A stretch of 64,000 nt of DNA, from assembly GCA_944376905.1 (NCBI GenBank), contig CALWEA010000005.1:1-64000 (forward strand), given 5' to 3'. Shown here piece after piece: positions 1 to 64,000 of the stretch. Position numbers and translations under genes: made by a program. Within the stretch, counting starts at the first letter, position 1, and every line of letters starts with the position of its first letter. The stretch comes from an uncultured Clostridia bacterium (GTDB lineage: Bacteria > Bacillota > Clostridia > Christensenellales > UBA1242). The notes beneath the pieces are model-generated. The model was not told the origin of the DNA and ran no database searches. It saw only the letters and a program-made list of their open reading frames with translations.

Positions 1-203
1 TTTTAAAAAAAATGATATATTTGTGTTACAAAGTGATGTCAAAAGTGGTGTCAAAATTAAAATATAAATCCTTATTAATTCAATAATTTTTTTTTGTTAA
101 ATTTTAATTAAATAAAATAACAAATTATAATTTTATTGTTTTTCAATTAAAATTTTATATAATCTTCATTTGTTAATTTGATTATTATTTATCTAAGATT
201 TTT

Positions 204-232
204 TTGATATATTATGATATATATGGTATAAT
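204..232 (+). promoter_or_regulatory. Sigma-A-type promoter of the first gene
   Basis: TTGATA at 204-209 and TATAAT at 227-232 are 17 bases apart, and TGG directly before the -10 gives an extended -10. Transcription would start near 239, about 80 bases before the ATG at 321. No operator is obvious. Confidence 0.6.
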
Positions 233-320
233 ATAATGTGTGATAAAGATTTTTTTTAAATAATAATGATTTAAAATATATTTAAAACATTATAAGCAAA
301 TTTAGGGAAGTGGTGATTTT

Positions 321-1565
321 ATGTATGATAATTATATTGAAATAAAAAATGAAAAACGCATTAATTTCTTATATATTTTTTGGACTTCTTTTTTTCTTGT
401 TTTATCTTTAATTTTTGTTGTCATTATGGGGACTTTGGAAAAAGAAAATTATAATATTGATAACACAACCCGTGTTACTGGTGTTGTTGATAATGTTGAA
501 TGGTTAAATGAAGAAAGCGTTATAAAATTGAAAAATTATAGTAATTCATTTACAATTTTTTCATCATTACAAGATTTAATTGATTTTCAAACATTAAAAA
601 ATAATTTAAAAGAAGGTGATGAAATAGAACTTATTGTTTTAAAATCTTCTTATGACAGCAATAAACCAATTATTTGTGTTTTGGGAATTCTTTCTAATAA
701 TGATGAATTACTTTCAGTCAATAATGCTATTAATGCTCTAATAAAAAATTGTAATGACAATTTAATAATTGTTTATTGCTTATTAAGTTTCTTTATTATT
801 TTATTAATTTTTAGTTTAATTATGGTTTGTAAAATTAATAAATTAAAAAAAATAGATATTGCACAAACTTTTATATCTGCACAAATTCCAATAAAAGTTC
901 CTGCTCAACTCAAATATAGAAATGAATGTTTTATATGGAGTGGAGTTGTTTGTATTGCTATAATTTTTTTGATAATTATAATATTTTTTAATGTTGAATC
1001 TTTGATTTATTATATTGGATTTTCTATCTTTTTTGTCTTTGCTACAATCTGGATGATATTTTTAATAAAAAAGGAAAAAACAATAATAAAAAATTTTGTA
1101 TTACCCATATTTGTTGAAAAATTTAACTTTGACAATAAACATTTAATTGTTGAAAGAGAAATTGTTTTGGATTTGGCCAATTGGTGTGAATTTAAATTTA
1201 CTGAAAAGGGAATAGAAACTGTTTATAGATTTTTTAATGAAAATGGTGAAATAGTTGAAATAAGTGAAATTAATCAAGATAAAGGTGAAGGTAGTATAGA
1301 CGAAAATATGCCTATTATTAAATTACCTTATGATAATTTAAACTTATCGGCAAAAACTTATTTTAAATCTCAAGGAGAGTTGATTTGTGTTATTATTAAA
1401 TCTAATTTGGAAAATAAAATAAATGGCTTGAAATATGATTTACATTTTAAATTAGATGAAAATTTTTATGCTATTATTAAAAAATACAACATTGGAGTTT
1501 TAGGATTAGAAGAATCTTTAAAAGATTTAATAAATAAATGGGAAAATAAAAACAGTAAGAAATAA
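321..1565 (+). CDS. Integral membrane protein of unknown function
   Basis: I do not recognise the family. The 414-residue protein has a hydrophobic segment near residues 16-40, a soluble domain of about 100 residues rich in Asn and Lys (it begins TRVTGVVDNVEW and looks beta-rich, possibly an extracytoplasmic OB-like or DUF3592-like domain), a second helix near 145-170, and a helical pair around 210-250. The remaining 160 residues are soluble. The ATG at 321 follows GGAAGTGG at a reasonable distance. It stands alone behind its own promoter, with 270 AT-rich bases before recJ. The DUF3592-like comparison rests only on the arrangement of a membrane helix next to a small beta domain and is weak. 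Confidence 0.6.
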   Translation: MYDNYIEIKNEKRINFLYIFWTSFFLVLSLIFVVIMGTLEKENYNIDNTTRVTGVVDNVEWLNEESVIKLKNYSNSFTIFSSLQDLIDFQTLKNNLKEGDEIELIVLKSSYDSNKPIICVLGILSNNDELLSVNNAINALIKNCNDNLIIVYCLLSFFIILLIFSLIMVCKINKLKKIDIAQTFISAQIPIKVPAQLKYRNECFIWSGVVCIAIIFLIIIIFFNVESLIYYIGFSIFFVFATIWMIFLIKKEKTIIKNFVLPIFVEKFNFDNKHLIVEREIVLDLANWCEFKFTEKGIETVYRFFNENGEIVEISEINQDKGEGSIDENMPIIKLPYDNLNLSAKTYFKSQGELICVIIKSNLENKINGLKYDLHFKLDENFYAIIKKYNIGVLGLEESLKDLINKWENKNSKK

Positions 1566-1780
1566 ATAAAACATTTTAAAACATAAACAAAATATTACAT
1601 AAAAATACTAATATAATATATTATATTTAGATAAAGAAATATAAATATTATTTTATAAAGCCTTAACAAATTTATTTAAATTTAAAATTTATATGAAATT
1701 TAACTAATCTTTTTTGATAATTTTAAATATTTTATAATTTTTTTAATAAATTTTGAAACAATACTAAATATTAATTTTAC

Positions 1781-1809
1781 TTGCTATTTTAGTAAAGGTA
1801 TGTTATCAT
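1781..1809 (+). promoter_or_regulatory. Probable recJ promoter
   Basis: TTGCTA at 1781-1786 and TATCAT at 1804-1809 are separated by 17 bases. The predicted start, near 1816, leaves a leader of about 24 bases before the recJ ATG. The rest of 1566-1839 is AT-rich and I see nothing else in it. Confidence 0.45.
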
Positions 1810-1839
1810 AAAAAAAATAATTAAAAGATAGTTAGAGTT

Positions 1840-4236
1840 ATGTTATTTGTTAAGAGTAAACAAAAAATTGAAAATATTTCAGATGAAAATGTTAAAAATT
1901 TTTCACAAAAATTCAATATTCATCCTATTGTTATGAGGCAAATTATTGCAAGAGGATTCAATACTTTTGATACTATTCAAGAGTTTTTATATCCTTCAAA
2001 AAAATCATTTAATAATCCTTTTGATTTAAATGGTATGCAAGAATTTGTTAATAGATTAAATTTTGCATTAAAGAACAAGGAAAAAATTTTGATTTTTGGT
2101 GATTATGATGTTGATGGCATAAGTGCGACGGCAATTATGATTAAAACCATAAACATGATGGGTGGACATGCTGATTTTTATTTGCCTAATAGATATATTG
2201 ATGGTTATGGATTGACGAAAAATGTTATTTTAAAAATTAAAAATGATTATAATCCCTCATTAATCATTACTGTTGATTGTGGTATTTCATGTTTTGAAGA
2301 AGTTGAATATGCTAAAACGTTAGGTATTGAAATAATGGTTACTGACCATCATGAAATTCCCGAGAAAATTCCTAGTGGAATTGTTATAAACGCTAAAATA
2401 AAAAATCAAAAATATCCTTATAGAGAATTATGTGGAACGGGATTGGCTTTCAAAATTTCGCAAGCACTTATAGGTGAAAAGGCTTTTTCTTTGCTTCCTA
2501 TAGCATCAATTGCGACAATTGCCGATATTGTTCCTTTAACTTATGAAAATAGAGCAATTGTTGCGAACGGACTTAAACACTTAAATGATTTACCTTTGGG
2601 TATTCGTGAATTAATAAAAAGTTTAAAAATTGATATAAAAAAAATAACAGTAAGTGATATTTCATTTAAAATTGCACCTCGTTTGAATGCTTCTGGAAGA
2701 ATGGGAGATGCTAAAGATTCTTTAATGTTGTATTTGGTTAATGACAATAAACTTATAAAAAAATATATATATAAAATTAATAATCATAACATTAACAGAC
2801 AAAATCTTTGCACCTTAGCAGGCGATGATTGTGATGCGATTATTTCAAAAATGAATATGAGTAAAACTCCTGTTATAATTTTATCTTCAAAAGATTGGGA
2901 CCATGGTATTTTAGGTATTGTTTCGGCAAAACTTTCCGCTCGTTATAATCGCCCTGTCTTTTTATTCACAGAAGAAGAAAATGGGGAAATGAGAGGGAGT
3001 GGAAGAAGTGTTTTGGGGGTTAATATTCACGAATTGTTGTCTTCTATGCAGGATATTTTAGTTACTTATGGTGGACATCCTATTGCGGCAGGAGTAACTT
3101 TACGTTCTGAAAACTTTAATGAATTTGTTAGAAGAGTTAATGAATATCTTTTAAATAGTTATGGAAGTGATGTTTTCTTCCCTAATGAAGAATATGATGA
3201 TGAAATAAAACTTTCTGATATTAATGACAAATTTGCTAATGACCTTTTATTTTTAGAACCTTGTGGATGTGATAATCCTCAACCAAAATTTTTAATTACA
3301 ACTAAAAATTTTACTGTTGTTCCTATGAAAAATCATTTAGAACATTGTAATATCAAGTTGGGAAAAACAATGATGCTTGTTTATTTTAACTATTTACAAA
3401 AATATGGTTTATTAAAAAAGGCAGACAGTATTAGTGTTATTTTTGAAATTCAGGCGGATAGATATTCTTCTTTAATAAAAGGCGTTGTTAAGGCAATTGA
3501 TTGTGGGGTTGAACATTTAAAAGTGTTTAATCAAAATTTTGTTATACCTTATTTAGAACAGTTGAAATTTATAACTTATAACAATCAAAAGTATGATGCA
3601 CAGTTTAGATATTTTACAAATTTTGAAAGTGTTTTTGAATTAAAAGACTTTTTTGGAACTGCTTTTGTTATTAATAGTGAGAAAAGTTTTAATATTTTAA
3701 GAAATAAAATTGATTGGAGTAAGATTGGATTAGTTGATGTTTATAATGGTGGTTTAACCAGTGGGATTAATGCAGTTTTTATTTGTCCGCAAAATATTGA
3801 CTTTGCTTCCAGTTATAAAAAAATTGTTTTTTTGGATAATGTTTTACATGATAGTTACATCAATAAATTAAATGAAATTTCTGAAGCGGAAATTTATATA
3901 TTTAATGGTAGTAATAATCAAAATTTTTTTAATGTTATTAATATTTCAAGAGAAAATTTTGTTAAAATTTTTAAAGATATAAAAAAATGTGAGGGAAATT
4001 TTGTTTTAGTTCGTGATATTTATGAAAAGATTGTTAAAACACATAAAGTTTCATATTCATATCGTGATTTTTATTCCGCTCTTTGTGTTTTTGAAGAATT
4101 AGGTATTATTGAAATTGAAAAACATTCAAGTTTTAATTATTTAAAATTTAATAATGATGTTAAAACTGAATTGGCCAATTCAAAAATTTATCAATTATTA
4201 GAAGAAACTTTTAATAAAAAATCAAATAAAAATTGA
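1840..4236 (+). CDS. recJ: Single-stranded-DNA-specific exonuclease RecJ
   Basis: RecJ is a 5'-3' exonuclease on single-stranded DNA used in RecF-pathway recombination and in repair. The DHH phosphoesterase signature is intact: DYDVDG at residues 88-93 (metal-binding Asp), VDCGIS, and DHH at 169-171. The DHHA1 part follows, with SGRMGDA and the GGHPIAAG motif, then an OB-fold region. The length of 798 residues matches Gram-positive RecJ, which carries an extra C-terminal domain absent from the shorter E. coli enzyme; here residues beyond about 560 fill that place and are Asn- and Phe-rich. The ribosome site before the ATG at 1840 is weak (TTAGAG). The gene is apparently monocistronic; Firmicutes often have apt and relA downstream, and neither is here. 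Confidence 0.95.
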   Translation: MLFVKSKQKIENISDENVKNFSQKFNIHPIVMRQIIARGFNTFDTIQEFLYPSKKSFNNPFDLNGMQEFVNRLNFALKNKEKILIFGDYDVDGISATAIMIKTINMMGGHADFYLPNRYIDGYGLTKNVILKIKNDYNPSLIITVDCGISCFEEVEYAKTLGIEIMVTDHHEIPEKIPSGIVINAKIKNQKYPYRELCGTGLAFKISQALIGEKAFSLLPIASIATIADIVPLTYENRAIVANGLKHLNDLPLGIRELIKSLKIDIKKITVSDISFKIAPRLNASGRMGDAKDSLMLYLVNDNKLIKKYIYKINNHNINRQNLCTLAGDDCDAIISKMNMSKTPVIILSSKDWDHGILGIVSAKLSARYNRPVFLFTEEENGEMRGSGRSVLGVNIHELLSSMQDILVTYGGHPIAAGVTLRSENFNEFVRRVNEYLLNSYGSDVFFPNEEYDDEIKLSDINDKFANDLLFLEPCGCDNPQPKFLITTKNFTVVPMKNHLEHCNIKLGKTMMLVYFNYLQKYGLLKKADSISVIFEIQADRYSSLIKGVVKAIDCGVEHLKVFNQNFVIPYLEQLKFITYNNQKYDAQFRYFTNFESVFELKDFFGTAFVINSEKSFNILRNKIDWSKIGLVDVYNGGLTSGINAVFICPQNIDFASSYKKIVFLDNVLHDSYINKLNEISEAEIYIFNGSNNQNFFNVINISRENFVKIFKDIKKCEGNFVLVRDIYEKIVKTHKVSYSYRDFYSALCVFEELGIIEIEKHSSFNYLKFNNDVKTELANSKIYQLLEETFNKKSNKN

Positions 4237-4387
4237 TTATATATTACATGACTTTTTTAAAATATGTTGTCAAAAATATTATTCTTAAAATTTTCAAATA
4301 TATGATATATAATTATATATAATAATATAGAAAAACAACGCTAAAAAAGTATTTTAACCTGTATCAAATAACTATGTTGGAGGACTT

Positions 4388-5800
4388 ATGGAAATTAATT
4401 CAAATAACGAAATTTTTAATCAAGATATTTATGATGTACTACATTTATTTTATCCTGATGAAAACCTTAAAGAAAAAGGAAAAGTTTCAATATTTTTAAC
4501 CATTCAGCAAAATTCTAATAATCTAGAAACAATAGTTGAAATTAAAGATGAAAATAATTCCATTTCAAAAAAATTTATTAATGACATTTCCATTTTTCCA
4601 AATAAAAACAATATAAAAAAATATTTGAAACGTATAGTTAAACTAAATGTTTATAAAACTTTAAAAGAATTAACAAATAAATCTTTTCCTTGGGGTTGTT
4701 TGACAGGAGTTCGTCCAACAAAATTGGCAAGAGAATTAATTGAAGAAGGAGTTGACCCTGATTTTATTGAAGAAACATTATATAAAAATTTTATGGTTAA
4801 TAGTGGAAAAGCACATTTAGTTTCTAGAATTTTAAAAAATCAGCGTTCAATTATAAGAAATGAAAATCTAATTGATTTATATATTAATATACCAGTTTGT
4901 CCAACTCGCTGTTCTTATTGTAGTTTTATATCTTCTGAATTATCTGCTGTTAGTGCTATTATGCCACAGTATTTAGAATGTCTTATTAAAGAAATTAATG
5001 CAGTTAAAAAAATTATTGCAAATAAACCTTATGTTGTTAGAACAATTTATATAGGTGGCGGAACACCTAGTGTTTTAAATGCTAATGAATTAAATCTTTT
5101 ATTAACAGAATTAAACTATCCTGTTTCAGAATTTACTGTTGAGTGTGGTAGACCAGATACAATAGACGAGAATAAACTTAAAGTTTTAAAATCTCATGGA
5201 GTAACAAGAATTTCAATTAATCCTCAAACATTTTCTCCTAAAACATTAAAATTAATTGGAAGAAAACATAAAACAGGTGATATCTTAACTGCTTATGCAT
5301 TAGCAATGAAATTAGGTTTTAGGGTTAATATGGATTTAATTGCTGGTTTGCCAAATGAATCATTTCGTACTTTTAAAAAGAATATCGACACTATTTTAGA
5401 ATTATCACCAGACAATGTAACCATTCATACTTTATCTATTAAAAGAGGCTCTATTTTGGCTGGACAAATGCCGGAAAATACAGAAATTAGCAAAATGGTT
5501 GATTATGCTTATGACAAACTTTCAAAAGATGAATATAGACCATATTATATGTATAGGCAGAAAAATCAATTAGGGGGCTTGGAAAACGTTGGTTATTGTA
5601 AAGAATCAACTGCGTGTATATTTAATATTGATAGTATTGAAGAAACTTGTTCAATCATAGCTTGTGGTGCAAATGCAATTTCAAAGCGTATTTATCACGA
5701 TGAAAACAGAATAGAAAGACAAGCAAATGTTAAATTTTTACAAGATTATATAAAAAGAATTGATGAAATGATTTATAATAAAAAAATTTTATTTAAATAA
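4388..5800 (+). CDS. hemZ: HemZ-like radical SAM coproporphyrinogen dehydrogenase family protein
   Basis: This is an oxygen-independent coproporphyrinogen III oxidase-type radical SAM protein. The 4Fe-4S/SAM motif CxxxCxYC lies at Cys171, Cys175 and Cys178, followed by the GGGTPS glycine motif that contacts SAM and by a typical HemN barrel (TVECGRPDT, RISINPQTF). About 165 residues precede the radical motif, as in B. subtilis HemZ and unlike HemN or HemW, which start directly with it; total length is 470. The ATG at 4388 has an excellent GGAGG site. Whether the organism makes haem cannot be told, because no other haem gene is near; the substrate is therefore uncertain. A second family member, the HemW type, lies at 22883. 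Confidence 0.85.
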   Translation: MEINSNNEIFNQDIYDVLHLFYPDENLKEKGKVSIFLTIQQNSNNLETIVEIKDENNSISKKFINDISIFPNKNNIKKYLKRIVKLNVYKTLKELTNKSFPWGCLTGVRPTKLARELIEEGVDPDFIEETLYKNFMVNSGKAHLVSRILKNQRSIIRNENLIDLYINIPVCPTRCSYCSFISSELSAVSAIMPQYLECLIKEINAVKKIIANKPYVVRTIYIGGGTPSVLNANELNLLLTELNYPVSEFTVECGRPDTIDENKLKVLKSHGVTRISINPQTFSPKTLKLIGRKHKTGDILTAYALAMKLGFRVNMDLIAGLPNESFRTFKKNIDTILELSPDNVTIHTLSIKRGSILAGQMPENTEISKMVDYAYDKLSKDEYRPYYMYRQKNQLGGLENVGYCKESTACIFNIDSIEETCSIIACGANAISKRIYHDENRIERQANVKFLQDYIKRIDEMIYNKKILFK

Positions 5801-5984
5801 TTACACATAATAACTTCATTTTCCAGTTATAATAAATTTAAATTAGATGTTTTAGTTGTCCTATTATTTTAGATATTTAATTTAGATATTTTATAAAATG
5901 AGTATTTAATTTATTTTATTTATTTAATTTATTTTACAATACAAATTAAAGTAATATCATTTTTTGGGGGTATTTTGGGGTATA

Positions 5985-6923
5985 ATGAAAAAATCAACAA
6001 TCATATCTATTTCTATTATTGTTTTTTTGATAATTACTTTAATTATCATTGCTAGTTTTTTTGATTTGCAAATTAGTCAAATGTTGGTTGATTTGCCAAA
6101 AGGTGAGTATTATACAACAAATACTTTTGCAATTGTGTTTGAAATAATTGGTGAAACATTTTTATATTTATTTTTAGCATTTGCTTTTGGCGTTTTGTTT
6201 TGGTATGGATACTATTTAGAAAAAAAATGGCTTAAATTTTCTTGTATGGCTATTTCGAGTATGGCAGTTTTTTTTGCTTATTTTTATTTTCTTTATAGAA
6301 TTGTTCATTATACTGCTAAATTTCAAGATGTGGTAAAAGGTGAATATTTTTATGTTTTGTTTGTTTTTGTTGGTTTAATATTAACACTTTTAACAATCTT
6401 GTCTATAAAATTATTTTCAAAAGAAAACATTTATAAACTTAGTAAATTTGCTGTTATTGTAATTTGTGTTGCTTTACTTTCAAATTTATTAACTCAAGTT
6501 GTTAAAGGTGAGGTTTTTGGACGTATGCGTTATAGGTCTATGAATGAGATTGGTGATTTTTCCTACTACACCCCCTGGTTTTATATTAATGGAACTTCGC
6601 TTGCGGATAAATTAAATTTATCTCCAGATAATTTTAAATCATTTCCATCAGGGCATACGACTGCTGCTGCTATATCTTTTACTCTTTTAGCACTTCCTTT
6701 TATTTTTAAAAATCAACAATCTAAAATTTTTAAAATTTTTTGTTATGTAACACCTTTTATTTTATCAGGAATTGTTGGTTTTTCAAGAATTATTGCTGGC
6801 GCACATTTTTTAAGTGATGTTTTGTTTGGCGGGCTAATAACTTTAAGTTTCACAATTTTGTTTATTTATCTAATATTGATTTTACCTCAAAAACAAAAAA
6901 ATAAAAATCAGGAATGTAAATAA
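5985..6923 (+). CDS. PAP2-superfamily membrane phosphatase
   Basis: This is a membrane phosphatase of the PAP2/type 2 phosphatidic acid phosphatase superfamily, likely acting on phosphatidate, phosphatidylglycerophosphate or undecaprenyl diphosphate. The three motifs are present: the KGEVFGRMR segment for motif 1, FPSGH with His224, and SRxxxxxHxxxD with His274 and Asp278. About six hydrophobic helices are visible, with motifs on the loops facing one side. I place the start at the ATG at 5985 (312 residues): the reading frame is open further upstream from TTG 5964, but GGGGTA sits just ahead of 5985 and the mature signal-like helix begins there. Orphan position, so the substrate is not defined. 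Confidence 0.85.
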   Translation: MKKSTIISISIIVFLIITLIIIASFFDLQISQMLVDLPKGEYYTTNTFAIVFEIIGETFLYLFLAFAFGVLFWYGYYLEKKWLKFSCMAISSMAVFFAYFYFLYRIVHYTAKFQDVVKGEYFYVLFVFVGLILTLLTILSIKLFSKENIYKLSKFAVIVICVALLSNLLTQVVKGEVFGRMRYRSMNEIGDFSYYTPWFYINGTSLADKLNLSPDNFKSFPSGHTTAAAISFTLLALPFIFKNQQSKIFKIFCYVTPFILSGIVGFSRIIAGAHFLSDVLFGGLITLSFTILFIYLILILPQKQKNKNQECK

Positions 6924-7193
6924 AAGTAGAAAATATTTTAAATTAAAATTTTTATTTTAATTTATATTTTAATTTTAATTTAACTTTATACTTTAATTTT
7001 AATTTCTTGAATTTATAAATTTTTATTTATATTTTATAAAATTTTAAATTTTAATAAATTTATTTTATTTTATATTGTTTTATTAATTTAATTATACAAA
7101 ATTTAAAATAATTTAAAAGTGGCATCTATATTGTTTTGTTATTTAAAATAAATGTCAAATTTAATAAGTAGATTAAATATATAAAAATATTTG
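6924..7193. other. AT-only spacer without recognised signals
   Basis: Almost pure A and T with short runs of TTTTAATTT type. I see no open frame with a ribosome site, no convincing hairpin with a T-tract and no tRNA. The promoter of the next gene begins at 7194. Confidence 0.5.
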
Positions 7194-7222
7194 TTGACAA
7201 AAATTTGCTTATAATTTATATT
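7194..7222 (+). promoter_or_regulatory. Promoter of the S1-domain gene
   Basis: A perfect -35 TTGACA (7194-7199) lies 17 bases ahead of TATATT (7217-7222). Predicted transcription begins about 13 bases before the ATG at 7242, leaving just room for the ribosome site. Confidence 0.55.
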
Positions 7223-7241
7223 ATTATGATTGAAGGTGAAA

Positions 7242-8291
7242 ATGAATAATATAAAAGATGAAAAATTTGATTTAGAAGCAATTGATAAAACTTTCGTTAA
7301 TTATAAATCGAAACAAATTTTAAAAGGTAAGATTGTTTTATTAAAAACTGACGGTGCTGTTTTTAATTTGGGCGGAAAAATTGACGCATTTATTCCAATT
7401 GAGGAATTTTCAAATTTTCAAAATGCAAAAGTTGGTGATGAATTTGAAGTTTTGCTTGAAGGTTCCAAGAATGATGATGGTATGATGTTGGCGTCAAAAA
7501 ATAAGGCAGAAGGTATTTTAATTGCGAACAAAAAAGCAGAAAAAATAAAAATAGGTGAAAAATTTACTTTTTTTGTTGATAAAATTTATAATAATAATTT
7601 ATTAGGGCGTTTAGGAGTTTATGAAATTATAGTTCCAAACAATGAAATTTCAATAAATCAAAATATACATTATGGAAAATTGTTGAAAAAACAAATTGAA
7701 GTTATTGCTATTGAAATTTCTAATAAGAGAATTATTGCTTCCATAATTGCATTAGAAAAACAAAAACAAGAAATTTTAAACAACACTTTTTGGCCAAGTT
7801 TGTTTATTAATAAAAAAGTTATTGGAACAGTTAAAAAGATTTTACCATATGGTGCATTTGTAGATGTTGAGGGTGTTGACTGTTTTGTTCATATTTCTAA
7901 TCTTTCATATGATAGAGTTCAAAGTCCAGAAGAAGTTTTGAAAATTGGGCAAGTGCTTGAATTTCGTATTATTAATTTTGATAAAGATAATAAAAAAATT
8001 GAATTGGGTTTAAAACAAAATTTTGAAAATCCTATAATAAAAAAGTTAAAAAACTTGCAAGTGGGTGAATACTACAAAGGTAAGGTTGTTAAACTTCTGC
8101 CATTTGGTGCTATTGTTCGGTTAGAAAATAATCTTGAAGGTTTATTACATATAAGTGATGTCGCTAATGTAAGTGGCAAGAGGATATATGAAATAGTGAA
8201 ATTAGATGATGAGATAACTATTATGGTTAAAAATATCGATGTTGAAGCAAGAAAAATTTCTTTTATGTTTAACCCACAAAAATCAATTTAA
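7242..8291 (+). CDS. S1 RNA-binding domain protein (ribosomal S1-like)
   Basis: The protein has four S1-type OB folds in a row. The first covers about residues 25-95 (KGKIVLLKTDGAVFNLGGK), the second is divergent, and the third and fourth are canonical, with the G-A-F/I-V and HISNL / HISDV signatures (YGAFVDVEGVDCFVHIS near 205 and FGAIVRLE near 290). At about 350 residues it is the size of the S1-like proteins of Gram-positives (YpfD type), which are shorter than six-domain E. coli S1. The ATG at 7242 is preferred over TTG 7230 because AAGGTG stands directly before it. Role by family: RNA binding during translation; a regulatory rather than ribosomal role cannot be excluded. Confidence 0.85.
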   Translation: MNNIKDEKFDLEAIDKTFVNYKSKQILKGKIVLLKTDGAVFNLGGKIDAFIPIEEFSNFQNAKVGDEFEVLLEGSKNDDGMMLASKNKAEGILIANKKAEKIKIGEKFTFFVDKIYNNNLLGRLGVYEIIVPNNEISINQNIHYGKLLKKQIEVIAIEISNKRIIASIIALEKQKQEILNNTFWPSLFINKKVIGTVKKILPYGAFVDVEGVDCFVHISNLSYDRVQSPEEVLKIGQVLEFRIINFDKDNKKIELGLKQNFENPIIKKLKNLQVGEYYKGKVVKLLPFGAIVRLENNLEGLLHISDVANVSGKRIYEIVKLDDEITIMVKNIDVEARKISFMFNPQKSI

Positions 8292-8480
8292 TTTATTTTT
8301 AATTAGTATTTTTACAAAAATTTAATTTTATAATTTATTTTATTTTTTTAGTGAATATTAGTTTTTGATATTTTCGTGTTGTTTAATATATTTTAGTTGA
8401 CATGAATATAATTTTGTGAATTAATAAATGTAAATATTAAGGTTGTAAAAGGTTTTTTAAAATTTTTTATAACTTTGTGT

Positions 8481-8556
8481 GCTGGTGTAGCTCAGTTGGT
8501 AGAGCAATTGATTCGTAATCAATAGGTCGGCGGTTCAAACCCGCCCATCAGCTCCA
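8481..8556 (+). tRNA. tRNA-Thr (anticodon CGT), CCA encoded
   Basis: The cloverleaf can be folded by eye: acceptor GCTGGTG pairs with CATCAGC, the D arm carries AGCTCAGTTGGTAGAGC, the anticodon arm is ATTGA/TCAAT around TTCGTAA (anticodon CGT), and the T arm carries GGTTCAAAC. CCA follows the discriminator T at 8554-8556. A TTGACA at 8397-8402 may belong to its promoter but its -10 is unclear. Confidence 0.95.
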
Positions 8557-8560
8557 TTTC

Positions 8561-8583
8561 CCTTAAATTTAAGGATTTTTTTG
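8561..8583 (+). terminator. Rho-independent terminator after tRNA-Thr
   Basis: The perfect dyad CCTTAAATTTAAGG (8561-8574) is followed by a run of seven T. It begins four bases after the tRNA CCA end. Confidence 0.7.
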
Positions 8584-8616
8584 TTTAAAAAATGAAATCT
8601 TGTTAAAACTTTATTG

Positions 8617-10299
8617 ATGACTAATTTTTTATTATTAACTGTTTTTGTTTTCAGTTTTTGTTTTTTAATTCATAAAATAATTTACATGTTTTTTGTTATC
8701 ATATTTAAAAAATGTAAATTCAAGAAATATAAAAACATTAAAATAGACTTATTTAAATTAAAAAATTTCAAAGAATTAAAAAAAGAAATTTTTAAATTTA
8801 ATATTGCACATTTTAATAATATTGATGTTAACAAAATTATTTATCAAATTAAATTTGCTTTTCCTAAAATTTATAGTCATGTTGACTTTCATTTATTAAA
8901 AAAGAGTGGGCTAAAACTTGATAAACCGTTTTATATTATCAAATTGAAAGATGTTAATTATGAATTAATAAAAAATTTATATATTGCAAATTTAATTCAA
9001 CCATTTTATTTAATTTTGTTTGTTTCAACTTATAATGTTTGTGTATCTTTTATCAAAAAATTATTTAATGAAAATGTTAAAATATTTTTTGAACAAGATA
9101 TTTCAAAATGTTTGCGTCAATTAATTTTTAATTTAAACATAAATAATAGCAATTTTGCAAAAGTTTGTTATTGGAATAAAAATAAGCCTTATCAATTATT
9201 ATTAAACAATAAAGAAATAACTTTTCATAACAAGATGTATAGAAATTTATTTTTAACCAATTATATTGAATTTGATAATAATAAAAAGCATTATTTTAAT
9301 GCAACTACTCTTGATAATAATTATTATATTTTGACAAGTCAAAATTTAACATTTAACAACAAAAAAAATTATACAAAATTAATAAAAAATAAATTTCAAC
9401 TCAATTCTTTTTATAATATTAATAAAAATTATAATAAATTAAAATTTGCATTAAATATTTTAAATTTGAAATATAAATTTTCTTATTTATGTAAGTTGAG
9501 TAAAAATTTAATTAAATCAAAAAAAATTAAAATAAATCTAAAAATATTAATAAAAAACAATATGTTTGATTATTTTTATGTAAAAAAGGTTGATGATTAT
9601 TATCATGTTTTTTCAATTTTAAATAATTTGAATTTATATTTTTATTCTTCTCAAAAATTAAACAAAGTTGAACTATCGAAAATTTTAAATAGTTATGACC
9701 TAATAATTAATTGCGAATTTTTTTATGATAAAAACACTTTTTTCTCTTTTGGTAAAAGTTTAAATGAATTAAAAGATGTGGTTAATTTATCATTTCAAAA
9801 TTTTCAAATATATTTATTAGATTCTCTTAAACAAAAATTTAATTTTCAAATAATTTCAAACAATAAATTATTAAACTTTTATGTTAATAATTTGCTTCCA
9901 AATAAAATGATAATATCTAACGTAAACAATTTAAGTTTCAAAAGTTTTAATCAAACCTTTGATTTTGAAACAGTTTATTCCTCAATAAATAAAAAATGCT
10001 TTAATTTAATGGAGATAATAAATTTATTTAAATTAAAAAAAATATCTGCTGAACAAACTTATTATTATATTAAAAATAGTTTTTTCTTACAATCAAAAGA
10101 TGGTTCTATTTATTTACAAAAAAATGAATGTAAAAATTATCTTCTTCAAATTTATTTTGATAAAGAAAAAAAACAAATACAAACACAAGAGGGTGAGCAA
10201 ACTTGTGTTAATTTTGATGGAATTAATTATTATAATTGTCAAACAATTCCTTATAATTTATTAAAAAAACAAAATAGATTTTTAGTTGTTTTAGAATAA
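8617..10299 (+). CDS. Lys/Asn/Phe-rich hypothetical protein with N-terminal membrane helix
   Basis: I do not recognise the 561-residue product. The first 30 residues form one transmembrane or signal-anchor helix, followed by a basic stretch (FKKCKFKKYKN), so the bulk is probably outside if the helix acts as a signal and inside if it is a reverse anchor; positive-inside charge favours a cytoplasmic bulk. The rest is extraordinarily rich in Asn, Lys, Phe and Tyr, matching the extreme AT content of the DNA. There is no visible nucleotide-binding or metal motif. Length and general pattern (membrane anchor, then long beta-rich Asn-rich body) recall glycan-related proteins, but this is no more than an impression. 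The ATG at 8617 follows a poor ribosome site and overlaps TTG 8614. Confidence 0.55.
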   Translation: MTNFLLLTVFVFSFCFLIHKIIYMFFVIIFKKCKFKKYKNIKIDLFKLKNFKELKKEIFKFNIAHFNNIDVNKIIYQIKFAFPKIYSHVDFHLLKKSGLKLDKPFYIIKLKDVNYELIKNLYIANLIQPFYLILFVSTYNVCVSFIKKLFNENVKIFFEQDISKCLRQLIFNLNINNSNFAKVCYWNKNKPYQLLLNNKEITFHNKMYRNLFLTNYIEFDNNKKHYFNATTLDNNYYILTSQNLTFNNKKNYTKLIKNKFQLNSFYNINKNYNKLKFALNILNLKYKFSYLCKLSKNLIKSKKIKINLKILIKNNMFDYFYVKKVDDYYHVFSILNNLNLYFYSSQKLNKVELSKILNSYDLIINCEFFYDKNTFFSFGKSLNELKDVVNLSFQNFQIYLLDSLKQKFNFQIISNNKLLNFYVNNLLPNKMIISNVNNLSFKSFNQTFDFETVYSSINKKCFNLMEIINLFKLKKISAEQTYYYIKNSFFLQSKDGSIYLQKNECKNYLLQIYFDKEKKQIQTQEGEQTCVNFDGINYYNCQTIPYNLLKKQNRFLVVLE

Positions 10300-10602
10300 T
10301 TTAGAATTATATAAAAAATAATAGTTGTTAAAAAATTTTAAAATAAAATTTAAAAATGTAAATTAAATTTATAACAAGTCTAAAAATTAATTTCTATAAA
10401 TCTAAAATAAAAAAAATATTTTAAATTTTTAAAAAAATTTTTTAAAATATATTATTTTATTTTTTTTTAAAGTTATAATAAAGTTATAATATAAAAAAAG
10501 AAAAACCTAAAATAAAAAATTGTTTTTATTGGTCAAAAATTATTTATGAATATAAAACCAAATTATCAAAATTTTTTAATTTAATTACTTTGGAGAATTG
10601 AT
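10300..10602 (+). other. AT-rich intergenic stretch with two TATAAT boxes
   Basis: Two TATAAT boxes lie at 10474-10479 and 10485-10490 ahead of the next gene, but neither has a clear -35. No other signal is seen. Confidence 0.3.
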
Positions 10603-11970
10603 ATGGAAAAAGTAGAATTTTATAAAATTGTTGAAAAACTTATACTACCATTATTTACAGGTTCTTTTTTAGAAGGAGAAGAGGAATCTAATGCAAGAGA
10701 TAGTGAAGTTGCTTTTGGAAAAAAGAATTCTGTTTTGATAAAACCTTCAAAAACTGATGATTATCGTCTTATTTTAAAAAGGGGACGACCTTTTCAAACA
10801 TTTGAAATTAACTTGTTAAAATCTATTTTAAGCGAAATGAATAAAATTCATTTATTAAATATTGAAGATGAAAGTTATATTACAGTTTTACAGTATAATG
10901 CAATAGAAAGATCTATATGTTCTTCGGTTAGCGATGATGAAACTGTAGACAGTATGTTTGGTATTTTAAATTATCTTGAAAAATGGTCTGCCAGAACTTA
11001 TGAGGGAAATAAAATTGCTCTTGGTATCATTATTAATCAAAATGCAGATTTATCAGAGCAAGATGAGGTTATTAATTATACGAATTTAATGGATAAAGAT
11101 TTTTTTGCTCTTTTATCAGATGGACAAGATTCTTACATTGAATTTGATAAAAAAGGAAATTTGATTGGTTATATACAACTTAATAAAACGAAAAAATCTC
11201 AATCAATTGCTCCATACAAATATGAAAATCTTTCAAAATATTGTAATGATAAAAAAGTTGGTATAGTATTGACTGAGAATGGAGATGTTTTAATTTTCAA
11301 AAACAATAATTTACTTTTTGCCAAAAGACTTGGTGGTTGGAATATTTATTCTCATGAAGAAGTTATTCAATTATTATCTTATCGTGGGAATTATAGTTTG
11401 AAAGATATAAGGAGGTCTATTTATTATACCGCTCTTGATATTTCATTCGCATATTCAGGAGGGTGTATTGTTTATTTAAATAAAGATAAAGTTGAACAGG
11501 CACTCAATCACATTAACGCACATGATATTATAAGTGAAAAATATTTTGAAATTAAAAAGAAACAAATTTTAGAAAATGCTAGTAGATTATGCGATTTTCA
11601 AACTTTATCAATTATTGAATCAAAATACAAAGTACCTTTTAGTGAATTTTTGGAACAACAAAAATGTATAAAATCTTCAAGTATAAGACGAATAATAACA
11701 GGAAGACCTTTTCATGAATTAAGTAGAAAACTTAGACAAGAACTTGTTAGTATGGATGGTGCTGTTGTTATAGATAGTGATGGGACAATTATTGCAGTAG
11801 GTGCTATTCTAAAAATTGAAGCAGGAAGTGAGGGCGGTGGAAGACTTGCTGCTGCAACTACTTTATCTAAATATGGTATTGCAATAAAAATTTCTCAAGA
11901 TGGTATTATGAAAGCATTTTATCCAGATAGAAAAAACGGTAAAGTTAAAACACTTTTTACCGTGGGATAA
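10603..11970 (+). CDS. DAC (DisA_N)-like domain protein, putative diadenylate-cyclase relative
   Basis: The last 75 residues look like a diadenylate cyclase (DAC) domain: MDGAVVIDSDGTIIAVGAIL carries the DGA motif at residues 385-387, and the following SKYGIAIKISQDG matches the strand-helix-strand end of DAC domains. Active DACs then have a G-T-R-H-R-A-A motif; here the aligned segment reads GGGRLAAAT, with Arg414 kept, His replaced by Leu415 and the second Arg by Ala416. About 380 residues precede it and probably form sensor or accessory domains, as described for DAC proteins with DACN-type N-termini. If active it would condense two ATP to c-di-AMP; the substitutions make loss or change of activity possible. 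ATG at 10603 has GGAG upstream. It stands alone. Confidence 0.65.
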   Translation: MEKVEFYKIVEKLILPLFTGSFLEGEEESNARDSEVAFGKKNSVLIKPSKTDDYRLILKRGRPFQTFEINLLKSILSEMNKIHLLNIEDESYITVLQYNAIERSICSSVSDDETVDSMFGILNYLEKWSARTYEGNKIALGIIINQNADLSEQDEVINYTNLMDKDFFALLSDGQDSYIEFDKKGNLIGYIQLNKTKKSQSIAPYKYENLSKYCNDKKVGIVLTENGDVLIFKNNNLLFAKRLGGWNIYSHEEVIQLLSYRGNYSLKDIRRSIYYTALDISFAYSGGCIVYLNKDKVEQALNHINAHDIISEKYFEIKKKQILENASRLCDFQTLSIIESKYKVPFSEFLEQQKCIKSSSIRRIITGRPFHELSRKLRQELVSMDGAVVIDSDGTIIAVGAILKIEAGSEGGGRLAAATTLSKYGIAIKISQDGIMKAFYPDRKNGKVKTLFTVG

Positions 11971-12345
11971 TATTTTTTTAATTTAACAAAACTTTTAATA
12001 AAAATTTTTTTTAAATAAAATTTTATATTACATATTTATTTGTTGCAAAATATATTTTAATTTTATTGAAATAATCTATTTTATAAAAAATGTAATTATA
12101 TTACTTCAAATATTACTTTAAAAAAATATTTTATTATTTTTAAAAATATATATTATTACTTTTAACATATATTTTTTAATACTTCAAAAAGTATATGTTT
12201 TGTATTTAAATAAAAACTTAAATATATTAAATATATCAAATATAAAATAAAAATTACAAGAACTTAAAATTATTTATTAAAATTTATATTTTCATAAGTA
12301 GTTTACTTAGTAAAATTGAATTATTTTTTAATTGGAGATAATGAA
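11971..12345. other. AT-rich spacer before rarA
   Basis: Nothing but A/T-rich sequence is seen from the stop of the DAC-like gene to the GGAGATA ribosome site of rarA at 12334. No convincing promoter, hairpin or small frame. Confidence 0.4.
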
Positions 12346-13575
12346 TTGAATAATTTATTTGAAAATATACATAATGATAAAAAACCTTTGGCTGAAAGAA
12401 TGCGTCCAAAGACGCTTGATGAATTTGTTGGGCAAAAACACATACTAGGACAAGGTAAGTTGCTTCGTAGATTAATTGAAGCAAAGCGTGTGCCTAGTGT
12501 TATTTTCTATGGACCGCCAGGAACTGGGAAGACAACGCTTGCAAGAATTATAGCGGATACAAGTAATTCGAGTTTTGTAAAACTTAATGCGATATCTAGT
12601 GGGGTCGCTGATGTTAAAGTTATTATAGAACAAGCAAAAAATGATTTTGAATTATATGGTAAAAGAACATACTTGTTGCTTGATGAATGTCATAGATGGA
12701 ATAAGGCACAAAGTGATTCATTGCTATCCGCATTAGAAAATGGTTATTTAATATTTGTTGGTTGCACAACAGAAAATCCAAGTTATAGTATGACAAGAGC
12801 AATAGTTTCTAGGTGTTCTGTTTTTGAATTCAAAAAATTGAATATACAAGATATAAAAAGTGCTTTGAATAGAGCATTAAAAGAAGATGAAATATTAAAA
12901 AAACTTAATATAAAAATAGAAGAAGATGCTTTAACATATTTTGCAACCGCAAGTGGTGGAGATGTGAGAAGTGCATTAAATGGACTTGAAATTGGGGCTA
13001 TAACAACAAATATTAACGAAAATCATGAAATTGTTATTACAAAAGAAATTGCTGGAGAATGTTTGCAAAAAAAAGCACTAAGTTTAAATGAAGATGTATA
13101 CTATCATTTATTAAGTGCATTTTGCAAAAGTCTTCGAGGTAGTGATTCAACGGCAGCATTATATTATGCAAATAGACTTATTGAGGCTGGAATAGAACCA
13201 CAAGTTTTAGCAAGACGAACAATAGCGCATGCATCGGAAGATGTTGGATTATCTGCTCCAAATGCTTTAATTCAAGCTTGTGCGAGTTTATATGCTTTGG
13301 ACCATTTGGGTATGCCAGAGGGCAATTTAGCGTTAACACAAGCAATAATATATGTTTGTGAATCTCCAAAAGATAATAGGGTAGTTGTTGCAATGAATAT
13401 GGCCCAAGATGATGCTAGAAATCATCCAGATGATAATATACCTGATTATTTAAAAAATCACACAGAGGCGAGTAAGTATTATAAATATCCGCATGATTTT
13501 GGGGGGTATGTTAAACAACAATATTTGCCTAATTCTCTTAAAAATAGAAATTATTTTACTAAGCGGAAACATTAA
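12346..13575 (+). CDS. rarA: Replication-associated recombination protein A (RarA/MgsA AAA+ ATPase)
   Basis: RarA is an AAA+ ATPase of the clamp-loader type that acts at stalled replication forks and on single-strand gaps. The N-terminus PLAERMRPKTLDEFVGQKHILG is the family signature, Walker A GPPGTGKTT is at residues 56-64, and Walker B appears as LLLDECHRWNK. The C-terminal tetramerisation region contains ALYYANRLIEAG and the family's closing YKYPHDFGGYVKQQYLP. The start is decided by the ribosome site: GGAG at 12334-12337 stands 8 bases before a TTG at 12346, whereas the ATG at 12341 is out of frame and closes at once and TTG 12316 has no site. This gives 409 residues. Followed by a terminator. 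Confidence 0.93.
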   Translation: MNNLFENIHNDKKPLAERMRPKTLDEFVGQKHILGQGKLLRRLIEAKRVPSVIFYGPPGTGKTTLARIIADTSNSSFVKLNAISSGVADVKVIIEQAKNDFELYGKRTYLLLDECHRWNKAQSDSLLSALENGYLIFVGCTTENPSYSMTRAIVSRCSVFEFKKLNIQDIKSALNRALKEDEILKKLNIKIEEDALTYFATASGGDVRSALNGLEIGAITTNINENHEIVITKEIAGECLQKKALSLNEDVYYHLLSAFCKSLRGSDSTAALYYANRLIEAGIEPQVLARRTIAHASEDVGLSAPNALIQACASLYALDHLGMPEGNLALTQAIIYVCESPKDNRVVVAMNMAQDDARNHPDDNIPDYLKNHTEASKYYKYPHDFGGYVKQQYLPNSLKNRNYFTKRKH

Positions 13576-13576
13576 G

Positions 13577-13616
13577 AAAAATTAGTATATTCAATTTGAA
13601 TAAACTAATTTTTTTT
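13577..13616 (+). terminator. Terminator after rarA
   Basis: A long imperfect hairpin (outer arms AAATTAGT and ACTAATTT, inner arms TATTCA and TGAATA) runs into a tract of eight T. Confidence 0.75.
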
Positions 13617-13681
13617 ACTTAACAATATATAAAAAATAAACAATATTTTCCTTTTTATCATATAAATATGCAGGAGATTTT

Positions 13682-14818
13682 ATGAAAAATATTGTTGTTT
13701 TTTTTGGTGGTGTTAGTTGTGAACATGATATTTCAATTATAACAGGTTTACAAGTTCTTGAAAATATAGATAAAAAACTTTACAAAATTTATCCCGTTTA
13801 TATTTCAAAATCAGGGAAATGGTTTTATGATAAAAATTTTAAAGATGTTAAACAGTTTATTGGTTTTCAAAAAAGTAAATATGAACAATCTTTTATTTTA
13901 AGTGGGCAACCTAAATTATTTGTAAAAAAAGGACCTTTTCTAAAAAAAGTAACAAATGTTGATTGTGCGGTAATTTGCTGTCATGGTATGAATGGGGAAG
14001 ATGGAACATTACAAGGTCTTTTGGAACTTAGTAAAATTCCTTATACTTCAAGTGGAGTTTTAGGAAGTTCTGTTTGTATGGATAAAATTTTCATGAAAAT
14101 GATTTTAGAAGTTAACAATTTTCCTATAACAAATTATATTTGGTTTGACTATGATAATTTTGTTGAAAATAAATCAAGTTTTTTGGCTAAAATTGAAACT
14201 CAATTACATTATCCTATAATGGTCAAACCTTCTAATCTTGGAAGCAGTATTGGAATTTCTAGATGTAATAATCAACAAGAATTGTTAAAGGCAATAGAAG
14301 TCGCTAGTAAATATGATTTTAGAATATTGCTGGAAGATGCAATTATTAATTTGCGAGAAATAAATTGTGGTTGCTTTGGAAATGACAATAATGTTATAAC
14401 ATCAAATTTAGAGGAGCCTTTATCTTGGCAAAAATTTTTAACTTTTGATGATAAGTATTTGCATTTTTCTGGTGTTAAGTTTGAAAAAAATAAATTCAAT
14501 TTAGATAAAAATTTGATAAAAGACATCAAAGAAATGTCAAAGAAAATATTTAAAACATTTTGTTGTGATGGAATAGTTAGGATAGATTTTTTATTAGATT
14601 CAAAAACAGATGAAATTTTTGTTAACGAAATTAATACTATACCAGGTAGTTTTGCAAATTACTTATGGGATAATAAATCGTATAAAGATTTAATCAATGA
14701 ATTAATTGAAAATGCAAATTATAAATTTCAAAAAAAACAACTTAACACTTACACTTATGAAAGTGAGGCTTTGTCAAATTATAGTAATAAAAGTAAATTA
14801 AGAAAACTAAAAAAGTAA
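13682..14818 (+). CDS. ddl: D-alanine--D-alanine ligase
   Basis: Ddl joins two D-alanines using ATP in the cytoplasm, giving the dipeptide that MurF adds to the peptidoglycan stem. The ATP-grasp fold is clear: FFGGVSCEHDISIITG at the N-terminus (family signature HGxxGEDGxxQG appears as CHGMNGEDGTLQGLLEL), KPSNLGSSIGI in the ATP lid, and metal-binding RIDFLLD and NEINTIPGSF near the C-terminus. Length 378 is within the family range of 300-380. It ends with a basic tail of about 25 residues beyond the usual end. The ATG at 13682 has AGGAGA in front. Presence of this gene argues for a peptidoglycan wall. Confidence 0.95.
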   Translation: MKNIVVFFGGVSCEHDISIITGLQVLENIDKKLYKIYPVYISKSGKWFYDKNFKDVKQFIGFQKSKYEQSFILSGQPKLFVKKGPFLKKVTNVDCAVICCHGMNGEDGTLQGLLELSKIPYTSSGVLGSSVCMDKIFMKMILEVNNFPITNYIWFDYDNFVENKSSFLAKIETQLHYPIMVKPSNLGSSIGISRCNNQQELLKAIEVASKYDFRILLEDAIINLREINCGCFGNDNNVITSNLEEPLSWQKFLTFDDKYLHFSGVKFEKNKFNLDKNLIKDIKEMSKKIFKTFCCDGIVRIDFLLDSKTDEIFVNEINTIPGSFANYLWDNKSYKDLINELIENANYKFQKKQLNTYTYESEALSNYSNKSKLRKLKK

Positions 14819-14834
14819 TTAGATAAAAATCTAA
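14819..14834 (+). repeat. TTAGAT hairpin after ddl (recurrent)
   Basis: TTAGAT and ATCTAA are separated by AAAA. The same 16 bases recur directly after trmD, and a close relative (TTAGATATTTATCTAA) lies at about 28331. No strong T-tract follows, so this is at best a weak terminator. Confidence 0.4.
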
Positions 14835-15006
14835 ATTTAATTAGTTGTTGTATATATCTAATCTAATATATTGATATACGCTTTCAAAACTTATTTTTAA
14901 ATAATTTTATAAAGTTATATATAAATTGTTTTGATAGATAAAAATTTTTAATTATAACAAAAATTATTGAAAAAATTAAAAAATAGTTGGTTTTTGTTAA
15001 TTTTAA

Positions 15007-15213
15007 TTATTCTATTTTGTAATTTTTGTCTATTGAAATTCCCCCATTATATCCTTGTTTTGTTATTATTGGAACCCCTGCCTTACATAATTCTTCTATA
15101 TAACGATAGACTGTTCTTGTGCTAATTTCAAATTGTTGGGATATAGATTTTGCTGTTGTTGTTTTGTTTTTATAAATAAACAAAAATATTCCAAATATTA
15201 AATATTGTTTCAT
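15007..15213 (-). CDS. Short HTH protein, like the N-terminal domain of WYL/DeoR regulators
   Basis: The 68 residues form one winged helix-turn-helix: TAKSISQQFEISTRTVYRYI is the HTH_11-type recognition unit and GGISIDKNY the wing seen at the start of WYL-domain regulators. Those proteins run to about 300 residues; here the frame stops right after the wing, so no sensor domain is left. It may be a stand-alone repressor or a decayed regulator. It follows the DUF3343 gene on the same strand with a 52-base gap and a weak ribosome site, which suggests co-transcription and control of the divergent cysteine desulfurase locus; this is inference. Confidence 0.65.
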   Translation of the reverse strand: MKQYLIFGIFLFIYKNKTTTAKSISQQFEISTRTVYRYIEELCKAGVPIITKQGYNGGISIDKNYKIE

Positions 15214-15265
15214 AATTTTATTGTGGATATTTTTTTAATTTTTATTTATTAAAACTTATACAACT

Positions 15266-15487
15266 TTAAATATCATAAAATCCTGCAAAACTGTCAAATC
15301 GTCTTCTTGCAATAATATTGTTTGCTATTGATTTATTTATTGATGCAAACTTAACTGAAATGCCACATGAAACATTAATACTTCGAGGGGTGTTTATAAT
15401 TACAATGGGAACGTTGTAAGATTTCATTAAATTTGCAAACATTATAGTTTGAGTTCTTGCTCTAAAAACAGCTAAAGTATATTTCAT
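15266..15487 (-). CDS. DUF3343 family, putative Se/S carrier-like protein
   Basis: The 73-residue product matches the DUF3343 pattern (Pfam's putative Se/S carrier-like family): a short beta-alpha fold that begins with a strand and helix (FRARTQTIMFANLM), then VPIVIINTPRSINVSCGISVKF with Cys41 directly before Gly, the expected sulfur- or selenium-bearing residue. The ribosome site AAGGAGG before the ATG at 15487 is excellent. It is divergent from a cysteine desulfurase 140 bases away, the partner expected to load such a carrier. Family knowledge links this pair to selenium or sulfur transfer; no acceptor enzyme is seen in the window. Confidence 0.75.
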   Translation of the reverse strand: MKYTLAVFRARTQTIMFANLMKSYNVPIVIINTPRSINVSCGISVKFASINKSIANNIIARRRFDSFAGFYDI

Positions 15488-15629
15488 TTTTCCTCCTTGG
15501 TTATTTAATAATTAACATATTTTATAATCTTTTCTACATATATTAAGAAACAAAATTGTTTTTGGCTACATATCATTATACTAGAAAGTTTTTATAAACG
15601 TTAAGAAATAAGTATTACAAGGAGATATT

Positions 15630-16769
15630 ATGATTTATCTTGATAATAGTGCAACAACTTATCCTAAACCCAAAGAAGTTATAAATAGTGTTTGTGAAAG
15701 TTTTACTAAATTTGGGGCCAACCCTGGCAGAAGTGGACATTCTTTTAGTTTAAAAACAGCAACCAAAATTGCTGAAATTAGAATTGATTTAGCAAATTTT
15801 TTAGGGGCAGAATCTCCAGAAAATATTATATTTACATCAGGCTGTACGGAAGCACTAAATCTTGCAATACTTGGAACTGTGCAGGAGGGTGGGCATGTTG
15901 TCTGTACTTCAAACGACCATAATTCCATTTTAAGACCTTTATTTGAATTAAAAAAAAGTGGCAAGATTTCGCTTACTGTTGCCAGTCCTAGTTGCAATGA
16001 TAAACTGTGTGTTGATGATATTCGTAAATGTTTACAACCTAACACATATTTAGTTTGTGTTAATCACATTTCTAATGTTGATGGCATGGTTGCTGATATA
16101 GATGAAATTGGAAAAATGTGTTTTGAAAAATGTATAACATTTTTGGTTGATGGAGCACAAAGTGTTGGTCATAAAAAAATTGATATGGTCCGTCAACATA
16201 TTGACCTTTTGTCTGTTGCTCCTCATAAAGGATTATATGCACCGCAAGGTGTTGGGGTATTGGCTTTTAGTTCAAAAACAAAGTTAAAACCTATTAAGTT
16301 TGGTGGAACAGGAACAGAATCTATTAATGTTTTACAACCTAGTTTGGCACCTGAATGTTTTGAAAGTGGAACCCTCCCAACCCCTAACATAATTGGTTTA
16401 GGAGAGGGGTTGAAATTTGTTAAAAATAATTTTGACAAAATCAATAAAAAATTTGAAGATTTTACTACAATTTTAAATTACGAGTTGTCGCAAATTAATA
16501 ATGTTTGTGTTTATACCCATCCAGATAATACTAATGGTGTTTTAAGTTTTAATATTTCTGGTTTATCTTCTTCTGAAGTTGCCGATATTTTGGATACTAA
16601 ATTTAATATTATGGTTAGAAGTGGTTTACATTGTGCACCTTTAAAACATAAATGTTTGGGAACTGTTAAACAGGGAACTGTTAGAGTTTCATTTAGTTAC
16701 TTTACTACTTATGCAGATATCATTAAATTAATTAAAGCGATTAAAATTATTGCCAATAGAAATAGATAA
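15630..16769 (+). CDS. Class V aminotransferase / cysteine desulfurase family protein
   Basis: A PLP enzyme that should take sulfur (or selenium from selenocysteine) from the amino acid as a persulfide. Visible features: N-terminal YLDNSATTYPKP typical of the EF2568-like desulfurase subfamily, GCTEALNLAI, the PLP Asp and Gln in VDGAQSVGH, the PLP Lys at residue 200 in APHKG, and the catalytic Cys335 in RSGLHCAP. Length 379. A strong AAGGAGA site precedes the ATG. It differs from housekeeping IscS/NifS, which are fused or linked to iscU; no Fe-S scaffold gene is here. The DUF3343 neighbour on the other strand fits a carrier-loading role. Confidence 0.88.
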   Translation: MIYLDNSATTYPKPKEVINSVCESFTKFGANPGRSGHSFSLKTATKIAEIRIDLANFLGAESPENIIFTSGCTEALNLAILGTVQEGGHVVCTSNDHNSILRPLFELKKSGKISLTVASPSCNDKLCVDDIRKCLQPNTYLVCVNHISNVDGMVADIDEIGKMCFEKCITFLVDGAQSVGHKKIDMVRQHIDLLSVAPHKGLYAPQGVGVLAFSSKTKLKPIKFGGTGTESINVLQPSLAPECFESGTLPTPNIIGLGEGLKFVKNNFDKINKKFEDFTTILNYELSQINNVCVYTHPDNTNGVLSFNISGLSSSEVADILDTKFNIMVRSGLHCAPLKHKCLGTVKQGTVRVSFSYFTTYADIIKLIKAIKIIANRNR

Positions 16770-17225
16770 TTATTTAATAAAATTTAATAATGTTTTAAAA
16801 AAATAAAATAAATTTTATTAATATTTTATTATTTCTATTATGTTTTTTTTATTATTTTAATATTTTATCATATTTTTTATATTTTTATAATTTTATATTT
16901 TTACATTTTTAATTTTTTATTTTTTTTAACTTTTAATATTTTTTATTGTGTTTAAATTTTGTTTATTAAATTTTTTATATTTCTTATAATTAAATTTAAT
17001 ATTTATATTGATTAACATAATTAAAATTTTAATAAAAAGAATGTTGATATTGGGTTTAAGATTGTAATGAAATTAAAAATTTCTTAATTAAAGTCATAAT
17101 ATTAATTCATTTTTAATATATTACTTTTGAACATTCGACAAATTTCAAAACATTTAAACAATTTATAAAAATTTTTTCAATTTACTAATTCATAGAATTT
17201 GTTTATATTAAAAAGCGAGGCGAAA
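16770..17225. other. AT-rich spacer, nothing recognised
   Basis: More than 450 bases of nearly pure A and T. I see no hairpin with a T-tract, no good promoter and no coding frame with a ribosome site. Only AGCGAGGCG just before 17226 stands out, as the ribosome site of the next gene. Confidence 0.4.
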
Positions 17226-18095
17226 ATGCATTTTTGCGTTATTAAATCAAAAACAATAAAATTATCAATTGTTTTTATTTTGATTGCTGTTGTTTTGGCA
17301 ATCGGTTTTAATGGAACAACATCGGCACAAGTTTTTTTTGGGTATAATCAAAAAAGAGTTCCTATTTATAATGTTGAAACAAGCGAAAAAAAAGTTGCAA
17401 TTAGTTTTGATGCTGCATGGGGAGCGGATAAGACTCAAGACATTATCAGTACATTGCAAGAATTTGATGCAAAAGCAACATTCTTTTTGGTTGGATTTTG
17501 GGTTGATAAATATCCAGAAATGGTAAAAGCAATAGATGATGCGGGTTTGGAAATTGGGTGTCATTCCAACACACATCCAGATTTAACGAATTTAAGTGCA
17601 ACTCAAATCAAAAATGAAATTACTTTGGCTAATAATATGATAACTAATATAACTGGAAAAGAAGTTGAACTTTTTAGATGTCCTTTTGGGGCGTATAATA
17701 ATACAGTTCTTGATGTTGTTGATGAGTTGAATATGCTTCCAATTCAATGGGATGTTGATAGTTTGGATTGGCAACAAATCTCTGCAGATGAAATAACAAC
17801 TAGAATTGTTGATAATGTTCAAAATGGCTCAATTATTTTATGTCATAATAATTCTGACAATATTATTCCTGCTTTAACTATGGTTTTGCAACGCTTACAA
17901 ATGAAAGGTTATGAAGTTGTTTCAGTTGGTGAATTAATTTATCATGAGAATTTCACTATTAATAGAAATGGTCTACAAAAATTAAATCAAGATGCTGATG
18001 ATGTTGCAAATAAAAAAGATGAACAACAAGATAATAATAATGAAACTGTCAACAATGATAATATTCAAAAATTGGATAAAAAACCAGTTGTTTAA
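17226..18095 (+). CDS. Polysaccharide deacetylase family protein (PdaB-like)
   Basis: This is a secreted or membrane-tethered NodB-type carbohydrate esterase. A signal helix (residues 11-32) is followed by KVAISFDAAWGADKT, where the usual TFDDGP motif is FDAAWG, as in the PdaB/YlxY branch. The zinc ligands are in HSNTHPDL, motif 3 is RCPFGAYN, and then WDVDSLDW and ILCHN follow. After the domain, about 45 residues rich in Asn, Asp and Gln form a tail. The branch includes sporulation wall enzymes, but no spore genes are nearby, so a role in spores is not claimed. The ATG at 17226 (289 residues) is chosen over an upstream TTG because of GAGGCG. Enzyme activity is uncertain given that a catalytic Asp of motif 1 is replaced. 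Confidence 0.85.
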   Translation: MHFCVIKSKTIKLSIVFILIAVVLAIGFNGTTSAQVFFGYNQKRVPIYNVETSEKKVAISFDAAWGADKTQDIISTLQEFDAKATFFLVGFWVDKYPEMVKAIDDAGLEIGCHSNTHPDLTNLSATQIKNEITLANNMITNITGKEVELFRCPFGAYNNTVLDVVDELNMLPIQWDVDSLDWQQISADEITTRIVDNVQNGSIILCHNNSDNIIPALTMVLQRLQMKGYEVVSVGELIYHENFTINRNGLQKLNQDADDVANKKDEQQDNNNETVNNDNIQKLDKKPVV

Positions 18096-18277
18096 AATAT
18101 TAATATTGCCTTAAAATAACAAATAAATTTAAATTAAGTTTTTAATCTATGGCTTATTAAGGAATTTTAATAAAATTAAAATAAAAAATTATAACTATTA
18201 AATTATAACAAAAAAATAATAACTAAAAAATTATAACAAATATAAAAACATATATTATAAAAATAGGAGAATTATAA

Positions 18278-18967
18278 ATGAAGTACGAATTAATGAATAA
18301 TAATAAAGTTTATTTAAAAGGAACTGTTTTAGAAGACCCAATTTTTAGTCATGAAACGTTTGGGGAGGGGTTTTATGAGGTAAAACTTTCTGTTCCTCGT
18401 CTTTCCGAACACGTAGATGTTTTGCCTGTTACCGTTTCAGAAAAATTATTAAAAAATTTTATTGTTGGGAAACAGATTGGAATAAAAGGACAATTTAGAA
18501 GTTTTAATAAATTAACCGAAGAAAAAAGTAAATTAATTTTAAGCGTTTTTGCTCGTGAAATCATTGATGTTGACGACTCAATGAATCCTAATATTATAGA
18601 AATAACGGGCTTTATTTGTAAAGAACCTGTTTATAGAACAACTCCTTTTAATAGAGAGATTTGTGATATTTTAGTTGCTGTTAATCGTGCTTATAATAAA
18701 TCTGACTACCTACCTTGTATTGCATGGGGAAGAAATGCTAGATTTATTAAAGATGCTGAAATTGGATCTAAAATTGAAATTATTGGAAGAATTCAAAGTA
18801 GGGAATATCAAAAAAGATTTCCTAATGGTGACATTGTTACGAGAACTGCTTATGAAATTTCCGTTAATAGAATAAATCTTAAAGACGAAATTAAGAATAA
18901 TAAAAATAGTTTTTCTTCTTCATTTACTCCTTCAAGTGTTGACGATGTTTCGGAAATTCCTAGTTAA
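18278..18967 (+). CDS. SSB-like protein with two OB folds
   Basis: The 229 residues hold two OB folds of the SSB type. The first (about 8-95) starts NNKVYLKGTVLEDP and has the G-K-Q-I-G-I-K-G turn; the second (about 105-200) starts NIIEITGFICKEPVYR, with CDILVAVNRAYNKSDYLPCIAWGRNA, which is the classic SSB strand pair. Ordinary bacterial SSB has one OB fold and an acidic DDDIPF tail; here the tail is Ser-rich and lacks that motif, ending SVDDVSEIPS. It may bind single-stranded DNA without recruiting the usual SSB partners. GGAG precedes the ATG. Alone between two spacers. Confidence 0.75.
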   Translation: MKYELMNNNKVYLKGTVLEDPIFSHETFGEGFYEVKLSVPRLSEHVDVLPVTVSEKLLKNFIVGKQIGIKGQFRSFNKLTEEKSKLILSVFAREIIDVDDSMNPNIIEITGFICKEPVYRTTPFNREICDILVAVNRAYNKSDYLPCIAWGRNARFIKDAEIGSKIEIIGRIQSREYQKRFPNGDIVTRTAYEISVNRINLKDEIKNNKNSFSSSFTPSSVDDVSEIPS

Positions 18968-19003
18968 AATTTTTATTTTTATCTTTAAATTAATATTGTT
19001 TAT

Positions 19004-19060
19004 AAAAAGAACTTAAACCTATATTTAATATTTTTTTATTTGTTAAAGTTCTTTTTTTTT
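19004..19060 (+). terminator. Terminator after the SSB-like gene
   Basis: AAAAAGAACTT (19004-19014) pairs with AAGTTCTTTTT (19046-19056) and runs into T's up to 19060. Confidence 0.7.
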
Positions 19061-19184
19061 ATTATTTTAAATATATTTTATTTTATTGTGTTGTATTGTA
19101 TTTTTATTTAAATTATTAGATTAATCTAAATTTTAATTTTTTATGTGGTATTCTTTTTAATTTTTAAAAATAATTAAAAAAATC

Positions 19185-19212
19185 TTGACAAACTTTTTTT
19201 TTATGCTATAAT
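19185..19212 (+). promoter_or_regulatory. rplJL promoter
   Basis: TTGACA at 19185-19190, 16-base spacer, TATAAT at 19207-19212, with TGC before the -10 (extended -10). It is the strongest promoter by eye in the core region, as expected for ribosomal genes. Confidence 0.8.
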
Positions 19213-19218
19213 GACGCT

Positions 19219-19368
19219 TGTAATTAAAAATATTTCCTTTTCTTAAGACAGCAAGTTGTTGTAAAATTTAAATGCAACGTAAAATTGAAAGGTTACTTGC
19301 CGAGGAAAAACAAAGGTTTGATATATCAACCTTTTGGCTTTTTCTTCGGCTAAAAGGTTTTATTTTTT
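19219..19368 (+). ncRNA. L10 leader (ribosomal protein attenuator)
   Basis: This is a cis-acting leader that binds the L10(L12)4 complex, known from Firmicutes. GCAAGT (19251) pairs with ACTTGC (19295). GCCGAGGAAAAA (19299-19310) pairs over 12 positions with TTTTTCTTCGGC, enclosing a hairpin AAAGGTT/AACCTTT. Against that fold, AACCTTTT (19328-19335) can pair with AAAAGGTT (19352-19359) and is followed by T's to 19368, a classic terminator. The two folds share the same bases, so excess L10 should favour termination ahead of rplJ. Confidence 0.8.
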
Positions 19369-19415
19369 ATTGCACACATAAATTAATTTAATTATTTTTT
19401 AAAAGGAGGCAAATT

Positions 19416-19931
19416 TTGAGCGCAAATTTAGAAGCAAAAAAACTTATAGTTGAAGAAATTAAAAATAAAATTTCAAGCGCAAAATCAATTGCTTTCGTAG
19501 ACTATCGCGGTTTAACTGTTAAAGAAGACTTTAAAATGCGTAAGGCTTTTCGTGAGGCTGGTGGCGAATATAAAGTTTATAAAAATCGTTTGATGCTTCG
19601 TGCATTAAATGAACTTGGCATAACTGGTTGTGATAAATTTTTAGAGGGAACAACTGCTGTTGCTTTTAGTAATAAAGATGAAGTAGCTATTCCAAAAATC
19701 TTATTAGAAACAGCCAAAGAAACCCAAAAACTTCAAGTTAAATTTGGCATTGTAGATGGCAAGGCGATAGATGCAAATGCAATAGAAACTCTCGCAAAAC
19801 TACCATCAAAAGAAACCCTTGTTGCTATGCTTCTTGGGCTTCTTCAAACCCCTGCACGCAATACTGTTTGTGTGCTTAGTGCGCCAGCACGAGGTTTGGT
19901 AACCGCTTTAAGTGAAGTTGCAAAAAAATAA
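19416..19931 (+). CDS. rplJ: 50S ribosomal protein L10
   Basis: L10 anchors the L7/L12 stalk to 23S rRNA. The N-terminal RNA-binding domain carries SAKSIAFVDYRGLTV, KVYKNRLMLRAL and FLEGTTAVAFS; the C-terminal helix that binds L12 dimers is present, and the length of 171 is normal. It starts with TTG at 19416, nine bases after the AAGGAGG site. The gene stands after the L10 leader and 148 bases before rplL; L1 and L11, often upstream, are not adjacent here, so the rplKA-rplJL cluster is split. Confidence 0.96.
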   Translation: MSANLEAKKLIVEEIKNKISSAKSIAFVDYRGLTVKEDFKMRKAFREAGGEYKVYKNRLMLRALNELGITGCDKFLEGTTAVAFSNKDEVAIPKILLETAKETQKLQVKFGIVDGKAIDANAIETLAKLPSKETLVAMLLGLLQTPARNTVCVLSAPARGLVTALSEVAKK

Positions 19932-20079
19932 TTGCAAATAGTGTAGTAGGATTGTAATCTTATTTTTAATCAACCAATTATTAGTTATTGAATTAATTTT
20001 TAATTTATAAAAATTAAATGCAAATTAATAATAAATAGTAAAAATAATTAAAATAAAATTTTTTTAAAGGAGATTTAAA

Positions 20080-20457
20080 ATGGCAGACTTAAATAAAATT
20101 GTTGAAGATATTAAAACATTAACTATTGTTGAAGTTAGTGAACTTGTTAAAAAATTAGAAGAAGAATTTGGTGTTAGTGCAGCAGCACCAGCTATGGTTG
20201 CAGCAGTTCCAGCACAAGGCGCAGCAGCTCCAGCAGCAGAAGAAAAAAGTGAATTCACAGTTGTTCTTAAAGAAGCAGGAGCAAATAAAATTGCTGTTAT
20301 TAAAGTTGTTCGTGAAATTACAGGTTTGGGACTTAGCGAAGCTAAAGCTTTAGTTGACAATGCTCCATCAAACATTAAAGAAAATGTTCAAACAGAAGAA
20401 GCAAAATCTATTGAAGCTAAACTTAAAGAAGCTGGCGCAACAGTTGAACTTAAATAA
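20080..20457 (+). CDS. rplL: 50S ribosomal protein L7/L12
   Basis: L7/L12 forms the mobile stalk that recruits translation GTPases. It has an N-terminal dimerisation helix pair, an Ala-rich hinge ([20 protein letters not shown]) and the C-terminal domain with [38 protein letters not shown]. The length of 125 is normal. AAAGGAGA precedes the ATG. It is co-transcribed with rplJ and closed by the terminator at 20497; rpoB does not follow directly. Confidence 0.97.
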
Positions 20458-20496
20458 GTTTTTAATAGTTTAATTAATTTATGTGTAAAAAAGTAA

Positions 20497-20525
20497 AACA
20501 TCGAGGTTTCGATGTTTTTTTATTA
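20497..20525 (+). terminator. Terminator after rplL
   Basis: AAAACATCGA pairs with TCGATGTTTT around a GGTT loop, and the run of T continues for three bases. It is the tidy end of the rplJL operon. The stretch from here to 20843 is AT-rich, with short ATATAAAATTAAA-like repeats and nothing else that I can support. Confidence 0.85.
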
Positions 20526-20843
20526 ATTTAATTTAAATAAATCTTAATTTTTTTATATTTTCAAAAATTTTTTTTAAATATTAATTAATGTTTTAAATAT
20601 ATAACCTATAAAATTTTAAATTATTTTTTTTATTTTATCTTATTTGGAATAATATTACTTATTTATGTTTTATATTACTTTTTATGTAAATCTTATTCTT
20701 TGATTTGTTTGATATAAAATTAAATTATATAAAATTAAATCATATAAAATAAAATTATATAAAATTAAGTGATATGTTTTATGTAAATTTTATAAAAATA
20801 AAAATTATAAAAATAATAAATAAAAATACTTCTTTGGTTTTAG

Positions 20844-20872
20844 TTGCAAGGTTTTTTGTTTTCGTGTATAAT
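20844..20872 (+). promoter_or_regulatory. Promoter of lepA-hemW
   Basis: TTGCAA at 20844-20849 and TATAAT at 20867-20872 with a 17-base spacer. The leader to the lepA ATG would be about 180 bases of AT-rich sequence. Confidence 0.65.
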
Positions 20873-21059
20873 GTAAATTAAATTATTAGAATGTAAACAA
20901 ATTAAAATTCTAATTAAAATAATCAATTCAAAGAGATGATTAAAATAATTGTAAGTTTATATTTTTAATATAAAATGATAAAACATTGAAATAATAAAAT
21001 TATTGAATTTCAAATCACATTAAAAAATTTAATATAATTTTTGTAAATAAGGATTATAA

Positions 21060-22868
21060 ATGAGTAGACAAGATAAAATAAGAAATTTTTGTATTATTGC
21101 ACACATAGACCATGGTAAAAGCACATTGGCAGATCGTTTGATTGAAAAAACAGGAACAGTAAGTCAGCGAGATATGGAAAATCAACTTTTAGATAGTATG
21201 GAATTAGAAAAAGAAAGAGGGATTACTATTAAATTAACGCCAACTAGAATGTACTATAATTTTGAGGGTGAAGAATATATTTTAAATTTAATTGACACTC
21301 CTGGTCATGTTGATTTTACTTATGAAGTTTCTCGTTCTTTGGCAGCGTGTGAGGGGGCTATTTTGGTTGTTGATGCAAGTCAGGGTGTTGAAGCTCAAAC
21401 TTTGGCCAATACTTATCTTGCTTTGGATAGTGATTTGGAAATAATTCCTGTTATAAATAAAATAGATTTGCCTAGTGCAAGGGTTGAGGAAGTTAAAAAA
21501 GAAATTGAAGAAGTAATTGGTTTGTCAACAAAAGATATACCTTTAATTTCTGCAAAAGAAGGTTTAAACATTGAAGATGTTTTAAAAGCAATAGTTAAAA
21601 AAATTCCAGCTCCAAAAGGAGATGAGGAGAAGCCTCTTAAAGCACTTATTTTTGATAGTTTTTATGATAACTTTAAAGGTGCAATTAGTTTGGTTAGAAT
21701 TGTTGACGGTGAAGTTTCTATTGGAACAAAAATAAAAATGATGTCAACAAATAAAGTTTATGAAGTTACTGAAGTTGGTTTTTTTACTCCACAAATGAAA
21801 CCTAGTAAAATGTTAATGGCGGGGGAAGTTGGTTATATTTCTGCAAGTATCAAAAATGTTGCAGACACAAAAGTTGGAGACACTATTACACTGGCAGAAA
21901 ATGGTGCAAATGATGCTTTGCCTGGATATAAACAAGTTCAACCAGTTGTTTTTTGTGGGATTTTTTGCGTTGATGGCTCAAAATATCAAGACTTAAAAGA
22001 TGCTTTAGAAAAATTAAAATTAAATGACGCATCGCTTGAATTTTCTCCGGAAGTTTCACAGGCGTTGGGATTTGGTTTTAGATGTGGGTTTTTGGGACTT
22101 TTACACATGGAAATTATAACCGAAAGATTAGAACGTGAATTTAATCTTGAAATTATAACTACTGCGCCTGGTGTTAGTTATAATGTTTACAAAACAAATG
22201 GTGATGTTCTTAAAATATCTAATCCAACAAACTTGCCTCAACCTCAGGAAATAGATTATATTGAAGAGCCAATGGTTAAATTACAAATTTTTACTCCTCC
22301 TGAATTTGTTGGTGGAATAATGGATTTGTGTAAGGATAAACGTGGGGAATATTTGGATATGCAGTATTTAGATGCAAAGCGTGTTCGAATGGAATACAAA
22401 ATGCCTTTAAATGAAATGATTTATGATTTTTTTGATAGTTTAAAATCTAGAACAAAAGGTTATGCGAGTTTAGATTATGAGTTGGCTGGTTTTGAAAAAA
22501 GTAATCTTGTTAGATTAGATATTCTATTAAAAGGTGAAATTTGTGATGCTTTATCTTTAATTGTTCATAAAGATAAGGCTTATTCACGAGGTAGGGGAAT
22601 TGCGGAAAAATTAAAAAGAGTTATACCTCGTCAACTGTTTGAAGTTCCTATTCAAGCATGTATTGGAACTAAGGTTATTGCAAGGGAAACTATTAGTGCA
22701 CTTCGTAAGGATGTTTTGGCAAAATGTTATGGTGGAGATATAACTCGAAAAAGAAAATTGTTAGAGAAACAAAAAGAAGGTAAAAAAAGAATGCGTCAAA
22801 TTGGTAGTGTTCAACTTCCAAGTGAGGCTTTTATGAGTATTTTAAAAATTGACGATGAAAATTCGTAA
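21060..22868 (+). CDS. lepA: Elongation factor 4 (LepA)
   Basis: LepA is a translation GTPase that acts on stalled or initiating ribosomes. The GTPase motifs are in order: AHIDHGKST (G1), RGITIK (G2), DTPGHVD (G3), NKIDLP (G4) and SAKEG (G5). The LepA-specific C-terminal domain ([21 protein letters not shown]) closes the protein, and 602 residues is the usual length. ATG at 21060 follows AAGGATT. The next gene starts 14 bases after the stop, and the lepA-hemW pair is conserved in Firmicutes. Confidence 0.97.
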
Positions 22869-22882
22869 TTATTGGGTTTTTT

Positions 22883-24085
22883 ATGATTAATCAAAAAAAT
22901 TTTTTTGGGGTTTATGTTCATATTCCTTTTTGTGATAGTAAGTGTTTATATTGTAACTTTGTTTCCCAGTGTTGTGTTGATGAAAATCTTAAAATTCAGT
23001 ATTTCAATGCAATCCATAAAGAGATTCTTGCTGATGCATTAAATGTTCAAAATAATAAACATTCTTTTAATTATGTTAAAAATACTAATGACAACAAAAA
23101 AACATTAAAAAAATTAATTAATAGCGTTTATTTTGGTGGCGGAACTCCTTCTTGTGTAAAAACTAAATATATTATTGATACTTTAATTTTACTAAAAAAT
23201 GTTTTTATTTTTGCGCCTAATGCTGAAATAAGTATAGAGTGTAATCCTTGTTCCGTTAATAGAAAAAAATTATTGGATTTAAAAAATGCGGGATTTAACA
23301 GAATAAGTATTGGTGCGCAAAGTTTTTTTCAAGAAGAATTAAATTTTTTAGGTAGAAAACATACTGTTAAACAAATATTTGATGCTGTTAAAATTGCTAA
23401 AAGTGTTGGATTTGAAAATATAAGTTTAGATTTAATTGTTGGGTCAAGTTTTAATATTGATTATAAAAAATTAGAAAATGAAATTATTAAAGCAAAAAAT
23501 GCTGGTGTTAAACATTTTTCTGTTTATATGCTGACTTTTGAAAAAAACACTCCACTTTTTGAGTTGGTTCAAAATGGATTAAAAAAACTTCCTGATGATG
23601 ACATTGTTATCAGGCAATTTAATTACATTCAAAAAATTTTACGAAAACATGGTTTTTTAAAATATGAAGTTTCGAATTTTGCAAATAAGGGTTATGAATG
23701 TAAACATAATTTAAATTATTGGCAATTAGGCAATTATATTGCTTATGGTGTTGCTGGTTGTAGTTTTATTGATGATGCTCGAAGTTATTTAACTTATGAT
23801 ATAAAAAAATATGTTGATATTATAGAAAAAGGTGTTAAAAAAGAAGATTATACTTTTGATTATTTGAGTTTAGAAACTAAAGATTTAGAGTATATTATGC
23901 TTGGTTTACGCTTAACTAAAGGAATTGAATTAAATAAAATTAAAACCATTAATTTACAAAATAAAAAATCTGTTATCAACGAACTTGTTGGTTTGAAACT
24001 TATAAAATATAAAAACAATAAAATAAAATTAACATGTAAGGGTTTTTCTCTTATTAATCAAATTATTTTAAAATTGATTTCATAA
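22883..24085 (+). CDS. hemW: HemW-type radical SAM protein
   Basis: HemW is a radical SAM relative of HemN thought to act as a haem chaperone rather than as an oxidase. The motif VHIPFCDSKCLYCNF gives Cys17, Cys21 and Cys24; the GGGTPS motif, IECNP and the family segment RISIGAQSF and FSVYMLTFE follow, then CKHNLNYWQLGNYIAYG. Length 400. It is directly after lepA, but the usual hrcA-grpE-dnaK-dnaJ genes do not follow. It ends inside the first copy of a 23-base repeat. Confidence 0.9.
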   Translation: MINQKNFFGVYVHIPFCDSKCLYCNFVSQCCVDENLKIQYFNAIHKEILADALNVQNNKHSFNYVKNTNDNKKTLKKLINSVYFGGGTPSCVKTKYIIDTLILLKNVFIFAPNAEISIECNPCSVNRKKLLDLKNAGFNRISIGAQSFFQEELNFLGRKHTVKQIFDAVKIAKSVGFENISLDLIVGSSFNIDYKKLENEIIKAKNAGVKHFSVYMLTFEKNTPLFELVQNGLKKLPDDDIVIRQFNYIQKILRKHGFLKYEVSNFANKGYECKHNLNYWQLGNYIAYGVAGCSFIDDARSYLTYDIKKYVDIIEKGVKKEDYTFDYLSLETKDLEYIMLGLRLTKGIELNKIKTINLQNKKSVINELVGLKLIKYKNNKIKLTCKGFSLINQIILKLIS

Positions 24086-24128
24086 AATTGATTTTATAAA
24101 AATAATTTCATAAAATTGATTTTATAAA
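24078..24128 (+). repeat. Tandem 23-base repeat at the end of hemW
   Basis: Two identical 23-base copies (24078-24100 and 24106-24128) with 5 bases between begin in the last codons of hemW. Each contains the dyad ATAAAAT-TG-ATTTTAT, so each could form a hairpin. No T-tract follows. Confidence 0.6.
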
Positions 24129-24263
24129 TCAATGTTGTATGCGTTAAATTTTATTTTTATGATTGTTTAAGTTTTTGACTTAAATTTATTGAAATCACAT
24201 AAAAGACATTTGTTTTAATTATAGAATAAAATAAAAATTATAAAAAAAATTTTTATTATTTTA

Positions 24264-24292
24264 TTGATTTTTTTTATATCGTGTGATATAAT
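24264..24292 (+). promoter_or_regulatory. Promoter of the ylxM-ffh cluster
   Basis: TTGATT at 24264-24269 and TATAAT at 24287-24292, spaced by 17 bases. The predicted start falls near 24299, inside the dyad described next. Confidence 0.6.
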
Positions 24293-24293
24293 G

Positions 24294-24318
24294 CAACCAT
24301 GTAAACCCTGCATGGTTG
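24294..24318. promoter_or_regulatory. Eight-base inverted repeat overlapping the start site
   Basis: CAACCATG (24294-24301) and CATGGTTG (24311-24318) are exact complements around a 9-base spacer. It lies two bases after the -10 box, where an operator would block initiation; as RNA only a part would be transcribed. The binding protein is unknown. Confidence 0.5.
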
Positions 24319-24389
24319 ACAAATTTATTGATAGTTTTTGTGTTAAATAAGTTGTTTTGTTAAGTAAACGTGGATAGTAAAGGGGAAAA

Positions 24390-24773
24390 ATGAATCTTGA
24401 TGAATTTGTTAGACAAGTTAAACTTTTTGAAATTTATCAAACTTTGTTAAAGCCAAATCAAAAAGAAGTTTTAGCATTGTATTTGGAAAAAAATTTTTCC
24501 ATCTCAGAAATTGCACAAATAAAAAATACTTCTCGCCAAGCAATTTTTAAAACGATAACAAATTCATTGAGAAATATTGAAGAACTTGAATCTTTATTAG
24601 GTTTTTTAAAAAAACAAAATATTTTTTTTAATAATTATAAAAGTATCGAACAATGTTTAAACGAATTGCTAAAAATTATTGAAAAAGAAGATAATTTGCT
24701 TTTAAAAAATGATTTGCTTAATAATATTTCAAAACTGCAAAAAACAATCAATAAAATGAAAGAGGAGGTTTAA
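24390..24773 (+). CDS. ylxM: YlxM family sigma-like HTH protein of the SRP cluster
   Basis: YlxM is a small helix-turn-helix protein that resembles sigma region 4 and accompanies ffh in Gram-positives, where it influences SRP function. Residues 15-65 carry KPNQKEVLALYLEKNFSISE and the recognition helix TSRQAIFKTI. The second half is a predicted coiled helix. It ends immediately before the ffh ATG, with the ffh ribosome site inside its last codons, so translation is coupled. ATG at 24390 follows AAAGGGG. ftsY, the usual upstream partner, is absent. Confidence 0.88.
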   Translation: MNLDEFVRQVKLFEIYQTLLKPNQKEVLALYLEKNFSISEIAQIKNTSRQAIFKTITNSLRNIEELESLLGFLKKQNIFFNNYKSIEQCLNELLKIIEKEDNLLLKNDLLNNISKLQKTINKMKEEV

Positions 24774-26090
24774 ATGGCTTTATTTTCTGGTTTAAGTGAA
24801 AGATTGGGGCATATTTTTAGCAAATTGACAAAACGAGGAAAGTTAACTTCTCTTGAAATAAAAGATGCAATGCGTCAAGTTAGAGTTGCTCTTTTGGAAG
24901 CGGATGTAAACTATTTGGTTGCAAAAGATTTTGTTAACAAAGTTTCAGAAAAGGCTCTTGGTGAAGAAGTTTTAAACAGTTTAACACCTGCCCAACAAGT
25001 TATAAAAATTGTTAAAGATGAAATGGTTGAACTTATGGGTAGTGGAAATTCTAAACTTCTTGTAAGTCCAAAACCTCCAACAGTCATAATGATGTGTGGA
25101 TTACAGGGCGCTGGTAAAACGACAATGTGTGGAAAATTAGGCGCTTATCTTAAAAAAACAGGAAAGAAACCTTTGTTGGTTGCTTGTGATATTTATCGTC
25201 CAGCAGCAATTAATCAACTTCAAGTTGTTGGAAAACAAGCAAATGTAATGGTTTTTGAAAAGGGACTACAAAATCCTGTTAAAACAGCAAAGCAAGCAGT
25301 TGATTTTGCTTTGAGTCAAAATTTAGATACTATCATTTTGGATACAGCAGGTCGTTTGCATATCAATGAAGAATTGATGGAAGAGTTGCAAAAAATAAAA
25401 AAAGAAACAAATCCGGTTGAAATTTTGTTAGTTGTTGATGCTATGACTGGTCAAGATGCTGTTACTGTTGCGCAAACATTTAATGAAAAATTGGATATAA
25501 CAGGTGTTGTTTTATCTAAATTAGATGGTGATACGCGTGGTGGTGCGGCATTATCAATAAAATCCATAACAGGAAAGCCAATTAAATTTTCTAGTGTTGG
25601 TGAAAAAATTGGAGATATTGAACCTTTTTATCCTGATAGAATTGCTTCTAGAATTTTGGGTATGGGAGATGTTTTAACCTTAATTGAAAAAGCGCAAAAT
25701 GCAGTTAGTGAAGAAGAGGCAAAAAAATTAGAAAAAGCATTGCGTGAAAATTCTTTTACATTTGAAGATTATTTGGCGCAGATAGACAATGTTAAAAAAA
25801 TGGGAACAATAAAAGATATTTTAGCAATGTTACCGGCAAATGTTAGTTCAAAATTAAAAGGTTATGATATTGATGAAAGCCAAATAAAAAAGAATAAAGC
25901 AATAATTCAAAGTATGACGGTTAAGGAAAGAAGACACCCAGAACTTATAAAAGGGGGACAAAGAAAGCGTATTGCACTTGGTAGTGGAACGACAATACAA
26001 GATGTTAATGCTTTATTGAAACAATTTGAACAAAGTAAAGAAATGATGAAACAGATGAAGAATAAAAAAGGTTTTAAAGGCTTATTTTGA
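24774..26090 (+). CDS. ffh: Signal recognition particle protein Ffh
   Basis: Ffh is the SRP54 GTPase that binds signal peptides on ribosomes together with SRP RNA. The N domain is followed by the G domain with GLQGAGKTT, the insertion box, DTAGRLH and TKLDG-type (SKLDGDTRGG) motifs, and the Met-rich M domain (MKQMKNKKGFKGLF end). The RNA-binding RRxxIAxGSGT motif is seen as RKRIALGSGTTI. 438 residues is normal. GAGGAGG stands directly ahead of the ATG. No SRP RNA gene is recognised in the window. Confidence 0.97.
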   Translation: MALFSGLSERLGHIFSKLTKRGKLTSLEIKDAMRQVRVALLEADVNYLVAKDFVNKVSEKALGEEVLNSLTPAQQVIKIVKDEMVELMGSGNSKLLVSPKPPTVIMMCGLQGAGKTTMCGKLGAYLKKTGKKPLLVACDIYRPAAINQLQVVGKQANVMVFEKGLQNPVKTAKQAVDFALSQNLDTIILDTAGRLHINEELMEELQKIKKETNPVEILLVVDAMTGQDAVTVAQTFNEKLDITGVVLSKLDGDTRGGAALSIKSITGKPIKFSSVGEKIGDIEPFYPDRIASRILGMGDVLTLIEKAQNAVSEEEAKKLEKALRENSFTFEDYLAQIDNVKKMGTIKDILAMLPANVSSKLKGYDIDESQIKKNKAIIQSMTVKERRHPELIKGGQRKRIALGSGTTIQDVNALLKQFEQSKEMMKQMKNKKGFKGLF

Positions 26091-26218
26091 TTAAATTTTT
26101 AAATCTTTGAACATAATATTTAAATTTTAGTTAGGTATTTGCAGTTAATCATGTTTTTCAAATTTGAATGATGTGATTAAATGAAATATATATTAAATAA
26201 TTTAGGAGGAAAATAATA

Positions 26219-26497
26219 ATGGCAGTTAAAATTCGTTTAACAAGAAAAGGAGATAAGAAATCTCCATTTTATAGAGTGGTTGTTGCAGATTCTGCTTCAC
26301 CAAGAGATGGTAAATTTATTGAACTTTTAGGGACTTATGACCCTTTAAAGAATCCAGCAGAAATTAAATTAGATGCGGATAAAGTTAAAAAATGGATAAG
26401 AAATGGTGCAACACCAACTGATACTGCTCGTGATTTACTTGCACAAGCGGGTTTAATAACAAAAACAACTGGCAAAAAATTTAAAATTGAAGAGTAA
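26219..26497 (+). CDS. rpsP: 30S ribosomal protein S16
   Basis: S16 is an early-assembly small-subunit protein. Typical segments are [39 protein letters not shown] and the [16 protein letters not shown] helix. 92 residues is usual. AGGAGGA precedes the ATG, and the order ffh-rpsP-khpA-rimM-trmD is the standard Firmicutes one. Confidence 0.97.
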
Positions 26498-26532
26498 AAA
26501 CATATTTAATGTTATTTAATTAGGGAATTGTA

Positions 26533-26775
26533 ATGGAAAAAATATTGGAGTATATTGTTAAAAATTTAGTTAAGAATAGCGAAGATGTAAAAGTTGAAAA
26601 AACTGAAAACGAAACTGAAATTCTTTTAAATGTTTTTGTTAACGATGATGATAAAGGGAGAGTTATTGGAAAAGAAGGCAAAATAATTAATAGTTTGCGA
26701 ATTATTATGAAATCTATTACAGGTAAGACCAATAGTTGCAAATCTAATAAAAAAATAGTTATAAAAATTAACTAA
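26533..26775 (+). CDS. khpA: KH-domain RNA-binding protein KhpA (YlqC)
   Basis: A single type II KH domain: DDKGRVIGKEGKIINSLRII contains the GxxG loop (GKEG). KhpA pairs with KhpB/EloR and affects cell elongation and division in Gram-positives. At 80 residues it is normal length. 35 bases after rpsP, with GGGAAT upstream of the ATG. Confidence 0.93.
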   Translation: MEKILEYIVKNLVKNSEDVKVEKTENETEILLNVFVNDDDKGRVIGKEGKIINSLRIIMKSITGKTNSCKSNKKIVIKIN

Positions 26776-26801
26776 TATTTGCCTTTTTTTATAAAAAGTC
26801 T

Positions 26802-27365
26802 ATGAATGATTTTAAAGATTGCGTTAGAAAAATTAATAATGAAGTATTAAAAAGCAACAATTCTAATAAAATTTCTATTGCAAAAGTATTAAAACCACAA
26901 GGATTAAAAGGTGAATTAAAATGTTCGGCATTAATTGAAAATGTTGACCTTTTTTCACGCATCAAAAAAATTTATTGTGAAAATAAAGAATATAAAGTAA
27001 TCTCAGGTATTTATCGCTTGGGATTTGTTTATATATGCTTAGAAAATATTAATAATATTGAAATGGCAGAAAGATTTAGAAATAAAATTTTTTATATAGA
27101 CAAAAATGATTTTGGTGTTTTGGAAAAAGATTCTTATTTTATAGATGATTTAATTAATCTAAAATTGTTTGATGAAAAAAATCAATACATAGGAGATATC
27201 TTAGATGTTGAAAATTATGGGGCGACAGATATTTTAATAGTTAAAGAAAAAGATTCTTGTTTTAGTGTTCCATTTTTAAATAAGATATTTCCCAAAATTG
27301 ATATACAAAATGGTTCGGGTTGTGTTATTCGACAAGAATATGAAAGTAACAAGGTTCGTCCTTGA
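26802..27365 (+). CDS. rimM: 16S rRNA processing protein RimM
   Basis: RimM binds S19 and helps mature the 30S head. The N-terminal barrel starts ISIAKVLKPQGLKGELKC and the PRC-barrel half contains FIDDLINLKLFDEKN and ILDVENYGATDIL. The ATG at 26802 lacks a good ribosome site and adds about 21 residues before the normal family start, with no better start in reach, so the true N-terminus is uncertain. 187 residues. It is 26 bases after khpA. Confidence 0.9.
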   Translation: MNDFKDCVRKINNEVLKSNNSNKISIAKVLKPQGLKGELKCSALIENVDLFSRIKKIYCENKEYKVISGIYRLGFVYICLENINNIEMAERFRNKIFYIDKNDFGVLEKDSYFIDDLINLKLFDEKNQYIGDILDVENYGATDILIVKEKDSCFSVPFLNKIFPKIDIQNGSGCVIRQEYESNKVRP

Positions 27366-27506
27366 TGTTTTATTTGTGTAAATTATTTGAAAATTTATTT
27401 TAAAAAGTTGTGTAAAATTAAACAATAACTAAAAGTAAAAATGAATGAAAAATAATAAAAAACAAAAAATTAAATATGAATTAATTAAAATAATTAGTAG
27501 GTTTGT

Positions 27507-28193
27507 ATGAAAATAGATATTTTAACTCTTTTTCCGGAAATGTTTGATGTTTTAAAACAAAGTATTATTGGACGAGCCGTAGAAAATAAAAATTTACAGA
27601 TTAATGTTATAAATATAAGGGATTTTTCAAAAAATAAACATAAAAAATGCGACGATACCCCTTTTGGTGGTGGGGCTGGTATGGTCATGACTCCACAACC
27701 CTTATACGATGCTATTACTAGCGTAAAAACTCGACAATCGTTAACAATTTTGATGTCGCCTCGGGGAAAAACATTAAATCAGTCATTAGTAAAAGAATTA
27801 AGCGAGGAAAGTCACTTGATTTTGGTGTGTGGGCATTATGAAGGTATTGATGAACGCGTTTCACAATTATGTGTTGATAAAGAAATATCTTTGGGTGATT
27901 TTGTTTTAACAGGTGGTGAGATTCCTGCTATGGCGGTTGTTGATGCTGTTGCTCGTTACATTCCAAATGTAATAACTTCAGAATCGTTAAAAGAAGAGAG
28001 TTTTTCTAATTTTTTATTAGAATATCCTCAGTATACGCGTCCGCAAGAATTTAAGGGAATAAAAGTTCCTGAGGTTTTGATTTCTGGAAATCATAAAAAT
28101 ATTAATGAGTGGCGGTTGAAAAAGTCGTTGAAATTAACAAAAAAATTAAGACCTGATTTATACAAAAAATATAAAAAACAAAAAAATATTTAA
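27507..28193 (+). CDS. trmD: tRNA (guanine-N1)-methyltransferase TrmD
   Basis: TrmD methylates G37 of tRNAs with GG at 36-37 and prevents +1 frameshifting. SPOUT fold with trefoil knot: FGGGAGMVMTPQPL, LVCGHYEGIDERV, and the SAM-site SLGDFVLTGGEIPAM. Length 228. The ribosome site is weak (TAGGT). It is normally followed by rplS; no L19 frame is found in the 267 bases to the next gene. Confidence 0.96.
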   Translation: MKIDILTLFPEMFDVLKQSIIGRAVENKNLQINVINIRDFSKNKHKKCDDTPFGGGAGMVMTPQPLYDAITSVKTRQSLTILMSPRGKTLNQSLVKELSEESHLILVCGHYEGIDERVSQLCVDKEISLGDFVLTGGEIPAMAVVDAVARYIPNVITSESLKEESFSNFLLEYPQYTRPQEFKGIKVPEVLISGNHKNINEWRLKKSLKLTKKLRPDLYKKYKKQKNI

Positions 28194-28460
28194 TTAGATA
28201 AAAATCTAAAAACAATGCATAATATTAAGATATAAAATATAATTTTTATATTTAATAATAATTGTTTAAATTAAAAAATTTATAACAATACTGTATAAAA
28301 ATTACAATTTAAAATAATTAATTTATTATTAGATATTTATCTAAATAAGGTGTAAATTTTATATTATTTGTTTAATTAAGGTTTAAAATTAAATGAAAAT
28401 AAAAAATAATTTATAAGGCAAATATTTTGAATTTCTTGTAAAAAGGAAAAGGGGAAAATT
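28194..28460. other. Spacer with two TTAGAT-type dyads where rplS would be
   Basis: Too short for L19 (about 115 codons). It contains TTAGATAAAAATCTAA at its start and TTAGATATTTATCTAA near 28331; otherwise AT-rich. Confidence 0.4.
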
Positions 28461-29306
28461 ATGAAAATAAATTGGTTCCCGGGGCATATGATAAAGGCTC
28501 TTAGGGTAATGGAAAAAGAAGTTAAAAATATAGATATAGTTATTTATGTTTTAGATGCTAGGGCACCATTGGCTTGTTTGAACCCTGAATTCAATAAAAT
28601 AATAAAAAACAAACCTATACTTTTTATTTTAAATAAAATTGACATAGCAGATAATGTTAAAATTGAAAAAGAAAAAATTGAAGATTGTCTATTAAATTAT
28701 TTTAGTAACAAAGTTGATATTGTTAAATTAAATAGTACTATGTCGGGAGCGAAAAAAATAATTTTAGAAAAAATTAATTATTTGTGTCGAGAGAAAATAG
28801 AGAAAAATGTTTCTAAAAATATTAATGCTTATATAAGAGGTATGGTTGTTGGGGTTCCTAATTGTGGTAAAAGCACTTTGATAAATAATTTGTGTGGAAA
28901 AGGAAAAACAATAACAGGCGATAAACCTGGGGTAACTCGAGGGAAACAGTGGGTTAATGTTGAAAAAAATATTCAAATTTTAGATACCCCAGGGACGTTG
29001 TATCCTAATTTGGAAAATCAACAATTTGCAAAATTTTTGGCATATATTGGTAGTATTAAAGATGAAGTTGTTGATATTAATGAACTTGCTTGTGATTTCA
29101 TTAGTGATATTGAAAAACAATATGGAACAATTTTAAATAATAGATATCAAGTTGAATTATTGGGGTTACCTTTTGAAAAAATTCAGCAAATTGCTATTAA
29201 AAAGAATCTTTTAATCAAAGGTGGAGAAATAGACTTTGACAGAACTTGTTTTATGATTATAGATGATTTTCGAAAAGGACGTTTGGGACATTTAACATTT
29301 ATTTAA
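28461..29306 (+). CDS. rbgA: Ribosome biogenesis GTPase RbgA (YlqF)
   Basis: RbgA is a circularly permuted GTPase needed for late 50S assembly. G4 (NKID in FILNKIDIAD) comes first, then G1 VGVPNCGKSTLIN, G2 PGVTRG and G3 DTPGTLYP, the order typical of permuted GTPases. N-terminal WFPGHMIKA is the family signature, and the C-terminal ANTAR-like helix region is present. 281 residues. AGGGGAAA precedes the ATG. It follows trmD as in other Firmicutes after rplS. Confidence 0.95.
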   Translation: MKINWFPGHMIKALRVMEKEVKNIDIVIYVLDARAPLACLNPEFNKIIKNKPILFILNKIDIADNVKIEKEKIEDCLLNYFSNKVDIVKLNSTMSGAKKIILEKINYLCREKIEKNVSKNINAYIRGMVVGVPNCGKSTLINNLCGKGKTITGDKPGVTRGKQWVNVEKNIQILDTPGTLYPNLENQQFAKFLAYIGSIKDEVVDINELACDFISDIEKQYGTILNNRYQVELLGLPFEKIQQIAIKKNLLIKGGEIDFDRTCFMIIDDFRKGRLGHLTFI

Positions 29307-29438
29307 AATTATTTAATTCTAGCGTTTGGATATTATATTTATTAGATTTTAGTAAAACAAATTGTTTAAAAATTGTTTAATTTAATATATGCTTATTTAT
29401 TTTAAAATTTTAATAATTGGAATAATTGGAAATTTTTT

Positions 29439-29780
29439 ATGCTAAAAAGTCATACATTGGGAAAAATTGGTGAGGCGTTGGCCTATAGATTTTTGACAAA
29501 AAATAAATATAAAATTTTGGAAATTAATTATTTTTCACCTTTTGGTGAAATTGATATTATTGCTAAATTTAAAAAAATGATAGTTTTTGTTGAAGTTAAA
29601 ACTCGTTCAACTTATGCTTATAATGTTGGTTTAGAGGCAATAAACAAACATAAAATAGATTGTATAAAAAAAACTGCAAATTGCTTTTTGGAAAACTATA
29701 ATAAAAAATATAAAGATTATAGATTTGATGTTATAAGTATAGTTGATGACAAAATTGAACATATTGAAAATGCTTTTTAA
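29439..29780 (+). CDS. YraN/UPF0102 family nuclease-like protein
   Basis: A small protein of the restriction-endonuclease-like fold: GKIGEALAYRFL, then FGEIDIIAKFKKMIVFVEVKTRS contains the E/D...EVK pattern of PD-(D/E)xK enzymes. 113 residues. In many bacteria it follows rnhB; here rnhB is missing and it sits 132 bases after rbgA. The ribosome site is poor. Its in vivo role is not established. Confidence 0.9.
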   Translation: MLKSHTLGKIGEALAYRFLTKNKYKILEINYFSPFGEIDIIAKFKKMIVFVEVKTRSTYAYNVGLEAINKHKIDCIKKTANCFLENYNKKYKDYRFDVISIVDDKIEHIENAF

Positions 29781-29895
29781 ATTTAATATTTTTTAAATAT
29801 AAAAATATTTGAAATAATTAAAAGATAATTTGAATAAAAACTTTTTACTTAATTTTGCTTTAAAAATTGGTGGGCAAAAAGTAAATAAATAAAAT

Positions 29896-29927
29896 AAAAA
29901 ATCTATTTGAAAAAATAGATTTTTTTA
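29896..29927. terminator. Bidirectional terminator at the left edge of the element
   Basis: AATCTATT pairs with AAATAGATT around TGAA, with T's on the right and A's on the left, so it works on both strands. It would close yraN on + and the recombinase, or the tRNA-Glu in the empty site, on -. Confidence 0.8.
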
Positions 29928-29939
29928 TTTTTATATAAT

Positions 29940-31418
29940 TTATTTTGGTACTCCAAGTGAGTTAATAAAAGAACTTTGGGCTGATATTTCTATATCGTTT
30001 AGTAAATCTTCAGTTATTGTTACTTGCTCATTACCAGCATTTAAAATGTATGTTACTTTATCATCGTAAAGGTAGATAGCATTTACAAATACTGAGATTA
30101 TAGCCTTGCGAACTTTGATGTCTTTGTCGTTACCTTTTTGTAGTTGTTTCAAAAAGAACTTAACTTGTGGCTTGGTTAAAATAGTGCCTTTCTTTCGTTC
30201 CGCCGCCATTTGCTTTTCTAACTCTAAATGCTCTTTGTTTTTCTCTTGAATACGACTTGTGATTTGTTCTACAATAGCACCGCTTTCAAGGGCTTTAAAT
30301 AGGTTTTCTACAGCCTTTTCGTTTTCCTTTAACATCTTTTCAAGATGCTTAATTATAGTGTTTTGAGCGTCATTCTGGCAAGCCTCCGCCACCGCTTTGG
30401 CAATTATTTCTATGTTGTCATCAGTAAGAAATGAGCGACAATGTTGTATAACTAAATCTTCAATGTAATTCTTTTTTACTCTCTTCTTACCACATTGTTT
30501 AACCTTTGTTTTATTGCATATATAGTAACTATGTTTTTCTCCAGTATGCGAAGTGCCACTCGTACCAGTCATAAGGCTTCTACAATGCCCACAAAACAAT
30601 TTTGTTGTTAATATATAATCTTCCTTAGCCCTCGTTCTTGCTGGGGCTTTTTTATTGATTACAAGGCGTTTTTGAACCTCATTAAACAATTCATCGGAGA
30701 TTATTCTAGGAATGCCATCTTTCACGATTACATCGCTATATTTATAGATGCCTATATATTTTTTATTGCTCAGTATTCTTCTTAAAGAGTTTTTATTAAA
30801 ATCTCCGCCACGAGATGTTTTGTAGTGGTTATCATTTAGATATTGATTGATTTCAACAATAGGTGTTCCAGTAGCATATTTTTCAAATATGTATTTGACC
30901 GCTTCCGCTCCGTGTTCATCTATCACATATTTGCGGTCAACGATCTTATAACCTAGTGGAATATAACTGCCAGTGCTCAAGCATTTGGATGCAGACACTT
31001 TCATACCTCGCATTACTTTTTGTCCTAGTTCTTTGCTATAATATTCAGCCATTCCCTCAAGCACTGCTTCCATTAAAACGCCACTCGCATCATCGCTTAT
31101 ATTTTCTCGAGCCGAAATTACTTTAACTCCGTTTTTCTTCAATTTGGCTTTGTATGTAGCACTGTCATAACGGTTACGAGCAAATCTATCAAGTTGGTAA
31201 ACTAATACTCCTTGAAACAAATGACTTTTGCTGTCAACAATCATTCTTTTAAATTCTGGTCGATTGTCAGTAGTTCCAGAAATGGCTCTATCAATGTATT
31301 CGCCAACGACAGTGTAGTTATTTCTTCGAGCATAGTCATAACATTCTTTTAATTGTCCCTCAATGCTTTGTTCTGTTTGATGATGAGATGAAAACCTAGC
31401 ATAAATAACAACATTCAT
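29940..31418 (-). CDS. Large serine recombinase (integrase of the element)
   Basis: Serine recombinases cut and rejoin att sites through a 5'-phosphoserine link. Resolvase domain: YARFSSHHQTEQSIEGQ (nucleophile Ser10 or Ser11), DRAISGT, and LDRFARNRYD. Recombinase domain follows (RRILSNKKYIGIYKY), then a zinc ribbon (CGHCRSLMTG ... CNKTKVKQCGKKRV, four Cys) and a coiled-coil region. 492 residues. The gene's ATG overlaps the stop of the XRE gene by 4 bases. The last residues GVPK are encoded by the att repeat and the stop lies just outside it. After excision the frame would instead continue for about 19 codons. Confidence 0.93.
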   Translation of the reverse strand: MNVVIYARFSSHHQTEQSIEGQLKECYDYARRNNYTVVGEYIDRAISGTTDNRPEFKRMIVDSKSHLFQGVLVYQLDRFARNRYDSATYKAKLKKNGVKVISARENISDDASGVLMEAVLEGMAEYYSKELGQKVMRGMKVSASKCLSTGSYIPLGYKIVDRKYVIDEHGAEAVKYIFEKYATGTPIVEINQYLNDNHYKTSRGGDFNKNSLRRILSNKKYIGIYKYSDVIVKDGIPRIISDELFNEVQKRLVINKKAPARTRAKEDYILTTKLFCGHCRSLMTGTSGTSHTGEKHSYYICNKTKVKQCGKKRVKKNYIEDLVIQHCRSFLTDDNIEIIAKAVAEACQNDAQNTIIKHLEKMLKENEKAVENLFKALESGAIVEQITSRIQEKNKEHLELEKQMAAERKKGTILTKPQVKFFLKQLQKGNDKDIKVRKAIISVFVNAIYLYDDKVTYILNAGNEQVTITEDLLNDIEISAQSSFINSLGVPK

Positions 31419-31918
31419 TTTTTAGCCTCCCAAACCATAGTTCCTAAAATATCATCAAGTTCATTATGACAAAGTTGTTTGTAGCCCGCTTCCAATATAA
31501 GAGCATTTTGAATTTCCTTTTTTTCTTTAATATCGTGATTTTTACACTGATATTTTATATGTTCTCTTATGCTATTCATTAAGAAAATAAAGTTATTGTT
31601 TTTTATAAATTTATTGGTTAAACCTTTAAAATGTTTTTCTACAGTCTTAATATTGTTGACAGCATCATCATCTAAGCCAAATTCTCTATATATGCCTATA
31701 TTTTTTGAACTGATGCCAGTAAGAAGATAATCACACGATACATCAAAAAACTCAGCCAAAGCAATTATAATGTCTGATTTTATATTTCTCTCGTCATTCT
31801 CCCAATAATTGACATTTACTCTTGAAGTGTAGAGTGCTTTTGCAAGTTGCTGTTGAGTAAGTCCTTTCTCTTCTCTTAATGCTCTAATTCTCTCTCCAAT
31901 AGTGTTACATTCTTTCAT
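31415..31918 (-). CDS. XRE-family repressor-like regulator of the element
   Basis: An N-terminal Cro/cI helix-turn-helix (IRALREEKGLTQQQLAKALYTSRVNVNYWENDERNI) occupies residues 8-60; the rest (to 167) is helical and unrecognised. It is co-transcribed and translationally coupled with the recombinase. The ribosome site AAGGGG is good. The divergent spacer holds an inverted repeat TGTTAC...GTAACA that is a likely binding site, so the protein probably controls both the integrase and the rightward transcript; this is inference. Confidence 0.85.
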   Translation of the reverse strand: MKECNTIGERIRALREEKGLTQQQLAKALYTSRVNVNYWENDERNIKSDIIIALAEFFDVSCDYLLTGISSKNIGIYREFGLDDDAVNNIKTVEKHFKGLTNKFIKNNNFIFLMNSIREHIKYQCKNHDIKEKKEIQNALILEAGYKQLCHNELDDILGTMVWEAKK

Positions 31919-31942
31919 AATTCAAACCCCTTGTATCTTTTT

Positions 31943-32036
31943 TGTTACTTTTCTTTTGTTTTTTATACCAAATTTTATTTTACCTATATAATATTTATAT
32001 AAGCAAAATCTGTTACTATTATTATTCAATGTAACA
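31943..32036. promoter_or_regulatory. Divergent control region with TGTTAC operators
   Basis: TGTTAC at 32011-32016 and its complement GTAACA at 32031-32036 form a 26-base dyad; a third TGTTAC lies at 31943-31948. TATAAT on + at 31987-31992 is a candidate -10 for rightward transcription. Confidence 0.45.
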
Positions 32037-32077
32037 ATTTTGTCAAGCAAAAAGAAAAGATAAAAGGGGTAAATTTT

Positions 32078-32236
32078 ATGGCTACTAAAAACGAACAACT
32101 TATTCAGGCTCGCCGAGATTATTACAAGAACTGGCGAAAGAACAACAAAGACAAGATAAAAGAATACAATAAAAAGTTCTGGTCAAAGCAGGCTGATATG
32201 GTTGTTTACACACAATCGAGTGAAAATAAGCCATAA
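32078..32236 (+). CDS. Very basic 52-residue protein
   Basis: Too short for most gene callers, but it has an AAAGGGG ribosome site seven bases before the ATG. About a third of the residues are Lys or Arg, with ARRDYYKNWRKNNKDKIKEY and FWSKQA, an amphipathic basic helix of a kind common in small proteins of mobile elements. It probably binds nucleic acid (inference from charge only). It is divergent from the XRE regulator and is followed by an overlapping small frame and the non-coding stretch. Confidence 0.6.
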   Translation: MATKNEQLIQARRDYYKNWRKNNKDKIKEYNKKFWSKQADMVVYTQSSENKP

Positions 32237-32405
32237 ACAAGTAAATTCCTTTGCTTGCCTTATAAAAGACCTTATAACCCCATTTATCGAGCAAAATAAA
32301 GCACTCTACATTGATTATCTAAGATCAATACAAGATACCGATGAAGATGCTAGAAAAGAACTAGAAGTCATAGAAGAAAAGTTAAAGGAAGAAAGGGACA
32401 AATAA
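32220..32405 (+). CDS. Possible 61-residue small protein, overlapping start
   Basis: The frame opens at GTG 32220 inside the end of the previous gene, so coupling is possible. There is no convincing ribosome site. The product would be helical and acidic towards the end (RKELEVIEEKLKEERDK), a short coiled coil. It may be real or a remnant; a single-base frameshift would join it to the basic protein. Confidence 0.35.
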   Translation: MKISHKQVNSFACLIKDLITPFIEQNKALYIDYLRSIQDTDEDARKELEVIEEKLKEERDK

Positions 32406-32409
32406 ATTG

Positions 32410-32985
32410 CAATAATTTAGATTTAAAGTGCAGGTAGCGGTTCGGCTGAATGACGATGTCGTCTAAGGCGGTTAGTAACCGTTGTGAATTGACGGTGGTG
32501 TGCCCACAAAACGCACCACTAAGAGCACCACACAGCGAGGTGTATAAATAACAATCTGGGTTGGAAGTCTATAGACGAAAGTCGGGAGCAGTCAATTATG
32601 GACGGGGTATAGATAGTCCGTGCATCATAGCACTAGTTGGCTGAGGGCGAACTCAATAGAACGATAAGTCGAAGCAGTTGAGAACGAAATTTCTTTTAAA
32701 AGACCGAAACAATTCACACGCTATCGGTGGCGGAAGTAGTTAAGTAAAACGAAGAGCCATAACATAATCTACGCATTGAACAATGTGCAATAGTTTGAAA
32801 CTCCAGCAACTTTTAGCACCTATAGGGAGAAAACTCTCTAAACTCCAAATCAAAGCAGTTGAGTTTAAAAATATAGGTCGTTTGAAAATTTACTCTCTAA
32901 ATACTCTTATAATCTTTAGGGGTGTATGGGGTTTGTCGGCAAAAATAAACGAGCATTACTCATTAAAGGTTTTGCTCGATTTTTA
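32410..32985 (+). ncRNA. Candidate large structured non-coding RNA
   Basis: This stretch has no credible protein and a different base composition from the rest of the window: 31 of 60 bases in 32461-32520 are G or C. It is full of hairpins: CGGTT/AACCG at 32469-32481; an 8-pair stem at 32495-32519; CACC/GGTG at 32526-32542; GAC-GAAA-GTC with a GNRA tetraloop at 32574-32583; GGAC/GTCC at 32600-32619; GTGC/GCAC at 32620-32633. A three-way junction lies at 32819-32877 (CCTATA/TATAGG outside, GGAGA/TCTCT and AAACTC/GAGTTT inside). It ends at a terminator at 32950. I cannot assign it to a class. Size and place next to a tRNA within an element recall ROOL- or GOLLD-type RNAs. The 5' end is uncertain. 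Confidence 0.55.
32950..32985 (+). terminator. Terminator of the candidate RNA
   Basis: CGAGCA (32950-32955) pairs with TGCTCG (32973-32978), followed by ATTTTTA. The loop is long, 17 bases, but the six-pair stem and T-run are clear. Confidence 0.55.
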
Positions 32986-33059
32986 TATATAAAATATATA
33001 ATGCTTTTGGATGTGATAAAAGTGAAAGTTGTTTTTGAAATAATGGGTCGCCCATCAAG

Positions 33060-33542
33060 TTATTCTATATCAAAGACAACCTTGCAGGTTTCTAACAATT
33101 TATAAGGCGAATAGTCAGCATAATATAATTTAAAGTTTATTTCATAATGGTTTGGTTCAAGAGCCATATAAAAATAAACATACTCATTTGGCTTGAAAGC
33201 CAAAATTCGGCTTCCATTACCGTAAGGTATACCATACATTAGATTTACATTTCCATTTTGTAGGGGTTTCTCTTCGCCACCATTTATAGAAAGATAAAAT
33301 AATAAGCCAGCAGAAGAATTCCTTATTTCATAGTTAAACATTTCTTCAGTATATAAAAACCTAAATAATATGCTATGAGTGGTTTTAAAATCGATTTCGC
33401 TACTATGTGGTGGTGTTATGCCAACAATTTCAATTTTAAATTCATCAACTGTGTCATTATTATCGTTTGAACAAGCACACAAAAACGTCATAGGCAGTAG
33501 TATGATCATTAATAAAATAATAATTCTTAATTTGTTTTTCAT
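33060..33542 (-). CDS. Hypothetical lipoprotein
   Basis: Signal peptide of type II: basic start, hydrophobic run to residue 20, lipobox LCAC with Cys24 as the lipidated residue. The remaining 136 residues look like one beta-rich domain and have no family I recognise. AAGGAT precedes the ATG. It starts 11 bases after the stop of the Mrr-like gene and is probably co-transcribed with it. A short hairpin (ATGGG/CCCAT at 33043-33055) follows the stop. Confidence 0.7.
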   Translation of the reverse strand: MKNKLRIIILLMIILLPMTFLCACSNDNNDTVDEFKIEIVGITPPHSSEIDFKTTHSILFRFLYTEEMFNYEIRNSSAGLLFYLSINGGEEKPLQNGNVNLMYGIPYGNGSRILAFKPNEYVYFYMALEPNHYEINFKLYYADYSPYKLLETCKVVFDIE

Positions 33543-33553
33543 ATATAATCCTT

Positions 33554-34150
33554 TTAAACTTGATTAGATAGTTTATTTAATATCATAGCCAAATCATTTC
33601 TAGTTATAAGTTTTATATTTCTTTTATTTGCAAGGTTTTTTGCTGCTGGGGTAAAGTCATTCGCCGATGTAACAACCCAGCCTTCATTACAATCATAATA
33701 ACTCATTCCAGAAATAACCTCTTGCACCGCCTTTATGCCGACTGACTTATTGTATTTCTTGACTTGTATTCCTATTTTTGTTTGAGTTTGATTTTTTTCA
33801 GCAATAACATCTATGCCATAATCTCCCGACTTTCTTGTTGTTGTGGCTTTGAAACCCATATTTCTTAAAAGTCTTGCGACCCATTCTTCAAACATATATG
33901 GTGTTAGATTATCAATTTGTGATATATTTGATTTAATTATGGCTTCTTGCAGTTCTCTTTCTTTTTTGGTTTTATTTATTTTTATAAGTATCGAAATCAG
34001 TATGGAGCCCAAGCAAAATGCAAGCATTACAAATCCCATTATTATAATAGACTTTATTTGAGATATGTAGCCTGCAAAAAGCATTGCAATTACTATTGGC
34101 AGTATGCATAATCCAAAAAATCTAAAACCAAATTCAGCATCTTGTTTCAC
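33554..34150 (-). CDS. Membrane-anchored Mrr-like restriction endonuclease-fold protein
   Basis: Two transmembrane helices (about 11-30 and 34-57) precede a PD-(D/E)xK domain of the Mrr_cat type. FEEWVARLLRNMGF with Glu88/Glu89, GDYGIDVIAE with Asp114, and QVKKY with Gln129 and Lys131 give the complete active site; the end (GWVVTSANDFTPAAKNLANKRN) is the usual Mrr-family tail. It should cleave DNA, perhaps modified or incoming DNA near the membrane; the family has members in phage defence, but no methylase is here. Start is GTG at 34150, with GAGGT upstream. Operon with the lipoprotein. Confidence 0.82.
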   Translation of the reverse strand: MKQDAEFGFRFFGLCILPIVIAMLFAGYISQIKSIIIMGFVMLAFCLGSILISILIKINKTKKERELQEAIIKSNISQIDNLTPYMFEEWVARLLRNMGFKATTTRKSGDYGIDVIAEKNQTQTKIGIQVKKYNKSVGIKAVQEVISGMSYYDCNEGWVVTSANDFTPAAKNLANKRNIKLITRNDLAMILNKLSNQV

Positions 34151-34304
34151 AATTACCTCGATATTTATATACTATAACATATTTTTATAAAAATATCTAG
34201 TAATATTAAATATATTATTGAATAATAATTCATTTTGTTATGTATAGTTAAATCATAAAAAGTCCTATAACCATTAAAATATATTTATAAAAATGGAGGC
34301 GGTT

Positions 34305-34610
34305 ATGGACATAAAAGAAATTGTTGCTAGAATAGGCATAATAAGAACCAGAGCAAATCTCTCAGCAAGGGCATTGAGTTTAGCAATAGGCAAAAATGCA
34401 AGTTATATACATTTGCTGGAAAGCAGTAAAACAACTTTTGAACCATCTTTATCAGTTTTACTTGATATAATAGAAGTGTGTGGATCTACGCCAGAAGAAT
34501 TTTTCTCTTATGACATAAATCAATATAAACAAGATAAACAAACATTAGAGTTCTTAAAAACTTTATCTCCTTACCAAAAAGAAGCAATAATGAATTTATA
34601 TAAGAAGTAA
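34305..34610 (+). CDS. Small XRE-family HTH protein
   Basis: A 101-residue helix-turn-helix of the Cro/cI type: IGIIRTRANLSARALSLAIGKNASYIHLLESS, with a short helical C-terminus. The start is placed at ATG 34305 rather than ATG 34293 because GGAGG (34295-34299) lies between them. It abuts the ImmA-like gene, whose ATG follows the stop directly. Confidence 0.8.
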   Translation: MDIKEIVARIGIIRTRANLSARALSLAIGKNASYIHLLESSKTTFEPSLSVLLDIIEVCGSTPEEFFSYDINQYKQDKQTLEFLKTLSPYQKEAIMNLYKK

Positions 34611-35258
34611 ATGCTTATATTTGATTATATTCGTTTTTGTTTGTATAATAGTAGTATGATAAAAGAAACAGACCTTACAGAAGAAGAAAAAGAAAAAATT
34701 GTAACATATTTTGGCTATTTACCAGAATTCCATTTTTACGCTTTGGTTAACATAGAAGAGGTAAATAATATTGATGCACCAAAGTTTGCAGAAAAAATTG
34801 GAAGTGATAAAACAACCAAAGGTAAATTCTCTTATATTGACAATGAAAATTATATAGCAACAATAGGCATAAGAAATAATCTTTATCACGAAGTAGCACA
34901 TCTGATTTTTTATAACGAGATGCAAAAATATTTTCCAGTTAAAGAAGATTATACGAGATTTTTTATTGATGAACTTATTGCTGAATATCATAGCACAAAG
35001 TTATTAGGTAAAAGCAATATTTACATCCAGTATAAGATAAATAGAATAAAAAATAATATGGTTTATAAACCTTATTTGATAGGTGCATATTTAGCATATA
35101 GTGAAAGTTCAAATGAAATAACTACAAATGCACCAAGCCAGATTGTAGAAGAGGCTGAAAAGGCTAAGAATGCTTTAAAGTTTGATAGAGAGAAAATTAT
35201 TTCTCTCGATTATGATTTATTAAAAGAAGTCTATAAACAACAAAAAACAGCACCTTGA
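34611..35258 (+). CDS. ImmA/IrrE-type metallopeptidase-like protein
   Basis: The zinc-peptidase signature HEVAH lies at residues 93-97 and a downstream DELIAEYHS supplies the third acidic ligand, as in ImmA and IrrE proteases that cut XRE repressors. The length of 215 is usual. Coupled to the XRE gene just before it, so the peptidase is expected to act on that regulator. The N-terminal 20 residues may be extra; ATG 34656 is an alternative start. The stop lies in the arm of a terminator. Confidence 0.72.
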   Translation: MLIFDYIRFCLYNSSMIKETDLTEEEKEKIVTYFGYLPEFHFYALVNIEEVNNIDAPKFAEKIGSDKTTKGKFSYIDNENYIATIGIRNNLYHEVAHLIFYNEMQKYFPVKEDYTRFFIDELIAEYHSTKLLGKSNIYIQYKINRIKNNMVYKPYLIGAYLAYSESSNEITTNAPSQIVEEAEKAKNALKFDREKIISLDYDLLKEVYKQQKTAP

Positions 35259-35273
35259 TAGATGCTGTTTTTC
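35243..35273. terminator. Bidirectional terminator at the right end of the element
   Basis: AAAACAGCA (35244-35252) pairs with TGCTGTTTT (35263-35271), with T's on both strands. It closes the ImmA-like gene and on the other strand can end the tRNA-Glu transcript. Confidence 0.8.
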
Positions 35274-35333
35274 TTAAAGCCAAATTGTTATTGCAAAGCC
35301 ACCTTTGAAATAATAGTTCGCTTTATGCTCGGT

Positions 35334-35408
35334 TGGTACTCCCAAGGGGAATCGAACCCCTGATTCCGCCGTGAGAGGGCGACGTCTTAACCGCTTGACC
35401 ATGGGAGC
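35334..35408 (-). tRNA. tRNA-Glu (anticodon CTC), CCA encoded
   Basis: On the minus strand the acceptor GCTCCCA pairs with TGGGAGT, the anticodon stem GCC/GGC holds CTCTCAC with anticodon CTC, and the T arm reads GGGGTTCGATTCCCC. CCA follows. Its 3' end is the right att repeat of the element. Confidence 0.95.
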
Positions 35409-35418
35409 GTACTTTTTT

Positions 35419-35447
35419 ATTTTATCATAATTTAATTAAATTATCAA
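35419..35447 (-). promoter_or_regulatory. tRNA-Glu promoter
   Basis: On the minus strand TTGATA (35447-35442) and TAAAAT (35424-35419) are 17 bases apart, and the start would fall about four bases before the tRNA. Confidence 0.6.
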
Positions 35448-35556
35448 GTACATTTTAAAGTTTTTTATAAAAATGGTATATAATTTTTTATTTTTCTACA
35501 AAAAAATTAAATATATTTTGTTTTAAGACAAATATACAAAAAAAGGTTAAAAAAAG

Positions 35557-35585
35557 TTGCGATATTATGAATATTATACTATAAT
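35557..35585 (+). promoter_or_regulatory. Promoter of the giant gene
   Basis: TTGCGA at 35557-35562 and TATAAT at 35580-35585 with a 17-base spacer, about 75 bases before the start codon. Confidence 0.55.
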
Positions 35586-35665
35586 ATAACAAGAATAATA
35601 CTAAATCGCGTATATTTTTTTTTGCAAAAAATAATAAAAAATGTTGTTAGGTTTTGGAGGATGTA

Positions 35666-38600
35666 ATGTTTGAACAAAAGAAATCTAAAATTGGAAAAAT
35701 ATTTTTATTTTCAATAATAACTTTAATTGTAATGTCCTTAGGAATTACAGGTTTATTTTTATCAAATAAAAATATTGAATTAAATTTTGCTGGTAAAATG
35801 CAAACTGATGTTTTGCAAGAAAGTGAAAATGTTATTAGTGAAGATGAGAATGAATATAACTTAAATAATAATGCTGAAAATGATACAATACAATCAACCA
35901 ATAATATTGGTGAAAGCGAAAGCAACACAAATCTAAATTATGGTGAAGTTGTTGTTTATTCGGTTTTACTTAATCCATTAGCAGAAAATGAAGAAGATAG
36001 GTTTATTATACGTGAAGACCCATCTATTTCTTATTTTCAAACATCTTCAACTTCAGGTTCAACAACATATTCGGCGGTTGCAGGTCAAACAGTGGAAGTT
36101 TATTCCTGTGCTCAAGAAAATTATTCATTTAAAGGTTTTTATTCTTCTTTTGATGAAAATTTATTAAATGACTATTATGCTTATGCACAGTTAAAATCAG
36201 AGGAAAATCTAAATAATCCAATAGATATAGAGCCGGTTTATCCTTATTCAGAAATGCTTGATAAAATTATGGTAGACAACAACAATTCTCAATATAAATT
36301 TACTTCTGATTTAACTAATTTGTCAGAAATATATGCAGTACACGCTGTTCCATTTGATTCTGCACCAAATACTTATACAGTTTATGCTTGTACAAGGGAA
36401 GATAATAATGGTAGTTGGTATTATGTTAGAGGAAATGGAGAGGGTGGTAATATAAGTGGTATAACATATTACTATGACACAAATTATAACCAAATAGGAA
36501 CAAGAAGTTTTTATAACAAAACAGTTTATACTGAAACACAAATTAATTCAGTTTCTAGGGGTGATAATTGGACTTTAACAGCAAATGTTAAGAGTGGATG
36601 GCGTTTTGTGGGATGGTGGAAAAATCACTATGAATATTTTGATGCGGGTTTAGAAAAATTATTTACATTAAGTCCCAATAGTACTGCTACTAGTTGGAAC
36701 ACTTGGTACAATGGTAATGATGAGGGGTATACAAGATGTTTTTATTATGCGTTATTTGAAAAAGAACCTACTCGAAGTATTTCAGTTTATGCTTGTTTTA
36801 CAAATGACTGGGATAGTTATAGTTATAATGGTTCAAGTGGAACTGGTGGTTATGTTTCTATGAATAATGGCAGTGATCAAGATACTGTTACTGGTACTTT
36901 TCAAATTGGGGAAAGTGTAACTTTTAAAAGCACTCCAACTTCAAACTATACATTTTTGGGTTATTATCAATGGAAAAGTGGTTTAAAATTAGGAGATTTA
37001 TATAGTTCGAGTTCAACATGGACTTATACTGTTCCTTCGGGCTCGGGAACGATTGAAATAATTGCTGCTTTTAAAATAAAGCCTAAGTTAACAACCGAGA
37101 TGAAGACAAATGGTATTTATTCTTTGTCGATAAATGGGATTAAGTCATCAAATTCTTCTCAATACATTACGAGTGGAACTAGTGTTACAGTCTCTATTTC
37201 ATACGACACAACGAATTATACTTTTGATAGATGGCAATCTAGTAATACAAATGTTTTGGCGAATTCTTCTTCAACAAGTTATACATTTGAAATGCCAAAT
37301 ACTTTATCTATAACTTTAAGTGCTTACACTAAAAGTAAATTAACGATAAATGCTTATGCTTATTATAAAGATGCGTCGCATACGACTCCAACAAGTGGTG
37401 CGTCGGGAGGGACGGTTAAAGTTGGTAGTTCATCTGCCGGTGCTTCATCAAGTATTACTGTTCCAAGTGGGAAGGTTAGTTTGGTTGCTAGTCCTGTTAC
37501 TAATTATGTTTTTAGAGGGTGGTATACTTCATCTGCTTTTACAGAGGATCCTGCTAGTACAAAGACACCTTACACTATAAATGTTTCTGCTAATGCTACT
37601 TATTATGCTTTATTTGTAAGACAATACACTTTAACTGTTATACCAGGTGATGATGGTATTGCTTCTGTGACTCCAGATTCTGTAACAAAATATGATTATG
37701 GAGCAAATATTCCGTCTAATACTGTTAAGGCAATTCTTGCCGAAGGATACTCCTTTGGTTATTGGGATATAGAGAATGCTTCGGCTTTGCCTGGCTTCAA
37801 TACAACCACACCAATTCAAAGTTCTGTTATGACGCTTAAGGGTGATGTTATAGTTACTGCTTACTCTCAAAAAAATCAATATGATTTAAATGTTATTGCT
37901 GTTTTTAATTTGGGTAATAGTTTACATTTGAATGGCGACCAAACAACTGGTGGAACTGTTCAAATAGGTAATGGTAGTAGTTCGAGTGCATCTGCTACAA
38001 GTAAAGTTTATTATCAAGACCAAATGACTATTTCTGCGTATCCAGCACAGGGTTATTATTTTGCGGGTTGGTTTAAAAATGTTAGTGACCAGTCATATTC
38101 TAATAATTATGCTAATAGTGGTGGAGATGTAACATCAGTTCAAACTGAAAGTATGGGGATTCAGGGCTTAACTTATTATGCTGTTTTTCTTGAATATTTT
38201 AATGTTTCTGTTCAAAATGGTGTTGGAATAGTTAGTGTTGATTCTTCCGCTTTAACCAACGGTCAAGCATATTGGGGACAGGTTGTTCCTTTTAATGTTG
38301 GTATTGAATCTGCTTATGAGTGGAACACTGAAAGAGGGGCGACATGGAGTGTTGTTTCTGGAACAGAACCTGCTGATTTTGAAGCAAACAAATTAATCCA
38401 AAATGCTTCCTTTACTATTAAAAATGATGTTACTTTAAAAGTTGATGCAACAATTAGACAATACAATTTATACGTGTATGCTTATAGTACAACTAACGGT
38501 ATATATGCAAATGATGTTATAGGTGGTAGTGTACAAATAAACAATGGGGAGGCGAGTGAACTTGTTTCTGAAATTGTTGATTTTGATCAAACGAGAACTT

Positions 38601-41600
38601 TAATAGCAAATGTTGCTGATGGTTATACTTTCTTGGGTTGGTTTGCGTCTTTTAATTCCGCAAACAATACTTTTGGTGAATTATTGACAACTGAACTTAA
38701 CTACACAACTGAAACCTTACAAAATCTTCCTTCTGGTAATTCTTTATCTTTTTACGCTCAATTTGTTAAAAATTATGATTTAACTATTAATGCGGATGAT
38801 GGTGTTCTTAGTGTTTCTGTTATAAGCGATTCTTCTACTTCTCAAATTAGTAGTATTGGACAAACAGCAACATTTTATTTTGGTGAGACAATTAAAATTT
38901 CCGCCTTAATTGATGATGTTGGCTACACTTGGAATGCTTGGAGTTTGGCTGAGGGTAGTACGCCACTTACTGGTTTAAATACAAATACTAATCAAGAACA
39001 AAGTGTTCAAATTGGTGCTGGAAATACTGTTTTAACTGCAACAACAACTGCAAGACCTTTTACATTAACTGTTCATGAAGTATACGAGTCTAATTCACAA
39101 ATTAATCATTATGAACTAGATGCTAATGCAAGCAATGTTCAAGAAGGTGAAATTGAATTTGGAACAGATTTGGAAAGTTTAGTTACTGTTCCAGATGGCT
39201 TTATTTTTGAAGGTTTTTATGTTTCATTTAATCAAGGCGCATCTACGGGTAATCAATTTGGTGATAAAATAACTTTTACAACCATGCAGGCACAAAATAT
39301 AGTTGTTTATGCAAAATTTACTAGACAAATTTACGATATAGATTCTGGTGAAATGTATACTAACGTTAATGATAATTCAACGCTTATTATTGGTGATGAA
39401 GGGGGAACAATTAGCGTTGCAGACTCTTTGAAATTTGGCTATAAAACTCAAATTGTTGTTAATCCTAATCCTGGTTTTGTTCTACAAGGAATTTATACAA
39501 CCAATTCAACATCAAACATTAATCCAACAACTTTGTTTATTGCTCCTAGTTCGGAAACAGATGCGTCTTTACAATTTATTTGTGAAACACAAGAAATGGG
39601 AGTAAATGGTTTAATTTATTATGCAGTTTTTAAAAGACAAGTTCAAACTATAACTTTAAATGAAGGGGAGGGAACTTCTTTAAAAATAACTTCTCCACTT
39701 GAATCTTCAAACTATTATTTTGGACAAACTATTACTCTTGATGTTAAACTTTTAGAAGGTTATGAAAATTTAAATATTCAAATCAATAAATCTAATGATG
39801 AAACAATTAATGTTCCTTTTGTTTCAACAGGTGATGTTGTTAGTTTTGTTGTTCCTAATTTTGATGTAACTGTTAATGCAGTTGCTAAGCCTATTTTGTA
39901 TCAGTTAACATATGATTCAAATGGTGGTAGTTTTTCTAATTGTTATGTTAGTAACGGTCAAGCATTTGGTGCTGTAAATTATAATAGTGATAATTATAGT
40001 TACTATTTTGATGTTGATAAAACTAATCTTATTACAGATTTACCTTCAATAAATAGAATTGGTTATAAACTTTTAAGTTGGAATACTCAACCTGATGGAA
40101 ATGGTGATGATTATATAATTTATAATGAAAATGGTCTTGAAATTGAAACCAAAATTCCTTACAATCAAACTAATTCTTTGACATTGTATGCTATCTGGGA
40201 AATTGTTGCTCCTATTATTACTAAAAATGATATTGATACTTCTTTCGTTTACGATGGAATAGAGCATAATATTGCAAGAATAACTGTTAATAATTTTATT
40301 GTTGACAAGTTCTACACTTATACTTGGGAAAATCAAGAGGGTGTTACTATTTTTGAAGAAACTACAAATGCAAATAGTAGCATTTTAAAATTAAGGTCTG
40401 TTAATCAAAGTGGAATTTACACTTGTGTTGTTAGCATAGAAGATGAAAATATTGCTAGCGAACCAACAACAGAAGTAAATGTTGAAATTTCAGTTAAAAC
40501 CTTAACTTTTAATATAGGAACTAAATCGGTTGTTGGAACATTGTCTCTTGATTATGAAAGTGGTGGTTTTACTGCTAATGGGCTTGTTGCTGGACAAAGT
40601 ATAAAAAGTGGTGTTTTGATTTTTGCGGAACCAACTGGAGAGAATAATCAAATTATTTATAGTGAAACCGTTAACAAACAATTAATTCAGTCTTCAATAG
40701 TTATTCAAGTTGTTGCAAATGGAGAAAGTTCGCAAGATGGTTTTGATATAATTTCAAATTATCAAATTCAATATGAAGGACAAATAACTGTTGAAAATCG
40801 TTTAAATTACGTTTATTTAAGTGTTGGTACATACGAAAGAACAATAAATCCTTCAACATTTGAAGACATATTTAGTTCTGAAACATTAGATGGTGCGTCT
40901 TTTGAAATGACATATCTTGTTAACGGAGAAAACGGATTTAAGTCTATAACCTCGTATAATGGTGGTGTTCAAAGCAACTATCTTGCTCGTGAAAATCTTC
41001 CTAATTATATTGATATAAATTATACTTTTTTGCCTCTTTATTTTGAAATATATAAAGTTGAAATTAATGGTATTGATGTTGAATTTTCTCAACCAAACTT
41101 ACCAACTTCTCCTAATTCGCCAATAAGAATTCCATTAACAGAAGAAATGTTAAGTAATAACAGTCAAGGATACAGTTTGGCAGAAGTTAAGATATTTTTC
41201 ACTGTTCAATCCTTGGTTGTTTATGAATACAATCTGCTAGATGGTGAAATTGAACAAGGGTATGCACAAACTTTTGTTGAAAAAGGTATTCAAATTAACG
41301 GTTCATCATTTGTTGCTCCAACTCCTGCTGTTCGTAATGGTTTTCAATTTGCTGGTTGGTTTTATGATGAACAACTATTGTCTGCTATTAATTCTTCTTG
41401 GGCTAAAACTGGATCAACGACTATTTATGCAAAATGGAATTTAATTATTCTTAATGAAAATACTGATGTGTCTATAATTGTCAAAGATGATAATACTGTT
41501 ATTAAAGATTTTGACAATACAGAAGATACTTTTGAAAAAATATATGATGCTCAAAATTATATTTTAGAGTTTGCTGTTAAAGATGAACTTTATAATCCAA

Positions 41601-44600
41601 TTGCAATTAATTATAGTGCTCAATGGTTTAAATTTGGAATAGATTGGGAATTAGTTTCTGAGGAAACAAGTTTAACAACTATAAAAAATGTTATTGATAG
41701 TGGGGAATATTCTTACTCATTATCTTATAGATTTGTTAATGATAATGAAAGTGTTGCAAGTCAAATCGTTGATGTTGGTTATCCAAATACTTCTGTACAA
41801 ATAACTATAACTCCTTATACATTAACAGCAGATTTTAATATTGTTAAAACTTATGATGCAACAACTGCATTGCCAAATTCTTCTTACACAATTAATGGTT
41901 TAGGAACTGATAGTTTAAAACTATTGGGATATTTTGCTTCGCCTGATGTTAATTTGATTGACAATATTCCTTCACCAATAGCAATTACTTTCAATGATAT
42001 TCAACCTAATAATGTTAGTACTTTAACATCAAACTACACTATATCTAACTTTAATTCAATAACTGGTATTATTGAGCCTTATAATTATGAAATTAGTATA
42101 AATTCAAGTGAATTAAATAAGGTTTATGATGGAAGCAAAATTAATAAAGAATTGACAAATACTATATCTTGGAGTAGTAATCCAACAAGCATTATTCATA
42201 ATTTAACATTCACAATAATATCTTCTTCTGCCGATGTTGGTACTTATAAAGTTGGTGATGTCAATAAATATTTGGAGATTTTAAATAATGATTTTGTTGT
42301 TAGAACGAGTGAGGGATTGCTTGTTTCTTCAAACAATTACATTTTAACCTTAAAATCTAATGTTAGAGCAACGATTAGCCCTGCTGATGTTTCTATTCGT
42401 ATGGTTAGTCCTGAGCCTTTAATTTATGATGGACAACAACATACTATTTATGTTCAAACATTAATTGGCAAAAATTGGGTTGATTGTCGAGATGGTATAC
42501 TTCCTGAAGGTGTTGTCTCTATAAATTATACAAGTGCTGGATATCAAACAGTATTATTTACAAATGCTGGAACATACACAATTAGTGCAAGTGTTGTTAC
42601 AGATTCTAATCACAAACTTCCTGATGAAATATCTTTGTCTGCAACTTTGGTTATTCAAAAAGCAGAGTTAGAATTTGAATTTTTGTATGATAATTTATTA
42701 TTAACTGATGGTCAACAAATTGAATATCCTAACATTGATATAGCATCATTGTTTAGTATTAATGTTAAAAACGTTTCAGGAACTGTAATAGTTCCAACTG
42801 TTACTAAAAGTTTTTTATTAAACAATAAACCAACTGAATATGTTATATATTTAGGAACTTATGTTATAAATGCTGTTTACCCAACAGAAAATTATGCTCT
42901 AAGTTTGACAAGTGTTGACAAAGTAACATTTTATATTGTTGCAAAAGCGTATGATGTTTCAAATATTATTTTTGAAGACGACTCAATGACTTATGAGGCT
43001 CGTAATCTTGCGGAAGATTTTGTTAATATGAATCTTCAACTTCAAGATGAAAATGGAAACGCTTTTGAAGGGCTTGAAATTGGTGAAATTATTATTGATA
43101 ATGGTTTAGAAAGTGTTGCACAAAATGTTGGCACTTATCAAATAACTGTTAAAATTTATAGCAAGGACCCAACTAAATGGAGTATAAATGGAGATAGTGT
43201 AACTGCAACTTTGAATATTACTCCTTTTGTTATAACAAGTTTGAATTCTGTTGTTACTGCCGTTAAAACTTATGACGGAACAACAACTTTACCAACAGAT
43301 GCAAATATTCAAATAACTGTTAGAAGTGATGACGAAAATCCTGTTATTGAAATTTTGAAACTTACAGGAAATTTCATTGATGCTAATGTTAAGTTGAAAA
43401 ATAGTAATCCAATGCCAATTCAAATAACTAATGTTGGACTACAAGATTATAGTTACTACCTTGCTTCAAATTATGTTTTAGATAGTGGCTTTGTTTGTAG
43501 TGGTGTAATTAATCCTAAAGATGTAACTGTTTTACTTTATAAAGATTTTGTTAGTGAAAGTATAAATACTTTTATTCAAAAACCTTACACGCAATCACCT
43601 GCAACTTTTTCTTTATATGATGCTCGTGAAGATGGTTTAAATCTTGTTCAAGGTTTGATTGATGGTCATGTATTGAATGGTGAATTTATAACATCAAATT
43701 CAATTATAACAAAATATCCATATTCAACAGAACAAAGTATGACAAACAAAACTCAATTATTAAACAATTTAACTGTTCACAATGCTAATACTGGCGAAGA
43801 ACTTGTTAATTGTATAAACAACTATAATATTATTATTAAAGGTGGAATTGAAATTGTTTATGTTTTAACAAGTGTTGAAATAACTGGATTAGATGATTTA
43901 ACATATAACGGATTAGATAGAGAATTTGGACTTATTTTAACAACTAACGATATTATTAACAATACGGAAATAATAAGAGAATTAACTTATGTTTATGATA
44001 TTGATGGTGGATATTTCAAAGACAGTAAAACCAATGAAAATATTGATTTCGATGATTTGAATGTTGAAATTAAAAATAATCAAATAGTTGTTAATAGTGT
44101 TAAAAATGCTGGCGTTTATGAATTTGTTATAACTGCTAACCCTAGTCTTTACATTTTTAGTGAAACTCAAAATAATATTATAACACTAACAAAAGAGATT
44201 AACAAAGCACCAATTATTTTTGATTTAGAAGAAGTTAGTATAAATTATGGTGAAAATCTTGAAGTTATAAAATCGTTTACAGGGCAAAATAATGAAATAT
44301 TTAATATAAAATTTTATCCTACAACTAATCTTCTTGACGCTGGTGTTTATGATTTATCAAATTCTCAAATTTTCACTTGGACATATAAGGTAAATTATGA
44401 TTATACACAAAATCCTGAAAGTACGGCTAATTTTGATAATTATCAACCAACTATAATTGGAACTTTAAACGTAATTCCATTGGAAATAACTGCGTCTTTT
44501 GAATTTCTAAATTTAGTTTATAATGGAACCAATAGACTTAGTGAATTAAATAGTATATATCCAAAATTTAATAATGGAACTTTAAATTTAGTTGAAAATG

Positions 44601-47600
44601 AACAATTTTGGAGAACTTACCTTTTTGAAGGTTCTCAAACAACAGAAATTAAAAATGTTGGAAATTATACTTTAATTTTATCTAGTAAAAATTATTCATT
44701 TACTGGTGGAACATCTAATGAAGAGTATAATATTATCGAATTTAATTTTGAAATAACCAAACAAAATTTATTAATATCTTTAATGGAAGATGGAGATTTA
44801 ATTAAAAAACAATTTAATAATCAACCTCAAAATTTTGAATTAAATTCAACAAATCAACTTTTTGTTTTAGGAACAGTTAATGGGGAAATGATTGTTGCAA
44901 CATTTACAACATTAGGGGCGGATGTTGGACGATATGTTTTTGCTGATGATACTTCTAATGGTATAACCTACGCAAAAATTGAAGTTAGGGAAGCAAATGG
45001 ATTGTCTGTTATTCAAAATGGTGAAAATAACTATAATATAACTTTTGAAGGCGGAATTGAGATTGTTTATGTTTCAACAGTTGTTGAATTTGATGTAAAA
45101 GGTGATACTTATACTGGTAGCAATATTCAAATAGATGTTATCTTAACAACTGACGCTCGATTTATTGGCGGTGATATAACAACAAAAACTTTATCATATA
45201 GTTATAGTGGTAATAAATTGCTAGATGGAATAACTCGAATTCCAACAGAAGATTTACAACTTATAATTAATTATTCAAGTGAGGCTATTGGTAGTGTTGA
45301 GAATACAGTCATTAAAAATGCTGGTGAGTATACATTTATTCTTAACAGTAGTAATTATTCTTACACTCTTGGCTCTTTGGTAAATGACGAATTTAATCCT
45401 GCTAACAATAATATTTTAACAAGCGAAATCTTTACTGTTAACCCTAAAAATATAACTCTAACACTTGGTGAACCTTCATCACCAGGTATCATTAGTATTA
45501 TTTATAAAGATGAATTATCTCATAAGCAAATTTTCGATACAACTGTTACAGGAACAGGTGAGATTTTTAACTTAATATTTGTCAATTCTGAAACCAAGAA
45601 TTTGAATGTTGGGAAATATGATATTGCTGATTATGTAACAATGGAAAATGTTCAACACAATCCAGATGGAACTCCTAGCACCGCAGAATTTTACAATTAT
45701 AATATAACAATTGATGGAACATTAATTGTTAATGCTCGTCAAGTTAATGTTGAAAGTTCATTTGAAGATTTAGTTTATAATGGAAAAGATAGATTAAATG
45801 AAATAAAAAATAAAGCATTATTATTGTCTTTTGAATATCAATCAACAATTTTAAAATTAACTGAAGGTGTTGATTATAATATTTCTTACTTCGCAATTTT
45901 AGATGATGTTGATACTTCAATTAATGATATTAATTTAATCAAAAATGCTGGACAATACAAAGTTGTTATATCTTCTGCAAATTATAGTTTTGTTAATGGT
46001 GAGTTTGATTCTATTGAGCAAATAAATACTATTTCACTAGAATTTCAAATTTTAAAAGCAGAATTATCTATTCTTCTTTTTGATGATAATAGTCTTCCAC
46101 AAGAAGAAAAAATTCTTATTGAAAAGCCTTATGTTGCACAAGTTATAAATTTTGAAATTAACAAAACCAATTATATGGATTACACTTCAGGTGTTGTTGA
46201 AAATGAATATTTAACTGCAATGTTTACAACAACAGGTAGTGAATTAGGAGATTATTTATATACAGATTCAAAATTAGTTTTACAAAACGGTTTACAAGGT
46301 ATTAAATTGTTTGACAACAACGGTATTGAAACAACATCAAATTATAACTTATATGAACAAAATTTATTGGTTGCAAATATAAGCGGTGGTATCAAAATTG
46401 TTGAAAATAAAGTTGAAACAACATTTAATAACCTGCAAAACCTAACTTATAACAACCAAAATAAAGAATTTTCAATAACATTAACAAAAACTGTTTTAAT
46501 AGATGATATGTATGCAACTATAACTTATGAATTGACTTATGATAATAACACTAATTTATTAATAGTTGATGACCCTGAATTAGAAAATATATTTACATTA
46601 GAAATATACTTTAACAAAGATGAAGCAATTTTCAACGCAGAAAATTTATTATCAGGTAGTAGTGCAGTTGTTAAAAATGCCGGTTATTATAAATTAATTC
46701 TTATTAGTAATAGTGAAAATGGAGAATGGTTATTTGGAAGTAGTGGGGTTGATGACAATAAATCTTCATATACATTCCAAGTTAAAAAATATAATATAAC
46801 AGACTTAGATTTAGGAAATCAACAAATTGATTATTCTAATGTTTTTGCCACAAATAAACAAGTTGAATATTTTAATGAAATTTTTACATTAAACATTATT
46901 TGGACAGAAACTTCTACTTTTGATGTTGGTAATTATTCTTTTGCAAACATGCCTTTGGAAAAATGTAATTTTGACAATAATACTTTTGCAAACAACTATG
47001 AAGTAACAGGTTTTGTTGGAACTTTAATCATACAACCAAAAGCCATTGATGTTAAATTATATTTTAATAATCAAGAATATGACATTGAATCAAATGCTCC
47101 TGTTTATAGTGGACAAAACACCAATTTTGTAACAAATTTATCATTTAAATTTTATGATAATGATAGTGAATTAAATTTAAATAATAATTTTGAAAATAAT
47201 TTTAAATTTAATAATAATGTTGTTACGTCAATAACAAATGCTGGTGAATATACTGCGAATTTGTCTTCTATTAATTATAAATTTATTAATGGTAATGATG
47301 CTTTAAATGTCGGAGAAGTTAACACAATAACTTTATCTTTTGAAGTTTTAAAAACTGATCTTCAAATAAATTTGATTGAAAATTCTGATAATATTAAAAA
47401 ACAGTTTAACAACAAAGTTGCAACTTTTGAAATCAGTGCATCAGATTTAGAACAACAAAATAAATATGTTGCTGGAACAGTTGGTGGTGAAACTATTTCT
47501 GTTAGTTTTGAAACAAATGATACTATTGTTGGAACTTATAATGTATTTCCAAATCAAAACTTAGGCGAGGAAAGTCCAAATATTAATGTTCTAAATTTAA

Positions 47601-50600
47601 TTGTGTATCAATCTAATGCAACAACAGAAATAATTAATGGCTATAACAATTATAATATCATTTTCAATGGTGGTATTGATATTGTTTATATAACTTCTAG
47701 TGTTGATTTTAACTTTTTAAATATTGATGGAAAACCGCTAGATTTAAATAATTTGTATTATATAGGACAAAACTATCAATTTGAAATTGAAATAACAACA
47801 GATTATTCTTTAATTGGTGGTGAGCCTAATAAAACTGTTGTTTTAGTTTATGATAATTTAACATCATCTTTTAAAAACAAAATAACAGATGAAATTTTAT
47901 TAATAGAAGATTTGAGCATTGATATAACTTATGGTGATGCTCATGAAATTTCTTCAACAATTAAAAATGCAGGTCAATATCAGTTAACTTTAATTAGTTC
48001 TAATTTTATGTTTTTGTTTGAAGAAAGTTTAACAGGTAATTCATTAAGTCAAAACATTGAAATAAAAAAGACGAGCATTCAATTTAACATTAATCAAGAA
48101 ATATCTTTTGGTGATGCATTAAGATTTCCTCAAATCTTTAATAAATCTTTTGATTTGTATGAAGGTGGCAGTGTTTCTGAAAGCTTTAATTTGATATTTG
48201 AAAATGCAAATACAACAACATTAAGTGCGGGAACCTATACTAATACAACTGTTCCAAATGTTTCATCAATATATTCAAACTATGAACATAATGAAGATGG
48301 AGCAATTAGTACAGCATTGTTTAGTAATTATGAAATAAGTATTAGTGATAGCAGTACATTAACTGTTAATCCTCGACAATTAACAGTTGATACTTCTGTT
48401 CTTGATGAATTAAATCTTGTTTATAATGGTCAAAATCGTTTAGCTGAACTTGATGCATTGGTTAAACAATTTAAATTTAAATTTGGAGAACAAGACTGGG
48501 AATTAACAACAGGAACTGGAACAGTTGATGATGATTATTATGTGGAATATTATAGTGTTGACAAAACCAATGATGAAGAACATTTAATAAGTGGAGACAA
48601 TTTAATTAAAAATGCGGGAACTTACATTATTAAATTAATTTCAAATAATTATAAGTTTAGTGGCGATAATGTTTCAAATTCAGTTGTTTCTGGTAATAGT
48701 AATTGGATAAAATTTGAATTCGATATTTCCAAAGCAAATTTGACAATTAATTTAACTGAAAATGATGAATTTGTTAAAACTGCATTTAGAAATCAACCTG
48801 TTATATTTAGTATAGATAAATCTAATCAAGAAAATTTTGTTACATTTAATCCAGTAACAAACGAGTATATTGAAATATCATTTATAACATCTGGGGCAGA
48901 TGAAGGATTGTATGAATATGGTGGTTTAGACAATAGTATTGTTGTAGAAGGAAATATAAAAATAAAAAATGCTTCAAATGATGAGATTTTAGAGGAAATA
49001 AATTTTGAAACTAATACAACTTTAACTAATTATAATTATACAATTTCTGGTGGAATTGAAATTGTTAAAAATTTAACGACTGTTACTTATACAAATCTCA
49101 AAACAAATTTACCAATTACAGATTTATCACAAGAAATTTATAGTGGTCAAATTACTAATTTTAAAATAACATTAACTTGGGAAGATGTTGATGGTTCGTC
49201 TAAGCGCGCAGATTATGGGTATGATAATTTAAGCGGTCAACTTGTTGATTTCAATACTTTAATACCTGTTGATGCAGAATTTTTGAAACTTGCTATTTCT
49301 TATATTCCTGCTAATTCAGACCCTGAAACAACAAGTGCTTTGCCAGTTAATGAAATTAAAAATGCTGGAACTTATAAACTTTTACTTATAAGTGAAAATA
49401 ATTCATATACATTCGTAAATGGTGAAACTTATGGAAATACACATGAATTAACTTATATTATAACGCCATTTGAAGTGGTTGTTGATTTAGGACAGCAAAA
49501 TATTACCTACTTAGATAATTTCTTTTATATTTATCCAGATGCTGTTGATGGAGTTAACAATGAAAAATTAAGTTTGATTTTTAGTTACACAACTGAAAAT
49601 TTTAATGCTGGTAGTTATGAATTTAGTAGTCAAGATGATTTTCCTGATGGTATTTTGTGTTCATTAAATCCAGATGAAACAAGCACTGGTTCTTTGACTA
49701 ATTATACATTTAATATTATAGGATTATTAACAATAAATCCTCTTGAAATTAATATTAGTAGTTTTTCAATATCCGATAAAACTTATGATGCAAATGATTG
49801 GATTGTAAGATTAAATGAAGTTGATTTCTTAGAATATAGCATTGATATTGATGGAGAAAGTGCTGTTGCTTATATTATAAAAGGTGAAGATTATCAGGTT
49901 GAATTTTATAAAGATACGACATTAGTATCTCAAATTATAAATGCTGGTGTTTATAAAGTTAAAATACTTTCTCAAAATTATAAATTTATTGGAGGAACTT
50001 CCTCAAATTCAATTAATTCTATTACATTTGAATTTAAAATTCTTCAAAAAGAATTAACAGTTGAATATAACGGTTTAAGTTTAAACAATGATTATCAATT
50101 AGTTTATAACGCAACTGAACAAAATCCACTTTTTGAAAATTACACAATATTGGGAATTTTTGATGCTGACCTTTCAACAACTAATACAAGTTATAGTTAT
50201 TATTCTATTGATAACTTACAAGGCTTAGAACAAGTTGGAGTTCTTGTTGGAACAACAATAAAAAATGCAAATAATTATTTCGCTGTTTTAACTGTTGATA
50301 ATCCTAATTATAAAATTGCAGAAAGTGATGCAAAAATAAAAGTTATAATTTCACCTTACACCATAACAGCAGATGATTTATTACCTTTAATAAGTGCAGG
50401 AATGTTTAGTAAATATTATGGTGCAGAAGACCCTAATTTAGTTGTTGAACTTGAAATATTTGAAAATAGTGGAGAATTTATTAAAGTTTTATTTAGTAGG
50501 GAAGAAGGGGAAAATATTGGTTTTTATAAATTAACAACTCCAATTTCCATTGATGTTTCCAATAGTGATATAATTAAACAAAACTATCAAATAACAATTG

Positions 50601-53600
50601 AAAGTGTTCAAACTTTTGAAGATAAGACAACAGGTGGATTTGAGATTAAAAAATATGATGGTGTTTTAATTATAAAACAGAAAAATGATATAACTTTAAC
50701 ATATAATTCTCAACAATACAATGAAATAGATTTTGTTGATTATTTGGTAAACTTTGATGTTGTTGATATTAATGATAATATTCTTCCAATTAATCAATAC
50801 AAAATAGAAAATGCTATATTTAAGTTTATATTAAATGGTGTTGAACAATCTCATATTAAAAATGTTGGGTTGTATTCTCTTAAATTAGATGAAACATCTG
50901 CATCAACTTCAACTCATAGTGGAATACAATTTGAAAATAATGATTATAATTTTATAATTGAACCAAAAACATTGCAAATTGATACAACTGGTGTTGAAAT
51001 ATCTCGTCAATATGATGGAACAACATCAGCCCCAATAGATGGAATATTATCTTTAAATGGTGTTGAAAATTCTGATATAAACAAAGTTTCTTTAAAAGGT
51101 ATTTTTGTTAATGAAATACAACAAGAACAACGAAATGTTGGTGAATACTATATCAAATTGCAGTTAAGTGCGGGTGTTGATGGAGATGAAACTTCAAACT
51201 ACATTCTTGATTTGAGTAGTATTTTTACAGGTAAAATAACGCCATGTGAAATTGTTATTAAAAATCAATCAATAGAAGATTTTAATAAAATTTATGATAG
51301 AAATTCAACATTCTTGTCTTATAACATAATGAAATTGTCTATCGAAACTGTTGACGGCTCAAAAGTTTTTGAAGATGTTGGATTGTCTGGAATGTATTGT
51401 AAAAATATTGATGGCGAATACGTTCCAACAGTTGATGTTTCAGGTAATATAATTATTCGATTCAATACAAGTAACACAAACTTTAAAGTTGTTCTAATTG
51501 ATGGACAAGAGTATTTAGGTGCTATAACACCAAAATCTATTAGCCTTGATAAATCTAGTGTTTTAACTAAAATATTTGACAACACAACAAGTTTAGATAT
51601 TTCTAAATTGAGTTTAAATGCAAACGATATTTTTGACGAAGACAAAAATTATGTTGAAATAGCAAGTGCAAATTTTGCTGGTAGTAGCGTTGGAACTCAT
51701 GAAATAAGAATAATACTAAAAGGTGAAAAGGCTAACAATTATGTTGTTAAAAGTGTTTTGGGTACTATAACAGAACAAATAATAACTCTTAAATTTAATT
51801 ATGGAGATGAAATTGGGGTTTATGAATTTGCTTTTGTTGATGATGCTCAAACAATAAATAAAGGTTTAGATAACTTATCAGTATTTTTCAATACAAAAGT
51901 TAGCGATGTTTCAAATGGAACAATCAAATTGCCTTTACCAACTCGAACTGGATATGACTTTGCTGGTTGGTTTGTAAACTCATCTTATACAGAAAGTTTT
52001 ACAGATAATACCCTTTTAGGTTCTTCACAAGCGACCTCTTTAGAAACACTTAAAGCAAATAATTATGTTTTGAATTTATATGCAAACTGGAATATTCAAT
52101 CTTACGAATTAAACATAGAAGTTCAAACGGAATCTTCATCATCTAATGCTTATGAGGTTAGTGTTGTTGGTGGAACTTATGTTATGAATGGTGAAAAAAT
52201 TGAACAAACTAATAAAACCTTTATTTTAGAATATTATAGTAGTATTGAATTTACTTTTGACGCAAATGAACATTATACATTTTCAGGAATATTTAATATT
52301 CGAGATGAGTTGTTAAACATTCAAAATCCTTACACAATTGAACATTTAACAGAAAATCAAAATTTTGTTTTCAAATTTGATGTTGAAAGATTGACAATTA
52401 AGTTAAATATTAATACTTTATATCAAGATGAAAAAGTTACAGGTTTTGAAAACACTATATGGCAAGTTGATGAAACTAACAGTTATGAATACCATGCTTC
52501 TATAAAATATAATCAAGAATTTGATTTAGTTTCTAAATTAAATAGATTGGGATATGAATTTTTGGGCTGGGCATCAACCCTGGAAAATGCTAATAATGGA
52601 TTGGTTGAGTTTAGTAGCGAGAAAAATAATTTAACTCAAATAGCAACGATAAATACAACTCTTTATGCAGTTTGGGAAGTTATTAGTTATAAAATTTATC
52701 TAGATTTCAATGAAGGGATTTTAGATGAAGATGAAAATTATGATGAAATTCAAACTGATTTAAATGGCCAATTTATTTATGTGAATTACAATAGTCAATT
52801 TGAAAATCTTCCAAAATTAATAAAACGAGGCTTTGTTTTAAGTGATTGGACTTTAAAGCAAGGAAATAATATTCTTATATTAAATGTTAATAATGGAACA
52901 ACATTTAAATTTGAAAATAATTCTCAAATAAATGAAACACAACCATTTATATTATTGGCAAATTGGAGTGAAGGGGAAAACATAATTAGCGTTAATTATG
53001 GATTAGACACTTCAAAATATGAAGAAAATAATTTAAGTTATAGTGAATACGAAAATGCACTTTCTATGTATTTTGTTGTAGGAAATGCCCAACAACAAAA
53101 TTATCAAAATGGAAAAGAAATTGTAATTGAAACAAATCAATTTATAAAATTTATTCCTCAGTTAAATAATGATTATTATGAATTTTTGGGTTGGTACGTT
53201 GACGGACAACCGTTAGAAAACAATAAAAATACAATAATTGATGGTGTAGTTTATCAAATTTCAAATTGGCAATTAACAATTAATAAAATTCTTTGGGGAA
53301 GCGATAAGCCTAATATAGAGTTAAAATATCAGCCTAAAACTGTTGAAATTATAGTTAATTCTTATAATAACAATTTTGGATCAGTTGAACTTATAAGTGG
53401 TATTTATACTGACTCACAAAGCAATAAAACATATACATTAACAGGAACAAGTGTTCAACTTTTATATATTGTTAAGACAGGTTATGAATTAAAAGATAGT
53501 CTTCAAAATTCAATTACTGGTGTTGAAAATATTGTTGAGACAACGGTTGAGAGTGGACAAATTGTTAAATTAGACAACTTCAATGATAAACAAATTCTCG

Positions 53601-56600
53601 TTGATATTCAGTTTATTGAAAAAGCATATCCAATTAATATAAACATAATTGGAGAAAATGTAGGAATTGAAGAGTTGACATATAAAATTGATAATGGTGA
53701 TTATCAAATACTAGAAATTGTTGATAGTAATGCTAGTTTTGATGTTCGAACTGGAAATGTTATTGAATTAAAATTAACGATTTTATATGGTTACGAAAAC
53801 GTTAAAGATTGGACAATTAATGATAGTAATATAAGTGGTGTTAGAATAGAAAAAACAAATTCCTACATTGAAAATGATAAGCAAATAGTTGTCTATACAA
53901 TTTCTAACTTCACACAATCATTTGATATTAACATAGATATAAGTAAACAATTATTTGATGTTGTTGCTAATATTGTTCATTTAGTAAATGGTAATTATGC
54001 GATTCAATCAACTAGCGAAAATGTTGTTAACATAAATTTGAATAATGATAATGTAAATAAAGCACCATATAATAGTGAAGTTAATTTTGTTGCAACTCCT
54101 TTTGTTGATACTTTAAATATTGATGGTAAAAATATAAATATAAACAAATATATATTTGTTGGCTGGCATGAGCGTATTGATAAAAACGGATACATTACAT
54201 GGAATCTTATTTCAGAGCAAGAAAATTATCCTTTGACAGTAACGGGGAACAAAACCTTATATGCAGTGTTTGAATTAGAAAAATTTGATATAAATTATTC
54301 ATTAAATATAGAGAATTCTGGTTCAATAGTTTCCGCACAAGGTAATGCTATAACTAAACAAACTGTAAGTTATGGAAATGAATTCCCAAATGAAATTTTT
54401 GCTCGTTTAAATTCGGGATATGTTCTAGATAAATGGGAAATTAATTATTTGTATGAAGATGCTGATTTAACTTCATCTACAAAAACATTTGAATCTGTTA
54501 ATAGTTTGAAACCTGAAAATATTGGAGTTGTTTGTTCAAATATTGAAATAACATTATTTGTAAAAACAGTTGACGTTAAGATTAATTTAAATGCTGTTTT
54601 TGATGAAGATTTTGTTGAAAATCTTGAAGATAAAATTAGTATTCAATATGAACAACAAAATGGAATTTTTATTGAAATAAACACTCAAACAACACAAATA
54701 TTAAATATTAAAGCTGAAGCAAAACAACAAGGCTATGTTTTTAAAGAGTGGATTTATAAAAAGGCTGATGGTAGTTATGCTGTAAGCGGTGTTGATTACG
54801 AATTAATTAGTTCATCTCAAATTTTAATTAATCAAGCAAATAAAACAAAAGTTGTTGGTTCAAATCTTCAAATCAAATTTGTTAATACATCAGAATTTTT
54901 AGAATATGAAATCTATGCTTGTTTTGAAAGGGATATTCATGAAGTTAGGGCTTTACTTTATATTGAAGAAGAAAATTTGGCAGGTAATGAAATTGGGGGA
55001 CAATTTAAAGCACAAAGTTCTGGTGGTTTAGAAAGTGTTACTTCATTTAAAATGAATTCAAAAACAGAAGATACATTCTCTTTGCAATTCTTAGTTTTGG
55101 CTGGATATTATTTTGATTTAGATGTTGAAAAACCTTTTGAAATAGTAACAGAAGGTGGAGAACAGGTTCAAGTTAACTTTACTAAATTATCATTAGATGA
55201 AATTGATGTTGGATATGAAACAAAATGGGAATTAACCATAGAGAATATAACTCGTGATACAACAATATATATTTACTTACAGCGTGAAGAAACAACATTA
55301 TATTTCTACAATAGAACATTTACTTCTACAGGAAGTGTTGGCGAATATGTTGAAACCCCAATAGTGGGAACGGTTAAATTTGGAACATCAGTTATTAATT
55401 TAGATGATAATTCTATTTTAGTTCCAACACAATTATCATATGATTTTAAAGGTTGGTCAATTAGTCCTGATTACATTAATTTAATTATAGATGCTAGCGG
55501 TAAAATAGTTGGCGAAATATGGAAAATGTATGATAAAGAAATGAATTTATATGCAGTTTGGGAAATTAAAAAAGTTCAATTAAATGTTAAAATAAGTCCA
55601 CAATCTGCTTTAATAAATTTAGATTATTATCCTGAATTATTTAATAATATTTACAATAATGCTCCGTTATATTCTTCTGATGAAAATGCTTATTATTTCG
55701 TTATTGGGTCAATATTTGGTATTTCCTCTCCAAAAGTTTATGATAAATATAAACTTTTAGAATATAAAGTTTTATTAAAAAACACAGCAACAAATTCTTT
55801 TGAATGGCAAACAATAACTGTTGTAAGTGGTGTGACAGAATATAGTAAAACTTTATTTGAAATTGATAATTTTAATAATTTTGTTTATTCAACTGCAACA
55901 AACTACAATCAACTAGGTAATGTTGAAGACGGAACAATTTATATTGAATTAGTTTATGGATTGGAAATAGTAATTGAAAATGCTAATTTATATTCAACTA
56001 ATAGAGTTTCTGTTATAGGTGGTGAAGCGAAATTTGATGGAGTTTATTCATCTGGTATATTTAAAATAAACACTGAATCAGAACTTAGTAAACAAACAGT
56101 TGTTGCAATTCCTGCAAATGGATATAAATTAGACCATTGGGTTATTAGTGGAGAAATAGTATATCCAAATAGCAATTCATTGGTTGTAGAAATTGATGAA
56201 AATTTGAGTATTAAGGCTGTTTTCGTCGGGGAAGAAATCCAAGTTGTTTGTATTGATGGAGAGCATGGAATTGCAAATGAAATAACTGGTGGAAACTTGG
56301 CAGAAAAGAATGGTGTTAAAGTTTATCACGTTGGCGATATTTTAACTTTGAGTGCTACTCCAAATGTTGGATATAATTTCAATAATTCTTGGACACATCC
56401 AACGAGCGGAACGTTTACTTCAAATACTTATACAATTGTTTACACAGATTTAACATTGGGAACAGTTAATTTAAAACCATTGTTTGAAGAAAAAATAGTT
56501 GATGTTTCATTCCAAATTGAAGGTTCAAAAGGTGTAGTGTTAGCGAATACAGGACTTTCAACATCAGTTAATAATGGAATTGTAACTTATAAATATAGAA

Positions 56601-57394
56601 TAAAATATTTCTCAGATATAGAAGTTACATTACAACCAAATGAACGATATTTCTTAGAAAGTTTAATTCTTGATTTAGGTGAAAAACAAGTTGATTTATC
56701 AAACAATGTTAATAATAATGTATTTAAATTGACGCCAGATAATTATGAAAATAGTAATGAATTAGTATTTAAAGTTAATTTTGAAGAAAGATATTGGATT
56801 GATTATGTTGTCGAAAAAGGTTATGTATCAATAGATAATGAAACTAATACTATAACAGTTATTAGAGATTTAAGTGGAACTGGAACACAAAGTGACCCTT
56901 ATAAAATAAATAATATTGATGATTATGCGTTGTGGGCATTTGTAATTAATAATGGTGTTAATGTGGGTTCAGTTAATAAATTGCCTTATAATTCTTCTTC
57001 AACTTACTACGAAGTTACTGCAGAAGTTATGTTCAATTCTAGATTTTGGACACCTATAGGAACAAAAGACAATCCATTTAACGGACAAGTTTCATTGTAT
57101 GAAAATCGTATTGGTATTGTTGTTGATTATGATGATATTAGATATCCTGAAAATGTTTTTGATTCTGAAACGATAAATGAATGGAAAGGACTTTTTGGAT
57201 ATCTAGGAGAAAATGCAAATATTTATGAACAAAATAGAGATTTTACATTAACTTACATTATAATTGGCGCAATTTCATTATTCTTAATAATTTTGATAGT
57301 AATTATCATTATTATTTATAAACGTAGAAAACGAATAATTGATTCTTTGGATGAAAAAAATGTTTTCAAAGATATAGATAATAATATTCAATGA
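35666..57394 (+). CDS. Giant cell-surface repeat protein (7,242 residues)
   Basis: Likely an adhesin-type surface protein. Parts in order: signal helix at residues 10-33; about residues 50-1510, divergent InlB B-repeat units that end in F-x-G-W-Y ... Y-A-x-F, closed by a classical InlB repeat (LTYDSNGGSF ... YAIWE); about 1515-5370, MBG/YDG-type domains with KTYDGTTTLP-like and LVYNG motifs; about 5375-7040, InlB-like repeats again; about 7050-7160, a GLUG-like segment (GTGTQSDPYKI, FWTPIGTKDNPFNG); one membrane helix at 7194-7218, then KRRKR and an acidic tail. No LPXTG. The start is ATG 35666, five bases after GGAGG; TTG 35654 lies before that site. The frame is intact over 21.7 kb. Confidence 0.92.
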   Translation: MFEQKKSKIGKIFLFSIITLIVMSLGITGLFLSNKNIELNFAGKMQTDVLQESENVISEDENEYNLNNNAENDTIQSTNNIGESESNTNLNYGEVVVYSVLLNPLAENEEDRFIIREDPSISYFQTSSTSGSTTYSAVAGQTVEVYSCAQENYSFKGFYSSFDENLLNDYYAYAQLKSEENLNNPIDIEPVYPYSEMLDKIMVDNNNSQYKFTSDLTNLSEIYAVHAVPFDSAPNTYTVYACTREDNNGSWYYVRGNGEGGNISGITYYYDTNYNQIGTRSFYNKTVYTETQINSVSRGDNWTLTANVKSGWRFVGWWKNHYEYFDAGLEKLFTLSPNSTATSWNTWYNGNDEGYTRCFYYALFEKEPTRSISVYACFTNDWDSYSYNGSSGTGGYVSMNNGSDQDTVTGTFQIGESVTFKSTPTSNYTFLGYYQWKSGLKLGDLYSSSSTWTYTVPSGSGTIEIIAAFKIKPKLTTEMKTNGIYSLSINGIKSSNSSQYITSGTSVTVSISYDTTNYTFDRWQSSNTNVLANSSSTSYTFEMPNTLSITLSAYTKSKLTINAYAYYKDASHTTPTSGASGGTVKVGSSSAGASSSITVPSGKVSLVASPVTNYVFRGWYTSSAFTEDPASTKTPYTINVSANATYYALFVRQYTLTVIPGDDGIASVTPDSVTKYDYGANIPSNTVKAILAEGYSFGYWDIENASALPGFNTTTPIQSSVMTLKGDVIVTAYSQKNQYDLNVIAVFNLGNSLHLNGDQTTGGTVQIGNGSSSSASATSKVYYQDQMTISAYPAQGYYFAGWFKNVSDQSYSNNYANSGGDVTSVQTESMGIQGLTYYAVFLEYFNVSVQNGVGIVSVDSSALTNGQAYWGQVVPFNVGIESAYEWNTERGATWSVVSGTEPADFEANKLIQNASFTIKNDVTLKVDATIRQYNLYVYAYSTTNGIYANDVIGGSVQINNGEASELVSEIVDFDQTRTLIANVADGYTFLGWFASFNSANNTFGELLTTELNYTTETLQNLPSGNSLSFYAQFVKNYDLTINADDGVLSVSVISDSSTSQISSIGQTATFYFGETIKISALIDDVGYTWNAWSLAEGSTPLTGLNTNTNQEQSVQIGAGNTVLTATTTARPFTLTVHEVYESNSQINHYELDANASNVQEGEIEFGTDLESLVTVPDGFIFEGFYVSFNQGASTGNQFGDKITFTTMQAQNIVVYAKFTRQIYDIDSGEMYTNVNDNSTLIIGDEGGTISVADSLKFGYKTQIVVNPNPGFVLQGIYTTNSTSNINPTTLFIAPSSETDASLQFICETQEMGVNGLIYYAVFKRQVQTITLNEGEGTSLKITSPLESSNYYFGQTITLDVKLLEGYENLNIQINKSNDETINVPFVSTGDVVSFVVPNFDVTVNAVAKPILYQLTYDSNGGSFSNCYVSNGQAFGAVNYNSDNYSYYFDVDKTNLITDLPSINRIGYKLLSWNTQPDGNGDDYIIYNENGLEIETKIPYNQTNSLTLYAIWEIVAPIITKNDIDTSFVYDGIEHNIARITVNNFIVDKFYTYTWENQEGVTIFEETTNANSSILKLRSVNQSGIYTCVVSIEDENIASEPTTEVNVEISVKTLTFNIGTKSVVGTLSLDYESGGFTANGLVAGQSIKSGVLIFAEPTGENNQIIYSETVNKQLIQSSIVIQVVANGESSQDGFDIISNYQIQYEGQITVENRLNYVYLSVGTYERTINPSTFEDIFSSETLDGASFEMTYLVNGENGFKSITSYNGGVQSNYLARENLPNYIDINYTFLPLYFEIYKVEINGIDVEFSQPNLPTSPNSPIRIPLTEEMLSNNSQGYSLAEVKIFFTVQSLVVYEYNLLDGEIEQGYAQTFVEKGIQINGSSFVAPTPAVRNGFQFAGWFYDEQLLSAINSSWAKTGSTTIYAKWNLIILNENTDVSIIVKDDNTVIKDFDNTEDTFEKIYDAQNYILEFAVKDELYNPIAINYSAQWFKFGIDWELVSEETSLTTIKNVIDSGEYSYSLSYRFVNDNESVASQIVDVGYPNTSVQITITPYTLTADFNIVKTYDATTALPNSSYTINGLGTDSLKLLGYFASPDVNLIDNIPSPIAITFNDIQPNNVSTLTSNYTISNFNSITGIIEPYNYEISINSSELNKVYDGSKINKELTNTISWSSNPTSIIHNLTFTIISSSADVGTYKVGDVNKYLEILNNDFVVRTSEGLLVSSNNYILTLKSNVRATISPADVSIRMVSPEPLIYDGQQHTIYVQTLIGKNWVDCRDGILPEGVVSINYTSAGYQTVLFTNAGTYTISASVVTDSNHKLPDEISLSATLVIQKAELEFEFLYDNLLLTDGQQIEYPNIDIASLFSINVKNVSGTVIVPTVTKSFLLNNKPTEYVIYLGTYVINAVYPTENYALSLTSVDKVTFYIVAKAYDVSNIIFEDDSMTYEARNLAEDFVNMNLQLQDENGNAFEGLEIGEIIIDNGLESVAQNVGTYQITVKIYSKDPTKWSINGDSVTATLNITPFVITSLNSVVTAVKTYDGTTTLPTDANIQITVRSDDENPVIEILKLTGNFIDANVKLKNSNPMPIQITNVGLQDYSYYLASNYVLDSGFVCSGVINPKDVTVLLYKDFVSESINTFIQKPYTQSPATFSLYDAREDGLNLVQGLIDGHVLNGEFITSNSIITKYPYSTEQSMTNKTQLLNNLTVHNANTGEELVNCINNYNIIIKGGIEIVYVLTSVEITGLDDLTYNGLDREFGLILTTNDIINNTEIIRELTYVYDIDGGYFKDSKTNENIDFDDLNVEIKNNQIVVNSVKNAGVYEFVITANPSLYIFSETQNNIITLTKEINKAPIIFDLEEVSINYGENLEVIKSFTGQNNEIFNIKFYPTTNLLDAGVYDLSNSQIFTWTYKVNYDYTQNPESTANFDNYQPTIIGTLNVIPLEITASFEFLNLVYNGTNRLSELNSIYPKFNNGTLNLVENEQFWRTYLFEGSQTTEIKNVGNYTLILSSKNYSFTGGTSNEEYNIIEFNFEITKQNLLISLMEDGDLIKKQFNNQPQNFELNSTNQLFVLGTVNGEMIVATFTTLGADVGRYVFADDTSNGITYAKIEVREANGLSVIQNGENNYNITFEGGIEIVYVSTVVEFDVKGDTYTGSNIQIDVILTTDARFIGGDITTKTLSYSYSGNKLLDGITRIPTEDLQLIINYSSEAIGSVENTVIKNAGEYTFILNSSNYSYTLGSLVNDEFNPANNNILTSEIFTVNPKNITLTLGEPSSPGIISIIYKDELSHKQIFDTTVTGTGEIFNLIFVNSETKNLNVGKYDIADYVTMENVQHNPDGTPSTAEFYNYNITIDGTLIVNARQVNVESSFEDLVYNGKDRLNEIKNKALLLSFEYQSTILKLTEGVDYNISYFAILDDVDTSINDINLIKNAGQYKVVISSANYSFVNGEFDSIEQINTISLEFQILKAELSILLFDDNSLPQEEKILIEKPYVAQVINFEINKTNYMDYTSGVVENEYLTAMFTTTGSELGDYLYTDSKLVLQNGLQGIKLFDNNGIETTSNYNLYEQNLLVANISGGIKIVENKVETTFNNLQNLTYNNQNKEFSITLTKTVLIDDMYATITYELTYDNNTNLLIVDDPELENIFTLEIYFNKDEAIFNAENLLSGSSAVVKNAGYYKLILISNSENGEWLFGSSGVDDNKSSYTFQVKKYNITDLDLGNQQIDYSNVFATNKQVEYFNEIFTLNIIWTETSTFDVGNYSFANMPLEKCNFDNNTFANNYEVTGFVGTLIIQPKAIDVKLYFNNQEYDIESNAPVYSGQNTNFVTNLSFKFYDNDSELNLNNNFENNFKFNNNVVTSITNAGEYTANLSSINYKFINGNDALNVGEVNTITLSFEVLKTDLQINLIENSDNIKKQFNNKVATFEISASDLEQQNKYVAGTVGGETISVSFETNDTIVGTYNVFPNQNLGEESPNINVLNLIVYQSNATTEIINGYNNYNIIFNGGIDIVYITSSVDFNFLNIDGKPLDLNNLYYIGQNYQFEIEITTDYSLIGGEPNKTVVLVYDNLTSSFKNKITDEILLIEDLSIDITYGDAHEISSTIKNAGQYQLTLISSNFMFLFEESLTGNSLSQNIEIKKTSIQFNINQEISFGDALRFPQIFNKSFDLYEGGSVSESFNLIFENANTTTLSAGTYTNTTVPNVSSIYSNYEHNEDGAISTALFSNYEISISDSSTLTVNPRQLTVDTSVLDELNLVYNGQNRLAELDALVKQFKFKFGEQDWELTTGTGTVDDDYYVEYYSVDKTNDEEHLISGDNLIKNAGTYIIKLISNNYKFSGDNVSNSVVSGNSNWIKFEFDISKANLTINLTENDEFVKTAFRNQPVIFSIDKSNQENFVTFNPVTNEYIEISFITSGADEGLYEYGGLDNSIVVEGNIKIKNASNDEILEEINFETNTTLTNYNYTISGGIEIVKNLTTVTYTNLKTNLPITDLSQEIYSGQITNFKITLTWEDVDGSSKRADYGYDNLSGQLVDFNTLIPVDAEFLKLAISYIPANSDPETTSALPVNEIKNAGTYKLLLISENNSYTFVNGETYGNTHELTYIITPFEVVVDLGQQNITYLDNFFYIYPDAVDGVNNEKLSLIFSYTTENFNAGSYEFSSQDDFPDGILCSLNPDETSTGSLTNYTFNIIGLLTINPLEINISSFSISDKTYDANDWIVRLNEVDFLEYSIDIDGESAVAYIIKGEDYQVEFYKDTTLVSQIINAGVYKVKILSQNYKFIGGTSSNSINSITFEFKILQKELTVEYNGLSLNNDYQLVYNATEQNPLFENYTILGIFDADLSTTNTSYSYYSIDNLQGLEQVGVLVGTTIKNANNYFAVLTVDNPNYKIAESDAKIKVIISPYTITADDLLPLISAGMFSKYYGAEDPNLVVELEIFENSGEFIKVLFSREEGENIGFYKLTTPISIDVSNSDIIKQNYQITIESVQTFEDKTTGGFEIKKYDGVLIIKQKNDITLTYNSQQYNEIDFVDYLVNFDVVDINDNILPINQYKIENAIFKFILNGVEQSHIKNVGLYSLKLDETSASTSTHSGIQFENNDYNFIIEPKTLQIDTTGVEISRQYDGTTSAPIDGILSLNGVENSDINKVSLKGIFVNEIQQEQRNVGEYYIKLQLSAGVDGDETSNYILDLSSIFTGKITPCEIVIKNQSIEDFNKIYDRNSTFLSYNIMKLSIETVDGSKVFEDVGLSGMYCKNIDGEYVPTVDVSGNIIIRFNTSNTNFKVVLIDGQEYLGAITPKSISLDKSSVLTKIFDNTTSLDISKLSLNANDIFDEDKNYVEIASANFAGSSVGTHEIRIILKGEKANNYVVKSVLGTITEQIITLKFNYGDEIGVYEFAFVDDAQTINKGLDNLSVFFNTKVSDVSNGTIKLPLPTRTGYDFAGWFVNSSYTESFTDNTLLGSSQATSLETLKANNYVLNLYANWNIQSYELNIEVQTESSSSNAYEVSVVGGTYVMNGEKIEQTNKTFILEYYSSIEFTFDANEHYTFSGIFNIRDELLNIQNPYTIEHLTENQNFVFKFDVERLTIKLNINTLYQDEKVTGFENTIWQVDETNSYEYHASIKYNQEFDLVSKLNRLGYEFLGWASTLENANNGLVEFSSEKNNLTQIATINTTLYAVWEVISYKIYLDFNEGILDEDENYDEIQTDLNGQFIYVNYNSQFENLPKLIKRGFVLSDWTLKQGNNILILNVNNGTTFKFENNSQINETQPFILLANWSEGENIISVNYGLDTSKYEENNLSYSEYENALSMYFVVGNAQQQNYQNGKEIVIETNQFIKFIPQLNNDYYEFLGWYVDGQPLENNKNTIIDGVVYQISNWQLTINKILWGSDKPNIELKYQPKTVEIIVNSYNNNFGSVELISGIYTDSQSNKTYTLTGTSVQLLYIVKTGYELKDSLQNSITGVENIVETTVESGQIVKLDNFNDKQILVDIQFIEKAYPININIIGENVGIEELTYKIDNGDYQILEIVDSNASFDVRTGNVIELKLTILYGYENVKDWTINDSNISGVRIEKTNSYIENDKQIVVYTISNFTQSFDINIDISKQLFDVVANIVHLVNGNYAIQSTSENVVNINLNNDNVNKAPYNSEVNFVATPFVDTLNIDGKNININKYIFVGWHERIDKNGYITWNLISEQENYPLTVTGNKTLYAVFELEKFDINYSLNIENSGSIVSAQGNAITKQTVSYGNEFPNEIFARLNSGYVLDKWEINYLYEDADLTSSTKTFESVNSLKPENIGVVCSNIEITLFVKTVDVKINLNAVFDEDFVENLEDKISIQYEQQNGIFIEINTQTTQILNIKAEAKQQGYVFKEWIYKKADGSYAVSGVDYELISSSQILINQANKTKVVGSNLQIKFVNTSEFLEYEIYACFERDIHEVRALLYIEEENLAGNEIGGQFKAQSSGGLESVTSFKMNSKTEDTFSLQFLVLAGYYFDLDVEKPFEIVTEGGEQVQVNFTKLSLDEIDVGYETKWELTIENITRDTTIYIYLQREETTLYFYNRTFTSTGSVGEYVETPIVGTVKFGTSVINLDDNSILVPTQLSYDFKGWSISPDYINLIIDASGKIVGEIWKMYDKEMNLYAVWEIKKVQLNVKISPQSALINLDYYPELFNNIYNNAPLYSSDENAYYFVIGSIFGISSPKVYDKYKLLEYKVLLKNTATNSFEWQTITVVSGVTEYSKTLFEIDNFNNFVYSTATNYNQLGNVEDGTIYIELVYGLEIVIENANLYSTNRVSVIGGEAKFDGVYSSGIFKINTESELSKQTVVAIPANGYKLDHWVISGEIVYPNSNSLVVEIDENLSIKAVFVGEEIQVVCIDGEHGIANEITGGNLAEKNGVKVYHVGDILTLSATPNVGYNFNNSWTHPTSGTFTSNTYTIVYTDLTLGTVNLKPLFEEKIVDVSFQIEGSKGVVLANTGLSTSVNNGIVTYKYRIKYFSDIEVTLQPNERYFLESLILDLGEKQVDLSNNVNNNVFKLTPDNYENSNELVFKVNFEERYWIDYVVEKGYVSIDNETNTITVIRDLSGTGTQSDPYKINNIDDYALWAFVINNGVNVGSVNKLPYNSSSTYYEVTAEVMFNSRFWTPIGTKDNPFNGQVSLYENRIGIVVDYDDIRYPENVFDSETINEWKGLFGYLGENANIYEQNRDFTLTYIIIGAISLFLIILIVIIIIIYKRRKRIIDSLDEKNVFKDIDNNIQ
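43500..50430 (+). repeat. Super-repeat inside the giant gene, about 1.2-1.4 kb per unit
   Basis: The sentence GGIEIVY (or close) recurs at 43841, 45050, 46385, 47669 and 49049, giving spacings of 1209, 1335, 1284 and 1380 bases (403-460 residues). Each unit has the same order: GGI-motif with a YNG strand, a KNAG-Y segment, a second domain with ISFGD or similar, a third starting with LVYNG-NRL, and a fourth with L-ENxD-IKKQFN. The copies are diverged, which argues for old duplication. Confidence 0.7.
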
Positions 57395-57452
57395 AAGATT
57401 AAATAATAAATAATGAAAAATAAAATACTTCTTTTGACTTGTAATTATAAAA

Positions 57453-57492
57453 AATAAAGAACTTACATAAAATAAGTTCTTTATTTTTTTTA
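57453..57492. terminator. Bidirectional terminator between the two giant genes
   Basis: AATAAAGAACTTA pairs with TAAGTTCTTTATT around a short loop, with T-runs on both strands. It lies 59 bases after the stop of the plus-strand giant and 120 bases past the stop of the convergent minus-strand giant. Confidence 0.85.
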
Positions 57493-57611
57493 TTTATTTA
57501 ATAAATTAAATTAAAAATTATATTTCTTTTATTTAAAATGTAATGTATTTTTTATAAATTATTAGAATGCTACAAAGAATAAAATTAAATTTAATATTGT
57601 ATTTTTTTAAA

Positions 57612-60600
57612 TTATTTTATTTTCATCTTTTTACGAAGAAGTATAATAACAACAGTTAATCCAACAACAAATACAACACTAACAACAATTATAATAATTG
57701 AAAAAGTATTAAGAGGGTCTTGTTTGATAACTTTATAACTATACAAAACTTTTCCTGATTCAGTTAAAACTTGAACAAAATAAGTTCCTGCATTTTCTAT
57801 TTGCATATTAACATTATAATCATTTAAAGAATTCAAATATTCTTGATTAATTTTTATACGATGATTATTATCAAATTTAACTTCACATTCTCCAAGATTG
57901 CTATAAAGTGTGTAAGCATTAAAACTGATGGAGATAGGGTCGGTTGTTTTAGTTCCTTCTTCAACAGAAATTTTTATAGGAACTTCGTTTGTGTCTTTTA
58001 TAACAAAATTAAATTTAAATTCTTGTCCAGCAATACCAACATTTGTTCTAATAGTTATTTCATAATCTCCAGCACCTGTTATTTCGTCATAAACTGATAT
58101 TAAAACATTAGTCAAATATCTAACAATTATTTTATTATTATTATCATCTTCAATTACATAGGAATTAAAATCAAAATAAGGACTCAAATCAAGAACTTTT
58201 CCATCTTTTACAATAGAAGTTATCTCATAGTTTGCGAAAGGACTATATTCAAAAGTCCATCGACCTTCTGTTGAACTTATAATTGTAAAAGAATATTCTT
58301 GTTGTCTAACATTAAAGCCATTTATAACAGCGGAAAAAGAAACAGTATAATATCCAGATTGGTCAATTATAAACTCACCAGTTGTTGCATCTTTTTTAAC
58401 ATTGGCAGTGTAATCACTACCATTTCTTATAACGTTAATACTTGGTTTTCCACCAACATCATAAAGAGAGTCTAAACTTTTTGGCAAACTAATAGTAACA
58501 CTATCATTATAAACACCATTTTCAATAGGATTGGAATTGTTTATATTGAAAGCAACGCCATTAATATAAGTTAGGGTATAAGTTTTACTATTGTATCCAT
58601 AAACATTATCAATAAATGTATGAGTATTACCTGCAAGGTCAGAGAATGATATAACATAAGTTCCGCTTTCTGTTAAAGTTATACTATTAGTGTTGTTGTT
58701 TACAATATTTTTTATAGGATTATATTCAAGCCCTGATTCACCATAGTAAACATGAACATCAATTTGATTTGCTTTAATTCCAAAAAATGAATTATAAACT
58801 ATTGTTAAACTATCAAAATCTTGATTATCAGTAGTAACAATTACTTGTGAAGATATACCGCTTAATTGTTCTTGTCTACCATCAGCAGAAGTATAGTAAA
58901 AAGAATTAGCGGTTATAAGATTTTCTGTGTGGACATAAGTAATTGCAATCGTTTTTTGATAATAATTTATAGAAGTACTAGAAGAGTGATAATTACTAAT
59001 TTGATAAAATTTTGTAACTGTTCCGCTGTTGTTATAAGTAAAGTCTAATTCAAATGCTTCAATATCTTGTTCTTCGTTTGTACTAATTTTATATTGTTCT
59101 GTATTAACGAGATAATGATTTGAGTAGAAATTGCCGTTATATTCAAAAACTTTGCCCGTACTTTCTTTTATTTCCCAAGTTCCAGTTTCAGGATTATAAA
59201 CAGTAACGTTAAAAAATTCATTACTAGATTCATTTATTATAAAACCTTGCGTTTTTAGGAGAACAAATTCTCCACCAATATTTAAATAAGTTCTAATAAT
59301 ATAATTGCCAGCAATATTAATAACAGTTCCACTTTCTATATCTGTTTCTTCAGAGTTTTCATATTGCATAGTTATTTTAGATTCAAACATAAAGTTATTA
59401 TCGTAATCTAGTTGTCCAAAACGAATAGTTAATTGTCCAGAAAAAATAGTATTGCCATTAAATAAATCGTTAGTTTTGTCTTCATTATTTTTATCAAAAA
59501 GCATAATACTTGGATTAATATTATTAATCAAAATTCTATCTTGATGGACATTTTTTATGTCTAAGGCAACAGAAGGATTTTCATTAACATTAACTAGTGT
59601 TATTTCATATTTAACAGCATTGCCAGCAAAATTGTTAAGACCTAAAATATTTTCTTGTGCTTTTAAAGTAATGTAATTGATAGAGTTAGAAATTCGACTA
59701 GTATGACATTCATAATATCCATTTACAATACCATTTGAAACAAGATTTCCATATTGAGTTGTTGATGTTCCTGAGTCAAATTTTTGCCATAAAAAGGTAT
59801 CTGTTGCGGGGTCATAAGTTAGAAACATAACATTTATATAAACATAATAATCAACATTACTATAATAATATGTTAAATCACTTATACCAACGTTCCAAAG
59901 ATTGCTAACGCCATCATCTTCCAGAACAGAAATTGTTGCAACATCTCCAACAATTTTATCTTCTATAATTGGTTCTCCACAAGTGTGATAAAAAACATAA
60001 TTAACACCAAAATTGTCAGTAAATATATATTTATAAGCAACTTTGGGTTCTAAAATGTGGAAAGAATATGAAATATTATTGGATAAAGAGGAAGTAAATT
60101 CAACAAAACTGTTACTGGTAAAATTATCTGTTTGGTCATAAATGCTAATATATCTTGAACTTTCCCATGAATAAATTTGAATTGATTTTAAAACAACATT
60201 TATGCCATTAGTGTAATTAACACCATAAATTTTCAATCCTTCAAAATCTGTTGTTGCACTAAATTGAAGAACTTCATCAGTTACATTAATATTAATAGGG
60301 TAGTGTAAATTTTTTGAACTGTCAACAAGAATAAGATTTTGAACAGAACGAGAAGCAGTAAAGGATAGAATTTCATCAATAGAAACAGTTTGAGGTGAAG
60401 TTGATATGTCGGACCAATTTGAAATATTGTAAAAAGTATTATTTTCCAATTCAGGACTAGACATATAAGTTGTTCCGTTAACGCTTAATATTTGCCAAGG
60501 ATAATTATATAAATTAATTTCAGTTGCTTCAAAACTACCTTTTGCATAAACTTCATAAGGATTTAAAGACAAATTTCCATATCTTATAGAGTTAAGTTTA

Positions 60601-63600
60601 TTCATATCTGTTTCAGGTTTGTTATAATATAAAACAACATCATCTTGTTCCATTGGTTTTGTGAAATATATAAGATAAATTGTTAAATTGCCTGCTAAAT
60701 CTTGTTCAATAATTTCATAATATTTTCCTGCTTGAAGATGTTCTGTTGAAATTTGTAAAGTGTGAGTTGCAAACGCATTTTTCGCACTTGCAATAGTACT
60801 AACAACTAAACTTTCGCCAGAAGTTTGTTCTTTTGCATAGTAATAGTAGCCTTCAGTATAAAATCCGTTAACAGCATTTTGTTTGTTAAAGTATTTGACT
60901 AAATTTTCATTAGATAATTCAACAGCGAAACTATAATAAGCCAAACTTCCAGTTGTTGTTGGTGCGTTATATTGTTTTAGAGAATTAGTTATATTATTAT
61001 TTTCATCTAAATACAAGCGAGAAAGCCCTGCAACTGAAACACCATTTATTGAAGTTGTTTGTATTAATTGATTAAGAACAGTTGTTGGTGCTTCTTTGTC
61101 AATATAAAGCGCTTTCGTTATTTGTGCATTAGGATTATTAGCGACATCACCTTCATATTGCATATAAACATAAAGAATAGTTCCACTTGTTAATTTTGAA
61201 ATATCAAGAGTAAAACTTTTTTTCAGACCATCAACAACAATATCGCCAGTATCTCCTTCATTTCCACTTCCAACATTAATAGATTGAGGGGTAGGATTAA
61301 CATTAGTCCACCATTTAATACCAGCAGAGCGACCGTTATTGCCAGATGTATCAATTTTAGCCATATATTTATCGCTAGGGTCAGTCCAAGAAATTGTTAT
61401 GGTTGAGTTATCATTAGTATAAGAAATTTTATAAGAATTACCATTAATAAGTCCATCAACACTTTCAAGCGTATTATTTTGAGAATCAATAAAATTAAAA
61501 TCAGGTGCTTGTGTAACAATTCTAAAAATGTATGTTAATGAATTTCTTAAATTAGGGAAAGAGTTTCCATTTGCATAATTTTGAGTAACAGTAACGAAAT
61601 AATAGCCCGAATCTCTAAATAAATTACTAACATAAAAACCGTCTAAATTTGTTAAAGAACTATTGTATACATTACTTCGTATTCCATTTAATTCTTGAGA
61701 GAAGTCAATATTAACGGATAAATCAAAACTAGTGTTAGTTATATAAGATAAATTTTGATTAAAGCCAAAATCTTCAGTTGTGTAGGTTCCTTCACCAAAG
61801 TAAGAAACCCCCAAAATTGATTTAACCATATTATTATCAATAGAGTATCTATTCAAATAGTAATGTTCACTATCAGAAGTTGTTGTGTAAAAATATTTTA
61901 AAACATCAAAATTTTTAAAAATATTATTTTGAATATAACCATATTTAGCAATAGGAACATAATTAACAAGAGGTAGTTTGTTAGATTGGAATAATTCACT
62001 ATCAGTATAATAAGCCATATAAAGATTTTCGAAAGAAATTTCTCCAACGTAACCATCTAAAACATTAACATGAATATTTCCTCCTATAACACTTTTATTA
62101 GAGCCGTCATTTAGAGGAGAGGAAACAATATTTTGACGGTCAACAATAAAGATGTTTTCTCTATGCATAAAGTCGTATTCATCAACATTAGCATTACTTT
62201 CCTCTGTGTAACTTCTAACTATAACATATTTACCGTCGGCAGTTTGATAACCGCTTCCTGAAAGATACTGAGGATTCAAATTAAAAGCTTGATATCCAGC
62301 GAAATCACCGTTTTCAATCAAAACCGTTAAATCTTTTCCAGATTCTAAATCAAAAATAACAGTTTCTATAGCATTGTCGCTTAATTTGTAAACATTATCT
62401 TGAATAATAAAAGGATAATAATAAACAACAACTTTGCTAACATTTATTAAACTGGAAGGAGAGGCAACAAATAGATAAGTTAATAAATTAACATTACCAT
62501 TAAGAGTTGTTCCAGTACTGTAAAAATATTTACTTCTAGTATCTAGAGTTGAATTATAAGTTTCAAAATTTTCATTATAAGAATAACTATCAGTAAAACC
62601 GGCTTGTAAGAGATTAGCGGATGTGTAATTTAGATTTGTGTAATCATTAGAACTACTGTTTGAATTATTAAAAACAACATCGGCTCGTGCGGCGTCAGAA
62701 GTCATTGTTATAGAATAATTTTTACTAGCAAAATTAGCGAAATCACTTTGATTTAAAGAATTAGCAGTATTGAAATATAAATTACTTTCGTCAATCAAAT
62801 ATAAAACATAAGTTATTTCATTAACAATTACAACACCATTAACATTTTTAATCATTTTAATATCATAAGTTGTTTGATTGTTTATTTTGTTATAAGTTGT
62901 TCCTTCTTGAACGTATGCAACAGAACTTATTTCAGGAGCAAAATAAAGTTCTCCGCTATCATAAGTACTAAGAAAAATATCATTATCATTAACATCATAA
63001 TATTTTTGACTTATAACATCTTTAACCCAACTATCTGCTATTTCGGAAATTTTGGAAGTGTTAATATTAAGTTTAATAAGTTTATAGAGTCCCCATTGCA
63101 AAGTAGTATCGGCGGAAACAACATTATATTTTTGTATGGTTTGATAAGTTGACGAACTTGTTGATAATTGCCAAATATTTATTTCAGTTTTGTCAATACA
63201 AAAAGTTATATATTGCCAGTTGCCAGCGGAATCTGTCAAATAAATAATATAAAAGCCCTGTTCACTAAAAACATAATTTTGTGTTAAAAGAGTTAAGTTC
63301 GCAGAATTGTAATATCTTGCCTGAGCAAGAGTTTGATTTATGTTGTATTCTAAAGAATAATTTGTTGGTATTGCCTTGTCGAATTGAAACTGTGAAGCCA
63401 GTGGGGTGGAGTAGCCAGTATTTTTAAATGGAATAAATTTGTAGAAAGCCTTACTACTAGCCCCGCTTGCCTTTTCTTTCCATTGAACTGTAACAGAGGA
63501 ACTTGTAAAGAAATCAACAGCCTGTCCTTTAACAAAATATTGAGAAGATGCTTCAGATTGTTTAACAGTTAAAATTTCAACCTTTTCAAATGCGGTATTA

Positions 63601-64000
63601 TCAATTGTAAAATAAGATGTTTGGGTTTTATTAAGCCCAAAGTATAAAATAACTCTATAATTATAATTTTCACTAACTGTAAAACTTTGTTCTTCGTCAC
63701 TACCATCAATTGTGTGAATAATAGAGTAGTTTAAGATGTTATGTTGTTTACCTTCAATCACAAGACGAACATCACTATTAAAAACACTTTGAGCACCCAA
63801 ATAAACTTTAACGGAATTTTGTGTAAAAGTATTGGTACTAATAGTTTGTTCTATTTGAGTTCCATCTTCATTTTCAACAATTTCTTTAATCATAACATCT
63901 GCTTTTGTGTTATTTATATTAAAATAGAAATATTGAGTAAAGTATTCACCAGTTGCTCTGTTTCCACTTGAATTATAGTTATTACTAAAATTGTAAACAA
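57612..64000 (-). CDS. Giant Ig-like surface protein, partial (5' end outside window)
   Basis: The frame stays open to the right edge: an ATG at 63893 exists, but codons upstream continue without a stop and read as the same kind of protein, so the true start lies beyond 64000. At least 2,128 residues are seen. It is a chain of Ig-like beta domains with recurring D-x-A-G-N strands (DSAGNWQYITF, EQDLAGNLTIY, SDLAGNTHTF) and sentences such as GYYTVSFSA and GTYVISF. The C-terminus is a membrane helix (IIIIVVSVVFVVGLTVVIILL) with the tail RKKMKIK. No LPXTG. It converges on the other giant. Role as a surface protein is inferred from this architecture. Confidence 0.88.
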   Translation of the reverse strand, partial: VYNFSNNYNSSGNRATGEYFTQYFYFNINNTKADVMIKEIVENEDGTQIEQTISTNTFTQNSVKVYLGAQSVFNSDVRLVIEGKQHNILNYSIIHTIDGSDEEQSFTVSENYNYRVILYFGLNKTQTSYFTIDNTAFEKVEILTVKQSEASSQYFVKGQAVDFFTSSSVTVQWKEKASGASSKAFYKFIPFKNTGYSTPLASQFQFDKAIPTNYSLEYNINQTLAQARYYNSANLTLLTQNYVFSEQGFYIIYLTDSAGNWQYITFCIDKTEINIWQLSTSSSTYQTIQKYNVVSADTTLQWGLYKLIKLNINTSKISEIADSWVKDVISQKYYDVNDNDIFLSTYDSGELYFAPEISSVAYVQEGTTYNKINNQTTYDIKMIKNVNGVVIVNEITYVLYLIDESNLYFNTANSLNQSDFANFASKNYSITMTSDAARADVVFNNSNSSSNDYTNLNYTSANLLQAGFTDSYSYNENFETYNSTLDTRSKYFYSTGTTLNGNVNLLTYLFVASPSSLINVSKVVVYYYPFIIQDNVYKLSDNAIETVIFDLESGKDLTVLIENGDFAGYQAFNLNPQYLSGSGYQTADGKYVIVRSYTEESNANVDEYDFMHRENIFIVDRQNIVSSPLNDGSNKSVIGGNIHVNVLDGYVGEISFENLYMAYYTDSELFQSNKLPLVNYVPIAKYGYIQNNIFKNFDVLKYFYTTTSDSEHYYLNRYSIDNNMVKSILGVSYFGEGTYTTEDFGFNQNLSYITNTSFDLSVNIDFSQELNGIRSNVYNSSLTNLDGFYVSNLFRDSGYYFVTVTQNYANGNSFPNLRNSLTYIFRIVTQAPDFNFIDSQNNTLESVDGLINGNSYKISYTNDNSTITISWTDPSDKYMAKIDTSGNNGRSAGIKWWTNVNPTPQSINVGSGNEGDTGDIVVDGLKKSFTLDISKLTSGTILYVYMQYEGDVANNPNAQITKALYIDKEAPTTVLNQLIQTTSINGVSVAGLSRLYLDENNNITNSLKQYNAPTTTGSLAYYSFAVELSNENLVKYFNKQNAVNGFYTEGYYYYAKEQTSGESLVVSTIASAKNAFATHTLQISTEHLQAGKYYEIIEQDLAGNLTIYLIYFTKPMEQDDVVLYYNKPETDMNKLNSIRYGNLSLNPYEVYAKGSFEATEINLYNYPWQILSVNGTTYMSSPELENNTFYNISNWSDISTSPQTVSIDEILSFTASRSVQNLILVDSSKNLHYPININVTDEVLQFSATTDFEGLKIYGVNYTNGINVVLKSIQIYSWESSRYISIYDQTDNFTSNSFVEFTSSLSNNISYSFHILEPKVAYKYIFTDNFGVNYVFYHTCGEPIIEDKIVGDVATISVLEDDGVSNLWNVGISDLTYYYSNVDYYVYINVMFLTYDPATDTFLWQKFDSGTSTTQYGNLVSNGIVNGYYECHTSRISNSINYITLKAQENILGLNNFAGNAVKYEITLVNVNENPSVALDIKNVHQDRILINNINPSIMLFDKNNEDKTNDLFNGNTIFSGQLTIRFGQLDYDNNFMFESKITMQYENSEETDIESGTVINIAGNYIIRTYLNIGGEFVLLKTQGFIINESSNEFFNVTVYNPETGTWEIKESTGKVFEYNGNFYSNHYLVNTEQYKISTNEEQDIEAFELDFTYNNSGTVTKFYQISNYHSSSTSINYYQKTIAITYVHTENLITANSFYYTSADGRQEQLSGISSQVIVTTDNQDFDSLTIVYNSFFGIKANQIDVHVYYGESGLEYNPIKNIVNNNTNSITLTESGTYVISFSDLAGNTHTFIDNVYGYNSKTYTLTYINGVAFNINNSNPIENGVYNDSVTISLPKSLDSLYDVGGKPSINVIRNGSDYTANVKKDATTGEFIIDQSGYYTVSFSAVINGFNVRQQEYSFTIISSTEGRWTFEYSPFANYEITSIVKDGKVLDLSPYFDFNSYVIEDDNNNKIIVRYLTNVLISVYDEITGAGDYEITIRTNVGIAGQEFKFNFVIKDTNEVPIKISVEEGTKTTDPISISFNAYTLYSNLGECEVKFDNNHRIKINQEYLNSLNDYNVNMQIENAGTYFVQVLTESGKVLYSYKVIKQDPLNTFSIIIIVVSVVFVVGLTVVIILLRKKMKIK

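What the first reader, a model, noticed from the sequence alone, without database searches (positions are those of the whole stretch)
32410..32985. A roughly 570-base GC-rich, stem-loop-dense stretch may be a large structured RNA carried by the element
The sequence shows a sharp rise in G+C against the neighbourhood, no credible protein, at least six short stems including a GAAA tetraloop and an 8-pair stem, a clean three-way junction at 32819-32877, and a terminator. That combination is what one sees in large bacterial RNAs such as ROOL, GOLLD, OLE or IsrB-linked HEARO RNAs. No IscB/IsrB-type nuclease is beside it, and I cannot match it to any class by eye. It stands in an integrative element next to a tRNA, as ROOL and GOLLD often do. 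It could be a new class, a diverged member of a known one, or an intron relic.
Basis: partly seen in the sequence, partly recalled or inferred. Interest (0 to 1): 0.78.

Follow-up and report, generated by a model that had tools for sequence, protein, structure and literature searches.

The report
Orphan RNA-like island in mobile element
A 5.4-kb mobile DNA element inserted in a tRNA gene of a gut Clostridia-type bacterium carries a 560-base stretch that looks like an RNA gene rather than a protein gene; it matches no known RNA family and has only one other known copy, so it is a credible but unproven new RNA.

Summary
The G+C island is real. The 293-nt core 32433-32725 has 46% G+C against a window mean of 26%, and no other 293-nt stretch in the 64 kb reaches 43%. 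It lacks a protein and any codon (period-3) signal, is purine-rich on the + strand, and matches the composition of this genome's RNase P and tmRNA. "Stem-dense" holds only locally: five hand-picked modules fold better than shuffles (z -2.1 to -3.9), but the whole region has z of only -1.4 to -1.6, against -3.3 for RNase P and tmRNA. No Rfam family (ROOL, GOLLD, OLE, HEARO and introns included) reaches its cut-off. The region lies in a 5.4-kb serine-recombinase element bounded by TTGGTACTCC repeats, one inside tRNA-Glu. It follows two small genes in an operon divergent from the repressor. Sister elements, one in the same genome, keep those genes but carry two protein genes in that slot. The only homologue found, in another genus, is identical over the RNA, so covariation cannot be tested. 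Best reading: an orphan, probably structured noncoding RNA (or structured 3' UTR) occupying a cargo slot of a small integrative element. Function and class are unproven.

The parts
32405..32990 (+). Candidate noncoding, probably structured RNA region (orphan); G+C-rich core 32433-32725, A+T-richer 3' part
   Evidence: G+C outlier, no period-3 signal, no protein in six frames, no Rfam match, identical in the G203/L024 copy
32433..32725 (+). Core domain closed in the predicted fold by GGUAGCG/CGCUAUC and UGUGAAUUG/CAAUUCACA
   Evidence: Predicted fold; z about -2.0, best 2.4% of windows; the long-range pairing alone is not beyond chance
32589..32643 (+). Predicted three-way junction: 10-bp stem CAGUCAAUUA/UAGUUGGCUG plus two 4-bp hairpins
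   Evidence: fold z -3.04 for 32587-32645
32817..32880 (+).
   Evidence: z -2.84 alone; not in the fold of the whole region
32940..32992 (+). Terminator-like hairpin CGAGCA...UGCUCG followed by AUUUUUAU; likely 3' end
   Evidence: z -3.85; not called by the strict terminator scan
32078..32236 (+). smallA, 52-aa gene upstream in the same operon, conserved with the recombinase in sister elements
   Evidence: 43% identical to the sister-element protein, BLASTP 9e-12; weak PHROG 14214
32220..32405 (+). smallB (GTG start assumed; longest ORF starts at 32202), conserved partner of smallA
   Evidence: Local alignment to the sister protein not matched by any of 2000 shuffles; default BLASTP reported no alignment
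31415..31918 (-). XRE/Cro-type repressor divergent from smallA
   Evidence: Pfam HTH_3 1.2e-15; several GTTAC/GTAAC sites in the divergent region
29940..31418 (-). Large serine recombinase (Resolvase, Recombinase, Zn ribbon domains); its 3' end overlaps attL
29945..29954 (.). attL core TTGGTACTCC
   Evidence: Repeated at 35333-35342; both read TTGGTAGTCC in the other host
35333..35342 (.). attR core TTGGTACTCC at the 3' end of tRNA-Glu (35334-35408, - strand)
33060..33542 (-). Lipoprotein-like cargo gene
   Evidence: N-terminal signal/lipobox-like sequence; no Pfam family above cut-off
33554..34150 (-). Mrr-type restriction endonuclease cargo
   Evidence: Pfam Mrr_cat 4.9e-32; PADLOC Mrr-like
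34293..34610 (+). Second XRE protein (91% identical in sister elements)
34611..35258 (+). Unassigned cargo protein with HExxH-like motif (HEVAH), next to XRE2
   Evidence: no Pfam match

Best explanation
The stretch 32405-32990 is the 3' part of an operon transcript (smallA - smallB - RNA) of a 5.4-kb serine-recombinase integrative element. It makes a noncoding, probably structured RNA of about 560 nt ending near the hairpin at 32950-32985. Proposed working: while integrated, the XRE protein (31415-31918) keeps the divergent smallA promoter low. On derepression the transcript is made, and its 3' part folds into several stem modules that act as a stable RNA (a scaffold or regulator used by the element during excision or transfer, or a protective/regulatory 3' UTR). 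Shown here: the noncoding RNA-like composition, the element's boundaries, and that this slot holds two protein genes in sister elements, so the RNA is a replaceable cargo module. Inferred: transcription, its start and end, structure as a whole, and function.
For: Only G+C-rich island in 64 kb and top G+C among 67 ORF-free stretches; long, G+C-rich intergenic regions in A+T-rich genomes are the published signature used to discover structured RNAs (PMC6429828). G+C and strand bias match the genome's own RNase P and tmRNA. No codon periodicity, no protein match. Local modules fold better than shuffles; core in the best 2.4% of windows. Same strand as, and directly after, smallA/smallB, with no predicted promoter of its own. 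Carried unchanged between two genera.
Against: Whole-region fold is not significant (z -1.44 to -1.55), well short of RNase P and tmRNA from the same genome (z about -3.3). Strongest long-range helix no better than chance. No diverged homologue, so no covariation test. Identity in the second copy reflects recent transfer (neighbouring genes are also about 100% identical), not constraint. Sister elements do without it, so it is not an essential part.
Confidence: 0.5

Rival explanations
1. Ordinary long 3' UTR or noncoding spacer acquired from a more G+C-rich replicon: transcribed perhaps, but with no function as a folded RNA.
For: Whole-region fold close to shuffles; absent from sister elements; the element is a mosaic with ends of different ancestry.
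Against: Unusually compact G+C core on an A+T-rich background with RNA-like strand bias; several local modules fold better than shuffles; small mobile elements rarely keep 560 nt of noncoding filler (general knowledge).
Confidence: 0.25
2. DNA-level element: an origin of transfer, replication or packaging of the integrative element, with stems acting as single-stranded DNA.
For: The element has no relaxase or replication gene among those tested, so it must be mobilised in trans, which needs such a site. The sister element has a strongly folded noncoding region beside its tRNA.
Against: No inverted repeat of 10 nt or more except one short palindrome, no iteron array, and a clear purine strand bias that suggests an RNA product.
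Confidence: 0.1
3. Relic of a group I or group II intron, or a diverged ROOL/GOLLD/OLE/HEARO RNA.
For: Size and mobile-element setting fit.
Against: No hit to any of these models even at E 10. No GNRA hairpin with 5 or more pairs in the stretch, as domain V of a typical group II intron would give. No IscB/IsrB/TnpB or reverse transcriptase in the element.
Confidence: 0.07
4. Decayed protein-coding gene(s): remains of the two proteins found in the slot in sister elements, or of others.
For: The sister slot holds two protein genes.
Against: No period-3 signal, in fact less than shuffles; no similarity in any frame; G+C much higher than in the sister genes.
Confidence: 0.04

Closest known systems
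ROOL RNA (RF03087) and GOLLD RNA
   Same: Large (about 580-660 nt and over 800 nt) noncoding RNAs of phages and prophages, often near tRNAs (PMC12286853); similar size and mobile setting.
   Different: No covariance-model match; here the tRNA is the integration target, not a tRNA island; predicted overall structure is much weaker; host element is a 5.4-kb serine-recombinase element.
OLE and HEARO RNAs
   Same: Large or ornate noncoding RNAs of Gram-positive bacteria or IS-type elements.
   Different: No model match; no IscB/IsrB nuclease and no OLE-associated gene beside it.
Large noncoding transcripts of phage ICP1 and its PLE satellite
   Same: Unclassified, abundant noncoding transcripts in phage or satellite genomes (PMC7567579).
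   Different: Those are shown by RNA-seq; no sequence relation was tested and this element has no demonstrated helper phage.
Sister elements in G000:C8 (L134) and G013:C10 (L133)
   Same: Same recombinase (56%), smallA, smallB and XRE2 (91%).
   Different: Two protein genes (150 and 167 aa, no Pfam family) occupy the place of the RNA; the L134 copy lies beside tRNA-Asn.

Membership tests
ROOL RNA (RF03087) | Match to the family covariance model | tested here: not met
   No hit at gathering score or at E up to 10. Direct genome search with the model failed for technical reasons.
ROOL RNA (RF03087) | Phage/prophage context, often near a tRNA island | tested here: inconclusive
   In a mobile element, but only one tRNA, which is the integration target.
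ROOL RNA (RF03087) | Homo-octameric RNA cage | not testable with these tools
   Needs cryo-EM or native gel.
GOLLD RNA | Match to the family model, conserved 3' region | tested here: not met
   No hit in Rfam.
OLE RNA | Match to the family model | tested here: not met
   No hit in Rfam.
HEARO / IscB-type omega RNA | Model match and adjacent IscB/IsrB nuclease | tested here: not met
   No model hit; no such nuclease among the element's proteins.
Group II intron (incl. circularly permuted) | Domain V hairpin / Rfam group II models | tested here: not met
   No Rfam hit at E up to 10; no GNRA hairpin with 5 or more pairs within the stretch.
Group I intron | Rfam group I model | tested here: not met
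   No hit at E up to 10.
New structured RNA class | Covariation in diverged homologues | not testable with these tools
   Only identical copies found: BLAST in family, order, class and second-genus genome samples, covariance model R1 in 247 family genomes and 60 element loci, plus phages, plasmids and viral patterns.
New structured RNA class | RNA-like composition and no coding signal | tested here: met
New structured RNA class | Fold clearly more stable than shuffles | tested here: inconclusive
   Whole z -1.4 to -1.6, core about -2.0 to -2.4, post hoc modules -2.1 to -3.9.

The most novel reading that the evidence does not exclude
The region encodes the first representative of a new class of large (about 560 nt) structured noncoding RNA that travels as a swappable cargo module in small serine-recombinase integrative elements of uncultured Christensenella-like gut bacteria.
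Probability: 0.35. Interest if true: 0.65.

Novelty: new variant of a known kind. Interest (0 to 1): 0.36.

Why it matters
Large structured RNAs of mobile elements (ROOL, GOLLD, OLE) are few and their functions are largely open. A further class in a very small element, with a natural comparison (sister elements in which protein genes take the same slot), would help to ask what such RNAs do. At present it is one unproven candidate with no independent homologue.

Tried and rejected
Known RNA families: Rfam at gathering score and at E 10, only chance-level hits (Glutamine riboswitch 14.9 bits against a cut-off of 35; two plant/plastid models). Homologues by DNA: none in plasmids or phages at E 1e-5; only short chance matches at E 10. 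None in genome samples except G203. Short matches in family genomes lie in unrelated DNA where checked. Viral contigs: exact 26-mer none; two 16-mers and one degenerate 17-mer gave only unrelated loci. Covariance model from the core: own and G203 copies only. G+C islands near 60 related recombinases: some are tRNAs, none is like the target. Antisense pairing of the RNA with start regions of the element's genes: not beyond shuffles (lipoprotein gene, 35 of 300, the best). Repeated 17-nt motif AARTCRAAGCAGTTGAG (32666, 32847): found elsewhere without wider similarity. Searching genomes with the ROOL model failed twice.

Full report
OBSERVATION. The stretch 32410-32985 was re-read. Its G+C is the outstanding feature. 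The best 293-nt windows, around 32433-32725, have about 0.46 against a mean of 0.265 for the 64-kb window, and no other place reaches 0.43. Among 67 ORF-free stretches in about 144 kb of the same genome it sits in the one of highest G+C, also one of the longest (the crude ORF cut-off counts the two small genes into that stretch). Using long, G+C-rich intergenic regions of A+T-rich genomes to find structured RNAs is an established approach (PMC6429828). Two true structured RNAs of this genome served as yardsticks: RNase P (G+C 0.433) and tmRNA (0.374), both with G over C and A over T on the sense strand. The target shows the same on the + strand. No reading frame is credible, none has a Pfam match even when read through stops, and the period-3 signal is absent (0.12, against 2.6-7.5 for the element's larger genes). 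RNase P itself scored 2.35 in this test and the short smallA/smallB stretch only 1.15, so the test is a guide and not a proof.

STRUCTURE. The whole region folds at z -1.44 (10 of 100 shuffles as good), against about -3.3 for RNase P and tmRNA. The core 32433-32725 has z about -2.0 to -2.4, within the best 2.4% of 212 windows sampled on both strands. The appealing long-range pairing that closes the core (GGUAGCG/CGCUAUC with UGUGAAUUG/CAAUUCACA) is not beyond chance by itself: 56 of 120 shuffles have a long-range helix as good as the best here. Pseudoknots, which these programs ignore, could lower the apparent stability of a real RNA.

THE ELEMENT. Comparison with the only other copy, in G203/L024 (titled uncultured Christensenella sp., another genus of the same family), shows a shared block 29933-35406 with unrelated flanks. 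Its ends are direct repeats TTGGTACTCC at 29945-29954 and 35333-35342, the latter at the 3' end of tRNA-Glu. In G203 both repeats read TTGGTAGTCC, following that host's own tRNA. So this is a 5.4-kb integrative element at tRNA-Glu with a large serine recombinase, an XRE repressor, a divergent operon smallA-smallB-RNA, a lipoprotein-like gene, an Mrr-type endonuclease, a second XRE protein and an unassigned protein with an HExxH-like motif. The middle (about 30.8-33.8 kb) is nearly identical between the two hosts, with none of the three differences found in 32000-33100 falling inside the RNA, while both ends are diverged. The identity therefore reflects recent exchange, not measurable constraint.

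SISTER ELEMENTS. A search with the recombinase across the family found two relatives at 56%, one in the same genome. Both keep smallA (43%, BLASTP 9e-12), a smallB homologue (no shuffle of 2000 reaches its alignment score) and XRE2 (91%). Between smallB and XRE2 they carry two protein genes of 150 and 167 aa without Pfam families instead of the RNA. This indicates that smallA and smallB are real genes, that the RNA slot is a replaceable cargo position, and that the RNA is not a fixed working part of this type of element.

HOMOLOGUE SEARCH. No diverged homologue was found by BLAST in phage and plasmid records, in sampled genomes of the family, order, class and second host genus, by a covariance model of the core in 247 family genomes and 60 recombinase neighbourhoods, or by motif scans of viral contigs. 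Metagenome contigs could not be searched. Covariation, the decisive test, therefore remains undone.

CLASS. Rfam release 15 gives no match at gathering score and only three chance-level hits at E 10. ROOL, GOLLD, OLE, HEARO, group I and group II introns are thus not supported; the ROOL-specific genome search failed technically. The resemblance to ROOL and GOLLD is limited to size and mobile-element setting (PMC12286853). Unclassified large noncoding transcripts are also known in a phage and its satellite (PMC7567579).

MECHANISM. Most likely the RNA is the 3' part of the transcript that starts at the XRE-controlled divergent promoter; no promoter-like site directly upstream of it was found. 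It would then be made when the element is derepressed. Whether it acts as a free RNA, a scaffold for smallA/smallB, or a stabilising 3' UTR cannot be told from sequence. I put about 0.5 on a structured noncoding RNA or 3' UTR with function, 0.25 on functionless noncoding sequence, and the rest on a DNA-level site, an intron or known-class relic, or decayed genes.

Noticed in passing
L134:2990-3400 (G000:C8), beside tRNA-Asn 2760-2834: The sister element in the same genome has a different noncoding region with long inverted repeats that folds far better than shuffles (z -7.3 on one strand, -5.8 on the other); no Rfam or plasmid match. It may be a transfer/replication site or another RNA.
   Followed up: partly
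window 29940-29960: The attL core lies inside the last codons of the recombinase gene, so each integration gives the recombinase a different C-terminal tail (LGVPK here; read-through into host DNA in L024).
   Followed up: partly
window 29945-35342 vs L024: The element is a mosaic: the middle is about 100% identical between genera while both ends are diverged (the 215-aa right-end protein only 58% identical).
   Followed up: partly
window 32712-32761: CGGAAGUAG...GAAG resembles the core of the glutamine riboswitch (14.9 bits, cut-off 35); probably chance.
   Followed up: no
window 32666-32682 and 32847-32863: A 17-nt motif AARTCRAAGCAGTTGAG occurs twice in the RNA, each time on the 3' side of a predicted hairpin.
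   Followed up: partly
window 31904-32035; L133:3034-3209: Repeated GTTAC/GTAAC sites in the divergent region of both elements, candidate operators of the XRE repressor.
   Followed up: no
window 35654-57394: A 7246-aa open reading frame of a repetitive surface-type protein directly beyond the tRNA-Glu target.
   Followed up: no
L145:4241-4935, L178:2220-2475, L188:12149-12628: Short shared noncoding stretches (up to about 80 nt, 71-84% identity) near related serine recombinases; no Rfam match.
   Followed up: no
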